Shown: one piece after another, positions 1-64,000 of the stretch | How positions within the stretch are numbered: position 1 is the first letter of the stretch | Layout of the letters: the number at the start of each line of letters is the position of its first letter | NCBI GenBank assembly: GCA_958295735.1 | Contig: OY282369.1 | Span: 1,596,161 to 1,660,160 of the forward strand | DNA length: 64,000 bases | Direction: 5' to 3' | Source: an uncultured Candidatus Cenarchaeum sp. | GTDB taxonomy: Archaea > Thermoproteota > Nitrososphaeria > Nitrososphaerales > Nitrosopumilaceae | Notes under the pieces: generated by a model | Database searches by the model: none | Seen by the model: the letters and a program-made list of their open reading frames with translations, nothing else | Told to the model about the DNA's origin: nothing | Made by a program: the position numbers and the translations under genes

Positions 1-243
1 GAACGGGGCGCGGAACGTGTAGTTGCGGGACACCTCGACGGACCCGCCGAACACGGACGAGAGCATCCTGCTCCGCGCCTCGAAGCCGAACGGGAAGCTC
101 CTGCTGGTGACCTCCCCGCCCTCCCCCATGAACACCACCGGCATGACCCTCACCGCATCTGCCTGGGACATTAGCTCCCGTATTATCTCGGCGTGCGCCT
201 CGGTCACCGGGTTCAGGTGGGCCAGGTACAGCGCGGTGGTCAA
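1..243 (-). CDS. Nucleotidyltransferase-like protein, N-terminal fragment (runs off window)
   Basis: Reading leftward from a TTG at 241-243, the minus strand gives an open frame to the window edge. It begins LTTALYLAHLNPVTEAHAEI and continues with an alternating hydrophobic strand (VRVMPVVF). The N-terminal beta strand followed by a NPVTEAH segment resembles the HxGH-type nucleotide-binding signature of cytidylyltransferase-like enzymes such as NMN adenylyltransferases, with NPVTEAH in place of the usual NPxHxGH. Only about 80 residues are present, so substrate and exact family cannot be assigned. The start codon is the first plausible one after the upstream sequence; no ATG is available in frame. 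Confidence 0.5.
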   Translation of the reverse strand, partial: MTTALYLAHLNPVTEAHAEIIRELMSQADAVRVMPVVFMGEGGEVTSRSFPFGFEARSRMLSSVFGGSVEVSRNYTFRAPF

Positions 244-281
244 GCGCGGGTGACGCGCCCGGGCCATATTTCAATCATGAG

Positions 282-355
282 TGGGAACGATGGGATTTGA
301 ACCCACGATCTCCAGCGCCCGAGGCTGGCAGTATGCCATGCTAACCTACGTCCCC
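282..355 (-). tRNA. tRNA-Pro (CGG)
   Basis: The minus strand folds as a 74-nt cloverleaf. The acceptor arm is GGGGACG paired with CGTTCCC (one G-U pair). The anticodon stem CCAGC/GCTGG carries the loop CTCGGGC, giving anticodon CGG for the proline codon CCG. The T arm holds GGTTCAAAT. The discriminator is A and CCA is not encoded. No intron is evident. Confidence 0.9.
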
Positions 356-410
356 GGCTGCCGTCGCGGGCGGCCGGTATTATTTCTTTAAGGCGCCCGC
401 CCCGGCGGCG

Positions 411-1256
411 CTAGCCGTACGACTCGTCCTTTACCTCGAAACTGCCGTCGTCGCGCTTGTCCCGCATGGTGACGAAGCCCTTGGGCTTCAGGAAGTCCAT
501 CACGCCGTCGATGGTCCCCTGCCAGCCGCAGACGTAGAATATGGTGTTGTCCTTTGTGATCTTTTCGCCCACCAGCCTCTCCAGCGGGGAGATCTCGTCG
601 TACTTTGGCCTCAGGAACGTCTCGACGCGGCCCGTCTGCCCGCCCCACGAGCGGTTGAACCACTCCTGCGGCCTGCTTATCGTGGCCCTGTACCTGAAGT
701 TCCACTCGCCCTTCCCGCGGTCGATGCTGTCGTATTCCAGCCTCGTGAAGAGGTTCTTGTACGCGAGCTCGTCCACGTAGCTGGCCCCGTGCAGGACGAC
801 CACCTCCCTCTTGTCGCCCCGGGCGTGGAGGTGCTGCGCCATGCTCACGAACGGCGCTATCCCGGTCCCCCCGCCCATGCAGACGATCCTCCTCCCGTCG
901 GGGCTGCCGTCGGGCAGCTTTTCGTTCACGAGGAGCGCCATGCCGGTGGGGTTGAGCCACCCCACCTCGTCGCCTTCCCTTATGTTGAACAGCTCGGTGG
1001 TCAGGCGCCCCGGCACCGGCTTCCTGACCCACCTGATGAACAGCTCCACGTACTTGCGGTTCTCGGGGTGCGATGCGATGGAGTACGCCCTCCTGATGAT
1101 CTTGCCGTTCTCGCTCTTGACGGGGAGCCCCAGCGTGACGAACTGGCCCGCCTTGTACTGCGGGACCTCGCCCTCGGCGGGCACGAAGCGCATTACCATG
1201 AGATCCTCCTTGAGGAGCTGCACGTAGGTGACCCTTCCCTTTTTGTCTTGTACCAA
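411..1256 (-). CDS. Ferredoxin/flavodoxin-NADP reductase-like flavoprotein (paralogue 1)
   Basis: A 281-residue protein with the two-domain FNR fold. The N-terminal FAD-binding barrel carries RRAYSIAS (FAD-contacting RxYS). The C-terminal NAD(P)H-binding domain carries GGGTGIAPF and, near the end, the CGWQGTIDGV strand typical of FNR pyridine-nucleotide loops. It likely moves electrons between NAD(P)H and ferredoxin or flavodoxin in the cytoplasm. The start is TTG; a TATA-like ATTTAAG lies about 27 nt upstream, which fits a leaderless mRNA and explains the absence of a ribosome binding site. A close paralogue lies at 52887-53729. The C-terminus DESYG matches the YESYG end of that paralogue. 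Confidence 0.85.
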   Translation of the reverse strand: MVQDKKGRVTYVQLLKEDLMVMRFVPAEGEVPQYKAGQFVTLGLPVKSENGKIIRRAYSIASHPENRKYVELFIRWVRKPVPGRLTTELFNIREGDEVGWLNPTGMALLVNEKLPDGSPDGRRIVCMGGGTGIAPFVSMAQHLHARGDKREVVVLHGASYVDELAYKNLFTRLEYDSIDRGKGEWNFRYRATISRPQEWFNRSWGGQTGRVETFLRPKYDEISPLERLVGEKITKDNTIFYVCGWQGTIDGVMDFLKPKGFVTMRDKRDDGSFEVKDESYG

Positions 1257-1487
1257 TTTCGCAAGTCCGCGCCCAATGCTTAAATGTCTTGTGTAGCGCC
1301 TAGCCCGTTCTCACAACTCGAAGTTTAGGCGCGAAAAACTGCCCCGCCGCGGCCGCCGCGGGCGCGGTTGTGAGACGGGCTGGTAGCGCCCGGCCCGCCC
1401 CCCGGCCGCGCCGGGAGGCCGCCCGTCCCGCATCGGCCGCCGCATCGGGGAGGCTTTTCCGGCGGCGGGGACCGGGGGCCGGCCCGG

Positions 1488-1565
1488 CGGGACTCCCGCG
1501 GCGCGGGGACCGGAGGGCGGCGGGGCGGGACTCCCGCGGCGCGGGGACCGGAGGGCGGCGGGGCG
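1488..1565. repeat. 38-bp direct repeat, two copies
   Basis: Two adjacent near-identical GC-rich units of about 38 bp, each containing GACTCCCGCGGCGCGGGGAC. They contain inverted CCGCGG-type symmetry but no coding signal. Confidence 0.7.
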
Positions 1566-1644
1566 GGACCGCGGGGGGACGCATTCCGCGTGCCGCAAAA
1601 AGCGGCCGGGATGAGCGGCCGGGATGAGCTGCCGCGCGCCGCAG

Positions 1645-1715
1645 GCGCGAGAACGCTTCTGCCGATCTGGGATTCGCGCCCGCGGAGGGGGCTGCCGACC
1701 CCGCGCGCCGCCGTT
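1645..1715 (+). repeat. Dispersed intergenic repeat, copy 1
   Basis: Matches the element best seen at 53796-53872: a GGCGCG-AACGC start, a core GATCTGGGATTCGCGCCC and a TGCCGACC tail. It sits immediately upstream of the promoter of the MMEGE-repeat protein gene, as copy 5 sits upstream of the second reductase gene. Confidence 0.65.
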
Positions 1716-1754
1716 ATAGCAATTGATAAATACCTGCCGTCGACAGCCGTTGCG

Positions 1755-4448
1755 ATGTCGGCCCGCGGCACGCCACTTTTGCTTTCCGGTATAGCCGTAG
1801 CGTTGCTGATCGCCGTCGCCGGCCAGCCTGCTGCTTCGGCCGCACCGTCCCCCCTGATGCAGTCGAGCGAGAACGTTCCGGCCTCCCAGACGGTGTGCAA
1901 CGAGGGGCTAGTCCTGATCATACGCAACGCGGGAGGCGATCCGGCGTGCGTTACCCCCGGCACCATGGCCACCTTGGTGGCGAGGGGATGGGGCTCGGAA
2001 CCGGCGCAGATGATGGAAGGCGAGATGATGGAAGGCGAGATGATGGAAGGCGAGATGATGGAAGGCGAGATGATGGAAGGCGAGATGATGGAAGGCGAGA
2101 TGATGGAAGGCGAGATGATGGAAGGCGAGATGATGGAAGGCGAGATGATGGAAGGCGAGATGATGGAAGGCGAGATGATGGAAGGCGAGATGATGGAAGG
2201 CGAGATGATGGAAGGCGAGATGATGGAAGGCGAGATGATGGAAGGCGAGATGATGGAAGGCGAGATGATGGAAGGCGAGATGATGGTGGCGGATCTGGAT
2301 CTGACGGACGAGGAGGCGGCGTGGATCTCTAACGCCACCGTGAGGGTCACGTACGACCCCGACTGGCCTCCGTTCGAGTTCGCCGGGGAGGACGGGGAAC
2401 TGGCGGGCCTCTCGGCGGCCTACCTCTCACAACTGGAGGCGATCACGGGGGCCGACTTTTCCACGGTACACGCGGACAGCTGGTCGTCCGCCCTGGGCTT
2501 GATGGAGGACGGCGGAGCCGACGCGATACTGATGATCGACGAGACGGACGAGTGGCTGGAGTACATGAACTTCACCGAGCCGCACACCGTGATGACGATA
2601 AACATAGTGGGCCCGTCCAACCGCCAGATAGAGGCGGAGGACATCGCGACCATGCGGGTGGGCACCATCGAAGGCTATTCCATAGAAGCGTGGCTTGAAG
2701 AGAACATGCCGCTGGTGCGGTACAAGTCGTACGCCGACCACGCCGCCATATTCGATGCCCTCAGATCCTCCGAGATAGACGTGTTCCTGCAGGTCTGGGC
2801 AGTGGCAGAGCGGGCGGCACACATTGCGGGGGTGGACGAACTGTACAACTTGGGCGAGGTGGGAACCGATCTCGAACTGTCCATAGGCTACGCGAAGGAC
2901 AGCGGCCCGCTGGGCTCCGTACTGCAAAAGGCACTGGACGCCATACCGGAGGCCGAAAAGGCGCGCATGGTGGAAGAGGCGCTGGCCCCGCCCGGATCCT
3001 CGCCGGCGGCCGACCCCGTGCTCGAACTCACCATAGCGGAGCAGACGTGGCTCGATAACCACCCGACCATATCGGTCGCGTACGATCCCGACTGGCCCCC
3101 GTTCGAGTTCATCGACGACGACGGCAACTTGGCCGGACTCACCGCCGGGTACGTCTCCCGCTTCGAGGAGCTGACCGGCGCGGATCTCGTCCCGCTGGAG
3201 CTGGAAAGCTGGTCCGACGCCCTTGCGGCCATAAAGGACGGCGGCGCAGAACTCGTCTTCGAGGTGGTGGAGACCGCGGAAAGGTCGGAGTACATGGGCT
3301 TCACCGAGCCGCACACGGTGATGTCGTGGGACATGGTGACCACCGCGGTGGAGAGCATGAGCGCCGAGGACCTGGCCGACAAGAGGGTGGGAACCATACG
3401 GGACTATTCCATAGAGGCGTGGCTGGACGATAACCGCCCCGACGTGAGGTACACGTCGTTTGACAGCCATTCTTCGGCCCTCAACGCGCTCAGTTCGGGC
3501 GACATCGACGTGTTCCTAGAGGTTTGGCCGGTGGCGGCCCTCGCGGCGGAAGCGGCCGGAATCGACGGCCTGTACAACGCCGGGCCGACGGGGGCTGAGC
3601 TCCCGCTGGCCATAGGGTACGGCAAGGCGGACACCGTCCTGGCATCCATAGCCGCAAAGGCCCTGGCCGCGATACCCGAAGAAGACAGGATTCGCATGGT
3701 GGCTGACATCGCGCTCGGCTCGTCGCTAGATCTTACCGACGAGGAGGCAACGTGGCTACTGGCCAACCCGACGATCCCGATCGCGTACGATCCCGACTTT
3801 GCGCCGTTCGAGTCGGTCGACGAGGACGGCATGCTGATCGGCCTGGTTGCCGACTACCGCGAGAGGTTCGAAGAGTCGATCGGGGTGGACTTTTTGCCGC
3901 TGCCCTCGCTGCCCACGTGGTCCGACGCCCTCGACGCCATGGTGGACAAGAGCGCGAGCGTCATGCTGGTGGTGGGCGAGACCGAGGACAGGCTGGACTA
4001 CATGAACTACGTCGGCCCGCACACCGTGCTGTCGTGGGACATAGTGACTCTGGGCGCCGATCCGGTGGCCCCCGGCGATCTGAACGCCTCCAGCGTGGGG
4101 ACCATGCGCGACTACGCGGCAGGCGCGTGGTTCGTGGAAAACTATCCAGACGCCGAGTACACGGCGTTCGACGACCACGCCGCGGCGCTCGCGGCGCTGG
4201 AGTCCGGCGAACTGGACGCGTTCCTCGAGATATGGCCGGTGGCGGCGCTCGCGGCGGAGGAGGCCGGGATCGAGGGCCTGCACAACGCCGGGCCGACGGG
4301 CCTTGTGCTGGACCTGTCCGTCGGGTACGTCAAGGACAGCGGCCCGCTGGGCTCCATACTGCAAAAGGCCTTGGACGCCATACCCGAAGACGAGAGGGCG
4401 CGCCTGGCCGATAGGGCCTCCGCCATGGCGGCGGCCGAAGGCGCCTAG
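1755..4448 (+). CDS. Secreted protein with 18 MMEGE repeats and three tandem family-3 solute-binding domains
   Basis: 897 residues from ATG 1755, chosen because a TATA-like GATAAATA lies about 27 nt upstream and a signal peptide (LLLSGIAVALLIAVAG) follows at once. Residues about 35-75 form a two-Cys module ending PACVTPGTMATLVARGW, a module I associate with thaumarchaeal exported proteins. Residues 86-175 are 18 perfect MMEGE repeats. Three homologous domains follow (about 180-415, 426-655, 659-897), each with YDPDWPPFEF or a variant, a TEPHTV or GPHTV motif and VGT(I/M)xDY. These mark periplasmic-binding-protein family 3 (PBPb) folds that bind amino acids or similar small ligands. No transmembrane anchor or transporter partner is visible nearby. 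The Met-rich repeat could bind Cu(I), but that is only inference. Confidence 0.8.
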   Translation: MSARGTPLLLSGIAVALLIAVAGQPAASAAPSPLMQSSENVPASQTVCNEGLVLIIRNAGGDPACVTPGTMATLVARGWGSEPAQMMEGEMMEGEMMEGEMMEGEMMEGEMMEGEMMEGEMMEGEMMEGEMMEGEMMEGEMMEGEMMEGEMMEGEMMEGEMMEGEMMEGEMMEGEMMVADLDLTDEEAAWISNATVRVTYDPDWPPFEFAGEDGELAGLSAAYLSQLEAITGADFSTVHADSWSSALGLMEDGGADAILMIDETDEWLEYMNFTEPHTVMTINIVGPSNRQIEAEDIATMRVGTIEGYSIEAWLEENMPLVRYKSYADHAAIFDALRSSEIDVFLQVWAVAERAAHIAGVDELYNLGEVGTDLELSIGYAKDSGPLGSVLQKALDAIPEAEKARMVEEALAPPGSSPAADPVLELTIAEQTWLDNHPTISVAYDPDWPPFEFIDDDGNLAGLTAGYVSRFEELTGADLVPLELESWSDALAAIKDGGAELVFEVVETAERSEYMGFTEPHTVMSWDMVTTAVESMSAEDLADKRVGTIRDYSIEAWLDDNRPDVRYTSFDSHSSALNALSSGDIDVFLEVWPVAALAAEAAGIDGLYNAGPTGAELPLAIGYGKADTVLASIAAKALAAIPEEDRIRMVADIALGSSLDLTDEEATWLLANPTIPIAYDPDFAPFESVDEDGMLIGLVADYRERFEESIGVDFLPLPSLPTWSDALDAMVDKSASVMLVVGETEDRLDYMNYVGPHTVLSWDIVTLGADPVAPGDLNASSVGTMRDYAAGAWFVENYPDAEYTAFDDHAAALAALESGELDAFLEIWPVAALAAEEAGIEGLHNAGPTGLVLDLSVGYVKDSGPLGSILQKALDAIPEDERARLADRASAMAAAEGA
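2010..2279 (+). repeat. 15-bp in-frame tandem repeat, 18 perfect copies
   Basis: Unit ATGATGGAAGGCGAG (MMEGE), 18 copies without a single mismatch over 270 bp. Perfect identity implies very recent expansion or strong homogenisation. Because 15 is a multiple of 3, copy-number change alters protein length without breaking the frame. Confidence 0.98.
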
Positions 4449-4528
4449 GGACGGCAGGGACCGCGGTAGCCAGCTTCCGTCGTCCGCGCGCATTTTTTAA
4501 ATTCTGGCGCGTGCCACCCCGCGGCAGG

Positions 4529-5944
4529 ATGCCTTTCGCGATCAAGCCGCGGCTGATCAGGGACCTCGTCGTGCGGGTGATGGCCCGCGAGGGCACGACC
4601 GTGGCCCAGATAGAGGAGGCCAGGGGGCGCGTCTACGAGGGGGATGCGGGACAGGAGGCCTACCGGGATGAGCCCGTATGGCACACGAAGAAGGCTATAG
4701 ACGCGGCTGTGGCCGAGAAGCTCCGACTGAACGCCTCCGCGTGGGGACCGGACAGGAAGTCGAACGACTTCCAGACCTCCGTGTCGACGGCGCTGTCGGG
4801 GATGGCGCGCCGGGGCCAGACGGTGCCGTGGAACTCCGGCCGCCGCTATTCCATCTGGCGCCTGGAGCCGGCCGCGGCCGCGGCCGCGGCGGTAGCCCCC
4901 GCCCCCGACCTGTCGTCGCGGGAGGGGATCTTGAGCGCCGCCGCCGAGGCCCAGCCGGCGCCGGCTTCGGGGGAGGACATGATGAGGGAATTCTTGAGCA
5001 TACTGCGGCACGGGAACAAGGACAATACATACAAGTTCGCGCTGGCGAGGGCCCTGCTTGACTACAGCACGGGGCGCGGCAGCGACGGGGCGCTTGAGGT
5101 TCCCTACGAGTACTTGGCGGACAAGTTCTTGGAGTACTACTGGCACCAGGAATGCAAGCTTAGGCTCAAGCAGGACTCGCACAAGGCAAAGTCGCCCAAG
5201 GCGATCCAGGCGATACGGCGCGTCTGGGGCGCGAACACGCCCGGCAGCTTTGAGTTGCTCGACAACGAGGACAAGGCGGAGGCCCGCTCCATGATACTCA
5301 GGGACGTGTTCGGGCACGCGAGGAGCAAGACCTCGCTAGTGGTGCCGCGGTTCCAAAAGATCAAGCGCGGCGGCGTGCATGTAAAAGCGGACACGTTCTA
5401 CGACTACAGCGACGACGACCAGATGATCTGCCTGAAGCCCAAGGCGCTGGAGTTCCTCAGGGCCAACCACGTCGCGCTGCGGGGGCTAGTGACGCTGGAG
5501 TGGGCCAAGTTTCTGGAGGCAAAGAACCCATTGCTGCCCATGATGGTGGCTAAGGTAGAGAAGTACGAGGCCAGTAGGGGCTCTCTCGCGCCGGTGAGGC
5601 GCAGCTTGCTGGAGCACTCTTGCCACTGCTTTTACTGCCGCAGTCGCCTGGAGAGGCGGAGAACCGACGTTGACCACCTCATCCCATGGTCGTACATGTT
5701 CTCGGACAGCTGGTGGAACCTGGTCCTGGCGTGCCGGCGCTGCAACGGCAAAAAGAGCGACTCGTTGCCGCAGGACGAGTTCCTGGACTCCCTAGTGCGC
5801 AGGAACAGGCAGTACGAATACAGGGTAAAGCCGATCGGGGACTCGCTCGCCATGCTGAACGTCGGCCGCGGCTGGGAGACGGAGATCCGCGGGCATTACG
5901 ACACCTGCAGGGAGTACGGGTTTTGCGTGGTTAATCTTCCCTGA
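4529..5944 (+). CDS. HNH endonuclease domain protein
   Basis: 471 residues from ATG 4529, preferred over GTG 4511 because the TATA-like TTTTTTAAAT is centred about 31 nt upstream of the ATG. The C-terminal third is a Zn-bound HNH nuclease: CFYCRSRLERR, then DVDHLIPWS (catalytic DH) and NLVLACRRCNGKKS, so two CxxC pairs flank the beta-beta-alpha metal fold. The N-terminal about 110 residues look like a winged-helix region ending in YSIWRLEP, followed by a low-complexity Ala/Pro linker and a helical domain. This layout is common in stand-alone restriction-type nucleases. No methyltransferase is adjacent. The gene overlaps the convergent argH by 14 bp. Confidence 0.75.
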   Translation: MPFAIKPRLIRDLVVRVMAREGTTVAQIEEARGRVYEGDAGQEAYRDEPVWHTKKAIDAAVAEKLRLNASAWGPDRKSNDFQTSVSTALSGMARRGQTVPWNSGRRYSIWRLEPAAAAAAAVAPAPDLSSREGILSAAAEAQPAPASGEDMMREFLSILRHGNKDNTYKFALARALLDYSTGRGSDGALEVPYEYLADKFLEYYWHQECKLRLKQDSHKAKSPKAIQAIRRVWGANTPGSFELLDNEDKAEARSMILRDVFGHARSKTSLVVPRFQKIKRGGVHVKADTFYDYSDDDQMICLKPKALEFLRANHVALRGLVTLEWAKFLEAKNPLLPMMVAKVEKYEASRGSLAPVRRSLLEHSCHCFYCRSRLERRRTDVDHLIPWSYMFSDSWWNLVLACRRCNGKKSDSLPQDEFLDSLVRRNRQYEYRVKPIGDSLAMLNVGRGWETEIRGHYDTCREYGFCVVNLP

Positions 5945-7511
5945 CGGGGATACTACGCCGGCGGCCGGGCGCTTTCCCGGCGGGGCGCCGCTTCCGCCTC
6001 CCCGTTGCAGCGCCAGGCGGCCCGGCTATGCCGTTCACCGCATCGGCCAGCCCGTCCAGCGCCTCGTCGATGCCGCGGCGGCGGATCTCCGCCGACTCCC
6101 TGCGCTCGGCCAAGGAGGCCCGCCTCTCGCCCGCCATGCGCCGCTGCTCGGCGAACCCTGCGGAGCCCCGCGACGTCCTCCCGCGCAGCGAGCCGGCCGC
6201 GCTCAGGCCGCGGATCGCCTCCGCCAGCGCCCCCGCGTCGGCGCCGGTCCCCGCTACGGCCCTGCCTATGCGGGCGGCGTCCAGCCTGCCCAGCGGCATT
6301 CCCGCATCCTGCGCCTCCCGCACGAGCCGGCCGGCTATCCCGTGGGCCGCCCTGAACGGGACGCCGCCGGATACCAGCCGCTCCGCCACGTCCAGCGCCA
6401 TGATGTGGCCGCCACCGCCCCCCGATGCTGCCCTGCCCATGGCGCGCCCGTTGACAGTGATGCCGCGCAGCATCGACAGCATGGCGGCCAGCGCGCCGGA
6501 GGCCGCCCGCGCCGCAGACCAGACGGGCGGCTTGGTGTCCTGCAGGTCGCGCCCGTACCCCGTGGCCAGCCCCTTGCAGGCGGCGAGGACGGCCGTCAGG
6601 TCGCCGATGGTGCGCGCGGCCCTCCCCCGCGTGAGCTCCAGCAGGTCGGGGTTCTTCTTCTGCGGCATGACGCTCGACGGCGAGGACGCCCCGTCGGACA
6701 GCTCCAGGAACGAAAACTCCGCGCTGGACCAGATGACAAAGTCCTCGGCCATCCTGCTCAGGTTGGTCATGAGTATGGCCGCCGCCGCGGCGAACTCGGC
6801 CGCGAAGTCGCGCGTGCTCGTCGCGTCTATGGAGTTCTCCACCAGGCCGGAGAAGCCGAGGAGCGCGGCCGTCCGCGAGCGGTCTATGGGCAGGCCCGTC
6901 CCGCCGACCGGCCCCGCGCCCAGCGGGCTCTTGTTGGTCCTCTCGAACGCCCCGTCCAGCCTCTCCAGGTCCCTGAACAGGGCGTCGGCGTGGGCCAGCA
7001 TGTAGTGCGAGAACGTCCCGGGCTGGGCGCGCTGGAGGTGCGTGTACAGGGGCATGGCCGTCCCGGCGTGCTTTTCCGCGAGGTCGAGGAGGGCCCCGAT
7101 CACGTCCAGCAGCGAGCCGGATATCCCGATGATGTCGTCGCGCACCTTCATCCTGACGTCGAGCGCCACTTGGTCGTTCCGGGAGCGGGCCGTGTGCATC
7201 CTCCCGCCCGCCGCCGCCCCGGCCTCCCTGGCCACCAGCTCCTCGACTACCTCGTGCACGTCCTCGCCGGCCGATCCGCCGCCCGCCGCCGCGGCCTCCA
7301 GCTCCGCCACGATCCGCCCCTTGAGCCCCTCCAAGGCGGCCAGCACCCTGCGGGCGTGCGCCCTGCCCATTATTCCCGCCTCGTGCAGCATGACCACGTG
7401 AGCCTGGCTCCCGAGTATGTCGTATTCCGCAATGGCCGCATCCTCGGCGGCCGAGGAGACGTAGCCGAGGATCGCCTTGTCCAGATCGCCCCCCAGCCTG
7501 GCCCTATACAC
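5931..7511 (-). CDS. argH: Argininosuccinate lyase
   Basis: Splits argininosuccinate to arginine and fumarate, the last step of arginine synthesis. The fumarase/aspartase superfamily signature is GASSPSSVMPQKKNPD, with the catalytic Ser on the flexible loop. Also visible are HTARSRNDQVALDVR and the THLQRAQP motif. The true start is GTG 7511 (VYRARLGGD); the much longer upstream open frame is noise from the repeat array. At 526 residues it is somewhat longer than usual because of an Arg/Ala-rich C-terminal extension (from about residue 470) with little conservation expected. It shares a single symmetric TATA element with the divergent DUF59 gene. Confidence 0.92.
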   Translation of the reverse strand: MYRARLGGDLDKAILGYVSSAAEDAAIAEYDILGSQAHVVMLHEAGIMGRAHARRVLAALEGLKGRIVAELEAAAAGGGSAGEDVHEVVEELVAREAGAAAGGRMHTARSRNDQVALDVRMKVRDDIIGISGSLLDVIGALLDLAEKHAGTAMPLYTHLQRAQPGTFSHYMLAHADALFRDLERLDGAFERTNKSPLGAGPVGGTGLPIDRSRTAALLGFSGLVENSIDATSTRDFAAEFAAAAAILMTNLSRMAEDFVIWSSAEFSFLELSDGASSPSSVMPQKKNPDLLELTRGRAARTIGDLTAVLAACKGLATGYGRDLQDTKPPVWSAARAASGALAAMLSMLRGITVNGRAMGRAASGGGGGHIMALDVAERLVSGGVPFRAAHGIAGRLVREAQDAGMPLGRLDAARIGRAVAGTGADAGALAEAIRGLSAAGSLRGRTSRGSAGFAEQRRMAGERRASLAERRESAEIRRRGIDEALDGLADAVNGIAGPPGAATGRRKRRPAGKAPGRRRSIPVRED

Positions 7512-7529
7512 AGCGCCGGGATCTAAAAT

Positions 7530-7542
7530 GGTTATATATACC
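7530..7542. promoter_or_regulatory. Shared, nearly palindromic TATA element (argH and DUF59 gene)
   Basis: GGTTATATATACC lies midway between GTG 7511 and ATG 7561, about 25 nt from each start codon. It is the only AT-rich box in the 49-bp gap apart from a CTAAAAT that is too close to argH. The spacing fits leaderless transcription in both directions from one TBP site. Confidence 0.65.
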
Positions 7543-7560
7543 GTAAAAGGGCCCGTTGCC

Positions 7561-7887
7561 ATGTCGGATGCCGGGGTGAGGCAGATGCGCGTCAGCATAT
7601 TCGACGAGCTCTCGAAGATAGTGGACCCGGAGATAAACACCACGATAACGGAGCTGGAGCTCATCGACGAGGTGGACATACAGGGATCCTCCGTGAAGGT
7701 GGACCTCCACCTCACCAGCCCGTTCTGCCCCGCGGTGTTCGGGTTCAAGATATGCCAGGACATACACGACAACCTGCTGAGGCTTGACGGCATAGACGAC
7801 GTCAAGGTGAACGTCTCCAACCACTTCATGGCGGAGCAGATAAACGCGCAGGTCAACAGCAGCCCCCCTCCGGCGCCGCAGCCCTGA
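7561..7887 (+). CDS. DUF59/MIP18-family iron-sulfur cluster assembly protein
   Basis: 108 residues from ATG 7561. The core IFDELSKIVDPEINTTITEL matches the DPE(I/L) signature of the DUF59 fold (SufT, PaaD, CIA2/MIP18), which takes part in maturation of Fe-S proteins. The LTSPFCPAVFGF segment carries the single conserved Cys (TxxxCP). The C-terminus NSSPPPAPQP is low complexity and lies inside the first unit of a tandem array that copies the gene end. The gene is transcribed away from argH from the shared TATA box and stands alone. Confidence 0.85.
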   Translation: MSDAGVRQMRVSIFDELSKIVDPEINTTITELELIDEVDIQGSSVKVDLHLTSPFCPAVFGFKICQDIHDNLLRLDGIDDVKVNVSNHFMAEQINAQVNSSPPPAPQP

Positions 7888-8090
7888 CCGCCCGCCTGGC
7901 GGCTTCGAACGCACGGCACTCGATCCGGCAGCCCCCCTCCGGCGCCGCAGCCCTGACCGCCCGCCTGGCGGCTTCGAACGCACGGCACTCGATCCGGCAG
8001 CCCCCCTCCGGCGCCGCAGCCCTGACCGCCCGCCTGGCGGCTTCGAACGCACGGCACTCGATCCGGCAGCCCCCCTCCGGCGCCGCAGCC
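7860..8090. repeat. 69-bp tandem array that duplicates the 3' end of the DUF59 gene
   Basis: Units begin at 7860, 7929 and 7998, and a partial fourth at 8067. The first unit contains the last nine codons and stop of the DUF59 gene; later units repeat them outside the gene with essentially perfect identity. Confidence 0.95.
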
Positions 8091-8181
8091 CCGCGCGCGC
8101 CGGGCCCGCCGCGGCCTGGAGCCCGCTGGCGCGCGAACCGCGTCCGGCGCTGGCGGGATCGGAAAGCCCGCGATCGGCCCG

Positions 8182-8958
8182 CTACTTGCGGAATCCCAGC
8201 AGGTAGCCGCGCAGCAGCTGTATGCCCATCGCGGGGTCGACGCCCTTCGGGCACACCTGGCTGCACGAGCCGGCGAAGTGGCAGCGCCATATGCCGTGCG
8301 ACTCGTCTATTATCTTCAGCCTCTCCTCGCGCCCCTTGTCCCTGCTGTCCGCCACGTAGCGGTACGCCTGGGCCAGCGCCTGGGGGCCGACGAACGACGA
8401 GTCGGTGGCCATGGTGGGGCAGGCCGAGTTGCACAGGCCGCACTTTATGCAGGCGGAGAACTGGACGAACCGCTCCAGCTCCTCGGGCGTCTGCGGCGCG
8501 GCCTCCGCCGCGCCGGGCGGCCCGCCGGACCCCCCCGCGCCCACCACGTACGGCTTTACCCCGCGGTGCGCCTCGAACAGCCTCTCGAACCCCACCACCA
8601 GGTCCCTCACGACCGGGAAGTTCTTCATGGGCTCGACGGTCACGGTGTCCGCGCCCAGCTCGTCTATCTTGGTGAAGCACGCCAGCCTCGGCCTGCCGTT
8701 TATCAGCATCCCGCACGAGCCGCACGTGGCCTGCCTGCACGAGTACCTCACCGCCACGGAGTGGTCGATGTGCTTCTTCACGTCGAGTATGGCGTCGAGG
8801 ACGGTGGTCCACTTTTCCACGGGCACCTTGTGCACGGAAAAGCCGCGCTCCCCGCCCCGCGCGTCGGCCGGGTTCTCCCTGGATATCCTCAGCGTCACCG
8901 TGCGGGACGGGGAGACCGCGGTGCCCGCCGCCTCCGCTGCCAGGCCGCGCCGCGCCAT
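8182..8958 (-). CDS. sdhB: Succinate dehydrogenase iron-sulfur subunit
   Basis: 258 residues. It carries the [2Fe-2S] ligand set CRQATCGSCG with a later RLAC, and the two C-terminal clusters CIKCGLCNSACP and CHFAGSCSQVCPKG for [4Fe-4S] and [3Fe-4S]. It transfers electrons from the SdhA flavin to the membrane quinone. A glycine/alanine-rich insert (about residues 145-170) separates the two cluster domains. ATG 8958 is chosen because it overlaps the TGA of the preceding gene (TGATG), showing translational coupling. It is the last gene of an sdhA-C-D-B operon. Confidence 0.92.
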   Translation of the reverse strand: MARRGLAAEAAGTAVSPSRTVTLRISRENPADARGGERGFSVHKVPVEKWTTVLDAILDVKKHIDHSVAVRYSCRQATCGSCGMLINGRPRLACFTKIDELGADTVTVEPMKNFPVVRDLVVGFERLFEAHRGVKPYVVGAGGSGGPPGAAEAAPQTPEELERFVQFSACIKCGLCNSACPTMATDSSFVGPQALAQAYRYVADSRDKGREERLKIIDESHGIWRCHFAGSCSQVCPKGVDPAMGIQLLRGYLLGFRK

Positions 8959-9305
8959 CACGACACCGTCCCCGCGCTTGCCATTATTATGGTTCTGGAG
9001 CCGTACGCTATGACCGCGAACATGGCCGCCAGGCACCCGTACGAGACCGCCTTCTCGTACGCCCTGCCCTGCCTCAGCTCCAGCAGCACGACCCTCAGGC
9101 CGTTGAAGCCGTGTATGGACAGGAGGACCAGGATTATCTCCAGCAGGCCGGCGTACGGGAGGAACTGGTAGTTGGCGATCACGCTCTCGTACTGGAGCGA
9201 GTCGGAGAAGTCCTGGGTGAACCTGAACAGCACGTGCACGGCCACCAGGGCCACGGCCCCGAGGGCCGTCCCGTAGTGGATCCTCATTATCGTGCTTTCC
9301 CTCAT
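8958..9305 (-). CDS. sdhD: Succinate dehydrogenase membrane anchor subunit
   Basis: 115 residues with three predicted transmembrane stretches (ALGAVALVAVHVLF, LLEIILVLLSIHGFNGL, GCLAAMFAVIAYG). His residues in the first two helices (AVHVLF, SIHGFNG) are candidates for haem or quinone contacts. Assignment rests mainly on its position between the first anchor and sdhB, with overlaps or spacing of a few bases on both sides. Sequence alone would identify it only as a small membrane protein. Confidence 0.75.
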   Translation of the reverse strand: MRESTIMRIHYGTALGAVALVAVHVLFRFTQDFSDSLQYESVIANYQFLPYAGLLEIILVLLSIHGFNGLRVVLLELRQGRAYEKAVSYGCLAAMFAVIAYGSRTIIMASAGTVS

Positions 9306-9306
9306 C

Positions 9307-9777
9307 TCAGTGCACCTCGCCGAACATCACGGCCAGGCCGTACATGGAGGCCGCGGCGGCCAGCACTATCGAGGAGTATATGCCGATCTTGTGCCGGGCG
9401 CCCTGCGACAGGGGGGCGTACGGGTAGTCGGGCCTCGCGGGCCTGCCCACGCCCAGCCCGCCGTGGCCCAGCATGAGCCGCACGCCGTTGGCCGTGTGGA
9501 AGACGCACATCCCTATCACCACGGCCAGCAGGACGTGGCCTTCCGTGGTCTGCGTCGTGGCCAGCATCTCGTCCCAGCCCGCCCTGCCCCTCAGTATGTT
9601 GCTGGTCTCGTATATGTGGGCCACGAAGTAGGCCAGCAGCCCCAGCCCGCTCAGCCTCATCAGCCAGTACGCGACCCGCTCTATGCCGTACCCGCGCGGG
9701 TCCGCCATGCCCTTTATGCCGCCCATGTTGCGGCGCCCGGCCCCCCCCTCCCCGCCGGCGGCGCCGGAGCCGGGCAT
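9307..9777 (-). CDS. sdhC: Succinate dehydrogenase cytochrome b-type anchor subunit
   Basis: 156 residues. After a Gly-rich start come YWLMRLSGLGLLAYFVAHIYETSN, GHVLLAVVIGMCVFHTANGVRLML and a third helix near the C-terminus. The R-x-S-G-x-x-L pattern and the helix His residues (VAHIY, FHTANGVR) are typical of SdhC, where they contact quinone and axial haem b. The start could be internal at MGGIKGMADPRG because the first about 17 residues are low complexity. It starts where sdhA stops (9777). Confidence 0.82.
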   Translation of the reverse strand: MPGSGAAGGEGGAGRRNMGGIKGMADPRGYGIERVAYWLMRLSGLGLLAYFVAHIYETSNILRGRAGWDEMLATTQTTEGHVLLAVVIGMCVFHTANGVRLMLGHGGLGVGRPARPDYPYAPLSQGARHKIGIYSSIVLAAAASMYGLAVMFGEVH

Positions 9778-11495
9778 CAGTACCTCCTCTCCACCGGCTG
9801 GTACCGGGTTATGGTCACGGGGTGCTCCTTGAGTATGGGCTCCGCGGGATCGTAGTACGCCAGGGTGTGGTGCAGGAACCCGGCATCGTCCCTCTTGGGG
9901 TGGTCGGTCCTGGCGTGCGAGCCCCGCGACTCCTTCCTGTTTATGGCCCCCACCAGGATCACCTCGGCCGCGCGCAGCATCGAGTCAATCTCCATCACGT
10001 TGCAGAAGTTCGTGTTGTATTCCTTTGCCCTGTCGTCCACGTGCTTCCAGGCGCGCTTCTTGAGCTGCCTCACCCTCCTGAGGCCCTCGGCCAGGCCGGG
10101 CCCGTCCCTGTACACGTAGGCCTTTTCGTTCATCGTGTCGGTCAGCTCCTGCCTCACCTCGTACGGGTTGGCCCCCCCGCCCCCCCTGAATATGCCGTCG
10201 TAAATCCTCTTTTCCTCGTGGGCCACCAGGTGGTGCGGGAAGGGGGCCCCGCCGTCGCCGCCCCCCCTCTCTATGTACTCGGCGGCGAGCTCGCCGGTTA
10301 TCCTGCCCCACACCATGCACTCGGACGTGGAGTTGGCCCCGAGCCTGTTGGAGCCGTGGGTGCTGTTGCACGCCGCCTCGCCGGCCGCCCAGACACCGGC
10401 CAGCTCGGTGGCGCCGTCGATGTCCGTGTGGATGCCGCCCATCATGTAGTGGCAGACGGGCCTCACGTCCAGCACGTCCTCGGCGGGGTCGGCCCCCGAG
10501 AACTTTATGGAGATCTCCCGTATGCCCCCAAGCTTTTCCCTTATCATGTCGTCGCCCACGTGCCTCAGGTCCAGCCTCATGCAGTCCACGCCCGTCTCGT
10601 GCTTGAAGCCGCGGCCCTCGTTGATCTCGGTTATCATGGAGCGCGAGACGATGTCCCTCGGGGCGAGCTCCATCTTGCTCGGCGCGTACCTCTTCATGAA
10701 CCGCTCCCCCCTGCTGTTCAGCAGGTGGCCCCCCTCGCCCCTGGCGCCCTCCGTTATGAGTATGCCCGACGGCATTATCCCCGTGGGGTGGAACTGGACG
10801 AACTCCATGTCCTTCAGGGCCATCCCCGCCCTGTACGCCATGTCCAGCCCGTCGGGGGTCGACGAGTGGGCGTACGTGGAAAAGCTGTACAGCCTGCCGG
10901 CGCCCCCGGTGGCGATTATGAGGGCCTTGGCGCGCAGCACGTGGAACGTCCCCGTGGCGATCTCTATGGCCGTGAGCCCGTGGAACCTCTGCCCGTCGTG
11001 TATTATGGAGGTGGCGAACCACTCGTTGAGGTACTCTATGCCGTCGAACCCCTGGCAGGTGTCGTACAGGGTCTGCATCTCGTAGAACCCCACCTTGTCC
11101 GAGGCGTACGTGGCCCTCGGGTAGCTGTACCCGCCGAACGCCCGCTGGTCTATCCGGCCGTCCTTCCTCCTGGACCACGGCATGCCCCACTTGTCCAGCT
11201 GGCCTATCTGCGCGGGCATCTCGCTGCAGAGCCGCTCCGCCACGTCCTGGTCGGCCAGGAAGTCGCTGCCCTTCACGGTGTCGTACACGTGCGACTCCAC
11301 GGAGTCGCCTTCGTCCTGCGCTATGGCGGCCGCCGTCCCGCCCTCGGCCGAGACCGAGTGGGAGCGCATGACCTGCACCTTGGAGACGACCGCTATGCTG
11401 ATGCGGGGGCTCTTTTGGGCGGCCGATATGGCGGCCCGCAGTCCGGCCAGGCCAGAGCCGCATATGACCAGATCATACCTTATGGTCTCGACCAT
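9777..11495 (-). CDS. sdhA: Succinate dehydrogenase flavoprotein subunit
   Basis: 572 residues. It oxidises succinate to fumarate at the inner face of the membrane. Visible are the dinucleotide-binding start DLVICGSGLAGLRAA, the HSVSAEGGTAAA segment holding the His that covalently attaches FAD, the FVQFHPTGI and TEGARGEGG active-site strands, the catalytic-Arg region RDIVSRSM, and MGGIHTD near the C-terminal half. First gene of the sdhACDB operon. A TATA-like CATATTTACC lies about 30 nt upstream of the ATG, so the mRNA is probably leaderless or nearly so. Confidence 0.95.
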   Translation of the reverse strand: MVETIRYDLVICGSGLAGLRAAISAAQKSPRISIAVVSKVQVMRSHSVSAEGGTAAAIAQDEGDSVESHVYDTVKGSDFLADQDVAERLCSEMPAQIGQLDKWGMPWSRRKDGRIDQRAFGGYSYPRATYASDKVGFYEMQTLYDTCQGFDGIEYLNEWFATSIIHDGQRFHGLTAIEIATGTFHVLRAKALIIATGGAGRLYSFSTYAHSSTPDGLDMAYRAGMALKDMEFVQFHPTGIMPSGILITEGARGEGGHLLNSRGERFMKRYAPSKMELAPRDIVSRSMITEINEGRGFKHETGVDCMRLDLRHVGDDMIREKLGGIREISIKFSGADPAEDVLDVRPVCHYMMGGIHTDIDGATELAGVWAAGEAACNSTHGSNRLGANSTSECMVWGRITGELAAEYIERGGGDGGAPFPHHLVAHEEKRIYDGIFRGGGGANPYEVRQELTDTMNEKAYVYRDGPGLAEGLRRVRQLKKRAWKHVDDRAKEYNTNFCNVMEIDSMLRAAEVILVGAINRKESRGSHARTDHPKRDDAGFLHHTLAYYDPAEPILKEHPVTITRYQPVERRY

Positions 11496-11771
11496 CCCTC
11501 ACCACGCCCGCGCCCGGCAAGGTAAATATGTAGTGCGTGGCGGGGGCGCAGGCTCCGGCCCTCCGGCCCGATCGACGCCGCGGCATCCGCCGCGCCGGGG
11601 CCTGGCCGGCCGCCCGCCCGCCCGCGCCGCGGGAGCCGCCTCCCGCGCCGGTTCTGTCCGGGGCGGCCCTCCCGGCCCTCCGATCCCGCGCCGGCATCGC
11701 GGGGCGGCGGCGGCCGCCCCGCGCCCCCTCCGCCGCGGTTCAGTTTTATGTGGAGCCGGCCCCGGCGCGCC

Positions 11772-12041
11772 GTGATAGAAAAGGAGGACGCCGCCGCGGT
11801 GGCCGGCATGCTGGCCGAGAACCTCGCGGGAGTGTCGCGCGTGAAGGACAACTTTAGGCTGCTGCCCGACGCGTCGTGGGGCTACTTTGCGCTGGGCCAC
11901 GACGGCAAGGGCCGGTTCGGGCTGTTCGTGGCGTACTCGGAGGCCGGCTCCGACCTCGACGGGCTGCTCGATGCCTACAAGGGGTGGGCCGACGCGTCCG
12001 CCGCGCGGGGCAAGGGCCGGGAAACACAGATTAAGCGATAG
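11772..12041 (+). CDS. Small hypothetical protein
   Basis: 89 residues from GTG 11772, chosen because a TATA-like GTTTTATG lies about 25 nt upstream; the ORF can be extended eight codons but that would swallow the promoter. The sequence (VIEKEDAAAVAGMLAENLAG, then a WGYFALGHDGKGRFGLFVAYSE strand-rich core) has a compact alpha-beta look and an acidic N-terminus. I do not recognise the family. It reads into the gap before the isocitrate-lyase-like gene but has its own stop and separate promoter spacing. Confidence 0.6.
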   Translation: MIEKEDAAAVAGMLAENLAGVSRVKDNFRLLPDASWGYFALGHDGKGRFGLFVAYSEAGSDLDGLLDAYKGWADASAARGKGRETQIKR

Positions 12042-12063
12042 GCGGCGCGGCGGCGCGGTCGGA

Positions 12064-12978
12064 TTGAAGGGACTCAGGCGCCTGATCGGCGGGGACGGCG
12101 GCCCCCTGGTGGTGCCCGGCGTGTACGACGCGCTGGGCGCCAAGATCGCCGCGCGGGCCGGGTTCGAGGCGATGTTCCAGACCGGCTACGGCACGTCGGC
12201 CTCGCTGCTCGGCATGCCCGACTACGGGTTCGTCGGCGCGGCGGAGACCGTGGAGAACGCCAGGCGCGTGTGCGGCGCGGCGGGGGTCCCCGTGCTGGTG
12301 GATGCGGACACGGGGTACGGCAACGCGCTGAGCGTCTGGCGGCTGGTCGGCGAGCTCGAGGCGGCCGGCGCGTCGGGAATGTTCCTGGAGGACCAGAGGT
12401 GGCCCAAGAGGTGCGGCCACATGCGGGGGAAGGAGGTCGTCCCGTACGAGGAGTACGCCGAAAAGCTCGGCGCCGCCCTGGACGCCCGCTCCAGCCGCGA
12501 CTTTGTGGTGGTGGCGCGCACGGACGCGCGGGCCACCGAGGGGCTGGACGGGGCGATCGAGCGCGCGCGGCTCAGCCGCAGGGACGGCGCGGATGCCGTG
12601 TTCGTCGAGGCCCCCGCGTCGGTGGCCGAGATGCGCCGCATAGGCGGGTCGGTGGACGCGCCGCTCGTGGCGAACATGATAGAAGGCGGCAGGACGCCGC
12701 TCCAGTCGGCCGCCTCCCTGCACCGCATGGGGTTCGGCATAATCCTGTACCCGCTGTCCATGCTGTACGCGAGCGCCCACGCGGCGGCGCGGGTGATGGG
12801 GGAGCTGAAGCGCAGGGGAACGACGCGGAGGCTCGAGGGGGAGATGGCGGGATTCGACGGGTTCAACGAGATAGTGGGGCTGGAGGGGATGCGGGACCTC
12901 GAGGAGAGGTACCGATCCCCGCGGCCCGGGGGCCGGAGGCGCGCGGCGCGGCCGCGCCGCGGCCGCGGCGGGGCCTAG
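12064..12978 (+). CDS. Isocitrate lyase/PEP mutase superfamily enzyme
   Basis: 304 residues from TTG 12064, with a TATA-like GATTAAG about 30 nt upstream. The TIM-barrel markers of the ICL/PEP-mutase family are present: VPGVYDALGAKIAARAG, the metal-binding DADTGYGN, EDQRWPKRCGHMRGK with the catalytic-loop Cys, and VARTDARA. This signature is shared by 2-methylisocitrate lyase, oxaloacetate decarboxylase and carboxyPEP mutase-type enzymes. The KRCGHM loop favours a lyase over a PEP mutase. The C-terminal about 20 residues are an Arg/Gly-rich tail. The substrate cannot be decided from sequence. Confidence 0.82.
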   Translation: MKGLRRLIGGDGGPLVVPGVYDALGAKIAARAGFEAMFQTGYGTSASLLGMPDYGFVGAAETVENARRVCGAAGVPVLVDADTGYGNALSVWRLVGELEAAGASGMFLEDQRWPKRCGHMRGKEVVPYEEYAEKLGAALDARSSRDFVVVARTDARATEGLDGAIERARLSRRDGADAVFVEAPASVAEMRRIGGSVDAPLVANMIEGGRTPLQSAASLHRMGFGIILYPLSMLYASAHAAARVMGELKRRGTTRRLEGEMAGFDGFNEIVGLEGMRDLEERYRSPRPGGRRRAARPRRGRGGA

Positions 12979-13014
12979 GGGCGGCGACGGCCGCAGCCCG
13001 GGCGGCGGAAAGCG

Positions 13015-13085
13015 GGGGCGCGCGGGATCGGGAACGCCCCCGCCGATCCGGATTCGCGAAGCGGCGGGGGCGGCAGACCGCGCGC
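13015..13085 (+). repeat. Dispersed intergenic repeat, copy 2
   Basis: Contains GGGAACGCCCCCGCCGATCC followed by GGATTCGCG, matching the core of the dispersed family, in the gap between the lyase-like gene and alba. Confidence 0.6.
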
Positions 13086-13234
13086 GGGGGGCGTGATTAG
13101 ACGGATAGAACGATGTGGGATTTGGAGGGATGCACGGCCTCGCGGAGGCGCCGTTCCCGCGGCACTAGGGCCGGAGGCGCGCAACGCCAAAGCGGTTGCA
13201 ACAGGGCCTAGGGCGCCGGCAAAAGCCGCCGCCG

Positions 13235-13750
13235 CTACTGTTGCTCTGTTTGCGGCTGCTGCGGCTGCTCTGTTTGCGGCTGCTGCGGCTGCTCTGTTTG
13301 CGGCTGCTGCGGCTGCTCTGTTTGCGGCTGCTGCGGCTGCTCTGTTTGCGGCTGCTGCGGCTGCTCTGTTTGCGGCTGCTGCGGCTGCTCTGTTTGCGGC
13401 TGCTGCGGCTGCTGCGGCTGCTCTGTTTGCGGCTGCTGCGGCTGCTCTGTTTGCGGCTGCGCCGCCGCCTCGCTCTTTTTCACTCGGATCTCTATGGTGG
13501 AGACATTCCTCGACTTGCCGTCCTCTGACTGCAGCGTCTCGGAGCCGATCTCAATTCCGCTCACCGCATACCCCATGTCGCCCTTTTTGCGCGCCAGTAT
13601 CTGCGCCACGTCGACGGCCCTGCCGATGCTCAGGCCCCTGGCCTTGATCTTGACGGTGGTCATGCTTGCGAGCTGGATCTTGGCCGACATCACGTACGCC
13701 ATGAGGGGCTTTTTGCCGATGTAGATTGTATCCCTTGCCTCGTCTGCCAT
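13235..13750 (-). CDS. albA: Alba chromatin protein with a long Q/P/T-rich tandem-repeat tail
   Basis: 171 residues. The N-terminal about 90 are a standard Alba domain (IYIGKKPLMAYVMSAKIQLA, IKARGLSIGRAVDVAQILARK), which binds DNA and RNA as dimers and helps compact archaeal chromatin. From about residue 97 the protein continues into about nine copies of PQTEQPQQ, encoded by a 24-bp tandem repeat, doubling the usual 90-100 residue length. The tail is uncharged apart from Glu and probably disordered. The gene shares an ATTTAAAT promoter element with the divergent HEAT-repeat gene. Confidence 0.9.
   Translation of the reverse strand: MADEARDTIYIGKKPLMAYVMSAKIQLASMTTVKIKARGLSIGRAVDVAQILARKKGDMGYAVSGIEIGSETLQSEDGKSRNVSTIEIRVKKSEAAAQPQTEQPQQPQTEQPQQPQQPQTEQPQQPQTEQPQQPQTEQPQQPQTEQPQQPQTEQPQQPQTEQPQQPQTEQQ
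13246..13460 (-). repeat. 24-bp coding tandem repeat in the alba gene tail
   Basis: About nine copies of a 24-bp unit (plus strand TTTGCGGCTGCTGCGGCTGC then TCTG). One unit carries an extra 9 bp. All are in frame, encoding PQTEQPQQ. Confidence 0.9.
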
Positions 13751-13770
13751 TGCGCGCCCACGCGTCAGGG

Positions 13771-13781
13771 ATAATTTAAAT
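13771..13781. promoter_or_regulatory. Shared palindromic TATA element (alba and HEAT-repeat gene)
   Basis: ATAATTTAAAT contains the perfect palindrome ATTTAAAT, centred about 28 nt from the alba ATG (13750) and about 30 nt from ATG 13807. No second AT-rich box is present in the 56-bp gap. Confidence 0.6.
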
Positions 13782-13806
13782 CTAAGATCGACGCCGTTGC
13801 GGGGCC

Positions 13807-14382
13807 ATGGGGGCGGCTGGACGGGAGGGCGGAGCCGTGGGGGCGGCTGGACGGGAGGGCGGGCCGGCGCCGACGGGCCGCGCCTCCGGGACCCGGCGCA
13901 TCGGGGAGCTCGCCGGCCGCGGCGCGGTCTGGGAGGTGATATCCGCCCTTGACGATCCGGACGTCGCGGTGCGCGGGGAGGCCTTCGCCGCCTTGGTGTC
14001 CGAGGAGGCCGACATATCGGAGCGCCTTGCGCGGGCCCTGGGCTCCCCGAGCAGGAATGTGCGCGGGTTCTGCGCGCTGGTGCTGGCCAACAGGGGGGAC
14101 GGCGGCCGCGCTGGCGAGCTTGCGGCGCTGGCCTCCGGCGATCCCAGTTCCATGGTCAGGTCGTGCGCGCTGGGGGCGCTGGGGTACCTGCGCGCGTCGG
14201 GCCCCGCCGCCTCGGCCGCGGTGAGGGGCGGCTTCGCCGACCCGAACGTGGAGACGCGGCGGAGCGCGCTCAAGGCGGCGCTGGACATGGGCGTGGCGCT
14301 CTCCCCCTCCGACGTGGAGGCGCTCTCGGCAGGCGGGGACGGGGAGCTGCTGCGCATGCTGGAATCGGCGCGGCGCGCGTGA
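13807..14382 (+). CDS. HEAT-repeat-like protein
   Basis: 191 residues. After a low-complexity N-terminus that contains a 30-bp duplication (GAAGREGG twice), the protein is a run of paired helices of HEAT/PBS-lyase type: VWEVISALDDPDVAVRGEAFAALV, LARALGSPSRNVRGFCALVLA, LAALASGDPSSMVRSCALGALGYL and FADPNVETRRSALKAALD. Each has the D-x-x-x-x-V-R pattern. Such domains mediate protein-protein contacts; no catalytic residues are evident. It is divergent from alba over a shared promoter, which suggests co-expression but not a known function. Confidence 0.75.
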   Translation: MGAAGREGGAVGAAGREGGPAPTGRASGTRRIGELAGRGAVWEVISALDDPDVAVRGEAFAALVSEEADISERLARALGSPSRNVRGFCALVLANRGDGGRAGELAALASGDPSSMVRSCALGALGYLRASGPAASAAVRGGFADPNVETRRSALKAALDMGVALSPSDVEALSAGGDGELLRMLESARRA

Positions 14383-14849
14383 CGCCGCAGCGCTGCATGC
14401 CGCTGCGCGGCGCCCCTGCGCCCCCCGCCCGCAGCCTGTCCCGCCCGCTGTACCGCGGGCCGCGCCGCGGCGCCCGCCCCCGGTTGCGGCGGCCCGGAAC
14501 AAGCCGGGGGCCGGACCGTCCCGCCGCCGAGGTCCGCGCGGCCGGGACCGCGGCCCGCGGCGGCAGCCCGCCGTTCCGGGACGGGATCGGGCGTTGCTCG
14601 ATCCGAGCGCGGCGGACCAAATACGCGGGCAGCGATGCCGTCCCCGCGCGGCCCGGCGCGGGCGCGGGCGCGGGGCGCGTCCCCGCCGCGCTTGGGGACG
14701 TATCCCTGCGGCCGCCCGGCATCCGCGGCCGCGCAGGCGAGTCAGCCCGGATCCGAAAACGCCCGATCCCGCGCGCGAGCCGCCGCCTGCGCTAAACGTA
14801 AATAACTACGCCGGGCGTCGACGGCGTGTGGGCCGATTGCCCGCTCAAT
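14383..14849. other. GC-rich intergenic region upstream of tRNA-Ala
   Basis: No supported gene in about 470 bp. The only functional-looking element is a TATA-like CGTAAATAACTACG at about 14798-14811, placed to drive the tRNA. The same TAAATAACTACG string recurs at about 47380 upstream of another gene. Confidence 0.5.
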
Positions 14850-14923
14850 GGGCCGGTCGTCTAGACTGGTAGGATTCGCCCTTGGCATGGGCGAGATCGA
14901 GGGTTCAAATCCCTCCCGGTCCA
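14850..14923 (+). tRNA. tRNA-Ala (GGC)
   Basis: A 74-nt cloverleaf. The acceptor GGGCCGG pairs with CCGGTCC and includes G3-U70, the classic alanine identity pair. The anticodon stem CGCCC/GGGCG has loop TTGGCAT, giving anticodon GGC. The T arm is GAGGG-TTCAAAT-CCCTC and the discriminator is A. A TTTT tract follows immediately. CCA is not encoded. Confidence 0.93.
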
Positions 14924-15532
14924 CCTTTTCCCGCCCCGCGATCCGTGGCGCGCGCGCACCTTCCTCCGGGCGCGCGCGGCGGCTTTCGCTCCCGCGCGGC
15001 GCTCCCCGCGCGGATGCGGCAATAACGCAAACCGGGCTCCCGCGCCGGCGCGTGCCCGGTTGCGCGGTACGGAAGCCGTTGCGCGGTACGGAAGCCGTTG
15101 CGCGGTACGGAAGCCGGCCGCGGCGCGTGCCCGGTTGCGCGGTACGGAAGCCGGCCGCGGCGCGTGCCCGGTTGCGCGGTACGGAAGCCGGCCGCGGCGC
15201 GTGCCCGGTTGCGCGGTACGGAAGCCGGCCGCGGCGCGTGCCCGGTTGCGCGGTACGGAAGCCGGCCGCGGCGCGTGCCCGGTTGCGCGGTACGGAAGCC
15301 GGCCGCGGCGCGTGCCCGGTTGCGCGGTACGGAAGCCGGCCGCGGCGCGTGCCCGGTTGCGCGGTACGGAAGCCGGCCGCGGCGCGTGCCCGGTTGCGCG
15401 GTACGCGGAGCCGGCCGCGGCGCGTGCCCGGTTGCGCGGTACGCGGAGCCGGCCGCCTGTGCGGCATGCGGGTATCATTAGTATCTATAGTATTATACTG
15501 TTATTAATATCCCTGCGGCATCCAGTGCATGC
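14924..15532. other. Gene-free region occupied mostly by a repeat array
   Basis: Open frames here are products of the repeat. The last 60 bp (15475-15520) turn AT-rich (TATAGTATTATACTG) and form the promoter of the ArdC-like gene. Confidence 0.6.
15059..15450. repeat. 19-bp and 37-bp tandem array
   Basis: Three 19-bp units GTTGCGCGGTACGGAAGCC at the left, then nine or so 37-bp units formed by the same 19 bp plus an inserted GGCCGCGGCGCGTGCCCG. The final two units read ACGCGGAGC instead of ACGGAAGC. Units are contiguous with no unique spacers, so this is not a CRISPR array. Confidence 0.95.
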
Positions 15533-16486
15533 ATGGGCTCGGGAGATGCGCCGGCTTCGACCGGAAAAGCGCATCAGCGGGACGGGGAATCCGGCAGCGG
15601 CGGCGGGGCCGTGTCCAGGGCTGCCGACCAGCTGGGCAAGATAGCGAAACTGTTCTCCTGCAAAAAACTCCCCGACATGGTGTCAAAGTCGTACCTGGAG
15701 CCGGCGGGGAGGCCGAGCGACAAGTGGAGCCTGGGCAACCGCCTGCTGGTCATGATGGAGGGGACGCGCGACGCGCGGGGCATCCTGCAGTGGAACGCGG
15801 CCGGCAGGCGCGTGGTGAAGGGCCGCAAGGCCATATACATACTCGGGCCCACGGTGCGCAGCCGGGACGAGACCGACGAGAAGACGGGCGAGGAGCGCAA
15901 GGTGAAGTACGTGGCGGGGTTCCACGCCATCCCGGTGTTCCGGTACGAGGACACGTGCGGCGCCGGGCTGAGCACCGTGAAGGACGAGCCCAAAAAGCTG
16001 CCGCCGCTGGCGGACGTGGCCGCCAAGTGGGGCATCCGCACGCGGTACGACGCGACCGAGCACGGCGAATACGGCTCGTTCTCGCCCAGCGAGGGGGAGA
16101 TACGCCTGTGCACCGACGATGCGGCCACCTTCTTCCACGAGCTGGCGCACGCGGCGCACAGCAGGCTGGAAGAGCTGAAGTCCGGGCAGGATCCCGAGCA
16201 GGAGGCCATAGCGCAGCTCGCGGCCTGCGCGCTGGGCAGGGCGTACGGGTATAACGTCGACGGCTACACGTACAACTACATCGCGCACTACGCGGGGGGC
16301 AACGAGCCCGAGCGGGTGGGGCGCATGTGCTACAGGGTGCTGGGGAAGGTGGAGCGGATAATGGGCATGATCCTCGAGGAGGAGCGGGCCGCGGGGCGGG
16401 ATGCCGGAAAAGCGGAAAGCTCGGGCGGCCCGGCTCCCGCATCCGGCCCCGCGGACGCCCCTCCCGCCGCCGCCGCTGCCTCCTAG
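15533..16486 (+). CDS. ArdC-like antirestriction protein
   Basis: 317 residues. The N-terminal half matches the ArdC/DUF1738 ssDNA-binding domain (KWSLGNRLLVMMEGT, a GRRVVKGRKAIYILGP strand pair). The C-terminal half is a zinc-metallopeptidase-like domain with TFFHELAHAAHSR (HExxH) and the downstream QEAIAQLAACALG helix supplying a third acidic ligand. ArdC proteins are normally plasmid or conjugative-element genes that protect incoming DNA from restriction. Here the gene sits alone next to a repeat array in the chromosome, with a TATA-like TATTATACTG about 30-40 nt upstream. The C-terminus is a Pro/Ala tail. Confidence 0.78.
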   Translation: MGSGDAPASTGKAHQRDGESGSGGGAVSRAADQLGKIAKLFSCKKLPDMVSKSYLEPAGRPSDKWSLGNRLLVMMEGTRDARGILQWNAAGRRVVKGRKAIYILGPTVRSRDETDEKTGEERKVKYVAGFHAIPVFRYEDTCGAGLSTVKDEPKKLPPLADVAAKWGIRTRYDATEHGEYGSFSPSEGEIRLCTDDAATFFHELAHAAHSRLEELKSGQDPEQEAIAQLAACALGRAYGYNVDGYTYNYIAHYAGGNEPERVGRMCYRVLGKVERIMGMILEEERAAGRDAGKAESSGGPAPASGPADAPPAAAAAS

Positions 16487-16542
16487 CCGGCGGGACGGGG
16501 CGGGGCGGCAACCGCGGGCACGCGGCCGGCCTCCTGCCGGGA

Positions 16543-16595
16543 ACGAATCCGGATAAACGAAAGCGCTTTCGCGCCGGCGGCATCCCCTCCCCGCC
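16543..16595 (-). repeat. Dispersed intergenic repeat, copy 3
   Basis: On the minus strand it reads CGCCGGCGCGAAAGCGCTTT then CGTTTATCCGGATTCG, matching the left half of the family. It lies between the ArdC-like gene and the promoter of the giant secreted protein. Confidence 0.6.
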
Positions 16596-16636
16596 CGCCG
16601 CTCCACCTTATTACGTAGCACTGCGGCTTTTCCCGC

Positions 16637-19600
16637 ATGCCCGCGCGTGATCCGGCCGGATCGCCGCCGCGCCGCCCCGCGCTCCGGCTGCCCGTCGCCG
16701 TCGCCGCTTCCGCCGTCGCCGTCGCCGTCGCGGCGGCCGTCCTGGCCGCGCCGCTGCCCCAGCATGCCGCGGCCTGGCCGGAGGCCGCCGCCGCGTGCGG
16801 CGCGGGGCAGGCGCCGCCGGATCCGGCATGCGCCGCGGGCCCGCCCGCCGCGGCCCCCGGGGAAGGGCGGCCGGACGGCGCCGCCGCCGGCCGGCAGGAG
16901 CGGCGGCCGCCGGAGGCCGCGCCCTACGCCTCGTCCGGGTACGCGGAACTTCCCAACCCGTCCAACACGACGATCTCCGTGCATTCCCGGCCGTACGCGG
17001 GCGAGCCTCTCGGCGTGGTTCTCACGACCACGCTTCCCCCGGCCGTGGCCATGATGCACGGGAACGGCAGCATGGGCGTGTTCGAGTTCCCGGACGGGCA
17101 CGAGGACGCGGGGGACACCTCGGTGCACGTGCTGTTCGGCGGGGACGTCGCGGTGCTCTCCTCGGATCCGGCCCTCGGCGCGCCGTCGCGCGGGGAGGCA
17201 GGCGGGAGCGCGTACACGGAGATCGGGGGGACGCTGGCGGCGACGCCCGGCCGGGAGTACCGGTTCGAGTTCACGGTGCTTCCCGCCGAGGAGGGCGTCA
17301 CCGTGATCGACGCGGCGGGGTTCCTGCGCGGGGCCGCCCGGCTTGTGCTGGACGTGGCGCCGGCCGCCGGCCGGGGCGCCGCGGGGCACCCGCAGTCGGC
17401 CGCCGCGCCGGATCCGCCGGGACGGGCGGGCCCGCCGGCCGGGGAGCCGCGGGGCGGCCGGAGCCTGGGGGACGAGATCAGGGCGGCCGCTGCGGCGCCC
17501 CTCGCCCCCGCGCCCGCCGGCGCCGGCTACGCGATCCCCGCGGGAGGCTGGGCGTGGAGCGATCCCGGCGCGGCGGATGCGGGAACGGGGGATCTCGTGC
17601 TGTTCGGGCAGATCCGGCTGGAGCTCCCGTACTCCGACTCGATGGGGCCCGCGCGCGGCCTGCTCGTGTGTGCCGTCGACGTGGGCGCGGGAAGCCGCCG
17701 CGGGGCGCCGATGAGCTACGCGGACGGGACGGACGCGTGCGCGCGGACCGACGAGCACGGCCTGTACGTGCTCGGGCCCCTCAACGCGACCGATCCCGAC
17801 GGGGACGGGACGGGGCCGGACCCGGGCATCCTCGCGTACTCGTACGGCGGCGGGGTGTCCGTCAGGAACAAGACGGGGTGGACGTACCACGAGGCAGCCG
17901 GGCACTACCTGCAGGATCGCGCGGCCGGGATCGCGCGCCTCGACATGGACTTGGGGACGCCCGAGATGAACGGGGCCGCCAGGATAGTGGATGCCGTGTC
18001 GGACGCGGAGGCCTTTTTCGAGGGGGAACTGGGGGCGGAGATCCCGCCGGTCACCGTATACTGGCAGTACGGCGAGCGCATCATGGACGCCTGGCCGGAT
18101 CGCGCCGGCGGCCGCGCCAGCCACGCGTTCTACGTGCCGTTCCACTCCGAGATTTTCCTCGACGGGCTGGACGCCGTCAGGGCGACGGGCGACGTGTCGG
18201 AGAGCAGGTATGTAATCCAGCACGAGTACGGCCACCACGCGCACAGCCACCTGGGGGGGACGCCCGAGGGCTGCGCGCACGCCTTCAGGACGAAGGTCTC
18301 CCCGGGCTGCGCGTTCGGCGAGGGCCTCGCCTACTTTGTCCCGCACGTGGTGGACGGCGCCCCGGAGCTGCGCGAGTACGAGAACACGTACGTCGACATG
18401 GAGCGCGAGCTGCGGCGCGCGGGGGAGGGCATCCAGTTCCTGTTCGACTACTCGGGCTCCCTCGACAGGCAGACGGAGATACAGGTGGCGGGGGCGCTCT
18501 GGGACGTCCACGACGAGCCGGCGGACGGGATCCACGACCGCAGGAGGACGCTGGCCGGCGGGACGGTGGTGGCGGAGGGGGGAATACTGGACGACCTGCA
18601 CGTGGGGGCCGGCGAGATCGTCCGCATCGTGCGGGACGGCCCGCAGAACGCCGAGCAGTTCTACGCGAGGTGGGAGAAGGAGGAGGGGCTCGGGAGCATG
18701 GAAAGCATAATGGACCTGCACCGGATGCGGTTCGGACCCCCGGATCTCCCGGTGTTCGCCGCGGTCCCGGCCGTGGAGGTGGACTACACGGGCGAGGCCT
18801 CGGTGCCCGTGGCCGCCGCCGCCCCGGGGGGCGCCGGCGTGTCGCTGGACGCGCGCCAGGGGTTCGAGAACGAGCGCGGGTACGAGTACGGCGGGGCGTT
18901 CGTGGACGACGGCGGGAACGGCGCGGGGACGCTGGTCCTGCGCCCCGCCCGGGCCGACGTGGGGGAAGGCTTCGTGGTGGTGCGCGCCTCCTCCCCGGGG
19001 GGGAGCGAGCTGGCCCGCGTCGGCGTCACGGTGGGGGAGCCCCCCAAGTGGGCGCCCGTCCAGCTGAACTCCACCTTCGACAGGGGATTCGCCGACTGGA
19101 CGCCGGACTGGGGCGACGTCGGCAGGTGGAGGCTCGCCCCGGACGGCGGCTCGCCCTCTCCCCCCGGCCTCGTGTTCAGGGCCGGGGCGGAGAGCAACGT
19201 GACCCTGGATCGCGGCATAGACGTGACCGCGTACGGCTCGGCCGTCTTGGGGCTGTCCCGCAGCTCGCCGCCCCTGGAGCCGGGCTCGTACCTGAGGGCC
19301 TACGCCTCGGACGGCGCGGGCCCGTGGGCGCTGCTGGAGGAGTGGGGCGCGGGAAACGCGACGGGCGGGTTCCGGCAGGAGGCGGTCCCGCTGCCGGCCG
19401 GCCTGATGGATGCGGAGAGCCTCGTAGTCAGGCTCGCGGCCAGGGGCCTGCCCGCCGACCCCTCGCGCGAGTTCAGCGTGCTCATAGACAACGTGACCGT
19501 CACCGGCGCGCGCGGCGGGGGCCCCGCGATCGAGGCGCCCGGCGACGCGGCGGTGGAGGCGGAGTCGCCGGCCGGCGCCGCCGCGGACATCGGCACGCCG

Positions 19601-22213
19601 AGGACGGATCCCGCGGCCCTGGCCGTGGCCCGCGAGCCGCCGGGGCCCCTCCCCCTGGGGACCACCGCGGTGACGTGGACCGCCACGGACGAGGCGACCG
19701 GCGAGTCGGACAGCGACACGCAGCTGGTGGACGTGGTGGACACGACGCCGCCCTCGGTGACGCCGCCGGCGGACTATGCCGTGCGCGCCGCCGGCGCCGC
19801 GGTCTCGCTGTCCGCCAACGACTACTGCGGCGCCTCCGCGGAGGACGCGGTATCGGGCACCATACTGCTGCACACGCCCACCGCGGCCCTGCCCGTGGGG
19901 GAGACCTCGGAGGTGACGTGGCTGGCCCTCGACCGCTCGGGCAACCACGGGACGGCCGTGCAGCGCGTGGCGGTGGAGCGGTCGGGCGTCCCGCGCGTCC
20001 CCGCGTCGGCGGTTGCGGTGTGGGCGGAACCCGGCGCGGAGCAGGGCCCCGCGGCCGTGCACGTGGGGTTCTCGCATCCCGTGGTCCTGACCGCCGCCAT
20101 GTCCGGGGAGGCGCCGGGCTCCCTCCTGCCGTCCCTTGAAATGGCCGGCGGCGGGAAGGCGGAGTACGAGTCGGGAAACGGGACGGCCCGCCTCACATTC
20201 TCGTACGCGGCCCGGCCCGGCGAGGGGGCGCCAGACTACGCCGGCCCGCACGCGCTGGGCGGCCCGTGCACGATACGGAGCGCGGCCGACAACCGCGGGG
20301 CCGATGCGGAGCTGCCCGACCCCGGCCCGCCCGGCCTTCCCGGCCCGCCGGACGCCCCGCGCGTGGCGGGGGTCTACTCCGACATGGCCGCGGGCGTGTA
20401 CGGCGAGGGCAGTGCCATAGCGGTGCGGGTGAACTTTTCGGATGCCGTCGCGGTGGGCGGCTCGCCCTCCTTGCTGCTGGAGGCAGGCCCGCCGGGGGCC
20501 GCCGCCGCGTACGCGAACGGCTCCGGCACGCGCTCGCTCGCGTTCGAGTATACGGTGCGGGCCGCCGACGCCGCCGCCGACCTGGACTATTCCGGGACGG
20601 GGGCGCTGGTGCTCAACGGCGGCTCCGTAGCCTCCCCGTGGGGGGCCGCCGCCGACCTCACACTGCCGGATCCGGCAGCCGAGCCGGGCCTCCTGGCCGG
20701 GCCGGGCGGAATCACACTGGGCACAAAGCCGCACGCGCGCGTGGGCGTGTTCGCGGGCGGCCCTGGCGACCCGGCGGCCGCGGCGGCGCGGCTGGGGGCC
20801 GCCGCCTTCAACGGCCGGTCGGCGGAGCGGGGATACGCGGCGTTCGTCGACGTCTCCGAGCACGCGCTGCCCGCGGGGGCGCCCGCGCGGGAGGCCGAGG
20901 CGGCCCTGCGGGAAGCGCACGACGGCGGGCGGGGGCCCGTGCTGTACGTGGGCCCGGCCTCGGATGCCGCGCTGCGCGGCATGGCCGGATACGCGGCGGA
21001 GAACGGGATCACCCTGGTGTCGCACTCGTCCGCGGCGCGCTCGCTGGCCGCCGGAGGGGACGGCATATTCCGGCTGGAGCCGGGAGCGGCGCACATGGCC
21101 ATGGCCCTCGCCCGCATGGTGGCGGACGGCGGGTTCGGCGCGGCAGTGCCCGTGGTGCAGGCGGACCTGTACGGACCGGGGTACGGCCTGCTGGAGCCGC
21201 TCGCGTCCGGCCTCGCGGGGGCCGGCATACCGGCAGGGCGGCCCGTCGAGTTCCTGGAAGGGGACTGGGCCGCCGCCGCGGAATCCATAAAGGCCGCCGT
21301 GCTGGCCGCCGGCGGGGAAGGAACGGCCAGGAACGTGGCCGTCATATACGCGGGCTCGGACTCGGCGCTCGCGGCCATCGCCGGGAACACGGGCGCGGGC
21401 AGCCCCGTGCGGGAGAGGTCGGCGTGGTTCGCGGCGGGCGGCGGGGTGGCCGCGTCCCCCCTCGTGCTGTCGGATGCGGCGGCGCTGGAGATGGCCAGGG
21501 ACGTGAGGCTGGCCGCGGTGCAGTTCGCCGTGGAGCGTAACGACATAACGGACGAGATAGACGGCGCCGCCGACGGCGCCTCCGCCGCATCGTCCACGCC
21601 GGCGTACGCCGCGTACGAGGCCGCGCGCATACTCGGCAGGGCCCTGGCGCTGGCCGGGGGCGATCCGTCGGGGGCGGGAGCGCGCGTGGCGAGGGCGGCC
21701 GACTTGGACGGCGGCCCGCTCGGCCGCATGAGCCTGGACAGTTCGGGAGACCTGCGGCTGCCCATAACGTACGGCGCGTGGTCGGTCTCGAGCGAGTCGG
21801 CAAAGTGGGAGCGGGCCCCCGACCTGCTCCGCGGCATGGACATGTGCGGCATCGCGATGGAAAAGTCGTCGCTCGCCCTGCCCAGCGTGTCCCCGGGGCG
21901 GGCAAGCGGGCCGGCGCGGCAGACCATCACCAACACGGGGACGGTCCCGCTGCCGGGCGTAACCATAAGCGCCACCGACTGGGATCTGCGCGGGAGCGGC
22001 GGCTCCGGGCCCGGGGCCACGCTGCCGTCCTCGCTCACGGAGATATCCGTGGAATCGGCGGGCTTCGCCCCGCTGGCGAACGGGACAGCCATACTGAACG
22101 GGACGCTGCCGGGCGACAGCGCGGGAATCGACTTCCGGATAAACCTCGCCGGGGTCCCCACGCTTGAGGCCGACTACATGGCGCAGACCGTCACGTACGG
22201 GGTGAACTGCTAG
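16637..22213 (+). CDS. Giant secreted fusion: gluzincin-like metallopeptidase, beta-sandwich repeats, HYR-like domain and PBP1 ligand-binding domain
   Basis: 1858 residues from ATG 16637 (TATA-like CTTATTACG about 27 nt upstream). It has an N-terminal signal peptide (VAVAASAVAVAVAAAVLAAP). A metallopeptidase-like module has HEYGHH at residues 529-534 and GEGLAYF with Glu at 562, the HExxH...E layout of gluzincins. A jelly-roll-like segment (about 810-960) follows, then an HYR-like domain (about 1030-1115, ending WLALDRSGNHGTAVQ). Two cadherin/SwmB-like beta domains come next (about 1120-1240 and 1250-1360, the second with VAGVYSDMAAGVYGEGSAI). A periplasmic-binding type I domain (about 1367-1725: GVFAGG, VLYVGPASD, GITLVSHSSAA, VAVIYAGSDSA) is followed by a short beta domain with no C-terminal anchor. 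The chain probably acts outside the cell as a combined protease and sensor or scavenger. Confidence 0.8.
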   Translation: MPARDPAGSPPRRPALRLPVAVAASAVAVAVAAAVLAAPLPQHAAAWPEAAAACGAGQAPPDPACAAGPPAAAPGEGRPDGAAAGRQERRPPEAAPYASSGYAELPNPSNTTISVHSRPYAGEPLGVVLTTTLPPAVAMMHGNGSMGVFEFPDGHEDAGDTSVHVLFGGDVAVLSSDPALGAPSRGEAGGSAYTEIGGTLAATPGREYRFEFTVLPAEEGVTVIDAAGFLRGAARLVLDVAPAAGRGAAGHPQSAAAPDPPGRAGPPAGEPRGGRSLGDEIRAAAAAPLAPAPAGAGYAIPAGGWAWSDPGAADAGTGDLVLFGQIRLELPYSDSMGPARGLLVCAVDVGAGSRRGAPMSYADGTDACARTDEHGLYVLGPLNATDPDGDGTGPDPGILAYSYGGGVSVRNKTGWTYHEAAGHYLQDRAAGIARLDMDLGTPEMNGAARIVDAVSDAEAFFEGELGAEIPPVTVYWQYGERIMDAWPDRAGGRASHAFYVPFHSEIFLDGLDAVRATGDVSESRYVIQHEYGHHAHSHLGGTPEGCAHAFRTKVSPGCAFGEGLAYFVPHVVDGAPELREYENTYVDMERELRRAGEGIQFLFDYSGSLDRQTEIQVAGALWDVHDEPADGIHDRRRTLAGGTVVAEGGILDDLHVGAGEIVRIVRDGPQNAEQFYARWEKEEGLGSMESIMDLHRMRFGPPDLPVFAAVPAVEVDYTGEASVPVAAAAPGGAGVSLDARQGFENERGYEYGGAFVDDGGNGAGTLVLRPARADVGEGFVVVRASSPGGSELARVGVTVGEPPKWAPVQLNSTFDRGFADWTPDWGDVGRWRLAPDGGSPSPPGLVFRAGAESNVTLDRGIDVTAYGSAVLGLSRSSPPLEPGSYLRAYASDGAGPWALLEEWGAGNATGGFRQEAVPLPAGLMDAESLVVRLAARGLPADPSREFSVLIDNVTVTGARGGGPAIEAPGDAAVEAESPAGAAADIGTPRTDPAALAVAREPPGPLPLGTTAVTWTATDEATGESDSDTQLVDVVDTTPPSVTPPADYAVRAAGAAVSLSANDYCGASAEDAVSGTILLHTPTAALPVGETSEVTWLALDRSGNHGTAVQRVAVERSGVPRVPASAVAVWAEPGAEQGPAAVHVGFSHPVVLTAAMSGEAPGSLLPSLEMAGGGKAEYESGNGTARLTFSYAARPGEGAPDYAGPHALGGPCTIRSAADNRGADAELPDPGPPGLPGPPDAPRVAGVYSDMAAGVYGEGSAIAVRVNFSDAVAVGGSPSLLLEAGPPGAAAAYANGSGTRSLAFEYTVRAADAAADLDYSGTGALVLNGGSVASPWGAAADLTLPDPAAEPGLLAGPGGITLGTKPHARVGVFAGGPGDPAAAAARLGAAAFNGRSAERGYAAFVDVSEHALPAGAPAREAEAALREAHDGGRGPVLYVGPASDAALRGMAGYAAENGITLVSHSSAARSLAAGGDGIFRLEPGAAHMAMALARMVADGGFGAAVPVVQADLYGPGYGLLEPLASGLAGAGIPAGRPVEFLEGDWAAAAESIKAAVLAAGGEGTARNVAVIYAGSDSALAAIAGNTGAGSPVRERSAWFAAGGGVAASPLVLSDAAALEMARDVRLAAVQFAVERNDITDEIDGAADGASAASSTPAYAAYEAARILGRALALAGGDPSGAGARVARAADLDGGPLGRMSLDSSGDLRLPITYGAWSVSSESAKWERAPDLLRGMDMCGIAMEKSSLALPSVSPGRASGPARQTITNTGTVPLPGVTISATDWDLRGSGGSGPGATLPSSLTEISVESAGFAPLANGTAILNGTLPGDSAGIDFRINLAGVPTLEADYMAQTVTYGVNC

Positions 22214-22267
22214 GCGAGGTGGAACGGGGCCGGCCTCCCGCTCGCAAGACTGCGGGCTGGCGCATGG

Positions 22268-22345
22268 TGGCGCCCTCGGCGGGATTTGAACCCGCGTCTC
22301 AGCCGTGACAGGGCCGAATTCTAGACCGGGCTATACTACAAGGGC
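22268..22345 (-). tRNA. tRNA-Asp (GTC)
   Basis: On the minus strand the acceptor GCCCTTG pairs with CGAGGGC. The anticodon stem CGGCC/GGCTG carries loop CTGTCAC (anticodon GTC). The T arm is GCGGG-TTCAAAT-CCCGC. The discriminator is G, as expected for Asp. CCA is encoded at 22268-22270, unlike the three other tRNAs here. Confidence 0.92.
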
Positions 22346-22444
22346 GCAACGAGGCGCCGGGGCGGGCCCGATTTAAATCTTTGATCCGGTTCTGCGTATG
22401 AGGCGTTATTGTGTTGTATGAAAACCACGTCACATGTTCGTTCA

Positions 22445-23190
22445 TGCCCTCCTCATCCAGCGAGGGTTGCTCTTGATCGCATTCGTGGCTTTCTTGGAGG
22501 CGAACGCCTTGAGTGGAGTCTCCAAATTGGGGGTGTCTAGCGAGCAGTGGAGCCTTTGTTCGTTGTAAAAACGCAACAAATTCTTACAGGCATTCGTAGT
22601 GCTTGATCTCCGCCTCCGTGGTTTCGAAGAACCTCTCCAGCTTTCCGTTGGTCTGCGGGTGGCAGGGGCGGCCGCTTGTCAGATCAATGCAGCCGGCCAG
22701 CGGCTCGCTCGAACGCGGTCGGTTGCGACGATCATTGGGGCGCCTTCCTGCCGCCCTTTTTGTGGCCTCCCCGGCCCACGAAGCACGAGCCGTTGTCTGA
22801 CAGCATCGCCGCGGGCGCGCCGAACTGCTTCGCGGCCTAGCGCAACGCGACCACCGCGTTCTTCGAAGTTGCTTCCCCAAACACGCTCGCCCCCGTCGCG
22901 CATCGGGGCGAATCGCCGAGATATGCGACTAGATTTAGGCTCTTAAAGCGCGAATCCTTCTCGTGCCAGCCTGCATGCTGCATGGTGTTGGAGTAGCGCC
23001 TCTCAAAACGGGCTCATTTCTTGCGCCCCGGCTCGGCCGGTGACGGCACCACCAGTACGCAGTCATTTATGATCTTGCAGGCCTTGTCGCAGCTTGTGGC
23101 GTGATCGACCCTCAGTGCATTGGCGGCGTGCCAGATGCCCGCACGCATCTTCCTGCGCTGTTGCGCCACCAGCTCAGTCTCCTGCAATTA
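22445..23190 (-). pseudogene. Integrase-core (rve) transposase, C-terminal part, broken
   Basis: Reading leftward, shifting frames give RRYSNTMQHAGW, then an SVFGEATSKNAVVAL segment, MLSDNGSCF (second catalytic Asp), HPQTNGKLERFFETTEAEI (catalytic Glu) and a YNEQRLHCSLDTPNLETPL tail. Frameshifts and an in-frame stop interrupt it. It is clearly related to the intact transposase at 38259-39341 (YSNTMWHADY, ILTDHGSQF, HPQTNGKLERFHGE). Confidence 0.8.
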
Positions 23191-23329
23191 TAGTGAATGA
23201 AATATGAAAAGATGTCAATTTTTGCCGATTATTAGTGCACATTAACTCTCCATTCCTTTCAAGCACGGCGATGGCGCGAACGAAGCCCCTCAAGGCGAAG
23301 GCGGGACAAGAGTTACTGCGAACACTAGA

Positions 23330-24667
23330 ATGAAATACCTAGAAAATCTCTACAAAGAGGAGAAGAACACCAGGAAACGCCACAGGCTGCGTGCGTACAT
23401 GTACAGGAAGGAAGGCATGACGCTGGAAGGCATCTCGGACAACCTGAAGCGAACCCCGTCCACCACACACAACTAGATGGTGCGTTCCCGGGATGAGAGC
23501 ATACGCGCGAGGCACGAGCGCGAAGGGCGCGGCCGGGAGTGCTTCCTGGACGAAGATCAGCGCAAGCAGCTCGCGGCGGACATTAAGAAGAGCTAGGAAC
23601 ATTCCAGATTCGAGTCCGGCGCGTGGAATTCCACTTTCGCCTGCGGGCATGTCAAGGAAAAGTTCGGCGGAGTACATCCCGATAGGGATGCAGTGCCTCG
23701 TCACGAGGCCGGGATTTTCGCGGGAGAAGGAGCACCCGAAGAATCCCGGAGCGGCATCTAAGAAGCAGGAGGAGTCTAGGGAGAGCGCGGAGCGACTCGT
23801 GAACGAAATGGCGAGAAAGGGCTTCAGAGCCATGGCGGGCGACGAGGCTGGTCTCTAGAACCCCCGAACAGGCCCGGCTACGAGTGGTTCTGGCGCGCCA
23901 AGGCCGCCGTCTCCCCGCCATGCCTGACGAGGGGGAGAAAGTACGCCTTCGAGGTCCTGGCCGACGGCATGTTCTACTGCACGTTCCACGACGAGCCGAA
24001 CGACGACAACTACATTGACATTGACATTGACTTTCTGGGGGGCGTCTACAAGAAATTTGGCATGGTGGTGATATTCGTCGACAGCGCTCCGTGCCACGAG
24101 TCCGCGAAGGCCGGGAGGTTCTTGTAAGAGCGTAGTGGAGAGGTAGTCCCGGAGCACCTGCCGCCGCACACCCCGGAGCACCTGCCGCCGCACACCCCGG
24201 AGCACCTGCCGCCGCACACCCCGGAGCACCTGCCGCCGCACACCCCGGAGCACCTGCCGCCGCACACCCCGGAGCACCTGCCGCCGCACACCCCGGAGCA
24301 CCTGCCGCCGCACACCCCGGAGCACCTGCCGCCGCACACCCCGGAGCACCTGCCGCCGCACACCCCGGAGCACCTGCCGCCGCACACCCCGGAGCACCTG
24401 CCGCCGCACACCCCGGAGCACCTGCCGCCGCACACCCCGGAGCACCTGCCGCCGCACACCCCGGAGCACCTGCCGCCGCACACCCCGGAGCACCTGCCGC
24501 CGCACACCCCGGAGCTGAACCTCGTCGAGGTACGGTGGAGGGCGATCAAGCACGCGCTTTCCAACAAGATCTACGAGTCGGTCAGCGAGATGACGCGATC
24601 TGTGCGCGCGATGTTCCGCAAGAAGGAGATCGCGCCCGTCAAGATGTTTGACTACCTGATCTGCTGA
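23330..24667 (+). pseudogene. IS630-family transposase, broken, with an amplified catalytic motif
   Basis: Starting MKYLENLYKEEKNTRKRHRL, the plus strand shows an HTH region (MYRKEGMTLEGISDNLKRTPS), stops at several points, a VIFVDSAPCHESA segment equivalent to the LDNASYH Asp motif of the intact IS630 transposase at 34421-35461, and the end LNLVEVRWRAIKHALSNKIYE. Between the last two lie 15 copies of PEHLPPHT, an amplification of the normal LPPYTPELNPVE motif. Several stop codons and frameshifts make it non-functional. Confidence 0.85.
24148..24507 (+). repeat. 24-bp tandem repeat, 15 copies, inside the IS630-like pseudogene
   Basis: Unit CCCGGAGCACCTGCCGCCGC plus ACAC, 15 contiguous, essentially identical copies. 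Each adds PEHLPPHT next to the catalytic Glu motif of a dead transposase, so selection for protein function cannot explain its expansion. Confidence 0.97.
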
Positions 24668-25273
24668 CCGCGGTATCCCGCCGCGGTGCCCGTTTCACGC
24701 GTGCACGCGTACCACTGCGCTCCCCCCGCCTCCTTTGCGGCGCCTCGGGCCGCTTCGCGCCCTGCAACAGGCGGAAAAATCGATCTGCCCCTCTTGCCCC
24801 CGCGCCCGGTTTGCCGCCGTTGCGTGCCTGACCGGCGCCCGCCGTGCATTCAGGCCAAGGACTACCAAGCATTACATTTTTTCAATAGGATTACTATGCT
24901 TGGTGATCTGCGTGGGGGGCTTGTCAGGTAGGCGAATTGTGGGTGGCTTACCCGTACGCCCGTATTTCGCGGGCAACCTCTGTATGTTCTTTGGGGTCAC
25001 CTTGATCTCTGGCATCTCGGACGTCTTGCGCCCCTTCTTGTGTTGCCTTGTTGCGTATTTGATCTGCCTGTCGGTCAGGGAGCCTGCCATCCTCTGTGAC
25101 TAGCATAGCCTAGAAAAACCGCTCGCTGGCCGCCTAGAGTTAGGTCGACCTAATTTTCACACAACACAACCCAAAACAGATCATGAAAACTTTTTAAAGG
25201 CTCTATAAGATACTTTTTTTGAAGAAAAACATACTGCCAAATAACATTTATACACGGCTAACGAGAAACAGAC
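24668..25273. other. IS remnant and start of the AT-rich island
   Basis: Holds a transposase HTH fragment on the minus strand, the right inverted end of the degenerate IS (25154-25169), and the promoter of dndB (TATA-like ATTTATAC at 25246-25253). Base composition switches from GC-rich to AT-rich across this stretch. Confidence 0.6.
24872..25090 (-). pseudogene. Transposase N-terminal helix-turn-helix fragment
   Basis: 72 residues reading LTDRQIKYATRQHKKGRKTS, then an IKVTPKNIQRLPAKYGRTGKPPT segment. This is the N-terminal HTH and linker of an integrase-type archaeal transposase (compare RRKGEMTDAQIAQTMKVSAS in the intact copy near 38400). The catalytic half lies about 1.7 kb away at 22445-23190 on the same strand. 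Confidence 0.65.
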
Positions 25274-26356
25274 ATGGGTGGAACCACAAACCAAGGAGAG
25301 GTTCATGGATTTGATGCCATTCGCGGTATCCAGGGGAGGCGAGAGTACTTTGTAGTCACCTGCCCGCTAAAAACACTACCTGCGCTATTCAAGCTCGGAG
25401 AGTCATACTTGACGCCCAAGCAACGAGCTCAACGGAAAATGAGAGGGACCCGCATTCCGGCAATCAAATCATACATACTAGACAACCCTGCCGAATACCT
25501 GTTCTCGTCGGTAACGGCCTCGGTTGACGGCGAGATGAGATTTGAACCTGCACCGCACCTAGGCCCAGATGGTAAGATGGGACGCTTATACATAGACATG
25601 AATGCCAGGATGCTGTTGAACGACGGTCAACACAGATGCAAGGCGATAGATGAGGCGCTGTCTGAACGCCCGGATCTTGGCTCTGAATCGATCTCTATCG
25701 TGTTCTTTGAGGATAAAGGCTTACAAAAATGCCAGCAGATGTTTGCAGATCTTAACAAGAACGCTTCAAAGCCGTCAAAGTCGCTGAACATACTGTACGA
25801 CCGCAGGGATCCATACTCTAGTTTTATAGTAGAAATGACGGAAAATGTTGAGATTTTCAAGGACAGAGTAGACATGGAGAACACCACCATAGGCAAGAAC
25901 GCCACAGAGATGTTCACACTAGCAGGAATAGCAGATGCAACACGAAAGCTCTTGGGGAAAAACAAGATAAGGCGAATGCGCCAGGAACAAAAATCGCTCG
26001 CACTAGAATACTGGAAAACCGTAGCAGATAACATGCCAGACTGGCAACTCGTGATCGATGGGGATGCCACACCAAACGATCTACGGGCGAATTTCGTTCA
26101 CACCAATACTAACTGCCTCTACTCGCTAGGGATAGCCGGTAAGGTGATCGTTGAAACATATCCCGACACTTGGAAGAGAGTGTTGCGACGCTTTCGCACA
26201 ATAGATTGGACTAGGGACAACAAGGCGTGGCAGGGCACGCTTCTGCAAGGCAAACATATGGTGAGAACCACGACAGGCACAGTCTTGGGTGCCATCGCCA
26301 TACTCAACGCATGCAATGTTAGAATACCACGGGGGATGGAGGCGCTACGGAATTGA
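25274..26356 (+). CDS. dndB: DNA phosphorothioation regulator DndB (DGQHR domain)
   Basis: 360 residues with the diagnostic MLLNDGQHRCKAIDEAL motif (DGQHR) and an IVFFEDKGLQKCQQMFADLN segment typical of DndB. In bacteria DndB represses the dnd operon and limits modification level; the DGQHR family also appears in other DNA-modification loci. ATG 25274 lies 25 nt after a TATA-like ATTTATAC. The stop overlaps the dndC start (TTGA), so the four dnd genes form one coupled operon. Composition is much more AT-rich than flanking genes, consistent with recent transfer. Confidence 0.88.
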   Translation: MGGTTNQGEVHGFDAIRGIQGRREYFVVTCPLKTLPALFKLGESYLTPKQRAQRKMRGTRIPAIKSYILDNPAEYLFSSVTASVDGEMRFEPAPHLGPDGKMGRLYIDMNARMLLNDGQHRCKAIDEALSERPDLGSESISIVFFEDKGLQKCQQMFADLNKNASKPSKSLNILYDRRDPYSSFIVEMTENVEIFKDRVDMENTTIGKNATEMFTLAGIADATRKLLGKNKIRRMRQEQKSLALEYWKTVADNMPDWQLVIDGDATPNDLRANFVHTNTNCLYSLGIAGKVIVETYPDTWKRVLRRFRTIDWTRDNKAWQGTLLQGKHMVRTTTGTVLGAIAILNACNVRIPRGMEALRN

Positions 26357-27762
26357 CGGATTCGGTATTTGAGACAAAAAGCTTGAAGCAGATCTACGAG
26401 GAGATCAAAAAAGTATACTTGGGCGACGACCGTCCATGGATATTGGGGTTTAGTGGGGGAAAAGACTCCACCTGCATGGTTCAGCTGGTCTGGAAGGCGC
26501 TTGAAACACTCCCGCCAGAAAAGATGGGCAAGAGAATATACGTCATATCTTCAGATACCCTTGTTGAGTCGCCTCAAATTGTAGAACGCATAACTGGCTC
26601 CCTTAGTATGATGGAGAAGCACGCCTCTATGTCGGGTTTGCCTGTGTCCACCAACCTTCTCAAGCCCCCAGTCACCAACACATTCTGGGTAAGAGTGCTG
26701 GGCATGGGATATCCCGCACCAACTCCCATGTTTCGGTGGTGCACTGAAATGCTGAAGATTGACAATGCAGATAGGTTCATCAAGGAACGCGTCTCCGAAT
26801 ACGGTGAGGTAGTAGTTCTTTTGGGTACACGAAAGAGTGAGAGTTCCACACGGCAACAGACAATGAACCTGCTTGAGATAAGCAACAGCGTGCTGTCTCA
26901 CCATAAAAAATTTGCGCAGACATACGTGTATACCCCACTGGTAGACTTTGAGGCCGACGATGTCTGGAACTACTTGCTCCAGAACAAAAACCCCTGGGGC
27001 GAAAACAACCGCAATCTCTTGTCTTTGTACCAAGAAGCCAATGCAAGCGAGTGTCCGTTGGTGGTAGACACCAGCACTCCGTCCTGTGGTAGCGGACGGT
27101 TCGGTTGCTGGACATGTACTGTGGTAGATCGACAAAAATCCCTTGAGAATATGATAGAAAATGGACATGACTGGATGGAACCTCTTGCAGAACTGCGCCA
27201 AGTTCTCAAAGATACACAGAACCCAGAAGTGTGGCCCAAAATACGTCAAGTGACTAGACGCAACGGCAGGGCAGACCTACGCAATGACGGGTCAGACTAC
27301 ACGCCGGGGCCGTACAAGCTGGAATTCCGGAAGCAGTATCTCGCAAAGCTGTTAGAAGGACAGAATGCGGTGCGCAGGCACGATCCTTCCATGATCTTAA
27401 TCTCAGAAGACGAAATATGTGAGATACAGCGAATCTGGAGGATGGAAGAGGGCGACTGGCGGGACAGCGCATATGCAATATACGAAGAAGCGACAGGGAT
27501 CCGCCTTGAGACAGAACCTGACGATTCTGGAGGATTCGATGCGGCAGATCAAGACCTGCTGAATCAGGCATGCCAGCGCCACGGAGTGCCCTACAAGCTA
27601 GTGAGCAGCCTCCTCAACGCCGAGTTGGAAGCATCCTCGGGGAACCACGCCAAGGTGTTTCCAAAGATCAAAGCAGAGTTGTCCAAAGAATGGAGAGACA
27701 ATGTGGAAGATATACGAAAGTCACTGTTCCGGCAGAGAGATATGGAGAGGGCGGCCAAATAA
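26353..27762 (+). CDS. dndC: DNA phosphorothioation sulfurtransferase DndC
   Basis: 469 residues of the PAPS-reductase-like PP-loop family. The nucleotide loop is FSGGKDST (residues 33-40). Cys130 (FRWCTEMLK), Cys234, Cys245, Cys252 and Cys255 (ECPLVVDTSTPSCGSGRFGC, then WTC) supply the ligands for the [4Fe-4S] cluster described for DndC. The protein adenylates or activates the DNA phosphate and passes sulfur into the backbone, replacing a non-bridging oxygen. The start is TTG 26353 overlapping the dndB stop; no better start exists. The C-terminal third is helical and less conserved. Confidence 0.92.
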   Translation: MTDSVFETKSLKQIYEEIKKVYLGDDRPWILGFSGGKDSTCMVQLVWKALETLPPEKMGKRIYVISSDTLVESPQIVERITGSLSMMEKHASMSGLPVSTNLLKPPVTNTFWVRVLGMGYPAPTPMFRWCTEMLKIDNADRFIKERVSEYGEVVVLLGTRKSESSTRQQTMNLLEISNSVLSHHKKFAQTYVYTPLVDFEADDVWNYLLQNKNPWGENNRNLLSLYQEANASECPLVVDTSTPSCGSGRFGCWTCTVVDRQKSLENMIENGHDWMEPLAELRQVLKDTQNPEVWPKIRQVTRRNGRADLRNDGSDYTPGPYKLEFRKQYLAKLLEGQNAVRRHDPSMILISEDEICEIQRIWRMEEGDWRDSAYAIYEEATGIRLETEPDDSGGFDAADQDLLNQACQRHGVPYKLVSSLLNAELEASSGNHAKVFPKIKAELSKEWRDNVEDIRKSLFRQRDMERAAK

Positions 27763-29771
27763 TGCTTCTGCGGCGGATGTCCCTGTCCAACATAGGGATA
27801 TACGGAAAGGCCGATGCGGAAGCTGACGTATTTAATCTTGAACCGCGACCCGGTAAGCCGGTAGTCCTGTACGGCGGTATGAACGGGGCAGGCAAGACAA
27901 CGCTGTTTGACGCAGTTTCACTGTGCATGTACGGTCGGGATTCGATTGAACCGCGCCCATCAAAAAAAGAATACGAACACAAGATCTGGTGCCTCATGCA
28001 CAGAGATAAGACCGGAAAGCGATCTCACACAGCATCGGCGACTCTAGACTTCAGCTACTCCCACGGGGGCAGGGTAGCAGATTATCGAATTCGGAGAGAG
28101 TGGTTCGGAGATCAAGGCCGGCTTGAAGAAGAGCTTATCATGTCCAAAAAATCTTCAGGAAGATACCGCACCATCATGCTGGAAGGCAACCCGCAACACA
28201 TGATTAACAGTCTGTTACCTCGTAGCATAACACGACTGTTTTTCTTTGACGGAGAAAAGATACAAGACATAGCTGACACCGGGAACGAAGACGAATATAT
28301 CGCATCGTCGTTTAACTCACTCTTAGGAATGGATCTAGTCGATCGACTCCATCAAGACATGGGCTTGCACATACTTCGCACTGCAGATCATGGTGCTGGT
28401 GCACTCATGAAGGAAATCAACTGCATGATGGTAGAAAAGCGCAACATTGAGAAAAAGATTGAAGATCTGCGCACCAAAGCTACATTCTTAGAAGGCGACG
28501 TATCTAGGGCAAGCCGGGCCTTGGCCGCCAGAAAAGATGAATTTTTCAAGCTTGGGGGGGGAATGGCGCAGAAAAGCCAAAACCTTGTAGCCCAAAAAGC
28601 CCACACAGAACAAAAGATCAAGATGGTCAGGAAGGGCATCCAAGATCTTTGCGTCGGCACCATGCCGTTGCTTTTAGTTCCAGAACTGCTATCACAAGTC
28701 AAGATCGGCCTTAAATCTGAGATGTCCAGCATGCGTAGCAGCATCTCAAGAAGCATTCTGGACTTAGAATTCGAGGCGGTGGCCACCGCTCTTGATGTAG
28801 ATCTTTCACAACGGCTAATGGAACCAGAGGCTCGCCTTGTGGTGGTGAGGGCGGCTAGAGATATCATGACCAAGAGACTAGCGTTGCTGCCAAAACATAA
28901 GCGGCAGACGTTTGGGTTTTCACTGGAAGATGCCGATTCGCTGATCCGGATCATGAACTCCCTCCAGCGCGAACGAAACTTTGATGACTTGGCGAGAGAT
29001 TACGATTCACTAACAGAGTCACTTGGAGAGATTCAAACAATGCTTGATGCATCTCCTCAACATGACGATATAGGACCGGTTCTGTCTGCCATGAACGAGG
29101 CGCAAAGCGAGATGGCAGAGATTGAACGTGATCTCGAGAGTGTTAGAGCCTTGGAGTTGAGGGAAAGTTCCCGACTGCTTCTATTGAATGCAAAGATCAG
29201 AAAAATCCTGGCTGAGAAAAAGACTGCTGACCGAGACGCTGGTGGGTTACACATGGCGCGCAAAGTTCAGAAAGTGCTTGATGATTACGGCAGAAATCTT
29301 CGTGCTAAAAAGATAGGCACTCTGGAGTCCAACATATTGAATGGAATACAAAGGCTTTTCCACAAAAAAGATCTCGTTAACAGCATATCCATTGATCCGA
29401 ATACCTTTAAAGTCACCCTGCACGGATCTGGAGGCAGGATAGCACGCGAAATGCTTTCAAAGGGAGAGTTGCAAATGTACGCAATCGCAATAATTTGGGG
29501 ACTTGCACGCACATCTGGCCGCCCCCTCCCTTTCATCATAGACACCCCACTAGCAAGGCTGGATACATCGCACAGGGATAGCATGGTGGAGAATTTCTAC
29601 ACATCTGCATCACATCAGATCATAATACTATCTACAAACACTGAGATTGCGGGATCTTACTATGAGCGGCTTACTCCGCATGTCGCACGCTCGGGGGTTA
29701 TAGAATATGATCTGCAAGCTGGCACCACACACATCCGTAGTGGATACTTTGGGACAGAAAAGTCGAATTGA
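27762..29771 (+). CDS. dndD: DNA phosphorothioation ATPase DndD (SMC/SbcC-like)
   Basis: 669 residues. Walker A is YGGMNGAGKTTLFDAV (about residues 37-52). A long coiled coil spans roughly 220-520. The ABC-type signature is LSKGELQMYAIAIIWGL and Walker B is FIIDTPLARLD. No CxxC zinc hook is visible in the coil. DndD is the structural ATPase of the Dnd complex, thought to nick or open DNA for sulfur insertion. ATG 27762 overlaps the dndC stop (TAATG), confirming the start; upstream in-frame codons belong to the dndC gene region. Confidence 0.92.
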   Translation: MLLRRMSLSNIGIYGKADAEADVFNLEPRPGKPVVLYGGMNGAGKTTLFDAVSLCMYGRDSIEPRPSKKEYEHKIWCLMHRDKTGKRSHTASATLDFSYSHGGRVADYRIRREWFGDQGRLEEELIMSKKSSGRYRTIMLEGNPQHMINSLLPRSITRLFFFDGEKIQDIADTGNEDEYIASSFNSLLGMDLVDRLHQDMGLHILRTADHGAGALMKEINCMMVEKRNIEKKIEDLRTKATFLEGDVSRASRALAARKDEFFKLGGGMAQKSQNLVAQKAHTEQKIKMVRKGIQDLCVGTMPLLLVPELLSQVKIGLKSEMSSMRSSISRSILDLEFEAVATALDVDLSQRLMEPEARLVVVRAARDIMTKRLALLPKHKRQTFGFSLEDADSLIRIMNSLQRERNFDDLARDYDSLTESLGEIQTMLDASPQHDDIGPVLSAMNEAQSEMAEIERDLESVRALELRESSRLLLLNAKIRKILAEKKTADRDAGGLHMARKVQKVLDDYGRNLRAKKIGTLESNILNGIQRLFHKKDLVNSISIDPNTFKVTLHGSGGRIAREMLSKGELQMYAIAIIWGLARTSGRPLPFIIDTPLARLDTSHRDSMVENFYTSASHQIIILSTNTEIAGSYYERLTPHVARSGVIEYDLQAGTTHIRSGYFGTEKSN

Positions 29772-30130
29772 AGCTCTTTAAGATACGTACGAGTTCTAGG
29801 ACAACACACATGTTCGGGATGCTCAAATCCTCTACTGGTCTTGAACCTCCCGCCTTGTCTAGATTTGCGATCTGCCTTTCATTGCGCCAAGAGGGTGTGC
29901 CCAATCCCTCCGAATACAACAAAAACGGATCAGAGTTCAGCTCCTCTACCCTTTTCGGCGAATATGAGCAGCTATACTTGGCACTAATCATACAACGATT
30001 GGTCAACGACAAGCTGGATCCGGAGACGTATCTAGACGATATGGTTAGGTCTCACCTGAATAGGGGTGCCATCGGCCTCCGGCAACGGATACGGTCGATC
30101 TCCGACTTTGCGAGGTTGCTACGCATATAA
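29768..30130 (+). CDS. dndE: DNA phosphorothioation protein DndE
   Basis: 120 residues. The N-terminal pattern KIRTSSRTTHMFGMLKSSTG and the following PPALSRFAICLSLRQEG match the DndE family, a small helical protein that binds nicked DNA and is needed for modification. The start TTG 29768 overlaps the dndD stop (TTGA). It is the last gene of the operon; the AT-rich sequence after it ends near 30180, where a GC-rich insertion sequence begins. Confidence 0.88.
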   Translation: MKLFKIRTSSRTTHMFGMLKSSTGLEPPALSRFAICLSLRQEGVPNPSEYNKNGSEFSSSTLFGEYEQLYLALIIQRLVNDKLDPETYLDDMVRSHLNRGAIGLRQRIRSISDFARLLRI

Positions 30131-30301
30131 TTGATCTCAACTCTATGAACCAAAAAAGTTTTTACAATTTTGAAAACTCACTTAGAGCGTTCATAACGGG
30201 CAGTTTTCTACCTGCGCAACATTGGGGGTAATGCAGAATTCACCATCTTGTCGACACAAGCTCACACGATAGGTTAAAGCCCCCGCCCGCGATGCCATGG
30301 C

Positions 30302-31489
30302 ATGCCGAACTCGGCCAAGCAGGAGGCGGCGATACTCCGGAACGAGAACAAGCGGCTGGAGGAAGAGCTGGAGCGCGAGAGGGCGCTCTGGCCGTCGCCC
30401 TCCACCGCGGGCAGGCTCACGCGGAACTGCCCCCAGCTCATGCACGCGCTCGCGATGCTGGACACCATCCTGGCCAGCGACAAGCTCCTGAAGGCCTGCA
30501 CCGGGATGACGCGGAAGCATTTCGACTACCTGCTGCCCCTGTTCATCGAGGAGATCGAGCGCAGGAAAAAGACCCCGCTGTTCAGGGACGGCGGCCCGGG
30601 CGCGTCGGATCCCGGCAACAGGTGCAGTCTCGAGCGCAGGCACGCCCTGCTCCTCGTCATCATGCGCTGCAAGACCGGCGCGACGCAGGGGCATCTGGCC
30701 GTCCAGTTCGGGGTGGACCAGAGCACCGTCTGCAGGTACATCAAGGCGTGCATGCCGATCCTGGAAGCGATCCTTCCCACGCCGGACAAGTACTCCAAGG
30801 AGATAGCCGCGTGCAAGACGGACGAGGAGCGCGTGAAGTTCCTTATCGACGGCTGCAAGGGCAGGGGCAAGGACAAGGGCAAGATGCTGCTGGACGGGAC
30901 CCGGACGCCCCGCGCGCGGCCTTCCGACGGGGAAGAGCAGAAGGACTTCTACACCCGCAAGAACAAGATGCACTGCCTCAACACGGTGGCGGGCGCCAGC
31001 CCGAGTGGGATGCTGCTGTACGCCAGCGAGACGCTCCCCGGCAGCCGGCACGACATCGTCATGGTGGGCGGGCTGGGCAAGGTGTTCCCGAGCATGGCGG
31101 ACCCCCGCACGCCCGACGGAGAGAGGATAACGGTCGTCGGGGACGCGGGGTTCCAGGGATTGGGGAAGCGCCTTCCCGGGACAATCCCGGTGACCCCGCA
31201 CAAGAGGAAGCCGGGGAAGGATCTCACCGCGGCCCGGAAGGAAGCGAACAGGAAGCTCAGCAGGATGAGGTCGCTGATCGAGCGCATCTTCGAGAGGATG
31301 AAGGGGCACAAGATACTCCGCGTGCCGTTCGAGGGGACCCCGGAGCAGTTCCACCGCGTATTCAACACCGTGGGGGGCCTGGTCAACCTGGTCCGGGCGT
31401 TCGACGAGATCTCCAGCGGCGCCGGCCTGCACGGGTCCCTGGCAACCAAGTGGCGCGGGCAGCGGCTGAAGCGGCCCCCGCGCCGCTGA
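30302..31489 (+). CDS. IS5-family (DDE_Tnp_4-type) transposase, intact
   Basis: 395 residues. An N-terminal coiled segment (ILRNENKRLEEELERERALW) and an HTH (GHLAVQFGVDQSTVCRYIKA) precede the catalytic core. The DDE residues are likely Asp in LLDGTRTPR, Asp in VVGDAGFQG and Glu in SLIERIFERMKGH. It is GC-rich, unlike the dnd genes on one side and the beta-CASP gene on the other, so the element came in from the host genome or a host-like source. A truncated relative is at 44758-45650. I could not define its terminal inverted repeats. Confidence 0.85.
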   Translation: MPNSAKQEAAILRNENKRLEEELERERALWPSPSTAGRLTRNCPQLMHALAMLDTILASDKLLKACTGMTRKHFDYLLPLFIEEIERRKKTPLFRDGGPGASDPGNRCSLERRHALLLVIMRCKTGATQGHLAVQFGVDQSTVCRYIKACMPILEAILPTPDKYSKEIAACKTDEERVKFLIDGCKGRGKDKGKMLLDGTRTPRARPSDGEEQKDFYTRKNKMHCLNTVAGASPSGMLLYASETLPGSRHDIVMVGGLGKVFPSMADPRTPDGERITVVGDAGFQGLGKRLPGTIPVTPHKRKPGKDLTAARKEANRKLSRMRSLIERIFERMKGHKILRVPFEGTPEQFHRVFNTVGGLVNLVRAFDEISSGAGLHGSLATKWRGQRLKRPPRR

Positions 31490-31844
31490 CGCAGCGCGGG
31501 ACTTCCGGCGCCGGGAATTCCCGCGGCCAGGGCAGCATCGCGTTTCATTCCGGGGCACTTTGCGGTGCTTCGAGCCCGCGCGCCCCGGATCGGCAAATTG
31601 CGCGGTTGTTCCCCGCGCGGCGCAAGTACGCACCGCGCAAAGCGCGTCATTTGTCACTCGTGAAAATACGCATTATCTCCATTGAATGGTATCTGTTCGG
31701 GGAACTCGTCGCAAAGATTATCTGACGGCGCCGCGCGCGATTGAGCTCCGCGTGAGTCGGTATGCCGTGTCCGCAAAACAACCCAAATGAACGCCCATGA
31801 TTAGCTCAGTTACTTATTTCCATGCTATGTCTTATCAAATTTTT
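31490..31844. other. IS5 right flank and return to AT-rich island
   Basis: GC-rich until about 31740, including CGGCAAATTGCGCGGTTGTT, which resembles the 43-bp unit repeated at the end of the truncated IS5 copy at 45651 and may be part of the element end. After 31750 the sequence is AT-rich and holds only the 3' flank of the beta-CASP gene. Confidence 0.45.
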
Positions 31845-32972
31845 TCACGCGGTCATTGCTTTGGATACTGACTGTGCAATCATGTCTGTACCTAGAGCAT
31901 CATCTATTTTCCGTGCTAAATGCTCACCCCATCCAGATCGAGTAGCGTAAGTGATTACTACACCGGGCGAACAGTTTTTTATGTATTCTAAGATGTTGCT
32001 GTACATTACGTGCTCTCCTAACTCGACGAAATAATGATTGGGATTGTCTACATTCTGTCGGATCATAGTAGTGTGACCGATTTTGACATCTTCTAAGTTA
32101 AACACGACAGATTTTTTCTCTACTTCGTGATCTGACTTGCATTCCGAGGTTGTTTTGAATTCTACAAATGGGGAAGAGCCTTCCACGATCTTCTCTGCAC
32201 GCCATGTGCCCGATGGAACTACATCGCGTATTGGCATTCCGTATTTTGCATACACCCGTACTAATCTACGGTTGTCCGGCGCAGACATAAAGCGTATGTT
32301 TGGTGCAAGGGTCTTCGACAGAAGATGCATGGTATGCTGGAGTCTACTCATATGTGCGCGTATACACACGGAGCGTCCTGCTTCCACTTCTTCTTTCACG
32401 TACTCTACAAACATGTCCTTCAAGTTGACTGCATCAACCGGTGAATTAAACATAGGACCTCCATGCGTGGCATCTATAACCAATGCGTCACACTTCAGGG
32501 GGCTTGCCTGCGGGATTGCAAAGTCATTTGAGTAAGCCGCCCTGATCCCATCACTAGTAACTACTAGCACCTGCGAAGATCCCAACATGTGGTGTGACTG
32601 GTATAGAGTGATCTTGTCGTAGTATTTTGTTGGGTTTGTATCGTGGATGTATTTTCCTGCTAGCGCCTGGGCCTCAAAGTCAAGCACATGAATGTGTCTT
32701 CTACCGAAACATGCCTCCGGTGTTGGATTGAGATCACTATTTATGCTCGGCGCCGTTAGCAGTTCTAGCGTAGGGCGAGACACGAAGAGTGCGGAGCACT
32801 CGTGCATGGCGTTAATAAAAAACGGTGCATGGCTACCATGTATGTGTGTGAACACGCCCACTTCACGCCCGTGGTGATACCCATCCACTACGGTGTTATT
32901 TCCTAGCAGTATGGAACCGTTCTCACTTATTTTTGCACATTGCAACAGATTCTCATTTCGTACCAAGATCAT
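31845..32972 (-). CDS. Beta-CASP metallo-beta-lactamase-fold protein with a degenerate metal motif
   Basis: 375 residues. THIHGSHAP (His43, His45, His48) is the HxHxDH motif with Ser in place of Asp. YQSHHMLGSSQV supplies the next His, AAYSNDF the Asp (150), and DALVIDATHGG plus CIRAHMSRLQHTMHLL look like beta-CASP motifs. Relatives are RNA or DNA 5' exonucleases and endonucleases (RNase J, CPSF73, SNM1). The Asp-to-Ser change could lower or abolish two-metal catalysis. It is the third gene of a coupled trio: its ATG lies inside the 3' end of the upstream gene (20-bp overlap). It faces the dnd operon convergently. Function in this context is unknown. Confidence 0.7.
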   Translation of the reverse strand: MILVRNENLLQCAKISENGSILLGNNTVVDGYHHGREVGVFTHIHGSHAPFFINAMHECSALFVSRPTLELLTAPSINSDLNPTPEACFGRRHIHVLDFEAQALAGKYIHDTNPTKYYDKITLYQSHHMLGSSQVLVVTSDGIRAAYSNDFAIPQASPLKCDALVIDATHGGPMFNSPVDAVNLKDMFVEYVKEEVEAGRSVCIRAHMSRLQHTMHLLSKTLAPNIRFMSAPDNRRLVRVYAKYGMPIRDVVPSGTWRAEKIVEGSSPFVEFKTTSECKSDHEVEKKSVVFNLEDVKIGHTTMIRQNVDNPNHYFVELGEHVMYSNILEYIKNCSPGVVITYATRSGWGEHLARKIDDALGTDMIAQSVSKAMTA

Positions 32973-33714
32973 TCTTTGAAATTATGTGGTTCACGACGTT
33001 TCTCACCAAAACTCCCTCTTTCTTAGCTATCACGTCTAGGTTCTTGCGTCCTTTTTCGGTGAGTGCTACTTTGATGTGCTTGCCATCTTTGATCAACACC
33101 CCCTCGAGGTTCTCTGCACCGAGGCTCTTGGCTAGAGCCAATTCGGCTCGCGCGTTAGGGGTAGCAGGCCCGGCAGATGTATGCTTTCGCAGTCTGCTTG
33201 CAACATCTGGATCGATGTCTGTTACGAACACCACATATCGTATTTTCTTAGGAACTAGATTGAGGATCTCCTCACAGCATTTTTCTATGGACTTTTCAGG
33301 ATTCTTTTTTTTGAGGTACAAAATGTCTTCGATCATAGATGTGGGGATCTGCTTGTTGATCACACCTTTCAACAACACATCTAGTTCTTCGGCCGTAATG
33401 TCTCCGCTTTTTAGAAATGGTCCAGCTCTTCTGATCTCTGACCATGGTATTGGGCACCCGTCAGACTTTCCCCACCCAAGCATGTTGTGGTATTTTTGAG
33501 GCACGGCGAGAAGACCTACGAAGTTATCTATCAACGGTGTGCTCACCCCCAGCCTTTGCGCGGTCTTTGTGCTGGATGGGTTTCCAAGATCATTTTTCAT
33601 CTCTACTATGTGTTCTGCTACCTGGACCGGGGAAAGTGGACGAGGATTGGTGTGATCTTTCCCAATGCTGCGTTTTAGGAGGGCCAGCCGTCTACCGTTG
33701 TGAATAAGCGGCAT
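32953..33714 (-). CDS. Unknown protein with a ParB-HTH-like N-terminal half
   Basis: 253 residues, AT-rich codon use. Residues about 25-80 (PVQVAEHIVEMKNDLG, TKTAQRLGVSTPLIDNFVGL) resemble a helix-turn-helix as found after ParB-type domains. A C-terminal part begins IRYVVFVTDIDPDVASRLRK and ends with a basic winged-helix-like stretch (HIKVALTEKGRKNLDVIAKK). I do not recognise a named family. It overlaps the ParB-like gene by 23 bp upstream and the beta-CASP gene by 20 bp downstream, so the three proteins are probably made together and may form a complex. Confidence 0.65.
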   Translation of the reverse strand: MPLIHNGRRLALLKRSIGKDHTNPRPLSPVQVAEHIVEMKNDLGNPSSTKTAQRLGVSTPLIDNFVGLLAVPQKYHNMLGWGKSDGCPIPWSEIRRAGPFLKSGDITAEELDVLLKGVINKQIPTSMIEDILYLKKKNPEKSIEKCCEEILNLVPKKIRYVVFVTDIDPDVASRLRKHTSAGPATPNARAELALAKSLGAENLEGVLIKDGKHIKVALTEKGRKNLDVIAKKEGVLVRNVVNHIISKNDLGTK

Positions 33715-34243
33715 TTTCTACCTCGTCCCTCTCCAACCCTTCTTCTATAAGCTCCGATGCCGCAAGTGGTATAGATCCTATCTGCTTCCTGTCTTTGTAG
33801 GCTTCCATGCGCGAATACGTATTAGTGGTGACTTCAGTAGTCACATTAACCGTTGTCTGCCTCTTTGTTCTCACATCTTCTATTATGTCTGGAATCGGCG
33901 CCTGCGGTTTTTCATGATGGATTTCTTTTACACGTTTCTTTTGTTTAGTGCTGAGGCTTTTGAGATTAATTGCACATGACCGTATCTCTTCTTCAGGAAT
34001 GTTTCCTATGTCTGATGATTCGAGGGCCATAAGATCTGCCGTCTCAAGCGCAGTGTTGAGCATTATTTTGCCGTCTGTCTTCATGTCCTTGAGAACTTGT
34101 GGTAGTCGTTCGAACTTGACATACTTTCTCACGTCGTTGTAGGATATGCCAGTTTTTTCTGAAGTGGTCTTCATGTTATTGAATTCGTTAAAGCAAGCCG
34201 TTACTGCCGCTATCTTATCCGCTTCGGTCATTGGCTCCTGCGT
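33692..34243 (-). pseudogene. ParB-like protein, C-terminal part, separated by an IS630-family insertion
   Basis: The frame TQEPMTEADKIAAVTACFNE continues directly from the N-terminal fragment at 35538-35861 once the inserted element and one copy of CGTA are removed. It contains the ParB-type HTH (NNMKTTSEKTGISYNDVRKY) and a C-terminal charged region. An internal ATG (34231) could still express this half alone. The intact protein would be about 290 residues. It is the first gene of the ParB/HTH/beta-CASP trio. Confidence 0.8.
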
Positions 34244-34244
34244 A

Positions 34245-35540
34245 GTAAATCTAACTACTTACGGACTAACAGATCTGCGGCCCTTTAAGCATGACGTTTA
34301 GTTCTCAGCGCTGCCAGCACCGCGAATGCCAGCGGGCCCGCAACGCCAGCAGGCGGGAAATCCCCGACCGGCGCGCCCGCAGATCGCCAAAAAAAAAAGC
34401 CGGAGGCGGCAACGCGCCGCCTAAGACAAATAAGAACTCATTTTGGCGATCTTGACCTCGCCCTTGCGCAGCATGGCCAGCATCGACTTTTCCATCGCGC
34501 CCGCGCTGTCATGCAGCATGTTCGCGGTCGCTTTCCGGAACATCTTCCACTGCCCCTCCACGGGGTTGAGTTCCGGCGTGTAGGGGGGCAGGTACATGAG
34601 GATCATGTCCCCGCCGAGCGAGTCGACGAACTTCTTGACCCCCGCGGATTTGTGGTAGCTGGCGTTGTCGAGGACCACGATCGACTTGCCGTAGCGCTTG
34701 TGCAGGTAGCTCAGCATGTCTATGATCGCGGCGGTGTCCATCTTTCCGTAGAACTCGGAGTCGAAACCGCCGCTGTGCAGGGCGCCCAGCATGTAGACCC
34801 TTTCGCGCGACAGGCTGATCGGGCACGAGATGGGCAGGCCCTTGAGGTACCACGCGTATTGGATGTTCCAGCCGGCGATGAACCACGCCCCGTCTATCGC
34901 GAACTTCTTGTGGTCCGGGTTCGCGGCGGCCACGGCCTCAACTTTTTTTTTGAACGCGTTTTTCTGGCGGGTCGAGGCCGATTTCGGGTGCTTCGGCCTG
35001 GGCTTCCTGCACGAAAAGCCCAGCCTGTGCAGGACGACGTACATGCTGGAGCGGGCGTACTCCACGCCGAACTTTTTCTTGACGTGCCGCATGAGCAGCG
35101 GCACCGTCCACGCCCCCGACTCGAACCCGCAGGCGCGCGGGCCCGCCACCAGGTCCGCGTGCAGCTGCCCCTGCTGCCCCGGGCTGAGCTTGTTCGGCGC
35201 GCCTTTCTGGGGGATGCTGTGCCGGCCGTCGACGCCCGACTGGACGGCGCGCACGAGCCAGTTGCGGACGGTCGAGTACGATCTTTTGAGCGAGTCCGCT
35301 ATCTGCTGTATCGTCATGCCGTCCTTGCGCAGGTTGTACGCTATCAGCCTGACCGCGGCTTTGGGATCCTTCTCCGCCTTTTGCATCTTTTTCAGGCGAT
35401 TCGAGGACGTGCCGGCCAGGAATTTATCGCCTGTTGGTATCGAAGATTCGTCGGCATTCATCGTGTTGACCGTGCTAGGGTCCAAACGTCGTACTTAAAA
35501 AAGTATTGATTTTTCCATTCCTTATTAGTTGGATTTACTA
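34245..35540 (-). mobile_element. IS630-family insertion sequence in the ParB-like gene
   Basis: The left end GTAAATCTAACTA and the right end, on the opposite strand, TAGTAAATCCAACTAATAAG are inverted repeats. CGTA occurs on both sides (34241-34244 and 35541-35544). Deleting 34245-35540 plus one CGTA rejoins the ParB-like frame exactly. The duplicated stretch could equally be read as CG with TA belonging to the element ends. Confidence 0.85.
34421..35461 (-). CDS. IS630-family transposase, intact
   Basis: 346 residues from ATG 35461 (a TTG at 35485 is possible, but it lies too close to the TATA-like CTTTTTTAAG at 35494-35503). N-terminal HTH: RKDGMTIQQIADSLKRSYST. The DDE catalytic triad is KFAIDGAWF, VVLDNASYH and LPPYTPELNPVEGQW. 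It is GC-rich against an AT-rich target. The degenerate relative at 23330-24667 has amplified the last motif. Confidence 0.92.
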   Translation of the reverse strand: MNADESSIPTGDKFLAGTSSNRLKKMQKAEKDPKAAVRLIAYNLRKDGMTIQQIADSLKRSYSTVRNWLVRAVQSGVDGRHSIPQKGAPNKLSPGQQGQLHADLVAGPRACGFESGAWTVPLLMRHVKKKFGVEYARSSMYVVLHRLGFSCRKPRPKHPKSASTRQKNAFKKKVEAVAAANPDHKKFAIDGAWFIAGWNIQYAWYLKGLPISCPISLSRERVYMLGALHSGGFDSEFYGKMDTAAIIDMLSYLHKRYGKSIVVLDNASYHKSAGVKKFVDSLGGDMILMYLPPYTPELNPVEGQWKMFRKATANMLHDSAGAMEKSMLAMLRKGEVKIAKMSSYLS

Positions 35541-35861
35541 CGTAAAGTTCTCATTGATCGAGATCGCCTTCTTTTCCCACTCAAGCAGGTTTGCATATAT
35601 GAAAGCCGGTATCTTGGAGAACTTTTCAGGGTCACGTTTCAGCAAGACATCCCTGTACGCTTTCATTCGGCGTTGCCCTGCCACGATCTCGTATTTGCCA
35701 CCTCCTGAGTCCACCACTAACACTGGAGAGAACAGCCCCTGCATTTCTATGCTTTTGGCTAAGCTCTGTACATTGGAGTCTATGTTCTGTTGCCTAGCTT
35801 GGAGGCGGGTGCTGTTTATGTTATTTACGGGGATCTCATCATACCGACGTCTGTTGTCCAT
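35538..35861 (-). pseudogene. ParB-like protein, N-terminal part, truncated by IS630 insertion
   Basis: ParB/Srx N-terminal domain: VNNINSTRLQARQQNIDSNV, QSLAKSIEMQGLFSPVLVVD and the GGGKYEIVAGQRRMKAYRDV motif (GxRR), ending NENFT before a stop created by the insertion. ATG 35861 is preferred, with a TATA-like ATTTATAAG (about 35889-35898) upstream; TTG 35867 or 35879 are alternatives. ParB-fold proteins bind DNA and hydrolyse CTP, or act as nucleases. Which applies here cannot be told. Confidence 0.82.
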
Positions 35862-36039
35862 GTTCAATGCGAGGCACAATATGTCTGCTTATAAATTTTC
35901 CCTGCGTCGTAGTGTACACACTTACCTCCCCCCCCCCTCCCGCCGCGACTTGGCCGCCCGGGCGGGCCCGCGCGCCGCGCAAGCTTAGGCTGGCCTAAGG
36001 GTCGATTTGTATAATTGTGGCGAGTTTGGGCCTGCCGGC

Positions 36040-37770
36040 ATGGCGGAATCCGGGGTGGCGCTGCTGCGCAAGGAACTGGCGGCCGCGTTGGAAAAGATCG
36101 CCGGGCTGGAAGCCGAGGCCGCGGAGCGGGCGGCCGAGATCGCGATGCTGAAGGCCAAGTCCACGGAGCAGGCGCTGCTGCGCAAGGAACTTGCGGCCTC
36201 GCTCGAAAAGATCGCCGGGCTGGAAGCCGAGGCCGCGGAGCGGGCGGCCGAGATCGCGATGCTGAAGGCCAAGTCCACGGAGCAGGCGCTGCTGCGCAAG
36301 GAACTGGCGGCCGCGTTGGAAAAGATCGCCGGGCTGGAAGCCGAGAACTCCGGGCTGAAGGCCAAGGCCGCCGAGCAGGCGGTCAGGCTTGCCGTGTGCG
36401 ACGGCCCGAACGCGCCCTCGTCGTCCCTCACCACGTACGGCCCCCGGCGGAACGCCTGGCGCAAGGAGCGGGGCTACAAGGGGAGCGACGGGGCCGGATC
36501 CGACGGCAAGCCCGCTCCGGACGGCGGCGCCCCGCGCAAGATGGGCCCGCCCCAAGGGCACAAGGGCGTCTCGCACTGCAACAAGCCCGAGTTCACCATG
36601 AAGTGCGGGATCCTGACGTGCCCCGTGTGCTGCGGCCCCCTGGAGAAGTTCGACAGGTGGCGAAAGCTGGTCAACGACTTCGATCAGTTCTGGCGCGTGG
36701 TCACCGCGATGATCGAGGTGGAGACGGGCTGGTGCGGCAAGTGCGAGAAGTACTACGAGGCCCAGGCGCCGTTTCCGAAGGGCACCTCGTGCGGCCCGAG
36801 GGCGCTCGGCCTCATAATGGCGCTGTTCGAGATGGGCTGCACGGACGCGAGGATCGCCGGCTTTATCGAGTCCACGTTCTACTTCCGCATCTCGGAGGCG
36901 GCCGTGGCGAAGGCCAGGAGGGCCATGGCGGGCGCGTCAAAGAAGCAGCTGGAGGACATCAAGTGGGCGTTCCGCGAGAGCATGTTCGTGCACATGGACG
37001 AGACCGGGTTCAAGATCGGCGTGCTGGGCAAGACCGGCTACGTCTGGGTGGCCGTCGTGGGCAACGCCGTGTGGGTGCACTTCGCGCCCACCCGGGGGGC
37101 GGCGGTCCTGAGGGAGCACTTCGGCTGGCTGTCCCGCAGGGCGGTGGTGGCCGACGGGCTGCCGGCGTACCGCGCGTGGTTCCAGCATCTGCAGAGATGC
37201 TGCAGGCACCTGCTCGCCAAGGGCGAGGCCGTCGCCGTGGACGGCGACCCGGGGGACGAGGCGAGGCACGACTGGATGCAGGGGTACTACCACAAGATAC
37301 GCGGCATCAAGACGCTGGCGCCGTTCACCGTGACGTACCTGGCCAAGGAGTTCCACGACGCCGTGTCGGCGTACCCCGACGGCAAGCTGAAGACGCACCT
37401 CGCCAACGCCGAGCCGCACGTGCTCACGTTCATGGGATTCCGCGGCATGCCGCCCCACAACAACCCCGCCGAGCTCGCCATACGCGACCTCATAGTGACG
37501 CAGCGCAACGCGCACCACAAGATCTCCACGCCGGAGGGGCGCAAGACGTTCTCCGAGCTGGTCACGATCGGGGGCACCGCCCGCATGAACGGCATGTTCC
37601 CGGGCAGGGCCTTCACCGAGATCGCCCGCAACTCCGACTGGAAAATGTTCGACCCCGGCCCGTGGGCCGGGCCCGACTGGTGCGTCTTCGATGACCCCGC
37701 ATCCGGGCTGGTGCGCCCGCCCGGCTCCGCGGCGGGGCGGGCGCCGGCTCCGGCAGCGGCGTCCGCCTGA
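36040..37770 (+). CDS. IS66-family transposase
   Basis: 576 residues from ATG 36040 (TATA-like TATAATTG about 28 nt upstream). The N-terminus is a coiled coil built of nearly three 38-residue repeats starting LLRKELAAALEKIAGLEAEA. Next come the IS66 zinc-binding region (CGILTCPVCCGPLEKF, WCGKCEKYYEAQ) and the catalytic core with Asp in HMDETGFKIG, Asp in VVADGLPAYR and Glu in HNNPAELAIRD. No separate IS66 accessory genes (tnpA/tnpB) are present, so it is the single-gene archaeal or ISBst12-like arrangement. The ending carries an Ala/Pro tail. Confidence 0.92.
   Translation: MAESGVALLRKELAAALEKIAGLEAEAAERAAEIAMLKAKSTEQALLRKELAASLEKIAGLEAEAAERAAEIAMLKAKSTEQALLRKELAAALEKIAGLEAENSGLKAKAAEQAVRLAVCDGPNAPSSSLTTYGPRRNAWRKERGYKGSDGAGSDGKPAPDGGAPRKMGPPQGHKGVSHCNKPEFTMKCGILTCPVCCGPLEKFDRWRKLVNDFDQFWRVVTAMIEVETGWCGKCEKYYEAQAPFPKGTSCGPRALGLIMALFEMGCTDARIAGFIESTFYFRISEAAVAKARRAMAGASKKQLEDIKWAFRESMFVHMDETGFKIGVLGKTGYVWVAVVGNAVWVHFAPTRGAAVLREHFGWLSRRAVVADGLPAYRAWFQHLQRCCRHLLAKGEAVAVDGDPGDEARHDWMQGYYHKIRGIKTLAPFTVTYLAKEFHDAVSAYPDGKLKTHLANAEPHVLTFMGFRGMPPHNNPAELAIRDLIVTQRNAHHKISTPEGRKTFSELVTIGGTARMNGMFPGRAFTEIARNSDWKMFDPGPWAGPDWCVFDDPASGLVRPPGSAAGRAPAPAAASA
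36060..36360 (+). repeat. 114-bp coding repeat in the IS66 transposase
   Basis: Two full copies and most of a third of a 114-bp unit encoding a 38-residue heptad-like segment. Differences between copies are few (for example AAALEK against AASLEK). Confidence 0.85.
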
Positions 37771-38056
37771 CCGGCCCCAGCGGATCTGCCGGGCGCGCGC
37801 GGGCGGCGTCAGCCCGCGTCAGGCATCGGGACGGAGCGCCGTACCGGGGCGGCCGCGCGCCGAAAATGCCCCGAACCCTGCCGCGATCGCGCGGCGCGCG
37901 CCGATCGGGGCAGCCCGGGCGCGCGGGGGGCGGCGCCCGCCCGCCGAAGGATCCCCGCTCCGGCCGCGATCGCGCGGCGCGCGCCGATCGGGGCAGCCCG
38001 GGCGCGCGGGGGGCGCCGGGAGGGGGGGGGGGGGAGGTAAGTGTGTACGTCGTAGT

Positions 38057-38148
38057 GTGTAGACTTACGTCCAAACCGATCCCACGCCTAGCGGCAACAA
38101 TCCGCTCCGCGATCCCACGCCTAGATCACAATGGACGTAAGCCTACAC
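38057..38148. mobile_element. 92-bp MITE-like element, copy A
   Basis: Inverted ends GTGTAGACTTACGTCC and GGACGTAAGCCTACAC (one mismatch), flanked by perfect 8-bp repeats GTCGTAGT (38049-38056 and 38149-38156). The interior holds a direct repeat GATCCCACGCCTAG. The same GTCGTAGT is also the target duplication of the adjoining IS66 element. Confidence 0.85.
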
Positions 38149-38167
38149 GTCGTAGTGTACTGTGTAG

Positions 38168-39373
38168 TCCCAAAAGTAGTGACACCCTTCTGCACGCGCG
38201 CGCGTGCGCCCAAGCCGGACGACGGAGGCGTGCTGAATGGGTGATCCGCGGAGTGGAAATGAAGGTGGGGGGGGGGGTCGGCCTTCGCCCCGATCCAAAG
38301 CAGCAAGTCAGGGCACGGCGGGCCGGAGCCAAGAAGCTGGACGAGGGCCGCGTCAGGTGGATAGTCCGCCAGAGGCGCAAGGGCGAGATGACGGACGCGC
38401 AGATAGCGCAGACCATGAAGGTCTCGGCGTCCTGGGTCAGGAGGCTGTGGCGGAGATTCGAGGGCTGCGAGCCCAAGGACATCAAGTACCCCGCCCGCAT
38501 GGGCAGGCCCAACAACGGCATCCCCGGGCGCAGGGAGCAATCTGCCGTGCTCTCGGGCAGGCACAGGAACGAGTGCGGGGCGAGGGGACTGGAGGACGAC
38601 ATAGAGGAGGACACCGGCCTGCACGTGCCGCACAACACCATACACAAGGTGCTGGCGGGCGAGGGCATGGCCGAGGCGCAGCCCAAGAAGGGCGGGCAGC
38701 GCAAGTGGGTCAGGTTCGAGAGGACGTATTCCAACACCATGTGGCACGCCGACTACAAGAGGCTGGACGACGGGAGGTGGTTCATCGCGCACATGGACGA
38801 TGCCTCGCGCTTCATAACCGGCTTCGGCGTGTTCGGGGAGGCCACCGGGAAGCACGCGCTGGAGGTGCTCGGGAAGGCGATGGAGGAGCACGGCAGGCCC
38901 GCATCCATCCTGACCGACCACGGGTCCCAGTTCTACGCCAACGAGTCCGAGTCCAGGAAGAGGGGCGAGACGGAGTTCGAGAAGGAGCTGGCCAGGCTGG
39001 ACATACGGCACGTGCTGGCCCGCATCAACCACCCCCAGACCAACGGCAAGCTGGAGCGGTTCCACGGGGAGCTGCAGCGCAGGCTGCCCAGGTTCATAGG
39101 CGCGTCGCACCACAAGACCGTCCGCGGCCCGCCGGCAGGCCACGTGGGGGACATATTCAACTCGTCCGGACCGACGGATCCGGTGGCCAGGCTGATCAAG
39201 TGGTACAACTACGACAGGAAGCACATGTCCCTCAAAAAGAGGAGGGAGACGCCCGCCCGGGCGTTCTTGAGGAAGATGCCGCCGCCAGGGGCCAAGTTCG
39301 TGACGGACAAGCAGACGGGGGAGCAGTATCGTGTCGGGTGAGGAGGTGAGGGAAAGTGTCACTACTTTTGGGA
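38168..39373 (+). mobile_element. Integrase-type insertion sequence
   Basis: 18-bp terminal inverted repeats: TCCCAAAAGTAGTGACAC at 38168-38185 and its exact inverse at 39356-39373. They enclose a single transposase gene. No obvious target duplication is seen, perhaps because of neighbouring rearrangements. Confidence 0.85.
38259..39341 (+). CDS. Integrase-core (IS481/ISNCY-like) transposase, intact
   Basis: 360 residues from ATG 38259 (GTG 38241 is possible). An N-terminal HTH (KGEMTDAQIAQTMKVSASWV) precedes the rve catalytic domain: WHADYKRLDDGRWFIAHMDD (first Asp), SILTDHGSQFYA (second Asp) and HPQTNGKLERFHGELQRRL (Glu), then KWYNYDRKHMSLKKR. An 11-G homopolymer (38267-38277) follows the start codon by two codons, a slippage-prone site that could modulate expression. 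The broken copy at 22445-25090 shows the same domain order. Confidence 0.9.
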   Translation: MKVGGGVGLRPDPKQQVRARRAGAKKLDEGRVRWIVRQRRKGEMTDAQIAQTMKVSASWVRRLWRRFEGCEPKDIKYPARMGRPNNGIPGRREQSAVLSGRHRNECGARGLEDDIEEDTGLHVPHNTIHKVLAGEGMAEAQPKKGGQRKWVRFERTYSNTMWHADYKRLDDGRWFIAHMDDASRFITGFGVFGEATGKHALEVLGKAMEEHGRPASILTDHGSQFYANESESRKRGETEFEKELARLDIRHVLARINHPQTNGKLERFHGELQRRLPRFIGASHHKTVRGPPAGHVGDIFNSSGPTDPVARLIKWYNYDRKHMSLKKRRETPARAFLRKMPPPGAKFVTDKQTGEQYRVG

Positions 39374-39389
39374 TCCCACATGCGTCGTA

Positions 39390-40451
39390 GTGTACACACT
39401 TCAGAAGAAGGGGGCGTCGGCCAACAGGGCGCTCAAGGCCATGAAGGAACTCTACAAGGACGACAGGATCCCGACGGGGCAGTGGCTGCTGGGCATGGTG
39501 GCAAAAATTCCGCACGAGCTGGTGGAGAAGTGCGGCCAGGACATGCTCGCCCGCACCGCCGCGTCCATGATAAAGAGGGGCCACATACCCGCGAGCGCGG
39601 CGATCGCGCTAGACGTACGCCCGCATCCGTTCACCGGCGAGGACGGCGGCGGCTGGACGGTGAGCGGCAGGCCCAAGGGCGGCACCACGCGGTTCGACGG
39701 GTACATGACGGCGTACGTGGCGGAGAAGGCGCACATGCCGCACGTGGGGGCCATCCGCGTGGTCGACGGGGTCAAGGTGGCCGACTACGTCAAACAGATG
39801 TTCGGGGAGCTGCGCCGGGCCGGGCTTAAGCCGAGGCTGTTCCTCGCGGATCGCGAGTTCTGCACGGTCGCCGTGATGTCCGCGTTCGACGGCGCCGGGG
39901 AGAAGTTCCTCGTGCCCGCCAGGAAGACGGCGGGAATCAGGAAGGCCCTGGCGGAATACAAGCGCGGGAGGCGGAAGAAGGTGTCGCGGTACACGATGAA
40001 GGCGGACGACGGGACGGAGTTCACATTCTGGCTGGTCATCGAAAAGCGCATGGTGAAGGCCAAGGGCAAGCGGAGGTGGAAGTACCCCGCGTTCGCCACC
40101 AACGTCAGGCAGGGCAGGATCGGGAGGACCATGAAGAGGGACATCCCCGGCTTGTACAGGCAGCGCTGGAGGATAGAGAACGCCTACAAGTCGATCAAGC
40201 AGATCCTGCCCACGACGAGCAGCAAGAACCTGTCGATCAGGACGTTCATGATGTACTTCGCCATGGTCTACTGCAACGCGCGGTGCGCGTCCAACCACGC
40301 CGCCGATGCGGATGCCGCGGAATCGGGGCGCCGGCCGGCGAAGAAGCGCAGGGCGCTGTCCGAGTTCGCGACGCTGATGGTCAAGTTCGCGCTGGAGATC
40401 ATCAGGACGGACACGGGCAAGCGGGGCTACTACCTCCAGTGCGTGACCTAG
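39390..40451 (+). CDS. IS4/ISH3-like transposase, probably N-terminally truncated
   Basis: 353 residues if read from GTG 39390. The core has IALDVRPHP, LFLADREFC and YRQRWRIENAYKSIKQIL, the last being the Y-(2)-R-(3)-E-(6)-K signature of IS4-type enzymes; the closest archaeal group I can suggest is ISH3. The first codons are formed from GTGTACACACTT, the same string as the IS66 end, so the original N-terminus has probably been replaced by junction sequence. No inverted repeats were found, so mobility is doubtful. Confidence 0.75.
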   Translation: MYTLQKKGASANRALKAMKELYKDDRIPTGQWLLGMVAKIPHELVEKCGQDMLARTAASMIKRGHIPASAAIALDVRPHPFTGEDGGGWTVSGRPKGGTTRFDGYMTAYVAEKAHMPHVGAIRVVDGVKVADYVKQMFGELRRAGLKPRLFLADREFCTVAVMSAFDGAGEKFLVPARKTAGIRKALAEYKRGRRKKVSRYTMKADDGTEFTFWLVIEKRMVKAKGKRRWKYPAFATNVRQGRIGRTMKRDIPGLYRQRWRIENAYKSIKQILPTTSSKNLSIRTFMMYFAMVYCNARCASNHAADADAAESGRRPAKKRRALSEFATLMVKFALEIIRTDTGKRGYYLQCVT

Positions 40452-41253
40452 CGCGTTTCGGACCCCTGCCGCGCGCCGAGGCGGCGCGGCCGGCAGCATC
40501 ACCCGCGCCCGATGCCGTTCCGGCCCCGGGCGGGGCCGGTCCCGCTCCCTGATCGCGGCGGCGCGCCGATCCGCGGGCGGGCCGCGCCGCGCAGGTCCTG
40601 GTGAGCCGTCCCGCGCGGCGGGCCGGCGCGCGCTCCCGGCTACGAAAGATCGGCGCTCCGGCCCGCCGTTGCCGCAGAACGCGCCGGCGGATCGGGGCGC
40701 CGCTTGTCGGTTGCCGGCGCCGCGGGAACCAATCCGTCACCCGACAAATCCCGGCCGTTTTGGCGCTCGGCCGGCACGAAACGGGAGTACATTTTCAACC
40801 TCAGGTGTGGGCCCGGACCTGGGCCAGGCCCGCAACCTGTTGCGCCGTTGCCTGCCTGCTTCGATCTTCCCGCGCCCGCCGCGCCGCAGTCCTCCCGCGC
40901 CCGCCGGCGATCGCCCGCGCCGTTCCTCGCGCCAGGTTCCTCCGGGGGATCTCGCGCCCCGCATCCCGCGTGGCCGCGCCCCGGCTCCGGCTTGCCCCGA
41001 CATCCCGCGCCGCTCCCCTAAACGCGCCACAGGAACCTCCGCGATCGCGCCCGGCGCCTCCCTGCCCGCCAAACCGCGAGTTTCCTGGAATTTTCGGGCT
41101 GGAAACGGCGTGCCGGGCGTCTATTCTTGCGTTCAAGGAGCCCGGCCGCGGGGCGGGGGCGTGACTCCCGCTGGAAACGGCGTGCCGGGCGTCTATTCTT
41201 GCGTTAACTGAGTGAAACGAATTGTTTTTAAGAGGATTGAATGAGGGGTTGAT
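40452..41253. other. Gene-free GC-rich gap before the ATPase/helicase pair
   Basis: About 800 bp without a supported gene; open frames show no recognisable domain. It contains a 36-bp direct repeat (41098-41205). At its end the composition becomes AT-rich, with a TATA-like TTTTTAAG (41225-41232) 25 nt before the next ATG. Confidence 0.6.
41098..41205. repeat. 36-bp direct repeat, two copies separated by 36 bp
   Basis: Two identical copies (41098-41133 and 41170-41205) beginning GCTGGAAACGGCGTGCCGGG and ending TATTCTTGCGTT, with a GC-rich 36-bp stretch between. Geometry is CRISPR-like, but only two copies exist and no cas gene is present. Confidence 0.9.
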
Positions 41254-42963
41254 ATGACTAGTCCTGTACATGTAGGAAGAGCGCTGGAGTCACTAAGAAA
41301 CTCCAATTTCAACACGGTGTCAGCTATGGGAGAGGTCATTGACAACTCTATTGAAGCCAAAGCCACTAACATACGGATAAGAATAAAAAAAGACAAAACG
41401 AGGGCAAATCATTACGACTTAACTGATGTTGCTTTTTATGACGATGGTGAGGGTATGGACACAGACACACTCAGCAAGTGCCTCCAGCTTGGGTTTTCAA
41501 AGAGATACAACAACAGAACTGGGATAGGACGGTTTGGAGTTGGAATGACACTAGGTGCAATAACACAATGCATCAGGATAGAAGTATACTCCAAGCCCCG
41601 TGGCGGTAACTGGAATTATACCTATCTAGATTTGCAAGAGATGAAAGATCAGGAAGATCCTGCCATACCGCCTCCTCGATCAAGTGAGGTTCCGAGAGAG
41701 TACTCTGATCTGGTTAAAGATTTCGGAACTTTAGTAGTTTGGAGAAACTGGGACAGAGAGGATGCAAAGATAAACGAGATGATAAAATGGATTGGACGGA
41801 CATACAGAAAGTTCATCGGTGAAGAGATCATCAAAGACGGCCACGTTGTTGCTAATCCACATCAACGCCACATATTTCTGGATGACGGCGATGCCGATAG
41901 GGAGATTTCAGCATATGATCCGCTATACGTCACAAAGACTAAGTACAACACGGAGGTCACCACACTAGATTCGCCAATACGACTGAGGGAAGAAATTCAT
42001 ATGTTTGATAAGCCACCAAACAGTCAAGAAGGGCAGAAGGTTATTGAAATTCGCTCTACGTTGCTTCCAGAACAATGGAGAAAGAAACGTGGTGACGGAC
42101 TATCAACTGAGAATAGGGCTAGGCTCGTTCCTGACAACGAAGGAATATCCATACTACGAAATGATCGTGAGGTGTTTTACGGACACATTCCACATTACAA
42201 GATTGTGGATAAAAAATCCAGTCACTACAAGAGCTTTATAGATCTGGATAGGTTTTGGGGGTGTGAGATTGCTTTTGATGCGGATTTGGATCACTGGTTT
42301 TCTGTAAAAAACATCAAGGTGGGAGCAAAGCCACTCCGCGAGTTAAGAGAAAAAATCCAAGACCAGTTAAATGACACAATTCACACCTACAGAGACGAAA
42401 TAAGAAAAACTTGGGAACGTAGTTCTGATGAAGAAAACAAGAGAACCAGCGGTAGCTTCAACGGAACCGAAGATGCCCAAAACATAATCAAAGACAATAC
42501 TGCTGATTCTCCTAGCACCGAAGAAGAAATTGACCAACTCTTGGGAGAGTCAGGGGAAATCAAAGAAGAAACCAAAAAAGAAATAGAATTGATACTAGAA
42601 AATAGCCCATTTGTGTTTGCCAAAAATTATGACACAGACGGGAGAGGGAATTTTATAAACATTGTGTCGAGAGGTTCAAAGACATTCGTAAACATTAACA
42701 TGAAACACCCGTTCTTTCGAAAATTTTTTGATCTGCGTAATGAACTAGAGGACAAAGGAAAAGAATACAAAGATGACGATTTTGATAAGATTTTAGCAAG
42801 CGTAGAAACTAATCTGCATCTGCTCCTAGGATCATTTGCACTAGCACAAAAGGAGTTTCATTCTGACGTCAAATACACGGCAGACGAGTTTGGTAAAAAA
42901 TTAATGCACAATTGGACATTCTGGTTGGAAGAAAACGTAAATTCCACGCTGGAAGACAATTAA
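41254..42963 (+). CDS. MORC-like GHKL ATPase
   Basis: 569 residues, AT-rich codon use. The GHKL (Bergerat) fold is clear in the first 110 residues: SAMGEVIDNSIEAKATNIRI (N box), YDDGEGMD (G1) and GRFGVGMTLG (G2). This pattern fits MORC/Hsp90/MutL-type dimerising ATPases that clamp DNA. The middle part (residues 120-380) is a likely S5-like transducer. The C-terminal about 100 residues (FVFAKNYDTDGRGNFINIVS onward) are unrecognised. ATG 41254 lies 25 nt after a TATA-like box. It is followed 9 bp later by a helicase gene, implying one transcript and joint function. Confidence 0.78.
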   Translation: MTSPVHVGRALESLRNSNFNTVSAMGEVIDNSIEAKATNIRIRIKKDKTRANHYDLTDVAFYDDGEGMDTDTLSKCLQLGFSKRYNNRTGIGRFGVGMTLGAITQCIRIEVYSKPRGGNWNYTYLDLQEMKDQEDPAIPPPRSSEVPREYSDLVKDFGTLVVWRNWDREDAKINEMIKWIGRTYRKFIGEEIIKDGHVVANPHQRHIFLDDGDADREISAYDPLYVTKTKYNTEVTTLDSPIRLREEIHMFDKPPNSQEGQKVIEIRSTLLPEQWRKKRGDGLSTENRARLVPDNEGISILRNDREVFYGHIPHYKIVDKKSSHYKSFIDLDRFWGCEIAFDADLDHWFSVKNIKVGAKPLRELREKIQDQLNDTIHTYRDEIRKTWERSSDEENKRTSGSFNGTEDAQNIIKDNTADSPSTEEEIDQLLGESGEIKEETKKEIELILENSPFVFAKNYDTDGRGNFINIVSRGSKTFVNINMKHPFFRKFFDLRNELEDKGKEYKDDDFDKILASVETNLHLLLGSFALAQKEFHSDVKYTADEFGKKLMHNWTFWLEENVNSTLEDN

Positions 42964-42972
42964 GAATATATC

Positions 42973-44610
42973 ATGCTAAACAAATATCTTCTCGAATCAG
43001 ACCTACACAACGATCTACGCAAATTTTTAGACTCGTACAATTTCATGCTCGCGCAGCTTGATCCTAAAAGAAGAGTGTCAATATACCAAGACACCGAACT
43101 ACTCGCCCAGTTGCATCATTCGTTAAACATTGAAAAATACGGTCAGCGAACATTTAGACAACGTCTTCTGGCCGTTGCACCCACGAACCTTGTCATCGAA
43201 TTCGCGAAAAGCCGAAACATGTGCGGCTCAGGTGATGACGTAGAAACAGACGAATTCCGCAATCGCCTGGCGCTGTTTGCGAGGGGAAACAATGATGACA
43301 CGCGCAACTTTGTAAAAATATTTGATTATCCAGAATACCTTATTCCAAACGAAGACGACAAATCGGTAATCCCTAACCAAGTAATCAACCCGCATGAAAA
43401 TCCATTCAAACAACTAAAAGACTATCAAGCAGAAGTCGTTTTTGCGGCGTTAGAGAAAATTGAAATTCCGAATTCAAAGTTTCTTATTCACATGCCTACC
43501 GGTGCAGGAAAGACGCGTGTCGCAATGGAGATAATAACTCACTTCCTAAACAAAAAGAAGGATCGTCAGGTGATCTGGCTTGCAGATAGAGTTGAATTGT
43601 GTGAACAAGCAATGGAGACATTTCTTGATGTGTGGTCTCATTTGGGGCGCCGCAAAATCATGGTATACAGAATGTGGGGCAATGCCGACATACCTTCTCA
43701 AATAACGGGTTCGGGGTTTGTCGTTGCTATGTATCAAAAAATCCGAGATTATGTCAATAACGGGAGAATTATCATAAAGGGAGACGTAGTTGTTCCAGAT
43801 GAGGCCCACAGTGCGATCGCTCCAACCCATTCCGGAATTATTGAAGAATTAAAGGACATACACAAAAAACAAACCCGTATTGTGGGTCTTACAGCAACGC
43901 CAGGAAGAGGTTCTGGCGACATCGACGACAATGGTAAGCTAGCAAGGTTTTTTGGAAAAAATGTGATTAAAATCAAAACCGGAGAGTCTGGGGTCATTGA
44001 GTTCTTACAACGAAAAAGAATCTTGGCAAAATGCATCAGAAAACCACTAAACACGAACATGAGGTATACTTTCTCAGAACAAGAATGGCGGCAAATAGAT
44101 AAAAGCTTTGAACGAGAATTCCCTAATGGCAATTTGGAAAAAATTGCCAACGACGAAAAAAGAAACATGAAGATGCTATTAAAACTATTAGAAGTTGTAA
44201 AAGAATGCAATCACATCTTGGTGTTTTGTGGTAGTAAGTTCCAGTCAAAACTCTTATCTGGAATTATGACAGTTTCGGGTTACTCTTCAGCATATGTTGA
44301 CGGCTCTAGCCCGAAAGGCTACCGGAAGGATGTAGTTAATAAATTCAGGAATGGACAAGTACAGATAGTCTTTAATTACGGTGTATTCACCGCGGGATTT
44401 GACGCGCCGAAAATAGATGCTATAGTCATTGCTCGGCCAACAACATCAATTGTGTTGTACGGACAAATGATTGGCAGGGGCATGCGGGGCCCCGACATAG
44501 GCGGTACCGAAAAGTTTCAACTGATAGATGTGGTAGATGACATACTCTCAGAGTATAGAGGACTAGAGAATGTATACGAATATTTCTCAGAATATTGGGA
44601 AGCCACGTGA
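42973..44610 (+). CDS. Superfamily 2 DEAH helicase (type III restriction/UvrB-like)
   Basis: 545 residues. Motif I is HMPTGAGKTRVAMEI, motif II VVPDEAHSAIAP (DEAH), motif III GLTATPGRGSGD, motif V NYGVFTAGFDAP and motif VI GQMIGRGMRGPD. About 150 residues precede the helicase core and carry no motif I recognise. No nuclease domain is visible, so cleavage, if any, would need a partner. It is encoded 9 bp after the MORC-like ATPase, and both are AT-rich like the dnd genes. The pair is a plausible effector module for phosphorothioate-based defence. Confidence 0.82.
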   Translation: MLNKYLLESDLHNDLRKFLDSYNFMLAQLDPKRRVSIYQDTELLAQLHHSLNIEKYGQRTFRQRLLAVAPTNLVIEFAKSRNMCGSGDDVETDEFRNRLALFARGNNDDTRNFVKIFDYPEYLIPNEDDKSVIPNQVINPHENPFKQLKDYQAEVVFAALEKIEIPNSKFLIHMPTGAGKTRVAMEIITHFLNKKKDRQVIWLADRVELCEQAMETFLDVWSHLGRRKIMVYRMWGNADIPSQITGSGFVVAMYQKIRDYVNNGRIIIKGDVVVPDEAHSAIAPTHSGIIEELKDIHKKQTRIVGLTATPGRGSGDIDDNGKLARFFGKNVIKIKTGESGVIEFLQRKRILAKCIRKPLNTNMRYTFSEQEWRQIDKSFEREFPNGNLEKIANDEKRNMKMLLKLLEVVKECNHILVFCGSKFQSKLLSGIMTVSGYSSAYVDGSSPKGYRKDVVNKFRNGQVQIVFNYGVFTAGFDAPKIDAIVIARPTTSIVLYGQMIGRGMRGPDIGGTEKFQLIDVVDDILSEYRGLENVYEYFSEYWEAT

Positions 44611-44757
44611 ACCTTGATGAGAATTTTTAAAAGCTTACGCTTTTGGAGCAATTCTTTTGAGAACCACACAACATCCGCGTGAACTTTCATGTTGTACGAT
44701 AGGGTTTGTGCGTATTGACAAATGCCAAAACAATTTCACACCACAGGTTGAAGAGCC

Positions 44758-45650
44758 ATGGCGCGACAGTATGGCATGCCAAACTCGCTCATGCGGCAGC
44801 TTGCCGTGTACGAGAACGGGATGGGGCGGCTGGAGGCGGAACTGGGGCGAGAGAGCGCTCTAGAAGTCGACTGCTGCCGAAAAGAGGCTCCAGCGAGGCG
44901 ATCCCGCGTCCATGCACGCGGCCGAGATGCTGGACCACGTGGCGGACCCCGCGCACTTGAAGTGCTGGACCGGGGTAGATCCCGAAAAGTTCACGTTAAT
45001 GCTGGGCCTGTACGTTGAGGCGATCGAGTGCATGGGCGTAACCCCGCTGTTCAAGAACTGCCCGAGCATCGCGTCGAATCGGGGCAACCGGTGCAAGCTG
45101 GAGTACGAGCACACCCTGTACCTCTCCCCGGTGCGCATCATGACCTCCTTGACGCAGGAGCATCTGGCCCACACGTTCGGGGCGGACCGGAGCGCCGTCT
45201 GCATGTACCTGAGGCTGAACGAGCGGGTGATGGATGAGGTGCTGCCCACGCCCAAGAACACCTCCAGGGAGATAGCGGCCTGCAAGACCGACGAGGAGCG
45301 CAAGAAGTTCATGCCCGGCAAGAAGGGCGGCGATCTAGTGATCGACGGCACCCGGGCGCTCCGCGCGCGGCATTCCGACGAGGCGGAGCAGAGGGAGTAC
45401 TATACCCGCAAGAACAAGACGCACTGCACGAACACGCTGACGGTCACCAACCGGAAGACGGCGACAGCGCGCGTGAGCGAGACGCTTCCCGGCAGCAGGA
45501 ACGACATCGTGATGCTGGGGGGGGGGCTGGCCGAGGCGTTCCCGAGCATGGCGGATCCGGACACGCCCGAGAAGAAGGGGATGAGGCTGATCGGGGACTC
45601 GGGGTTCCAGGGATCCGAGAAGCGCCTTCCCGGAATCATCCCCGTGAACC
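44758..45650 (+). pseudogene. IS5-family transposase, frameshifted and truncated
   Basis: Homologous to the intact transposase at 30302-31489: GMPNSLMRQLAVYENGMGRL in one frame, then, after a frameshift near 44885, MHAAEMLDHVADPAHLKCW, AHTFGADRSAVCMYLRLNE, VIDGTRALRARHSDEAEQRE and LIGDSGFQGSEKRLPGIIPV in another. It stops before the catalytic Glu region and runs into a 43-bp tandem array. The two copies differ at many positions, so they are not a recent duplication. Confidence 0.85.
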
Positions 45651-45865
45651 CCGGCAGATTGCGCTGTTATTCTCCGAGGGCGCGACATCCGGGCCGGCAG
45701 ATTGCGCTGTTATTCTCCGAGGGCGCGACATCCGGGCCGGCAGATTGCGCTGTTATTCTCCGAGGGCGCGACATCCGGGCCGGCAGATTGCGCTGTTATT
45801 CTCCGAGGGCGCGACATCCGGGCCGGCAGATTGCGCTGTTATTCTCCGAGGGCGCGACATCCGGG
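45651..45865 (+). repeat. 43-bp tandem array, five copies, replacing the end of the IS5 copy
   Basis: Units start at 45651, 45694, 45737, 45780 and 45823; each begins CCGGCAGATTGCGCTGTTAT. Because 43 is not a multiple of 3, each unit shifts the reading frame. Confidence 0.95.
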
Positions 45866-46043
45866 CCGCGCGGGGTGGGCAGTCGCCGCAACGAGCCAAA
45901 CGCATGAACTCTATTGGAGTCCAAAGCCGAAGCTATGGAGCAACTAGCTTCAAAAGCGTGCTCTCTGACAAGCAGACCTGTGTGGCAAAAACTTTGTGTG
46001 TCCTTGGCTACCAGCAAAAGGGAATCTACACTAGAAGTGAAAG

Positions 46044-46117
46044 CGGGTCTAGCGGGATTCGAACCCACGACAACCGGATTAAAAGTCCGATGCGCTACCT
46101 GGCTGCGCCATAGACCC
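46044..46117 (-). tRNA. tRNA-Lys (TTT)
   Basis: The acceptor GGGTCTA pairs with TAGACCC. The anticodon stem TCGGA/TCCGG has loop CTTTTAA, giving anticodon TTT. The T arm GTGGG-TTCGAAT-CCCGC has one G-U pair. The discriminator is G and CCA is not encoded. A TATA-like CTAAATTATA lies about 20-30 nt upstream (46137-46146). Confidence 0.92.
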
Positions 46118-46308
46118 CTCTGGCAAGCCATTGAGCGTATAATTTAGTCCTATGGAAAAAGCCGAAGCCGCACGCTACCGGGCCTGCGGCGCCGCCTTCC
46201 TCAAGACCCGACCGTTTCTTAATCTGCCGCATCAGCATCATGTGGCAGACCGCGGCCCGAGGCACACACGCATCCGCCGCGCGTTCCAGCCGGTGCGCAC
46301 CGCCCTCG

Positions 46309-47118
46309 CTACCCCTGCGGCCGCCCCATCCTGGCGAGCACCTCGTCCAGGGCCCCCCTGCTGGATGCGGCGTAGAACGAGAGCCTCGTGGCGTACCCGA
46401 GGTCCGAGTCAAGCTGGCCCAGCTCAGCATCTAGGACTATGCCGCCCGCCTCCCTGACTAGGAGGCACCCTGCCGCCGCGTCCTGCACCCTTATGCGGCC
46501 CCTCAGGTCCACGTACGCGTCCATGCGGCCGGCCGCCAGCATGGCCATCTCCAGCGCGTTGGCCCCCAGGTGCCTCACGTGGCCGTTGCCGTCGAAGATG
46601 GGCTGCAGCATCCGTATGACCTCGGGGCCCGCCCCAGACACGTTGGCCCCCACTATGCTGTACAGGGAATCGCGGCCGCTCACGCGGATCCGCCCCCCGT
46701 TGAGGAAGGCCCCCCCGCCCCTCGTGGCCCAGTACGCATCGCCGGTGGCCAGGTTGGTGACGACGGCGTCCGTGACGTCGGACAGCCGCGGGCCCGCGGC
46801 GTAGGCCAGCGAGCAGCAGAAGAACGGTATCCCCCTCACGGCGTTGGCCGACCCGTCGACGGCGTCCATCACGACGTTGCCGCCGCCGCCGCCGATCTCC
46901 ACGCGGCCGCACTCCTCGCCGAGGACGGTGCACGGGGCGCCGCTGCGCTCCAGATGCTCCATGACCGTGCGTTCCGCCGTGACGTCGATGTTGCGCGAGA
47001 CGTCCCCGCCGGCGCCCACCCCGAAGTCGCCCCCCGCCTCCGGCGTGCCGGCCATGGGGCCGACCTTCTCGTAGACGAGCCGGGCGGCCTCCCTGAGCGT
47101 GTCCACGGTAACCGGCAC
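46309..47118 (-). CDS. Inositol monophosphatase/fructose-1,6-bisphosphatase family protein
   Basis: 269 residues. Metal-binding motifs of the Li-sensitive phosphatase superfamily: GEE (in VLGEECGR), DAVDGSANAVRGIPFF (the DxxDGxxN signature) and VQDAAAGCLLVREAGG near the C-terminus. Archaeal members hydrolyse inositol-1-phosphate and fructose-1,6-bisphosphate, so roles in gluconeogenesis or inositol-lipid synthesis are both possible. GTG 47118 is chosen, with a TATA-like CTTAAATTA about 25 nt upstream. The gene is single and lies just upstream of tRNA-Lys on the same strand. Confidence 0.88.
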   Translation of the reverse strand: MPVTVDTLREAARLVYEKVGPMAGTPEAGGDFGVGAGGDVSRNIDVTAERTVMEHLERSGAPCTVLGEECGRVEIGGGGGNVVMDAVDGSANAVRGIPFFCCSLAYAAGPRLSDVTDAVVTNLATGDAYWATRGGGAFLNGGRIRVSGRDSLYSIVGANVSGAGPEVIRMLQPIFDGNGHVRHLGANALEMAMLAAGRMDAYVDLRGRIRVQDAAAGCLLVREAGGIVLDAELGQLDSDLGYATRLSFYAASSRGALDEVLARMGRPQG

Positions 47119-47407
47119 GGCGGCATGCCGGGGGGTTCTAATTTAAGTCAAGTTCCGCGCCGCGGCCGCATTCCGGGATCGCGGGCCGGCGGCCAGCGAA
47201 CGACCCTGCTCGCCGCGCCGCGGCCCCCGCCGCTTGGCCGCCCGCAGCCCCGCGCCTGCGGCGGGCTCGAGCCCGCGGCGCCGATGCGGGTTCTTGCCCC
47301 CGGCCGCTGCGCGACTGCGCCATCATGGATGGCTGCGAGCTTTTAGCCCGCGGGGCCGGCCGCCCCCGCCCGAGTAGGCATAAATAACTACGGGGGGCCC
47401 CGCGGCC
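47119..47407. other. Divergent intergenic region
   Basis: Holds two separate promoters: CTTAAATTA near 47140 for the phosphatase (minus strand) and GCATAAATAACTACG near 47378-47392 for the following gene. No gene is seen. Confidence 0.55.
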
Positions 47408-48544
47408 GTGATCGGCAAGGACCCGTCAGTCACCGGCAAGGCGGCGCTGATGGGGACCGCCCCGGGGCGCAGCATCATAAAGCAGGGCCTGACAAAGTCC
47501 GCCGGCTACCGCATGTTCGAGCGGTACCGGGCGGAGTTCGAGCAGCGGCTCCCGCAGTTCCGCGACCGGTTCGCCGCCGGCCTGCTGGAGCGCATCCGCG
47601 CCGACCCCGACCCCGCCTCCACCCAGCGCGCGTTCGCCGCCGAGGTGGGCTCGGAGGGGATGGCGCTCGGCCCGGATGCGGCTGCCTCCGCCTCGTCCCG
47701 GCTCGGCGGCGATCCGGCGGCGCTGGCCGACCGCGTGAGCCGCATACTGGACTCCAACTTCGTGAAGATGACGTTCCCCGTGCTCAGCGCCCTGTACGAC
47801 GCGGCCGCGGCGGACCGCGGGGACGGGGGCGGCGGGGACGCAAAGTGGGACGCGGTGGAGGGGCACGTGCTGGCCATAGACCTGAGCGAGCCGATGGACA
47901 GGATAGCCGACGCCGACGAGGACCTGGAGTACCTTGACGACTACCGACTGATGAACCCGCACATACTGGCCATGGCCCGCGAGCGCATGGGGCGGGCCGG
48001 CCCCGGCGTGCTGGAGTCGTTCGAGGACGGGTTCGCCCGCGCCAGGGAGGGGCAGCGCCTGGACGTGGAGCTGAAATCGCGGCCGGCCGCGGCCACCTGC
48101 GACGAGATGGCCGCCTCGTACGCGAAGTACAGGGCGGTGATGGGGACGGCCGGCCGCAACATGGCGCTGGCCCGCGCGCCGCTCGGCGAGGTCTTCTACG
48201 TGGGGATGGCCGCGGCGGCCGAGTCCGTCGGGTGCGGGAACGAGATGGAGGACTCGCTGAAGGGCGGCAGCGTGAAGGTGCCGTCGTGGCCGCTGTACTA
48301 TACGGTGCTGGCCGGCGGCGACGTCGCGCGCGGGTTCGACCTGGCGCTGGAGCGGAGCATGCTGCACCTGGGCGAGGCCCGCATGGCCGCCTCGCTGCTC
48401 CCCGAGGGCTCTGCGCACAGGGACTACCTCGGGTTCCTGTTCCTCACCGTCGAGCACTACAACCGGTTCTGGCACGGCCGGCTGCGGGAAGAGGCGCCGT
48501 GGAAGGCGATGGCGGCCTCCCTGCCGGGGAGGGATCCGCCTTGA
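47408..48544 (+). CDS. Hypothetical protein upstream of rfcL
   Basis: 378 residues from GTG 47408, with a TATA-like CATAAATAA about 25 nt upstream. The sequence is largely helical and without membrane segments: GYRMFERYRAEFEQRLPQFR near the start, and a C-terminal part with WPLYYTVLAGGDVARGFDLA and LFLTVEHYNRFWHGRLREEA. I recognise no domain. Its stop overlaps the rfcL start (TGATG), so it is translationally coupled to the clamp loader large subunit and may serve replication or repair, which is inference from context only. Confidence 0.65.
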   Translation: MIGKDPSVTGKAALMGTAPGRSIIKQGLTKSAGYRMFERYRAEFEQRLPQFRDRFAAGLLERIRADPDPASTQRAFAAEVGSEGMALGPDAAASASSRLGGDPAALADRVSRILDSNFVKMTFPVLSALYDAAAADRGDGGGGDAKWDAVEGHVLAIDLSEPMDRIADADEDLEYLDDYRLMNPHILAMARERMGRAGPGVLESFEDGFARAREGQRLDVELKSRPAAATCDEMAASYAKYRAVMGTAGRNMALARAPLGEVFYVGMAAAAESVGCGNEMEDSLKGGSVKVPSWPLYYTVLAGGDVARGFDLALERSMLHLGEARMAASLLPEGSAHRDYLGFLFLTVEHYNRFWHGRLREEAPWKAMAASLPGRDPP

Positions 48545-49749
48545 TGTGGTCGGAAAAGCACAGGCCGGCGTCCCTGTCCGCGATGATGGGCAACGAGGAG
48601 GCCAGGGGGCAGCTCGCCGCCTGGCTGAAGGGCTGGCGCAAGGGGGCCAGGCCGGTCCTGCTCGTGGGCCCCCCCGGCACCGGCAAGACGACGGCGGCCT
48701 TCCTGGCCTGCGAGGCCTTCGGCTACGACATGGTGGGGCTCGACGCGAGCGACGCGCGCAGCCGCTCCCGCATAAGCGGGGTGCTGGGCCCGGTGATGGG
48801 GAACGCCGGCGTCTCCGGCCGCCCCGCGCTCATATTCGTCGACGAGGTCGACGGGATCCACGGCAGGGCCGACTTTGGGGGCGCCGAGGCGCTCCTCCGC
48901 CTGCTCAAGGAGCCGACCGTCCCGGTGATAATGGCCGCCAACTCTGACGCGTCGCCCAAGATGAAGTCCATAGAAAAGGCCTCCAAGACCCTGCGGTTCA
49001 GGCCGGTGCCCCCGCGCCTGCTGCGCGCCCACCTGCGGCGGGTGCTGCGCGAGGAAGGCGCGTCCCTCTCGCCCGGCACGGAGATCCGCACGGCGGAGGG
49101 GTGCGGCGGCGACATGCGCCGCATGCTCAACGCGGCCCAGTCGCTGGCGGCCGGCTTCGACATCCCCGCGGACGCGGGGCAGGGCATGCTCGACGCGCAG
49201 GCGGGCACGGATGCCTTTTTCGCGGCCGGCGACGCCGAGTCCGCGCTGGCCGCCCTGCGCGCCATGCGCATGGACCCGCGGGAAAAGATAGGCACGCTCT
49301 TCTCCGCGGTGGCCACGGCCCGCCTCCCCCCCGAGGCCGCGGCCCGCGCCATGGACGCCATATCGGAGGCCGACCTGCTGTACGGCCGCATACTGCGCAC
49401 CAAGCAGTGGCGCCTCCTCCGGTACATGGACGCGGCGCTGGCCGCCAAACTGCACCGCGCGACCCGCGGCGCCGGCGTCAGGTACGAGCGGTACGGCCTG
49501 CCCTGGCAGCTCCTCAACCGCATACGGTGGGACGGCAGGGCCGTGCGCTCCCTGTGCGGGGCGCTGGGCCGCCGGATGCACGCCTCGTCCTCCGAGTTCT
49601 CCACAGTATACCTCCCGTACCTGGCGTACATGGTGGGGGCGTGCGGGGCGGAGCCGCCCGACCTCTCCTCCGAGGGCGGCGACGGGGGGCAGGCGCTGGC
49701 GGCGGCGCTGGCAAAGGAGGCCGGCGCGCGCGGGGGGATGCCGCGGTGA
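48544..49749 (+). CDS. rfcL: Replication factor C large subunit
   Basis: 401 residues. AAA+ clamp loader: WSEKHRPASLSAMMGNEEAR, Walker A LLVGPPGTGKTTAA, Walker B LIFVDEVDGIHGR, sensor 1 MAANSDAS, and GCGGDMRRMLNAAQSLA (sensor 2). With the small RFC subunit it loads PCNA onto primed DNA. The C-terminus is shorter than in many archaeal RfcL and lacks an obvious PIP-box. ATG 48544 overlaps the upstream stop. The downstream zinc-binding protein begins inside its stop codon (GTGA). Confidence 0.92.
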   Translation: MWSEKHRPASLSAMMGNEEARGQLAAWLKGWRKGARPVLLVGPPGTGKTTAAFLACEAFGYDMVGLDASDARSRSRISGVLGPVMGNAGVSGRPALIFVDEVDGIHGRADFGGAEALLRLLKEPTVPVIMAANSDASPKMKSIEKASKTLRFRPVPPRLLRAHLRRVLREEGASLSPGTEIRTAEGCGGDMRRMLNAAQSLAAGFDIPADAGQGMLDAQAGTDAFFAAGDAESALAALRAMRMDPREKIGTLFSAVATARLPPEAAARAMDAISEADLLYGRILRTKQWRLLRYMDAALAAKLHRATRGAGVRYERYGLPWQLLNRIRWDGRAVRSLCGALGRRMHASSSEFSTVYLPYLAYMVGACGAEPPDLSSEGGDGGQALAAALAKEAGARGGMPR

Positions 49750-50126
49750 GCTGGATACCGCTCAAGATGAGGTTCCCGGGCACGTGCCTGGAATGCGGCA
49801 AGCGGGTCGCGATAGGGGAGCCGGGCCTGTGGAAAAAGGGGACCGGGGTAAAGCACGCGGCGTGCGCCCCCGAGGAGGGCCCCGCGGCCGGCCCCGCGCC
49901 GGGCGGCCCCCGCGAGCTGCGCTGCGCCGCGTGCGGGGGGCCGGCCGGGTGCCCCGCGTGCGAGCACGCCGACGCGTGCGACACGGAGGCCGTCTCGCAG
50001 CTGTGCATGTGCAAAAAGTGCATGGATGCGGACGATCCGGCATCCCTGTACCTGGAGTCGGTCGCCAAGAGGTCGCCGGCACTCGGGCCCGCCCGCCGGG
50101 CGCCGGGCCAGAGCCGGCTCGCGTGA
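49746..50126 (+). CDS. Small zinc-binding protein
   Basis: 126 residues from GTG 49746 (4-bp overlap with rfcL). It contains several Cys pairs: TCLECGKRV, CAACGGPAGCPACEHADAC and LCMCKKCMD, enough for two zinc sites. The first half (FPGTCLECGKRVAIGEPGLW) resembles PARP-like or topoisomerase-associated zinc ribbons that inspect DNA ends. The remainder is Pro/Gly-rich. Coupling to rfcL suggests a DNA-metabolism role, but no specific family is claimed. Confidence 0.65.
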   Translation: MSWIPLKMRFPGTCLECGKRVAIGEPGLWKKGTGVKHAACAPEEGPAAGPAPGGPRELRCAACGGPAGCPACEHADACDTEAVSQLCMCKKCMDADDPASLYLESVAKRSPALGPARRAPGQSRLA

Positions 50127-50209
50127 GCCCCTCCCCGAGGCGCGGGCGCCCCCGCGCCGGCGGGCCCGCGCCCCGGACGCGGCCGGGCCTGCCGCCCGGC
50201 GCGCGGACC

Positions 50210-50300
50210 CGCGTCCGCCGATCCGCACGGGGTCGGCACCCCCCACTCCTCGGGCGCGAATCCGGATCAGCAAAGCCGTTTTCACGCCTGCGACTGACGG
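50210..50300 (-). repeat. Dispersed intergenic repeat, copy 4
   Basis: On the minus strand: CAGGCGTGAAAACGGCTTTG, then CTGATCCGGATTCGCGCCCG and GGTGCCGACCCC, a nearly full-length member of the family. It lies between the zinc-binding protein and the promoter of the next gene. Confidence 0.75.
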
Positions 50301-50365
50301 GTACGCGACCTCATGCGCCGATCCGCCCTAAAACCTTAAAATCCGGCCGGATCGGCGGCGGGGCA

Positions 50366-51007
50366 TTGTCCTCCGGCGGTGGTGGTGACGGTAGGGGGGG
50401 CGAGGCGGAAGCCGCCGCGCTGCCGGGCGAGGGGGCGCCGGCCGACAAGCTCCTCGCCGTAAAGGCCGCCGAGGCGGAGGCCGCCGCGTCGGCGGAGCGG
50501 CTCCACGCGGTGAAGGTGGCCGCCGACGCCGCCCTGGAGGAGGAGTACAAAAAGATAGCAAAGGAGCTCCCGGCGAAAAAGGAGCAGGACGCGTTCACCG
50601 ACTACCGCACGGGAGACATCATATTCCGGCGCGAGCTCGGCGAGCCCGAGTTCTGGCTGGACCGGAGGGCGCGCGGCCCGTCCGCCCTGGTGCTCACGGA
50701 CGAGCAGGCCAGGGAGATCTCGCGCATGGTGGAGATACCGGGCAACCAGCTCCCGCGGTACGACCCGCGCCACGTGCTCAGCAAGGAGTACGGCGGGACC
50801 TCGAGCTACGAGGCGGGCCTGAGCGGCATACGGGAGGAGACGCGGCGGGGGCTGGACGCCCTCCGGCGGTCGGGGGACGCGCCGGCGGCGGCCGTCCGGC
50901 AGGCCGAGGAGGATCTCGCAAAGCTGGACTACCTGTACGACAACTACCACGTGGGGATGAGCGTGTTCAGGTCGGCCAAGGGCGGCCGGGACAGGGCGAA
51001 AAAGTAG
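50366..51007 (+). CDS. Hypothetical protein upstream of the GluTR-like gene
   Basis: 213 residues from TTG 50366, about 28 nt after a TATA-like CCTTAAAATCC. The N-terminal 60 residues are a Gly/Ala-rich linker and a helix (EAEAAASAERLHAVKVAADA). The body includes FTDYRTGDIIFRRELGEPEF and DNYHVGMSVFRSAKGGRDRA. No domain is recognised. The stop is 9 bp before the GluTR-like gene, so the two are probably co-transcribed. Confidence 0.6.
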   Translation: MSSGGGGDGRGGEAEAAALPGEGAPADKLLAVKAAEAEAAASAERLHAVKVAADAALEEEYKKIAKELPAKKEQDAFTDYRTGDIIFRRELGEPEFWLDRRARGPSALVLTDEQAREISRMVEIPGNQLPRYDPRHVLSKEYGGTSSYEAGLSGIREETRRGLDALRRSGDAPAAAVRQAEEDLAKLDYLYDNYHVGMSVFRSAKGGRDRAKK

Positions 51008-51016
51008 GCGGCGGGC

Positions 51017-52090
51017 ATGGCGGGAGACGGGTTCGACGTGATCAACGCGGTGTTCACCTACAAGAACATCCCCCTGTACAAGCTGGCCAACTACTCCTTC
51101 AAGGACCCGAGGGCCGCGTACGCCGCGTTCCTCCGGGTGCCGGGCATCTCGGGGGTGGTGCTGGTGCAGACGGCGAGCCGCGTCGAGGCATACATGCTGG
51201 TGGTGAGGGAGCCGGACGCCCCGGACGCCCGCAGCGCCGAGGGCAAGGGCCTCACAATCAACCGCATCCGCGAGACGTGGATCTCGCTGGCCGGCCTGGA
51301 CGGGTACGACGTGGACCACTTCGACCAGACGCTGGAGGTGTACAGGAACGAGGAGGCATACGGGCGCCTGCTCCGGCTGGCCTCGGGCCTGGAGTCTGTG
51401 GTGGTGGGCAAGGCGGAGATCCTGCGCGAGATCAAGGCGTCCATAGAGACCTCCCGGGGGTTCGGCGCCTCCTGCCGCCAGCTGGACACCCTGTTCGACA
51501 CGGCGATCCTGGTAGCCGAGAAGATCCGCGACGCGACGGGCATAGGCGACAGCGTGCTCACCCTGGGCGACGTCGCGGTCAAGATGGCCGAGGAGGGCGC
51601 CGGGCTCGGGCCCAAGAAGAAGGTGCTGCTGGTCGGCACGGGGCAGTCCGCCGCCCTGGTGGCCAAGTCCCTCAACGCCGCGGGGCGCAGCTTTGACGTG
51701 GCCAGCAGGAGCCCGGAGCGGGCGGCCGGGTTCTCGCGCATACTGAAGGGGACGCCCGTCGAGTTCGCCGCCGCCCTGGCGGGGTTCGACAGGTACGACG
51801 TGGTGTTCGTGGCCACCACCGCCGACTACCACATACTGACCGACTCGCGCATACGGGGAGTGATGGAGGGCAAGAAGACCGGCACCATGGTCCTGGACAT
51901 ATCCGAGCCGCGGGCCGTCAACGAGAACGTCTCCTCCGTGCACGGCATAAAGCTCATGTTCCGCGACCAGATAGCGGAGCAGGAGGAGGAGAACCTCAAG
52001 ATCCGAACCGCCAAGATCCCGGAGGCAGAAAAGATGATCGACAAGGAGCTTCCCGTCGTGGCCGCCGTGATGTCCGGCTCCGCGGCCTAG
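51017..52090 (+). CDS. Glutamyl-tRNA reductase-like protein lacking the catalytic Cys
   Basis: 357 residues. Overall layout is that of HemA: an N-terminal catalytic-like domain (VVLVQTASRVEAYMLVV), a SGLESVVVGKAEILREIKA region, an AEKIRDATGIGDSVLTLGDV linker helix, an NADP-binding domain with VLLVGTGQSAALVAKSLNAA, and MVLDISEPRAV. The usual motif around the nucleophilic Cys is TCNR; here it is TASR. The His-containing segment before ASGL and the Glu of VxGExQI are also changed (RLLRLASGL, VVGKAEI). The protein may therefore not make glutamate-1-semialdehyde unless this lineage uses a variant mechanism. Confidence 0.75.
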   Translation: MAGDGFDVINAVFTYKNIPLYKLANYSFKDPRAAYAAFLRVPGISGVVLVQTASRVEAYMLVVREPDAPDARSAEGKGLTINRIRETWISLAGLDGYDVDHFDQTLEVYRNEEAYGRLLRLASGLESVVVGKAEILREIKASIETSRGFGASCRQLDTLFDTAILVAEKIRDATGIGDSVLTLGDVAVKMAEEGAGLGPKKKVLLVGTGQSAALVAKSLNAAGRSFDVASRSPERAAGFSRILKGTPVEFAAALAGFDRYDVVFVATTADYHILTDSRIRGVMEGKKTGTMVLDISEPRAVNENVSSVHGIKLMFRDQIAEQEEENLKIRTAKIPEAEKMIDKELPVVAAVMSGSAA

Positions 52091-52157
52091 CGCGGGCCGC
52101 CCGCCGGGACCGCGCGACCGGCCGCAGCGCGGCCCGTATTCCCCGCGGAGCCGCGCA

Positions 52158-52249
52158 GTGCAGACTTGCGCCCAAACCGAAGCCGCGCCCAGCGGCAACA
52201 AACCGCCCCCCGATTCCGCGCCCAGATCACGACGGACGTAAGTCTACAC
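52158..52249. mobile_element. 92-bp MITE-like element, copy B
   Basis: Ends GTGCAGACTTGCGCCC and GGACGTAAGTCTACAC. Flanking 8-mers are GCCGCGCA and GCCTCGCA (7 of 8 match). The length is identical to copies A and C. Confidence 0.85.
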
Positions 52250-52296
52250 GCCTCGCACTGCCCAATGTTTTTATCAGCCGTGTCCTTGCTGCCCGC

Positions 52297-52461
52297 ATGG
52301 TGCGCCTGCGTTGCTCCGACTATGGGTTCGAGTGCGACTTTGTGGCGGAGGGCGAGGTGGAGGGCGTCATAGATTCCTTCGGCTCGCACACCGAGGCAAA
52401 GCACGGCATCGACTATTCCCGCGAGTCGCTCATGCAGTTCATCGTAAGGCAAAAGGGCTAG
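52297..52461 (+). CDS. DUF1059-family small protein
   Basis: 54 residues: MVRLRCSDYGFECDFVAEGE, then EGVIDSFGSHTEAKHGIDYS and a SLMQFIVRQKG tail. The paired Cys near the start (RCSDYGFEC) and the H-x(3)-KHG pattern match the DUF1059 family, small putative zinc-binding proteins of unknown function. A TATA-like TTTTTATC lies about 25-30 nt upstream of the ATG. The last 15 codons are the founder unit of the array that follows. Confidence 0.78.
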   Translation: MVRLRCSDYGFECDFVAEGEVEGVIDSFGSHTEAKHGIDYSRESLMQFIVRQKG

Positions 52462-52865
52462 CGGGCTCCCGGCGGTTGCGCGGCATCGGCCATTCCCGCG
52501 GGCCGCTCATGCAGTTCATCGTAAGGCAAAAGGGCTAGCGGGCTCCCGGCGGTTGCGCGGCGCGGCATCGGCCATTCCCGCGGGCCGCCCGCGCAGTTCA
52601 TCGTAAGGCAAAAGGGCTAGCGGGCTCCCGGCGGTTGCGCGGCGCGGCATCGGCCATTCCCGCGGGCCGCCCGCGCAGTTCGCCGCAAGGCAGAATGCCC
52701 GGCGGGCTCCCGGCGGTTGCGCGGCGCGGCATCGGCCATTCCCGCGGGCCGCCCGCGCAGTTCGCCGCAAGGCAGAATGCCCGGCGGGCTCCCGGCGGTT
52801 GCGCGGCGCGGCATCGGCCATTCCCGCGGGCCGCCCGCACGGCCCGCCGCGGGGCAAAGGGGGCG
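52461..52865. repeat. 77-82-bp array that duplicates the 3' end of the DUF1059 gene
   Basis: Units begin at 52461, 52538, 52620, 52702 and 52784 with GCGGGCTCCCGGCGGTTGCG. The first two still carry the gene-end sequence TTCATCGTAAGGCAAAAGGG; later units drift to TTCGCCGCAAGGCAGAATGC. Divergence increases with distance from the gene. Confidence 0.93.
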
Positions 52866-52886
52866 GCGCTTCCCGCCCCGCCCTTC

Positions 52887-53729
52887 CTACCCGTACGACT
52901 CGTACTTTATGGCGTAGCTGCCGTCGTCCTTTTTGTCGCGCATCGTGGCGAACCCCTTCTTTTCGACGTGGCCGATCACCCCGTCTATGGTGCCCTGGTA
53001 CCCGCAGATGTAGATCATCGTGTTGTCCGGGGTGATCTCCTCGCCCACCAGCTCCTCCAGGGGGGAGCGGCCGCCCTTTCCGGGCTTGAAGAACGACTCC
53101 ACCCTGCCCGTATGGCCCGTCCACGTGCGGTTGAACTTCTCCTTGGGCCTGCTGATGGCCGCCCTGTACTTGAAGTTCCACTCCCCGGGGCGCTCGGCGC
53201 TCTCGTACTCCAGCCCCGTAAAGTGCTCCTTGTAGCTGAGCTCGTCCACGTAGCTGGCCCCGTGCAGCACCACCACCTCCCTCCTGTCGCCCGCGTCGTG
53301 GAGGTGGTTCGCAAAGGCCACGAACGGCGCTATCCCCGTGCCGCCGCCCACGCACACTATCCTCCTCCCGTCGGGGCTCCCGTCGTGCAGCGCCTCGTTT
53401 ATGAGCAGGTCGTTGCCGGTGGGCATGCCCAGGTAGACGGTGTCGCCCTCGCTGGCGTAGAACAGCTCCGTGGTCACCCTGCCCGGGAGGGGCTTCCTGA
53501 CCCACCTTATGACGAATTCAAAGTACCTCTTGTTCTCGGGGTGGGATGCCAGCGAGTACGCCCTCCTGACCATCTTGTGGTTCTCCGCGGCCACGTGCAC
53601 GCCCACCGTGAGGAACTGGCCCGTCTTGTACGCGGGTATGGCGCCGTCCTCGGGAACTATCCGCAGTATCACAAGGTCCTCCCTGAGAAGCTCGATGTAG
53701 GTTATCTTGGCCTTGATCTCGGCGACCAC
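52887..53729 (-). CDS. Ferredoxin/flavodoxin-NADP reductase-like flavoprotein (paralogue 2)
   Basis: 280 residues from GTG 53729, chosen because a TATA-like CTATTTAAC lies about 27 nt upstream; the longer open frame runs through the promoter and a MITE. FAD motif RRAYSLASHPEN, NAD(P)-binding GGGTGIAPF and YICGYQGTIDGV are as in paralogue 1 at 411-1256, which it resembles along its whole length. It likely exchanges electrons between NAD(P)H and ferredoxin-type carriers. The two may serve different carriers or conditions; nothing in the sequence decides. Confidence 0.87.
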   Translation of the reverse strand: MVAEIKAKITYIELLREDLVILRIVPEDGAIPAYKTGQFLTVGVHVAAENHKMVRRAYSLASHPENKRYFEFVIRWVRKPLPGRVTTELFYASEGDTVYLGMPTGNDLLINEALHDGSPDGRRIVCVGGGTGIAPFVAFANHLHDAGDRREVVVLHGASYVDELSYKEHFTGLEYESAERPGEWNFKYRAAISRPKEKFNRTWTGHTGRVESFFKPGKGGRSPLEELVGEEITPDNTMIYICGYQGTIDGVIGHVEKKGFATMRDKKDDGSYAIKYESYG

Positions 53730-53795
53730 GGGCGGCGTTGCGCAACTTTGGTTAAATAGATTTCTGCAAACCGCTCGTGTGAGGTCACGTGCCCG

Positions 53796-53872
53796 CCAGT
53801 CACAGGCGCGGAAACGCCTCCGCTGATCCGGATTCGCGCCCGCGGGGCGGGGGTTGCCGACCTCGCACAACC
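53796..53872 (+). repeat. Dispersed intergenic repeat, copy 5 (best example)
   Basis: Runs from CAGGCGCGGAAACGCCTCCG through CTGATCCGGATTCGCGCCCG to TTGCCGACCTCGC. It aligns with copy 1 over about 75 bp with small gaps. Confidence 0.75.
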
Positions 53873-53885
53873 GCCCCGACCGCCC

Positions 53886-53977
53886 GTGCAGACTTGCGTC
53901 CAAACCGAAACCGCGCCCGGCGGCAGCAATCCGCCCCGCGATCCCGCGCCCGGATCACAATGGACGCAAGTCTGCAC
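53886..53977. mobile_element. 92-bp MITE-like element, copy C
   Basis: Perfect 16-bp inverted ends GTGCAGACTTGCGTCC and GGACGCAAGTCTGCAC, flanked by GACCGCCC and AACCGCCC (7 of 8 match). The interior is similar to copies A and B. Confidence 0.9.
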
Positions 53978-54007
53978 AACCGCCCCGCGATCCCGCGCCC
54001 GGATCGC

Positions 54008-54056
54008 GCCCCGCCGGCGCGAACCCGGATCAGCGAAGCCGTTTTCGCGCCGGCGG
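54008..54056 (-). repeat. Dispersed intergenic repeat, copy 6 (partial)
   Basis: On the minus strand: GCGCGAAAACGGCTTCGCTG followed by ATCCGGGTTCGCGCC. It is inverted relative to copy 5, about 140 bp away, with MITE copy C between them. Confidence 0.7.
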
Positions 54057-54358
54057 CCGGCGGGCGCGCGGCCCCGCACTGCCCGCCTCCCGCCGGGAGG
54101 GCGCCCCCGCCGCCCGGGAAAGCCGCGCGCCCCCGCGTCCCGGCCGGGAAGGAAGAGCCGTCCCGTATCCGGGGCGCCGGGGAGGGGGGGGGATCATTCC
54201 TTTCCGCCCCGGCGGGCTCGTCCCTGCCGGCGGGGCCGCGGGGAACGGGATCCTCCCCTGCCCCGCCCCGCCGGCCCGCGGATGGGGCCCCGCCCGGCCC
54301 GCTTCCGCGCACCGCGATCCGACAAAATAATATAGGCGCCGGCGGGGCCGACCCCGGC

Positions 54359-55906
54359 GTGCATTCTGAAAAGCTCGACGAACATTCCCGCAAGGTTCGG
54401 TCCGCGCTGATGGGGGGAGGGCCCGACCGCGTGTCGGCCCAGCACGGGAAGGGAAAGCTCACGGCGCGCGAGAGGATAGGCCTGCTGCTCGACGAGGGCT
54501 CGTTCGTCGAGATGGACGCCCTGGTGACCCACCACTACCACGAGTTCGACATGCAGGGCAAAAAGTTCCACGGCGACGGCGTGGTGGGCGGGTACGGGAA
54601 GGTGGCCGGCAGGCAGGTCTTCGTGTACGCGTACGACTTTACCGTCCTGGGAGGCACGCTGAGCCAGATGGGCGCCAAGAAGATAACAAAACTGATGGAC
54701 CACGCGGTGAGGACGGGGTGCCCCGTGATAGGCGTGATGGACTCGGGCGGGGCGCGCATCCAGGAGGGGATACTGAGCCTCGACGGCTTTGCGGACATAT
54801 TCTACCACAACCAGCTCGCCTCGGGCGTGGTCCCGCAGATCACCGCCAGCATAGGCCCGTCGGCAGGCGGCTCGGTGTACTCGCCGGCGATGACCGACTT
54901 TGTGGTGATGGTGGAAAAGTCGGCCACTATGTTCGTGACGGGCCCCGACGTCGTCAAGACCGTCCTGGGCGAGGAGATCTCGTTCGAGGACCTGGGCGGG
55001 GCCGTCTCCCACGGCACGAGGAGCGGCGTGGCCCACTTCGTGGCCCGCAACGAGTACGACTGCATGGACTGCGTCAAGCGGCTCCTCTCGTTCGTCCCGC
55101 AGAACAACGCCGAGGACCCCCCCCGCGCGGCCTCGGACGACGACCCCGACCGCATCGACAACGGCCTGGCGGGGGTCATCCCCGAGAACCCGCTCCAGCC
55201 GTACGACGTGAAGGACATCATACGCTCGGTGGTGGACGACCGCGACTTTTTCGAGGTGCACGAGCTGTTCGCCCCGAACATAGCCGTCGGCTTCGCCAGG
55301 CTGGGCGGGGCCCCCGTGGGGGTGGTGGCCAACCAGCCGCTCCACCTGGCCGGCGCGCTGGACATCGACTCGTCCAACAAGGCGGCCCGGTTCATCCGGT
55401 TCTGCGACGCCTTCAACGTGCCCATAGTCACCATAGTGGACACGCCGGGCTACATGCCCGGCTCCAACCAGGAGCACAACGGGATAATACGCCACGGCAG
55501 CAAGCTCTTGTTCGCGTACTGCGAGGCCACCGTCCCCAAGATCACGCTGGTGGTGGGCAAGGCCTACGGGGGGGCCTACATCGCGATGGGCAGCAAGAAC
55601 CTGCGCACCGACGTGAACTACGCGTGGCCGACGGCCCGCTGCGCCGTGCTCGGGGCCGAGGCGGCCGTCCGCATAATCAACCGCAAGGACCTGGAGGCAT
55701 CGGCGGACCCCGAGGAGCTCAAGCGCGGCCTGATGGGCTCGTTCGCGGAAAAGTTCGACAACCCGTACGTGGCCGCCTCCCGCGGCACGGTGGACGCCGT
55801 CATCGATCCCGCCCGCACCCGGCCCATGCTGGTCGGGGCCCTCCGTATGCTGGAGGGGAAGCGCGACCGCCACCTGCCGCGCAAGCACGGCAACATAAAC
55901 CTGTGA
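54359..55906 (+). CDS. Acetyl/propionyl-CoA carboxylase, carboxyltransferase subunit
   Basis: 515 residues from GTG 54359 (TATA-like AATAATATAGG about 29 nt upstream). The carboxyltransferase signatures include GKLTARERIGLLLDEGSF, MDSGGARIQEG, the oxyanion-hole GPSAGGSVYSP, VDTPGYMPG and GKAYGGAYIAMGSKNL. It moves CO2 from biotin to acetyl-CoA or propionyl-CoA. In Thaumarchaeota this is the carbon-fixing enzyme of the 3-hydroxypropionate/4-hydroxybutyrate cycle and accepts both substrates. It is first in an operon with biotin carboxylase and carrier protein. Confidence 0.93.
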   Translation: MHSEKLDEHSRKVRSALMGGGPDRVSAQHGKGKLTARERIGLLLDEGSFVEMDALVTHHYHEFDMQGKKFHGDGVVGGYGKVAGRQVFVYAYDFTVLGGTLSQMGAKKITKLMDHAVRTGCPVIGVMDSGGARIQEGILSLDGFADIFYHNQLASGVVPQITASIGPSAGGSVYSPAMTDFVVMVEKSATMFVTGPDVVKTVLGEEISFEDLGGAVSHGTRSGVAHFVARNEYDCMDCVKRLLSFVPQNNAEDPPRAASDDDPDRIDNGLAGVIPENPLQPYDVKDIIRSVVDDRDFFEVHELFAPNIAVGFARLGGAPVGVVANQPLHLAGALDIDSSNKAARFIRFCDAFNVPIVTIVDTPGYMPGSNQEHNGIIRHGSKLLFAYCEATVPKITLVVGKAYGGAYIAMGSKNLRTDVNYAWPTARCAVLGAEAAVRIINRKDLEASADPEELKRGLMGSFAEKFDNPYVAASRGTVDAVIDPARTRPMLVGALRMLEGKRDRHLPRKHGNINL

Positions 55907-55912
55907 CCGGCG

Positions 55913-57403
55913 ATGATAGAGAAGGTGCTGGTAGCCAACCGCGGGGAGATAGCCCTGCGCGTGATCCGCACGTGCAGGGCCCTGGGCGTGCGCACGGTGG
56001 CCGTCTATTCCGACGAGGACGCCAACGCGCTGCACGCGAAAAAGGCCGACGAGTCGTACCGCATAGGCGAGGCGGCGCCGGCCCGCTCGTACCTGGACCA
56101 GGACCGCATACTGGAGGCGGCCGCCTCGTCGGGCGCCGACGCCGTGCACCCCGGGTACGGCTTCCTGTCCGAGAACGACGAGTTCGCCCTGCGGTGCGAA
56201 AAGGGCGGGATAAACTTCATCGGCCCCCCGTCCGGATCCATGCGGCTGTGCGGCGACAAGATGGAGTGCAAGGCGGCCATGCTGGCCGCCGGGGTCCCGA
56301 CGGTCCCGGGCAGCCCCGGCCTCGTGGGGGACGCGGACGAGGCGGCCGGGATCGCGGCAGAGATAGGGTACCCCGTGCTGCTAAAGTCCGTCTACGGCGG
56401 CGGGGGCCGCGGCATACGGCTGGCCGCGGCCGAGGCGGAGCTGCGCTCCGCGTACGACACGGTCACGGCCGAGTCCATATCGGCCGTCGGCAAGTCGGCC
56501 ATACTCGTGGAGAAGTTCCTGGAAAAGACGCGCCACATAGAGTACCAGATGGCGCGCGACGAGCGCGGCGGGACCGTCCACATATTCGAGCGGGAGTGCT
56601 CCATACAGAGGCGCAACCAGAAGCTCATAGAGCAGACGCCCTCCCCGGCGGTCGACCCGGAGACCCGCGAGCGGGTGGGCGCGCTGGTCGTCAAGGCCGC
56701 CGAGGCGGTCGGGTATTCCAACTTGGGCACCGCCGAGTTCCTGCGCGCCGACACGGGCGAGTTCTACTTCATCGAGATCAACGCGCGCCTGCAGGTGGAG
56801 CACCCCATCACGGAGATGGTCTCGGGGCTCGACCTCGTGAAGCTGCAGCTGGACATAGCCAACGGCGAGCCGCTCCCGTTCTCGCAGGCGGACCTGAAAA
56901 TGAACGGCTGCGCCATAGAGTGCCGGATAAACGCCGAGGACACGTTCCTGGACTTCGCGCCGTCCACGGGGCCGGTCCCCGACGTCACCATACCGTCGGG
57001 GCCGGGCGTGCGATGCGACACGTACCTGCACCCCGGCTGCGCCGTCTCCCCGTTCTACGACTCGCTGATGGCCAAGCTGTGCACGTGGGGGCAGACCTTC
57101 GAGGAGTCCAGGCTGCGCATGCTGGCCGCGCTCGGCGACTTTTACGTGCGGGGCGTCGAGACGTCCATACCCCTGTACAGGACCATACTGCGCACCGAGG
57201 AGTACCGCGAGGGCCGCCTCTCGACGGACTTCCTGAAGAGGTACGGCATCATAGGGAGGCTGGAGGCCGACATGAGGGCGGAGCGCGGGGCGGCCCGGGA
57301 GGCGGCCGCCGTCGCGGCGGCCCTCCGCCTGGAGCTGGCCGCCGCCGCGGCGGCGGAGGGGGCGCGGGACCGGTCGGGCTGGAGGAGGGGGCTGGGCCCC
57401 TAG
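55913..57403 (+). CDS. accC: Biotin carboxylase subunit of acyl-CoA carboxylase
   Basis: 496 residues. Biotin-carboxylase landmarks: KVLVANRGEIALRVIRTCRA, HPGYGFLSENDEFA, the ATP-grasp Gly loop SVYGGGGRGIRLA, RECSIQRRNQKLIEQTPSP, and EINARLQVEHPITEMVSGLD with the catalytic Glu/Arg residues. It carboxylates biotin with bicarbonate and ATP. The C-terminal about 50 residues are an Ala/Glu/Arg-rich extension. It starts 6 bp after the carboxyltransferase stop. Confidence 0.94.
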   Translation: MIEKVLVANRGEIALRVIRTCRALGVRTVAVYSDEDANALHAKKADESYRIGEAAPARSYLDQDRILEAAASSGADAVHPGYGFLSENDEFALRCEKGGINFIGPPSGSMRLCGDKMECKAAMLAAGVPTVPGSPGLVGDADEAAGIAAEIGYPVLLKSVYGGGGRGIRLAAAEAELRSAYDTVTAESISAVGKSAILVEKFLEKTRHIEYQMARDERGGTVHIFERECSIQRRNQKLIEQTPSPAVDPETRERVGALVVKAAEAVGYSNLGTAEFLRADTGEFYFIEINARLQVEHPITEMVSGLDLVKLQLDIANGEPLPFSQADLKMNGCAIECRINAEDTFLDFAPSTGPVPDVTIPSGPGVRCDTYLHPGCAVSPFYDSLMAKLCTWGQTFEESRLRMLAALGDFYVRGVETSIPLYRTILRTEEYREGRLSTDFLKRYGIIGRLEADMRAERGAAREAAAVAAALRLELAAAAAAEGARDRSGWRRGLGP

Positions 57404-57411
57404 GCGGCGGG

Positions 57412-57936
57412 ATGCTCTACAACATACGCGACACGGACGGCGGGCCGGTCGAGGCGGCCATATCGAGGCGCCTGGGCGGCGGCGAGTACGTCGCGAGCGT
57501 GGGCGGCAGGGAGGAGCCGCTCCGCGTGCTCTCGGCGGGCCCCGGCGGCGCGGAGTTCATCCTGGGGCAGCGATACCACAGCGTGAGGTACCTGCGCGCC
57601 GGCACCGCGTCCGTCGACATGGTGGTGGACGGCATCCCCGTCCAGGTGGGGATGCACTCGCACCTGGACGGCATCGTGTACAAGAACTCCGGGGGCGCCG
57701 GCGCCGGCGCCGGCGGCGCGTCCGGCAACGCGCTGAAGAGCCAGATCCCCGGCAAGGTCGTCGAGGTGTCCGTGGAGGAGGGCGCGCAGGTCAAGAGGGG
57801 CGACCAAGTGGCCGTGCTCGAGTCCATGAAGATGCAGGTGGCCGTAAAGTCCCACAAGGACGGCACGGTGCGCTCCGTCCGGGCGCGGCAGGGGGCCAGC
57901 ATCGCGAAGAACGACGTCATTGCGGAGATAGAATAG
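57412..57936 (+). CDS. accB: Biotin carboxyl carrier protein of acyl-CoA carboxylase
   Basis: 174 residues from ATG 57412, 8 bp after accC. The C-terminal biotinyl domain holds VLESMKMQVAV, the biotinylated Lys being that of ESMKM, within KSQIPGKVVEVSVEEGAQVK and GASIAKNDVIAEIE. The N-terminal about 90 residues form a beta-rich domain that docks to the other subunits. A Gly/Ala linker (about 95-107) connects them. It is the last gene of the operon. Confidence 0.92.
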   Translation: MLYNIRDTDGGPVEAAISRRLGGGEYVASVGGREEPLRVLSAGPGGAEFILGQRYHSVRYLRAGTASVDMVVDGIPVQVGMHSHLDGIVYKNSGGAGAGAGGASGNALKSQIPGKVVEVSVEEGAQVKRGDQVAVLESMKMQVAVKSHKDGTVRSVRARQGASIAKNDVIAEIE

Positions 57937-58125
57937 CGGGGGGCGCCGCCCGCGCGGCGGGCCGGGGCCGCCGCCGCATCGGGACGGGACGCGCCGCGCC
58001 CCGCCTCCGCCCGCTTGCAAATCCCGTTCCCTGCATGCCCGCGGGGCCTCCGCGGCCGCCGCGCCGCCTGCTCCGTCTGCCGCCCGCGCGGAATCCTGCC
58101 GCCCGGGCCTCCGCGCGCCTCCGCG

Positions 58126-58599
58126 CTACCCGCCCTTCAGAAAGTCCTTGATGGCCGCATAGTCCGGCTCGTCAAGCGGGTTGTCGGTGACCCACTTGTA
58201 GCCGACGGTGCCGTCCTCCATCACCACGAACACGGACCGCTTCGCGGCGTTGTAGCCCTTCACGTGGAGCAGGTCCGGCATCAGCACCCCGTACTCCCTT
58301 ATGGTCGCGCTGGTATAGTCGCCGAGCACCGGAAAGTCCAGGCCGTTCTTCTCGGCGAAGGCCTTGTTGGCGAACGGGCCGTCGTTGCTCACCGCCACCA
58401 CCTTGGCGCCCAAGGCGGAGATCTCCTTCCACGAGTCCCTGAACGCGCACAGCTCGGTCTGGCACACCGGGGAGCTGGCCGCCACAAAGAACGCCAGCAC
58501 CACCTTCTTTCCCGAGAACTCGTCCAGCCTCCTCATCTTGAGGTCCGTGTCCACCAGCTCAAAGGCGGGAGCCCTGTCGCCTACCTCGGGGAATGCCAC
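58126..58599 (-). CDS. Peroxiredoxin, BCP/PrxQ type
   Basis: 157 residues from GTG 58599, with a TATA-like TTATTAAAT about 26 nt upstream. The active site AASSPVCQTELCAFRD has the peroxidatic Cys and a second Cys five residues on (C-x4-C), the hallmark of atypical 2-Cys PrxQ/bacterioferritin comigratory proteins. Here SSPVC replaces the more common TPGC-type context. It reduces hydrogen peroxide and organic peroxides with thioredoxin-like donors in the cytoplasm. The rest (VVAVSNDGPFANKAFAEKNG, FVVMEDGTVGYKWV) fits the thioredoxin fold. Confidence 0.9.
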   Translation of the reverse strand: MAFPEVGDRAPAFELVDTDLKMRRLDEFSGKKVVLAFFVAASSPVCQTELCAFRDSWKEISALGAKVVAVSNDGPFANKAFAEKNGLDFPVLGDYTSATIREYGVLMPDLLHVKGYNAAKRSVFVVMEDGTVGYKWVTDNPLDEPDYAAIKDFLKGG

Positions 58600-58880
58600 G
58601 GGGGTGCGGCCGGCCGGCCATTTAATAACCTTGGCTCGCGGCAGCGCCCGCCGCGATCCGGGCGCGGTGTGTGGGGCGGCCTGCCGCCGCCGGGCGCGGT
58701 TTCGGCTTGACCGGGCCCGCGCCGGCGGGGGGGGGGGAGGGCCCCGGCGCGCCGCGGCCCCCGCGGGCGGGGGGGGGGGGGGGAGGGCCCCGGCGCGCCG
58801 CGGCCCCCGCGGGCGCGGATGCGGCGGGGCCCGCGCCGGCATCATACCTTTTTATATAATCCCGCGCGTGGCGGATCGCC
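58600..58880. other. Divergent intergenic region with poly-G tracts
   Basis: Two copies of a GC-rich unit 46 bp apart (AGGGCCCCGGCGCGCCGCGG at 58738 and 58784), each preceded by a run of 11 or 15 G. The left edge has the peroxiredoxin promoter and the right edge has the nuoA TATA-like TTTTTATATAA (about 58850-58860). No gene is seen. Confidence 0.65.
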
Positions 58881-59255
58881 TTGGTGGGCGAGCTGGTAGC
58901 CGGATACAGCAACGTCGTAGTGATGTTCGGGTTCGCCGTGGCGGCCACCGCGCCGGCGCTGCTCGTGTCGCGGATGATATCCCCGAGGAAGGGCAGCAAC
59001 CCCGTGAAGTTCCTGCCCATGGAGTGCGGCCAGGTGCCGAAGGGCGAGGGCAGGACCCACTTCATGATGCAGTACTACGCGTACATACTGATGTTCGTGG
59101 TGTTCGACGTGATGGCCATATTCCTGTACGCCTGGGGGGGATCCGTGCTGCACCTGCCAAAGTCGGCGACCCTGCCCATAATCGCGTTCTTGGGCATAAT
59201 GTTCGCGGCCATGGCCTTCGCCCTGTACCAGTCGAAGAGGCGCGACATTTGGTAG
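58881..59255 (+). CDS. nuoA: NADH dehydrogenase-like complex I subunit A
   Basis: 124 residues from TTG 58881 (TATA-like box about 26 nt upstream). Three transmembrane helices: VVVMFGFAVAATAPALLVS, YYAYILMFVVFDVMAIFLYA (with the conserved acidic residue in FVVFDV) and IIAFLGIMFAAMAFALY. The loop PVKFLPMECGQVP is the subunit A (ND3) Cys loop. It is part of the membrane arm of complex I, which in Thaumarchaeota probably uses ferredoxin rather than NADH. nuoB follows after 32 bp. Confidence 0.92.
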   Translation: MVGELVAGYSNVVVMFGFAVAATAPALLVSRMISPRKGSNPVKFLPMECGQVPKGEGRTHFMMQYYAYILMFVVFDVMAIFLYAWGGSVLHLPKSATLPIIAFLGIMFAAMAFALYQSKRRDIW

Positions 59256-59287
59256 CCGCGGGCGCGCGGCGGGAGGCTGCGCGGTAG

Positions 59288-59812
59288 TTGCTCAAGGAGC
59301 TGCTCACGCCCCAGACGGCCAACGCCTTCGTGGGGAAGCTGGGCGACGTGCTGGAAAGGGCGGTGGACAAGCCGCTCGGCTACGCCATCAACTGGGGGCG
59401 CATATGGTCGCTGTGGCCCGTCCACATAGAGACGGCCTGCTGCAGCGTGGAGTTCGGGGCCGCGTCGGGGCCCCGCTACGACGTGGAGCGGTTCGGCATA
59501 ATAGAGGCCTTCGGCTCCCTCCGCCAGTGCGACCTCGTGGTGGTGCAGGGGACCATAACCAGGAAGATGGCGCCGCGCCTCCGGCTCGTGTACGACCAGA
59601 TGCCGGAGCCAAAGTACGTGATCGCCATGGGGGCGTGCGCCATAACCGGCGGCCTCTACTTCGACTCGTACAACGTCCTTCCCGGGATAGACGGCGTCCT
59701 GCCGGTGGACGTGTACGTGCCGGGGTGCCCGCCGCGGCCCGAGACCCTCATACAGGGCTGCATGCTCCTGCAGGAAAAGATCAAGAGGATGAAGGCCAGG
59801 AAGTCCGTCTAG
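59288..59812 (+). CDS. nuoB: Complex I subunit B (iron-sulfur cluster N2 subunit)
   Basis: 174 residues from TTG 59288. N2 [4Fe-4S] ligands: ETACCSVEF, the IAMGACAITGG segment and the VPGCPPRPETL motif. WPVHIETACC and the GRIWSLWP segment fit the quinone-site face. It hands electrons to quinone. The remaining complex I genes, which usually follow directly, are not here: after the stop come decayed repeats of the nuoB tail and then larC. Confidence 0.93.
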   Translation: MLKELLTPQTANAFVGKLGDVLERAVDKPLGYAINWGRIWSLWPVHIETACCSVEFGAASGPRYDVERFGIIEAFGSLRQCDLVVVQGTITRKMAPRLRLVYDQMPEPKYVIAMGACAITGGLYFDSYNVLPGIDGVLPVDVYVPGCPPRPETLIQGCMLLQEKIKRMKARKSV

Positions 59813-59955
59813 CGGGGGGCGCGGCCGCCCGCGGACGTGCGCCGACCCGCCGTACGCGCGCGCGCACCGGGAAGTCCGTCTAGCGGGGGGCGCGGCCGCC
59901 CCCCGGGCGCGGCCGCCCCCCGGGCGCCGGGAATGCCGCCTAGCGGGGCGCGGGC
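59800..59955. repeat. Repeats of the nuoB 3' end
   Basis: The end of nuoB (GGAAGTCCGTCTAGCGGGGG, stop included) recurs at about 59869 and, degenerated (GGAATGCCGCCTAGCGGGGC), at about 59930. A shorter GCGGCCGCCCCCCGGGC unit is also doubled in between. Confidence 0.85.
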
Positions 59956-60001
59956 GCCCCGGCGGCCATAATTTATATGCATTTTTGCCCTGCCGCGGCG
60001 G

Positions 60002-61261
60002 ATGGTGCTGGTGGTGGACGCGCAGGTGGCGGGGATCTCGGGCGACATGCTGCTGTGCGCGCTGGTGGACATGGGGGCCGACCGCTCCCGCGTCGTGGGC
60101 GCGGTGCGCGGGGCCGACGAGTCCTCGGGCCGCCGCGCGGTGGAGCGGATGGAGTTCGTCCGCGCCGTGCGGCGGGGCACGGCGGCCACGGGGCTGGTGC
60201 TGGAGCTCGGCGGGGACGTGAGGGGCCGCGCGGGGAAGGCACTGGCCGGGGACGTCGCCGCGGGCTGCGCGGGGGCCGGCCTGTCGGGGCCCGCCTCCGA
60301 GTTCGCCGCCTCGGCGGCGGGGTTCCTGGTGGCCGCCGAGTCGGCCGTCCACGGGGCCCCGGCCGGGTCGGTCCGCCTGCACGAGGCGGCCGGCTTCGAC
60401 ACCATCGCCGACATCGTGGGGACCGCCGCGGCGCTGGAGGACCTGGGCCTGCTCGGCGAGGAGGCCGTCTGCACCCCCGTGGCGGTGGGGGGCGGCACCG
60501 TGAGTTTCTCGCACGGCGTGGCGCCCAACCCCGCGCCGGCCGTCCTGGAGGCGCTGCGGGATGCGGGCATAGCCGTCAGGGGGACCCCGGCGGGGCGCGA
60601 GCTGGCCACCCCGACCGGCGCCTGCCTCCTCAGGGCGCTGGCCCCCGCGTGCGTGCGGTTCTACCCCGAGATGACCGCGCGGGCGGTCGGGTACGGCGCC
60701 GGCGCCGCCGACCCCGAGGGGTTCGCCAACGTGCTCAGGCTGGTGCGCGGGGAGCGGACGGCCGCCGCCCCGCCGCCCCCGGGCGCGGGCATGGAGGAGG
60801 ACGAGGTGGCCGTCCTGGAGACCAACCTGGACGACGTGACGGGGGAGGAGCTGGCCCACGCCATGGAGGCCCTCGCGGAGGCGGGGGCCCTGGACGTGAC
60901 CGCGGCGCCGGCGGTGGGGAAGAAGGGCAGGCCGGCGCATGCCGTGGCCGTCATGTGCGAGCCGGACTCGGCGGCGCGCCTGGCCGGCGCGCTCATGGAG
61001 CAGACGGGCACGCTGGGGGTGCGCGTCCGCGTGTCGCGCCGCCTCAAGTCCGGGCGCCGCTCGGGGACGGGAACGGTCCGCGCGGGGGGCGCCGAGTTCG
61101 AGGTCTCCCTGAAGACGGGCCTGCGCACGGGCCGCACGAAGGCGGAGGCCGACGACGTGGCGGCCGCCGCCAGGGCGGCGGGGGTGCCGTTCCGCGAGGC
61201 GGCGAGGCTCGCGGGGGGGCGGCGGGGAACCGGCGGGGGCGGCGGCGACGGCGGGGATTGA
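60002..61261 (+). CDS. larC: LarC-like nickel insertion protein (DUF111)
   Basis: 419 residues from ATG 60002, with a TATA-like AATTTATATG about 27 nt upstream. LarC landmarks: DAQVAGISGDMLLCALVDMG, the HEAAGFDTIADIVGTAAAL region, SHGVAPNPAPAVLE and, in the C-terminal half, VLETNLDDVTGEELAHAME. In lactic acid bacteria LarC uses CTP to put nickel into the pincer cofactor of lactate racemase. There the gene is split by a programmed frameshift; here it is one continuous frame. A Gly-rich tail overlaps larE. Confidence 0.88.
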   Translation: MVLVVDAQVAGISGDMLLCALVDMGADRSRVVGAVRGADESSGRRAVERMEFVRAVRRGTAATGLVLELGGDVRGRAGKALAGDVAAGCAGAGLSGPASEFAASAAGFLVAAESAVHGAPAGSVRLHEAAGFDTIADIVGTAAALEDLGLLGEEAVCTPVAVGGGTVSFSHGVAPNPAPAVLEALRDAGIAVRGTPAGRELATPTGACLLRALAPACVRFYPEMTARAVGYGAGAADPEGFANVLRLVRGERTAAAPPPPGAGMEEDEVAVLETNLDDVTGEELAHAMEALAEAGALDVTAAPAVGKKGRPAHAVAVMCEPDSAARLAGALMEQTGTLGVRVRVSRRLKSGRRSGTGTVRAGGAEFEVSLKTGLRTGRTKAEADDVAAAARAAGVPFREAARLAGGRRGTGGGGGDGGD

Positions 61262-62069
61262 GGAGCTGTGCGCCTGGTTCGCCGGGCGGGGCCCCGCGCT
61301 GGTGGCCCTCTCCGGCGGCGTGGACAGCGCGCTCGTGGCGTTCGCGGCGCTCAGGGCGCTGGGGCCGGGGGGCGCGGCGGCGGCGACGGCCGACTACAGG
61401 ACGCTCTCGGCCGAGGAGCTGCGCGCGGCCGCCCGCGCCTGCTCCGAGATAGGCATACGGCACCTGCTGGTGCGGTACGACGAGCTGGAGAACGGGCGGT
61501 TCGCTGCCAACGACAGGTCGCGCTGCATGCACTGCAGGACGGAGCTGGCCTCGCGCCTGGCCGATCTGGCCCGCGCGCGTGGGTACCGCACCGTGGTGGA
61601 CGGGGCGCACCTCGACGACCTCGGGGACTACCGCCCGGGGATGCGGGCCATGCGCGAGGGCGGCGTGCTCAGCCCGCTGGCGGAGACCGGGTTCACGAAG
61701 GGGGACGTGCGCCGCGAGGCCAGGGCGGCGGGCCTCTCCATGCACGGCCGCCCGGCCAACTCGTGCCTGGCATCCCGCATCCCGTGGGGGCGGCGCGTCA
61801 CCGCGGAGAGGCTGGCCCGCATAGAGCTGGCCGAGTCCATGGTGAGGAACGCGACGGGGGCGAGGATAGTCAGGGTGAGGGACATGCACGGCGCCGCCCG
61901 CATAGAGGTGGACCGGGGGCACGTGGGGGCGGCCTCCGAGCCGCGCGTGCTGGCCGGCCTGGGCGCGAGGCTGCGCATGATAGGGTTCGAGTCGGTCAGC
62001 GTGGATCCGGGCGGCTACGGCAGGGGCAAGGCCAACGCGCCGCCGGGCCGGGGCGGCGGCGGGCCGTGA
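61257..62069 (+). CDS. larE: LarE-like ATP-dependent sulfur transferase
   Basis: About 270 residues. The PP-loop is ALSGGVDSALVAFAAL. RCMHCRTELASRL and NSCLASRIPWGRRVTAERL follow; the Cys of SCLASRIP is at the position of the sacrificial sulfur donor of cysteine-type LarE. The start is uncertain. IEELCAWFAGRG precedes the PP-loop in frame but would need the non-standard ATT at 61257; GTG 61302 is the first usual codon and would begin right at the loop. The gene overlaps larC upstream and the cysteine desulfurase downstream (GTGA), a tight operon. Confidence 0.85.
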   Translation: MEELCAWFAGRGPALVALSGGVDSALVAFAALRALGPGGAAAATADYRTLSAEELRAAARACSEIGIRHLLVRYDELENGRFAANDRSRCMHCRTELASRLADLARARGYRTVVDGAHLDDLGDYRPGMRAMREGGVLSPLAETGFTKGDVRREARAAGLSMHGRPANSCLASRIPWGRRVTAERLARIELAESMVRNATGARIVRVRDMHGAARIEVDRGHVGAASEPRVLAGLGARLRMIGFESVSVDPGGYGRGKANAPPGRGGGGP

Positions 62070-63235
62070 TCTACCTCGACAACGCCGCCTCGACGGCGGT
62101 GCGCCCCGAGGTCCTCCGCGAGATGCTCCCGCACCTCTCTGAAAACTTCGGCAACCCGTCCTCCGCGCACGCGCAGGGCCGGGCCGCCGAGAGGGCGGTG
62201 CGGCTGGCGCGGCGGCGCGCGGCCGCGCTGATCGGCGCCTCGCCGGGCGAGATCCTGTTCACCTCGGGGGGCACCGAGTCCAACAACATGGCCCTGCTCG
62301 GGGCGGCCGGGGCCGCCGGCGGCGGCCTGGCGGTGGTGGCCACGTCCGTCGAGCACGAGGCGGTCCTGGAGCCGTGCCGCCTCCTGGAGGAGCAGGGCTG
62401 CGAGCTCGCCCTCCTGCGGGCGGACGGCGACGGCATGATCGACGCGGCCGAGCTCGGGCCCCTCCTGGACGGGCTGGCCGGCCGCCCGCGCCTCGTCTCC
62501 GTGATGCTGGCGAACAACGAGGTGGGGACCATACAGCCGGTGGCCGAGGCCGCCCGCGCGTGCAGGGCGAGGGGGGTGCCGATCCACACCGATGCGGTCC
62601 AGGCCGCCGGCAAGATCCCCATAGACGTCTCGGAGCTCGGCGTCGACATGCTGTCCCTGTCGTCCCACAAGATCCACGGGCCCAAGGGCGCCGGCGCGCT
62701 GTACGTGAGGCGCGGGACGCGCATCGCGCCCGTGATCCGCGGGGGCGGCCAGGAGGGGGGCATGCGGTCGGGCACCGAGAACGTGCCGGCCATCGTCGGC
62801 TTTGGGGCCGCGTGCGAGCTGGCCGCCTCCGAGCTGGGGACGGCCGCGCCCAGGATGCGCGCCCTCCGCGACCGCCTGGTCTCCCGCGTGATGGGGGCGG
62901 TCCCGCACTGCGCGGCCAACGGCCACCCCGGCCGCCGCCTCCCGAACTGCGCGCACCTCACCGTGCTCGGGGTGAGCGGCGAGGATCTCGTGGCAAAGCT
63001 GGACGAGCGCGGGATAGCGGCCTCCACGGGATCGGCCTGCACCGTAAGGACCCAAAAGGAGTCGCACGTCCTGCGCGCGATGGGCCTCTCGCACGAGCGC
63101 ATATCCGGCTCGCTGCGGCTGAGCCTCGGCGCCTTCACCACCGAGCGGGAGGTAGACGAGGCCGCGCGCATCCTGGCCGAGGTGGCCGCCGAGCTGAGGC
63201 GCGTCTCGCCGTTCAGGGAAAAGTACGGCTTCTGA
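62066..63235 (+). CDS. Cysteine desulfurase (NifS/IscS family)
   Basis: 389 residues. PLP fold type I: IYLDNAASTAVRPEVLREML, a SGGTESNNMAL segment, SVEHEAVLEPC, HTDAVQAAGK, the PLP-Lys motif LSLSSHKIHGPKGAG, and the catalytic-loop Cys in STGSACTVRTQKESHVL. It removes sulfur from cysteine as protein-bound persulfide. GTG 62066 overlaps the larE stop. The operon suggests it supplies sulfur to LarE-dependent chemistry. It is also the only desulfurase in the window and so a candidate donor for DndC, which lacks a linked dndA. Confidence 0.92.
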   Translation: MIYLDNAASTAVRPEVLREMLPHLSENFGNPSSAHAQGRAAERAVRLARRRAAALIGASPGEILFTSGGTESNNMALLGAAGAAGGGLAVVATSVEHEAVLEPCRLLEEQGCELALLRADGDGMIDAAELGPLLDGLAGRPRLVSVMLANNEVGTIQPVAEAARACRARGVPIHTDAVQAAGKIPIDVSELGVDMLSLSSHKIHGPKGAGALYVRRGTRIAPVIRGGGQEGGMRSGTENVPAIVGFGAACELAASELGTAAPRMRALRDRLVSRVMGAVPHCAANGHPGRRLPNCAHLTVLGVSGEDLVAKLDERGIAASTGSACTVRTQKESHVLRAMGLSHERISGSLRLSLGAFTTEREVDEAARILAEVAAELRRVSPFREKYGF

Positions 63236-63262
63236 CCGCCCTCCCCCCCCGCCGGCCCGCGC

Positions 63263-64000
63263 CTAGCGGGGGAACGGGGCCGCCCACGCGCCCCTGCCGC
63301 GCGCCGCCACCGCCGCGCCCATCGCCGCGGCGGCCACGGCAACCGCCGCCGCGCCGCCGAACTCGGGCACGACGCACGTGCCGATCACCTCCACGCGCAT
63401 CGCGCCCTCGGGGAACGGCACCGTGACGATCCTCTTGTCGGACATGTCCGAGACCCTCTCGTACGGGGTCTCGATGCCGTCCACGAGCATTATGAAGAAC
63501 TCGTCGCCCCCCCCGCATCCGTCGGTCCTGGCGTCGATGTACTCCCTGGGCAGGGTGAGCGTGATGCTGCCGCCGGAGCCGGAGCCGCCGCCGGGCTGCT
63601 CCTCGAGGAACACGGTCATGCCGAACATGCGGGGATCCACCCTCATGCTGTGCACGGCCCCGTCGACCACCGTGTACTCCACGTCGAACGTCCCCGAGCT
63701 TCCCGCGCCCACCTCGTACATGGCGCTGCTGCTGGCCGACTCCCTCGTGGCCACAAAGTCGAATGTCGTCTCCACGGCGTTGTCCACGCTGTACAGGGCC
63801 CTCACCGTGTACTCGCCGTCGTTGTCCCACAGCGGGCCGGCCGCGCTGATTATGTGCGTGTACGTCCCGTCCTGCGCCACGTCCAGCTGGGTCACCTCCA
63901 CCAGGATGGTGTCGTTGTAGAAGACCTGCAGTATGACGGGCGTGTCCGCTATGATGGCGGAGACGTCGCCGGACACCACTATCGCGTCGCCGCCCGAGTA
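63263..64000 (-). CDS. PEFG-CTERM surface protein (5' end beyond window)
   Basis: At least 245 residues, open at the window edge. The C-terminus CVVPEFGGAAAVAVAAAAMG followed by an Arg-containing tail is the PEFG-CTERM sorting signal of Thaumarchaeota: PEFG motif, hydrophobic helix, basic end. The visible part has a beta-sandwich-like domain (VVSGDVSAIIADTPVILQVF, DGTYTHIISAAGPLWDNDGE) and a second one (YEVGAGSSGTFDVEYTVVDG). It is probably exported and anchored or processed by an archaeosortase-type enzyme. Function beyond surface localisation is unknown. Confidence 0.82.
   Translation of the reverse strand, partial: YSGGDAIVVSGDVSAIIADTPVILQVFYNDTILVEVTQLDVAQDGTYTHIISAAGPLWDNDGEYTVRALYSVDNAVETTFDFVATRESASSSAMYEVGAGSSGTFDVEYTVVDGAVHSMRVDPRMFGMTVFLEEQPGGGSGSGGSITLTLPREYIDARTDGCGGGDEFFIMLVDGIETPYERVSDMSDKRIVTVPFPEGAMRVEVIGTCVVPEFGGAAAVAVAAAAMGAAVAARGRGAWAAPFPR

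Follow-up and report, generated by a model that had tools for sequence, protein, structure and literature searches.

The closest described peptidases to the 1858-residue protein encoded in the window (the whole 64-kb stretch of DNA analyzed here) are M36 fungalysin and M4 thermolysin of clan MA(E). They share with it the predicted fold, the HExxH motif with a distal glutamate, and a motif of the E-G-[WL]-[SA]-x-F type, and sub-threshold Pfam matches to M36 occur in its subfamily. In contrast to M36 and M4, the subfamily stays below the M36 cut-off and has no FTP propeptide match (Pfam, for the window protein and its paralogues A, B, D, and E), and the window peptidase has 28 residues from the second histidine to the glutamate and a TTR-like domain in front. 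A further AOA protease that is large, exported, and equipped with HYR-type repeats is described from Ca. Nitrosospongia ianthellae: an M72 metalloprotease of 2027 aa with hyaline repeats, reported alongside a triple-livK protein (PMC6790972). This triple-livK protein and the LivK of Ca. Cenporiarchaeum stylissum, which is present in high copy number (PMC6697440), are the named examples of LivK/LivJ-type proteins in AOA. The C-terminal part of the window protein resembles them in PBP1 homology and in having expanded in copy number within the same archaeal family, but here the PBP1 domain belongs to a C-terminal cassette (PBP1-CT) of giant multidomain proteins, has an altered pocket, and occurs in about 30 copies. 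HYR and NHL domains in AOA have also been reported (PMC7848895), and no description of the PBP1-CT cassette was found in the accessible portions of this literature on AOA LivK and HYR/NHL proteins (PMC6697440, PMC6790972, PMC7848895). The C-terminal domain of the T9SS, a bacterial case of strictly C-terminal display, offers an analogy in that one conserved end module is carried by many unrelated payloads. No homology is claimed, and PBP1-CT differs in having no known partner machinery.

Gene, start site, and export

The gene and the features at its 5' end are as follows.

16637-22213, + strand: whole gene, 1858 aa (open frame and codon-position GC)
16608-16613, + strand: TATA-like promoter element TTATTA, 29 nt upstream of the start codon
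16637-16774, + strand: signal-peptide segment, residues 1-46 (hydropathy scan)
16898-17371, + strand: conserved N-terminal beta domain, residues 88-245 (79-85% identity in paralogues A-E, 59% in F)

The GC content around the gene is 74-76%, so the length of the frame alone is weak proof of a gene; GC at codon positions 1/2/3 of the 1858-aa frame is 75/59/93%. This pattern, the recurrence of the domain order in paralogues, and the promoter element at fixed spacing show that the frame is a real coding gene. An antisense frame of 1803 aa over the gene shows an inverted pattern of codon-position GC and was rejected as spurious. Five subfamily genes, the window gene and paralogues B, C, D, and E, have the TTATTA element at the identical 29-nt spacing, which supports the ATG at 16637 as the start, and the sequence suggests that the transcript of the window gene is leaderless. 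The hydropathy scan showed neither a lipobox nor a C-terminal membrane span in the window protein. The single secreted chain proposed in the first-pass annotation is supported.

Paralogues in the same genome

The N-terminal half of the protein is present in six other genes of the genome. Five of these (A-E, 2149-3159 aa) lie in tandem at 538-576 kb and repeat, with variations, the order of domains seen in the window gene at about 60-70% identity, and this level of identity together with the separate locus indicates that they are not copies of the window gene. They also bear on the possibility, raised in the first-pass annotation, that the chain is a misassembled fusion. The high GC content of the genome and sister genes B and E, which are out of frame at poly-G, could point to an artefact of misassembly or frameshift joining, but five paralogues with the same order elsewhere rule out misassembly, and the window gene contains no poly-G tract; we regard such an artefact as extremely improbable.

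The sixth paralogue, F (789 aa, near 2.65 Mb, 2654337-2656706), is the seventh peptidase copy of the genome. It carries HAYAHH and so has no catalytic glutamate, its PBP1-CT half sits in another frame (2647060-2654340), and judged from these features it is a decaying copy. Taken by itself, F would fit a view of these proteins as plain adhesins in which peptidase activity has been lost in most copies. Against this, HExxH and the distal glutamate are kept in every peptidase copy except F, and the peptidase domain (PEP) is among the more constrained parts of the chain, and we consider such a loss very unlikely.

Metallopeptidase domain

17945-18781, + strand: thermolysin-like metallopeptidase domain, residues 437-715 (AlphaFold2 and Foldseek)
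18221-18238, + strand: HEYGHH, residues 529-534 (H529, E530, and H533 invariant in 39 sequences)
18320-18322, + strand: E562 in GEGLAYF, presumed third zinc ligand, invariant in 39 sequences

The AlphaFold2 model of the peptidase domain has a pTM of 0.82, and Foldseek placed aureolysin, Gentlyase, thermolysin, and protealysin at the top ranks with a probability of 1.00 and TM values of 0.45-0.50 to 1bqb, 4ger, and 4tln. Alignment of the domain with 38 relatives from archaea and bacteria showed that H529, E530, H533, H548, E562, E589, D623, and D626 are invariant in all 39 sequences. By analogy with thermolysin, H529 and H533 would be zinc ligands and E530 the catalytic residue. The metallopeptidase first proposed from HEYGHH and a downstream glutamate in GEGLAYF is borne out by the predicted thermolysin/aureolysin fold and by the invariance of these residues, which are confirmed at positions 529-534 and 562.

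Family models gave matches below their cut-offs. For the window protein, the Pfam Zn_peptidase model gave E=0.28 and the NCBIfam YpfJ-type model E=0.024, both sub-threshold, and Pfam returned no M36 match. In the paralogues M36 matches reach 8.5e-5, still under the cut-off, the best score being 22.4 bits (paralogue B) versus a gathering score of 23.3. None of the eight peptidase relatives scanned matched a Pfam or NCBIfam family above cut-off, and a direct PDB sequence search with the peptidase domain gave nothing useful. M72 peptidases are metzincins, and this identity was rejected for the window protein, in which HExxHxxGxxH is absent and the sequence is HEYGHHAHSHLGG; the gluzincin-like window protein is set apart from the M72 protease of Ca. 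N. ianthellae by its lack of HxxGxxH, a distinction of motif and not of aligned sequences. Sequence and model together agree with clan MA(E) in both the thermolysin-like fold and the HExxH motif with a third-ligand glutamate. On these grounds we assign the domain to the gluzincins, with a predicted fold like that of thermolysin and M36 as its nearest family; no family model was found for it. The exported protein is very probably a protein-cutting zinc enzyme.

A scan of genome contigs with the full-length protein as query gave no relative. A profile scan of the contigs gave 107 peptidase loci in archaea and bacteria, including Thaumarchaeota S13 (contig G044:C93), Cenarchaeum sp. PNGst, and Nitrosopumilus LS_AOA and PfA, as well as Micromonospora, Chloroflexi, ANME-2, and Bacilli. 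The paralogue profile placed peptidase relatives in five further genomes of the family, and with a wider profile their distribution was patchy across the phylum. The domain would represent an uncharacterised gluzincin family spread across many bacteria and archaea. In other AOA the peptidase is preceded by a TTR-like domain and in some followed by a MAM-like domain, and peptidase and PBP1 were never together in one of the other-AOA frames examined. The domain order, for which the first-pass annotation knew no characterized counterpart, occurred in no other genome searched. We take LS_AOA and PfA to be sponge-derived. Thaumarchaeota S13 (RHFA) corresponds to the sponge symbiont Ca. Cenporiarchaeum stylissum (PMC6697440). 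These occurrences suggest a host association of the window's archaeon.

Other domains along the chain

17582-17944, + strand: TTR/carboxypeptidase-regulatory-like beta domain, residues 316-436 (kept ahead of the peptidase in paralogues and several other AOA)
18782-19081, + strand: Ig-like beta domain, residues 716-815 (paralogue profile)
19082-19531, + strand: MAM-like/jelly-roll-type domain, residues 816-965 (paralogue profile)
19532-19996, + strand: two HYR-type repeats (Pfam HYR at residues 1034-1113)
20018-20734, + strand: two Ig-like repeats of the SLAFxYxVxxGDxAADLDY kind (sequence)

We infer the fold names TTR-like, Ig-like (residues 716-815), and MAM-like/jelly-roll from sequence. Three other AOA genomes also have a MAM-like domain after the peptidase, in four proteins altogether. 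The adhesion-type modules of the first-pass annotation fared unequally. Pfam HYR passes its cut-off at residues 1034-1113 (24.5 bits versus a gathering score of 21.7, E=3e-5), so the HYR-like modules stand, whereas the cadherin-like modules are without a Pfam match in the window protein (E up to 1) or the paralogues (E up to 0.05), and the stretches concerned read as unnamed Ig-like beta domains and the putative MAM-like, jelly-roll-type domain.

The PBP1-CT cassette

20735-21820, + strand: PBP1 (LivK-related) domain of the C-terminal cassette (profile homology)
21821-22210, + strand: C-terminal cassette domain (CT), with a cysteine near its start and a cysteine as the last residue

Pfam ANF_receptor matched the window protein alone with E=0.0017, below the Pfam threshold, and a direct PDB sequence search with the PBP1 domain gave nothing useful. 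A PBP1 profile has matches in 24 other genomes of the family, to LivK-like AOA proteins at up to 2e-24. Such proteins match ANF_receptor at 7e-34 and Peripla_BP_6 at 6e-26, and a LIV-binding-protein structure at 3e-9. The type I periplasmic-binding domain named in the first-pass annotation is recovered through these intermediates.

The genome itself contains 59 matches to the PBP1 profile and 48 to CT. The 30 strong cassettes are found in frames of 1147-7648 aa, which add up to at most about 346 kb (about 11% of the genome), and about 23 cassette proteins have no peptidase. CT is about 125 residues long, follows PBP1, and ends 0-2 residues before the stop codon in 35 of 35 frames. Exactly two cysteines, at the CT start and the chain end, are present in 28 of the 30 strong cassettes; one of the other two has an extra cysteine and one lacks CT because of a frame break. 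Two cassette giants scanned with Pfam contain NHL propellers and Ig-like Big_12 repeats. The AlphaFold2 model of PBP1-CT, made from one sequence, has a pLDDT of 38, too low for interpretation.

The genus has one other genome, which gave no CT match, and matches of CT elsewhere are weak. With domain names assigned by eye, these are NHL-type propellers of 518-523 aa in genome G118, a 173-aa exported protein in G073 in which the CT-like domain stands alone, and an FG-GAP-like protein in G149. Given the occurrence of CT-like domains on exported AOA proteins elsewhere, CT appears to be an older C-terminal domain of such proteins, coupled to PBP1 in the present genome. Another AOA genus (G013, contigs C104 and C77, loci L095 and L096) has FG-GAP-like/binding-protein/PBP1 and propeller/PBP1 fusions without CT, which indicates that fusion of PBP1 to exported proteins also occurred in that genus. 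In the genome of the window (G000:C1 1681579-1693746, L073), a 4055-aa frame has, as read by eye, SBP_bac_3-like (type II binding) domains in its front part and a diverged PBP1-CT at the end.

Cassette exchange and the ligand pocket

The peptidase carriers do not group together in a tree of 29 cassettes; they require 6 changes, and 229 of 500 label shuffles gave a number as low. The cassettes of peptidase genes D and E (pepD and pepE) are nested in a clade of NHL giants with 100/100 support, and both share with these giants the domain ahead of PBP1. The cassette thus moves between payload proteins. Pairwise dN/dS, used as a ranking only because GC3 is 93%, is lower for PEP and PBP1 than for TTR, MAM-like, and CT.

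The loops SHSSAARSL and GPASD are almost invariant in 30 PBP1 copies. We take S79, T102, Y150, and E226 to be the leucine-pocket positions of LivJ. Transferred by alignment, S79 becomes Asp, T102 becomes Ala, E226 is lost, the Y150 position is Tyr, His, or Arg among the cassettes, and the first cleft loop falls short of that in LivJ by six residues; E226 is missing in the standalone AOA LivK-like proteins as well. These alterations make a branched-chain amino acid an unlikely ligand of the cassette, and the PBP1 domain may have another ligand or a protein partner. The genome has one adjacent pair of LivH/LivM-type permease genes (PF02653), at 676-678 kb, distant from every strong cassette.

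These results bear on two readings of the PBP1 domain as a binding protein. It was proposed in the first-pass annotation that the protease also senses or traps a ligand; in this reading the PBP1 cleft would bind a soluble ligand and modulate, localize, or report for the peptidase on the same chain. The PBP1 homology and constraint and the near-invariant loops are consistent with this, but the cassette is also found on the peptidase-free proteins, no C-terminal membrane span was seen, and the leucine-pocket residues are lost, and the swapping of the cassette between payloads is the strongest argument against a protease-specific sensor. This part of the annotation is not supported, and we consider a sensor or trap rather unlikely. 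In the second reading the peptidase digests protein and the LivK-type domain passes amino acids to a LIV ABC permease. The permease pair would provide the transporter, and the many LivK copies of Ca. Cenporiarchaeum stylissum were interpreted as branched-chain amino-acid import (PMC6697440). A single pair stands against about 30 cassettes, however, the pocket and cleft loop are altered, and the PBP1 domain is not free but forms the tethered end of chains that are 1100-7600 residues long; scavenging of this kind appears distinctly improbable.

Proposed function

We consider it reasonably probable that the window gene encodes an exported thermolysin-like zinc metallopeptidase that a reusable PBP1-CT display cassette at its C-terminus holds at the cell surface. 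The cassette would keep the exported chain at or near the S-layer, with PBP1 retained as a docking or binding body and CT, closed by a disulphide, capping the end. A stalk built from the HYR, MAM-like, and Ig-like repeats could present the peptidase to proteins outside the cell, for example those of a host matrix or of other microbes, and import of the released peptides would fall to separate transporters. The payload would differ among sibling genes, which would carry NHL propellers, a peptidase, or a doubled peptidase. The constraint on PBP1 and the near-invariant SHSS motif would also fit a retained ligand site. The display reading would recast the "LivK expansion" of sponge-type AOA, earlier understood as amino-acid import (PMC6697440): in this genome it would for the most part be a cassette of surface proteins, and a candidate means for an archaeon to display giant proteins that have no membrane anchor.

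Poly-G tracts

G/C runs of at least 11 nt number 37 in 698 kb of sequence, and a single first-order Markov simulation of these regions produced 2. In 12 giants a sense-strand G11-G15 tract lies 69-113 nt upstream of the signal core; the zone tested makes up 1.7% of the sequence (a 12-of-24 count for the tracts, P about 9e-13 assuming independence, a value that is overstated because related genes were counted as independent). Most tract-bearing giants have a usable start directly after the tract, so any effect would be on transcription or the leader and not on the reading frame. In pepB (G12, G000:C1 555300-555311) and pepE (G13, 575436-575448) the tract lies between the signal segment and the mature protein, and as assembled the frames end after 83 and 80 aa. 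These two tracts are candidates for the anatomy of translational phase variation, to which a homopolymer assembly error is an equal rival.

Poly-G tracts may perhaps set which payloads are on. Our more tentative suggestion is that the genome holds a dedicated display cassette of PBP1 and a disulphide-capped CT, with a shuffled, poly-G phase-variable repertoire of giants (propellers, adhesive repeats, and metallopeptidases) like bacterial contingency systems; this is possible but doubtful. If the G tracts do vary, this would be an archaeal case of surface proteins under poly-G phase variation, of which no report was found for this group in the literature searched.

Surroundings of the gene

The genome is a single contig of 3.17 Mb, and GC content across the 64-kb window ranges from 41% to 78% in 2-kb steps. 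A GC-poorer stretch at 25274-29771 of the window holds DndB, PAPS-reductase/DndC-like, and AAA/SMC-like genes and, by its gene content, is a putative cluster of the DNA phosphorothioation type. At 35928-38034 of the window and elsewhere, repeated ends aggtaagtgtgtac stand beside G10-G13 and form inverted pairs with a spacing of about 2.1 kb. These pairs are probably an insertion sequence, and one such end sits within a giant frame at 2511490.

Follow-up and report, generated by a model that had tools for sequence, protein, structure and literature searches.

What does a protein with the fold of glutamyl-tRNA reductase (GluTR, HemA) do when the Cys that carries the reaction is missing? An open reading frame at 51017..52090 (+ strand, 357 aa, ATG start) raises this question in the window, i.e., the whole 64,000-nucleotide stretch of DNA analyzed here. 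The available part of PMC3778395 gives Cys48 as the attacking residue of GluTR and the nucleophilic Cys as the only one conserved in all the GluTRs aligned there, and the available part of PMC6399207 has the enzyme acting by a thioester mechanism. A preliminary description, made from the window's letters, had noticed that the TCNR motif reads TASR in this frame and allowed two explanations: either the lineage has a canonical hemA elsewhere and this gene is a repurposed paralogue, or its GluTR works without the thioester Cys.

A GluTR fold below the HemA cut-off

The product of 51017-52090 belongs, as a variant form, to the established fold family of GluTR (HemA, TIGR01035/PF05201). It exceeds the Pfam gathering score for GlutR_N (82.1 bits against a cut-off of 27), it also matches Shikimate_DH at 66.6 bits, and its closest solved structures by sequence are the GluTRs of Methanopyrus kandleri (1gpj, 3.4e-36) and Arabidopsis (4n7r, 2.2e-17). 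Structure prediction gave a confident model (pLDDT 87.4, pTM 0.81), and its best PDB match is 1gpj (Z 25.6, 322 residues aligned, rmsd 7.7), with 4n7r at Z 24.2; as modelled, the fold of both the catalytic and the NAD(P) domains is present, and the rmsd of 7.7 would be expected if the domains stand at a different angle. The likeness to shikimate/quinate dehydrogenase and other NAD(P) Rossmann families (PF01488, dipicolinate synthase A) is confined to the NAD(P) domain, whereas the catalytic domain is of the GluTR type, though with an insert in the N domain relative to GluTR. The C-terminal dimerisation domain has no Pfam match in the window protein, which ends at 357 aa. Judged by length, the region is missing from 63 of 80 relatives (the best 80 of 146), and the other 17, at 410–429 aa, may retain it.

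For the hemA equivalog (TIGR01035) the cut-off is 209.55 bits. The window copy falls short of it at 163.3 bits, as do the three further paralogues scored (174.8, 201.0 and 191.4 bits), whereas the three canonical copies scored reach 300.6, 335.2 and 346.5 bits.

A canonical hemA elsewhere in the same genome

The genome from which the window comes is a single contig of 3.17 Mb, 96.75% complete. Searching it with the window protein gives two matches, including a canonical HemA at G000:C1:441275-442288 (L002), which has the loop QTCNRVE, is 41% identical to the window protein over residues 2–353 and, at 300.6 bits, is the first of the three passing copies above. It is flanked by a cysG_Nterm gene (siroheme-synthase N-terminal domain) and by hemB (porphobilinogen synthase), which it adjoins, so that the search for a second copy near hem genes proposed in the preliminary description did find one. 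Homologues of both flanking genes lie near the canonical copies in all 18 loci fetched with wide flanks, whereas neither was found at any of 16 paralogue loci, some of them on short contigs, or at the window. Of the two copies in this genome, then, only the canonical one carries the QTCNRVE loop and stands among hem genes. Canonical copies aligned from paralogue-bearing genomes tell the same story, the Cys being present in 15 of the 15 aligned from such genomes.

Because the genome carries a canonical hemA, the window gene is a paralogue and is neither the only nor the canonical GluTR of the cell. The first of the two explanations is thus supported, and the second, a GluTR that dispenses with the Cys, becomes unlikely.

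Residues lost, kept and gained

Residues were counted in 81 paralogues (the window protein and the best 80 of 146 relatives) and in 28 canonical HemA rows. The 80 paralogue loci were found with patterns that cover the motifs DHFDQ and VATT(A/S)DY and not the loop, and the counts for these two motifs are therefore partly selected.

The loop of the window protein is QTASRVE, and A53 aligns to the Cys48 position of M. kandleri GluTR, at which the crystallised chain in 1gpj has Ser. The substitution of TASR for TCNR therefore stands, and so do the altered surroundings of the usual His and Glu that had been reported with it: R117 occupies the position of His84, K132 that of the Glu of GE-x-Q and E134 that of its Gln. 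Across the 81 paralogues, Cys at position 53, Asn at 54, Glu at 132 and Gln at 134 are each found in 0/81, against 28/28 of the canonical rows; Gln at 138 is found in 4/81 against 28/28, and His at 117, the column of M. kandleri His84, in 51/81 against 28/28, the remaining paralogues having N (23), R (5) or P (2). The loop Cys is equally absent from a sample chosen without motif selection (0/16 loop-covering paralogues from a search of 41 genomes). A chance or frameshift origin of TASR was rejected, because the loop change is common to all relatives and the reading frames are open. We likewise rejected a substitute Cys nearby: the window protein has V at position 47, the sole position with a widely conserved Cys (80 of the 81).

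What has been kept is part of the loop and the NAD(P) domain. Q51, R55 (aligned to Arg50 of 1gpj), E57 and both glycines of the NAD(P) loop are retained throughout the 81 paralogues as in the canonical rows, so that the family shares with GluTR the loop residues Q, R and E and the GxG motif. The NADP domain had been described as intact and is so in the window copy, which has a GTG motif and R231. This Arg, presumably the contact to the NADP 2'-phosphate, is present in 28/28 canonical rows, and 32 of the 81 paralogues have M, K or L in its place; members of the family may therefore differ in how they use the cofactor.

New invariant residues have been fixed as well. H101, D103, Q104 and D270 are found in 81/81 paralogues (window and best 80 of 146) and are absent or rare in the canonical rows, 27 of 28 of which have P at position 270; D70, R72 and W88 are also found in 81/81. 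The first four belong to the motifs D100-H-F-D-Q104 and ATTAD270Y of the window protein (DHFDQ and ATT(A/S)DY in the family, neither of them a GluTR motif), and they recur in 14/14 paralogue rows of an alignment (A1) whose members were found by whole-protein similarity.

Distribution, phylogeny and selection

Sampling combined the search of 41 genomes with a scan of species genomes, from which the best 80 of 146 relatives were taken. With presence set at 279 bits or more for the paralogue and above 200 bits for the long form of its partner (see below), thresholds that may overlook fragmentary genes in low-quality assemblies, the Cys-less paralogue is present in 78 of 121 genomes of the family Nitrosopumilaceae. 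The records that carry it include ones labelled Nitrosopumilus, Nitrosarchaeum, Nitrosotenuis and Nitrosopelagicus, and it is retained in a genome of 1.23 Mb (G019). Many complete genomes of the family lack it (e.g., G005, G008, G022, G049, G059 and G073). In genera g2 and g17 some genomes have it and others do not, and horizontal transfer may have contributed to its spread.

A tree of 42 rows, built without three partial paralogue rows, unites the 14 paralogues in a single clade (support 100/100). This clade nests among the HemA rows of the Nitrosopumilaceae and has a stem length of 0.70; because the stem branch is long, the exact placement of the clade within canonical HemA is uncertain. The clade is under purifying selection: over 1059 paralogue pairs with dS of 0.15–1.2, the median dN/dS is 0.17 (range 0.02–0.59). 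In one genome (G007; L046, L047) two paralogue fragments at contig ends overlap by ~120 residues with a few differences, and could be strain variants or two copies.

A helical partner, long and short

Nine base pairs before the paralogue ends a gene on the same strand at 50366..51007, which encodes 213 aa if translation starts at the TTG at 50366; this start is uncertain, and the mechanical open reading frame opens at 49784. The window copy has a helix at residues 26–67, the segment IFRRELGEPEF and a C-terminal helical hairpin at 147–212, corresponding in the family to an Ala-rich N-terminal helix, IFRREMGEPEF and a hairpin ending GMNVFRTAKGGR. Pfam has no family for 50384-51004 at E<=10, a homologue from another locus (L043) gives only chance-level matches in Pfam and NCBIfam (E 0.1 or worse), and a fold search of the PDB found nothing at E<=0.001, a weak search since the model's pLDDT is 71.

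This partner is inherited with the paralogue. It is adjacent and on the same strand in 80/80 loci (the best 80 of 146), at a gap of -4 to 20 bp, and in 15/17 of a first set of loci, the contigs of the other two (L038, L046) stopping short upstream. Among the 121 genomes of the family, 77 have both the paralogue and the long partner and 42 have neither; one, 60% complete, has only the paralogue and one, 68% complete, only the long partner.

The C-terminal part of the partner can also be encoded by itself. This short form, of 89–193 aa, is found mostly in paralogue-free genomes: it is present in 35 of the 42 genomes with neither gene, and the eight genomes with long and short forms together are all of genus g17. 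The short form belongs to a family of small proteins of ~70–190 aa with the pattern SNYExG...GMNVFRTAKGGR, and the members scanned have no Pfam match. The short form is found in four families of archaea, which we take to be ammonia oxidisers. In genomes of family f10 a weak homologue of it (E 1e-4 to 5e-7; L184, L185, L188) lies close to a gene for ornithine cyclodeaminase/mu-crystallin, an NAD(P) Rossmann protein according to Pfam runs on L184 and L188.

The setting beside the carboxylase genes

Downstream of the paralogue, on the same strand, lie pccB, the carboxyltransferase subunit of acyl-CoA carboxylase, at 54359..55906 (its start inferred from relatives of 515 aa; the mechanical frame starts at 53789), and accC, biotin carboxylase, at 55913..57403 (coordinates from offsets). 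Upstream, an ORF resembling the large subunit of replication factor C (RfcL, 48232..49749, + strand) belongs to the conserved synteny and stands outside the module. The order in the window is thus RfcL, zinc finger, partner, paralogue, a flavoreductase gene on the opposite strand (FNR2), pccB and accC.

The loci with the short form have much the same neighbours. Of 17 such loci, three of which come from g17 genomes or close relatives, 15 have pccB immediately downstream in the same orientation, with accC and then the biotin carrier gene behind it; the two without pccB are contigs of 3.6 and 3.2 kb. Most also have the replication factor C large subunit and zinc-finger genes upstream. Given the gene order in the window, the paralogue and FNR2 sit between old neighbours. 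In families f2, f3 and f8 pccB is within a few kb of the short form at 12 of 13 loci, and at three f10 loci it is not near the homologue. The small family precedes acetyl/propionyl-CoA carboxylase genes in families f1, f2, f3 and f8. Its members are a candidate accessory subunit of this carboxylase, and a search of the open-licence literature found no paper on such a small subunit.

The paralogue is not always beside the carboxylase. At five loci (L035, L039–L041, L043) the partner and paralogue stand together several kb from pccB. At one locus (G017, L044) a partner–paralogue–FNR2 cassette is bracketed by two copies of a gene encoding a protein of 318–319 aa (5568-6527 and 9816-10772), as if inserted or duplicated there.

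A duplicated flavoreductase

FNR2, a FAD/NAD(P) oxidoreductase (PF00970 and PF00175) at 52890..53723 on the - strand, is convergent with the paralogue and, being on the opposite strand, does not form one transcript with it. It is a duplicate: the second FNR copy of the genome, FNR1, lies at 414..1241 of the window, also on the - strand (G000:C1:1596574-1597401), and is 65% identical to it. At least two FNR copies are present in 66 of the 78 paralogue genomes and one only in the other 12, against one in 38, none in three and two in two of the 43 paralogue-free genomes. The two last (G130, G135; 84% and 78% complete) each contain a second hemA-like match.

A tree of 44 FNRs groups 14 of 15 paralogue-adjacent copies in a clade (100/99) that also includes three copies, from G091, G097 and G103, situated far from the paralogue or on another contig. 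Since these three are unlinked, the co-inheritance of FNR2 with the paralogue is not only a matter of linkage. The one paralogue-adjacent copy on the FNR1 side is from G007, a fragmentary assembly. Inheritance of the paralogue is thus coupled to that of the helical protein next to it and, in most genomes, to that of a second FNR.

What the paralogue may do

The reading we prefer, to which we give a probability of roughly 0.55, is that a hemA duplicate has taken on a new function as an NAD(P)-binding protein and is most likely a redox enzyme that works without covalent catalysis. With Cys, Asn, Glu and Gln missing, attack on the tRNA ester and formation of a thioester intermediate are impossible by the known route, and the intact NAD(P) domain combined with fixed new polar residues makes a non-covalent NAD(P)-dependent oxidoreductase the most economical interpretation. 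A gene that has lost these residues and yet is kept with two partner genes probably has a new job. The duplicate would have arisen at the root of the Nitrosopumilaceae or close to it, been stripped of its covalent (thioester) chemistry and then been repurposed. Its product could serve as the NAD(P)-binding subunit in a small complex, where it would be anchored by the N-terminal extension of the partner, a fixed helical companion that GluTR does not have. A small carboxylate-bearing substrate may be held by R55 and reduced, oxidised or sensed; hydride transfer would be direct, with H101 and D103 as putative new acid/base groups and FNR2 as a possible redox neighbour. The C-terminal hairpin of the partner may retain the ancestral role of the small protein beside the acetyl/propionyl-CoA carboxylase, in which case the work of the paralogue is plausibly linked to carboxylase metabolism, the link being one of gene order only. 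The hairpin could perhaps also position the complex close to that enzyme.

The main rival is a pseudoenzyme: a non-catalytic sensor of NAD(P)H or of glutamate/tRNA that, via the helical partner, regulates HemA or the acyl-CoA carboxylase. The loss of the four catalytic residues would be natural for such a protein, the variable His position and the replacement of R231 also fit a non-enzymatic role, and near-obligate co-occurrence with an adaptor-like helical protein is what a regulator might show. However, H101, D103, Q104, D270, R55 and E57 are invariant in 81/81 paralogues (window and best 80 of 146), which beside an NAD(P) fold that is predicted to be intact looks like a working site, and the lack of the C-terminal dimerisation region in 63/80 (best 80 of 146) speaks against ordinary heterodimers with HemA. 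We consider the sensor possible but somewhat doubtful.

A second rival, which we think improbable, has the paralogue as a CoA-thioester reductase of the carbon-fixation cycle, acting on malonyl-CoA or succinyl-CoA. We know of no thaumarchaeal enzyme identified for either of these reduction steps, the module sits by carboxylase genes, and the chemistry of GluTR is itself the reduction of an acyl group to an aldehyde. The patchy distribution weakens this idea, since many complete Nitrosopumilaceae genomes, which would be expected to operate this cycle too, do not have the gene. The steps themselves exist, and two archaeal versions of them use mutually non-homologous enzymes, according to the available parts of PMC7845616 and PMC8287830.

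More improbable still is a true GluTR that reduces the tRNA ester directly. The fold and the retained R55 and E57 would suit it, but the same genome has a Cys-bearing hemA adjoining cysG_N and hemB, neither of which is beside the paralogue, all four paralogues scored fall under the equivalog cut-off, and the signature Glu and Gln are lost in 81/81 (window and best 80 of 146). A decaying duplicate without function, which the long stem (0.70) and lost catalytic residues might have suggested, is hardly credible, being already contradicted by the dN/dS values, the intact frames and the retention in 78/121 genomes, the 1.23-Mb one included.

Returning to a redox function, the broadest version of it would be a three-part module made of a GluTR-derived NAD(P) protein that dispenses with covalent catalysis, an adaptor derived from a carboxylase-neighbour protein and a duplicated flavoreductase, i.e., three existing genes duplicated or extended. 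This is a long shot, as is the placing of its evolution in marine ammonia-oxidising archaea. No description of the three genes as a module was found in the open-licence papers searched, and a Cys-less GluTR paralogue is not described in the available parts of PMC3004389 and PMC11237513.

The Nitrosopumilaceae are among the most abundant archaea of the ocean. Annotation likely labels the paralogue 'glutamyl-tRNA reductase' in their genomes, though the known GluTR mechanism is not possible for it; a hemA match need not mean a GluTR. The partner family has no Pfam name, and its short form occurs, beside the carbon-fixation carboxylase, in four families; the module offers defined targets in asking which unassigned proteins serve energy-efficient archaeal carbon fixation.

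Repeats around FNR2

Between the paralogue and FNR2, at 52404-52838, the window has a tandem repeat with a unit of 82 bp (5.4 copies, 94% matches), and the mechanical open reading frames within it are translations of the repeat. The FNR2 region is flanked by two dispersed copies of a 92-nt direct repeat, at 52158-52249 and 53886-53977, with 87% identity between them; the ends of the repeat, GTGCAGACTTGCG ... GCAAGTCTGCAC, are near-inverse, and it looks like a small mobile intergenic element.
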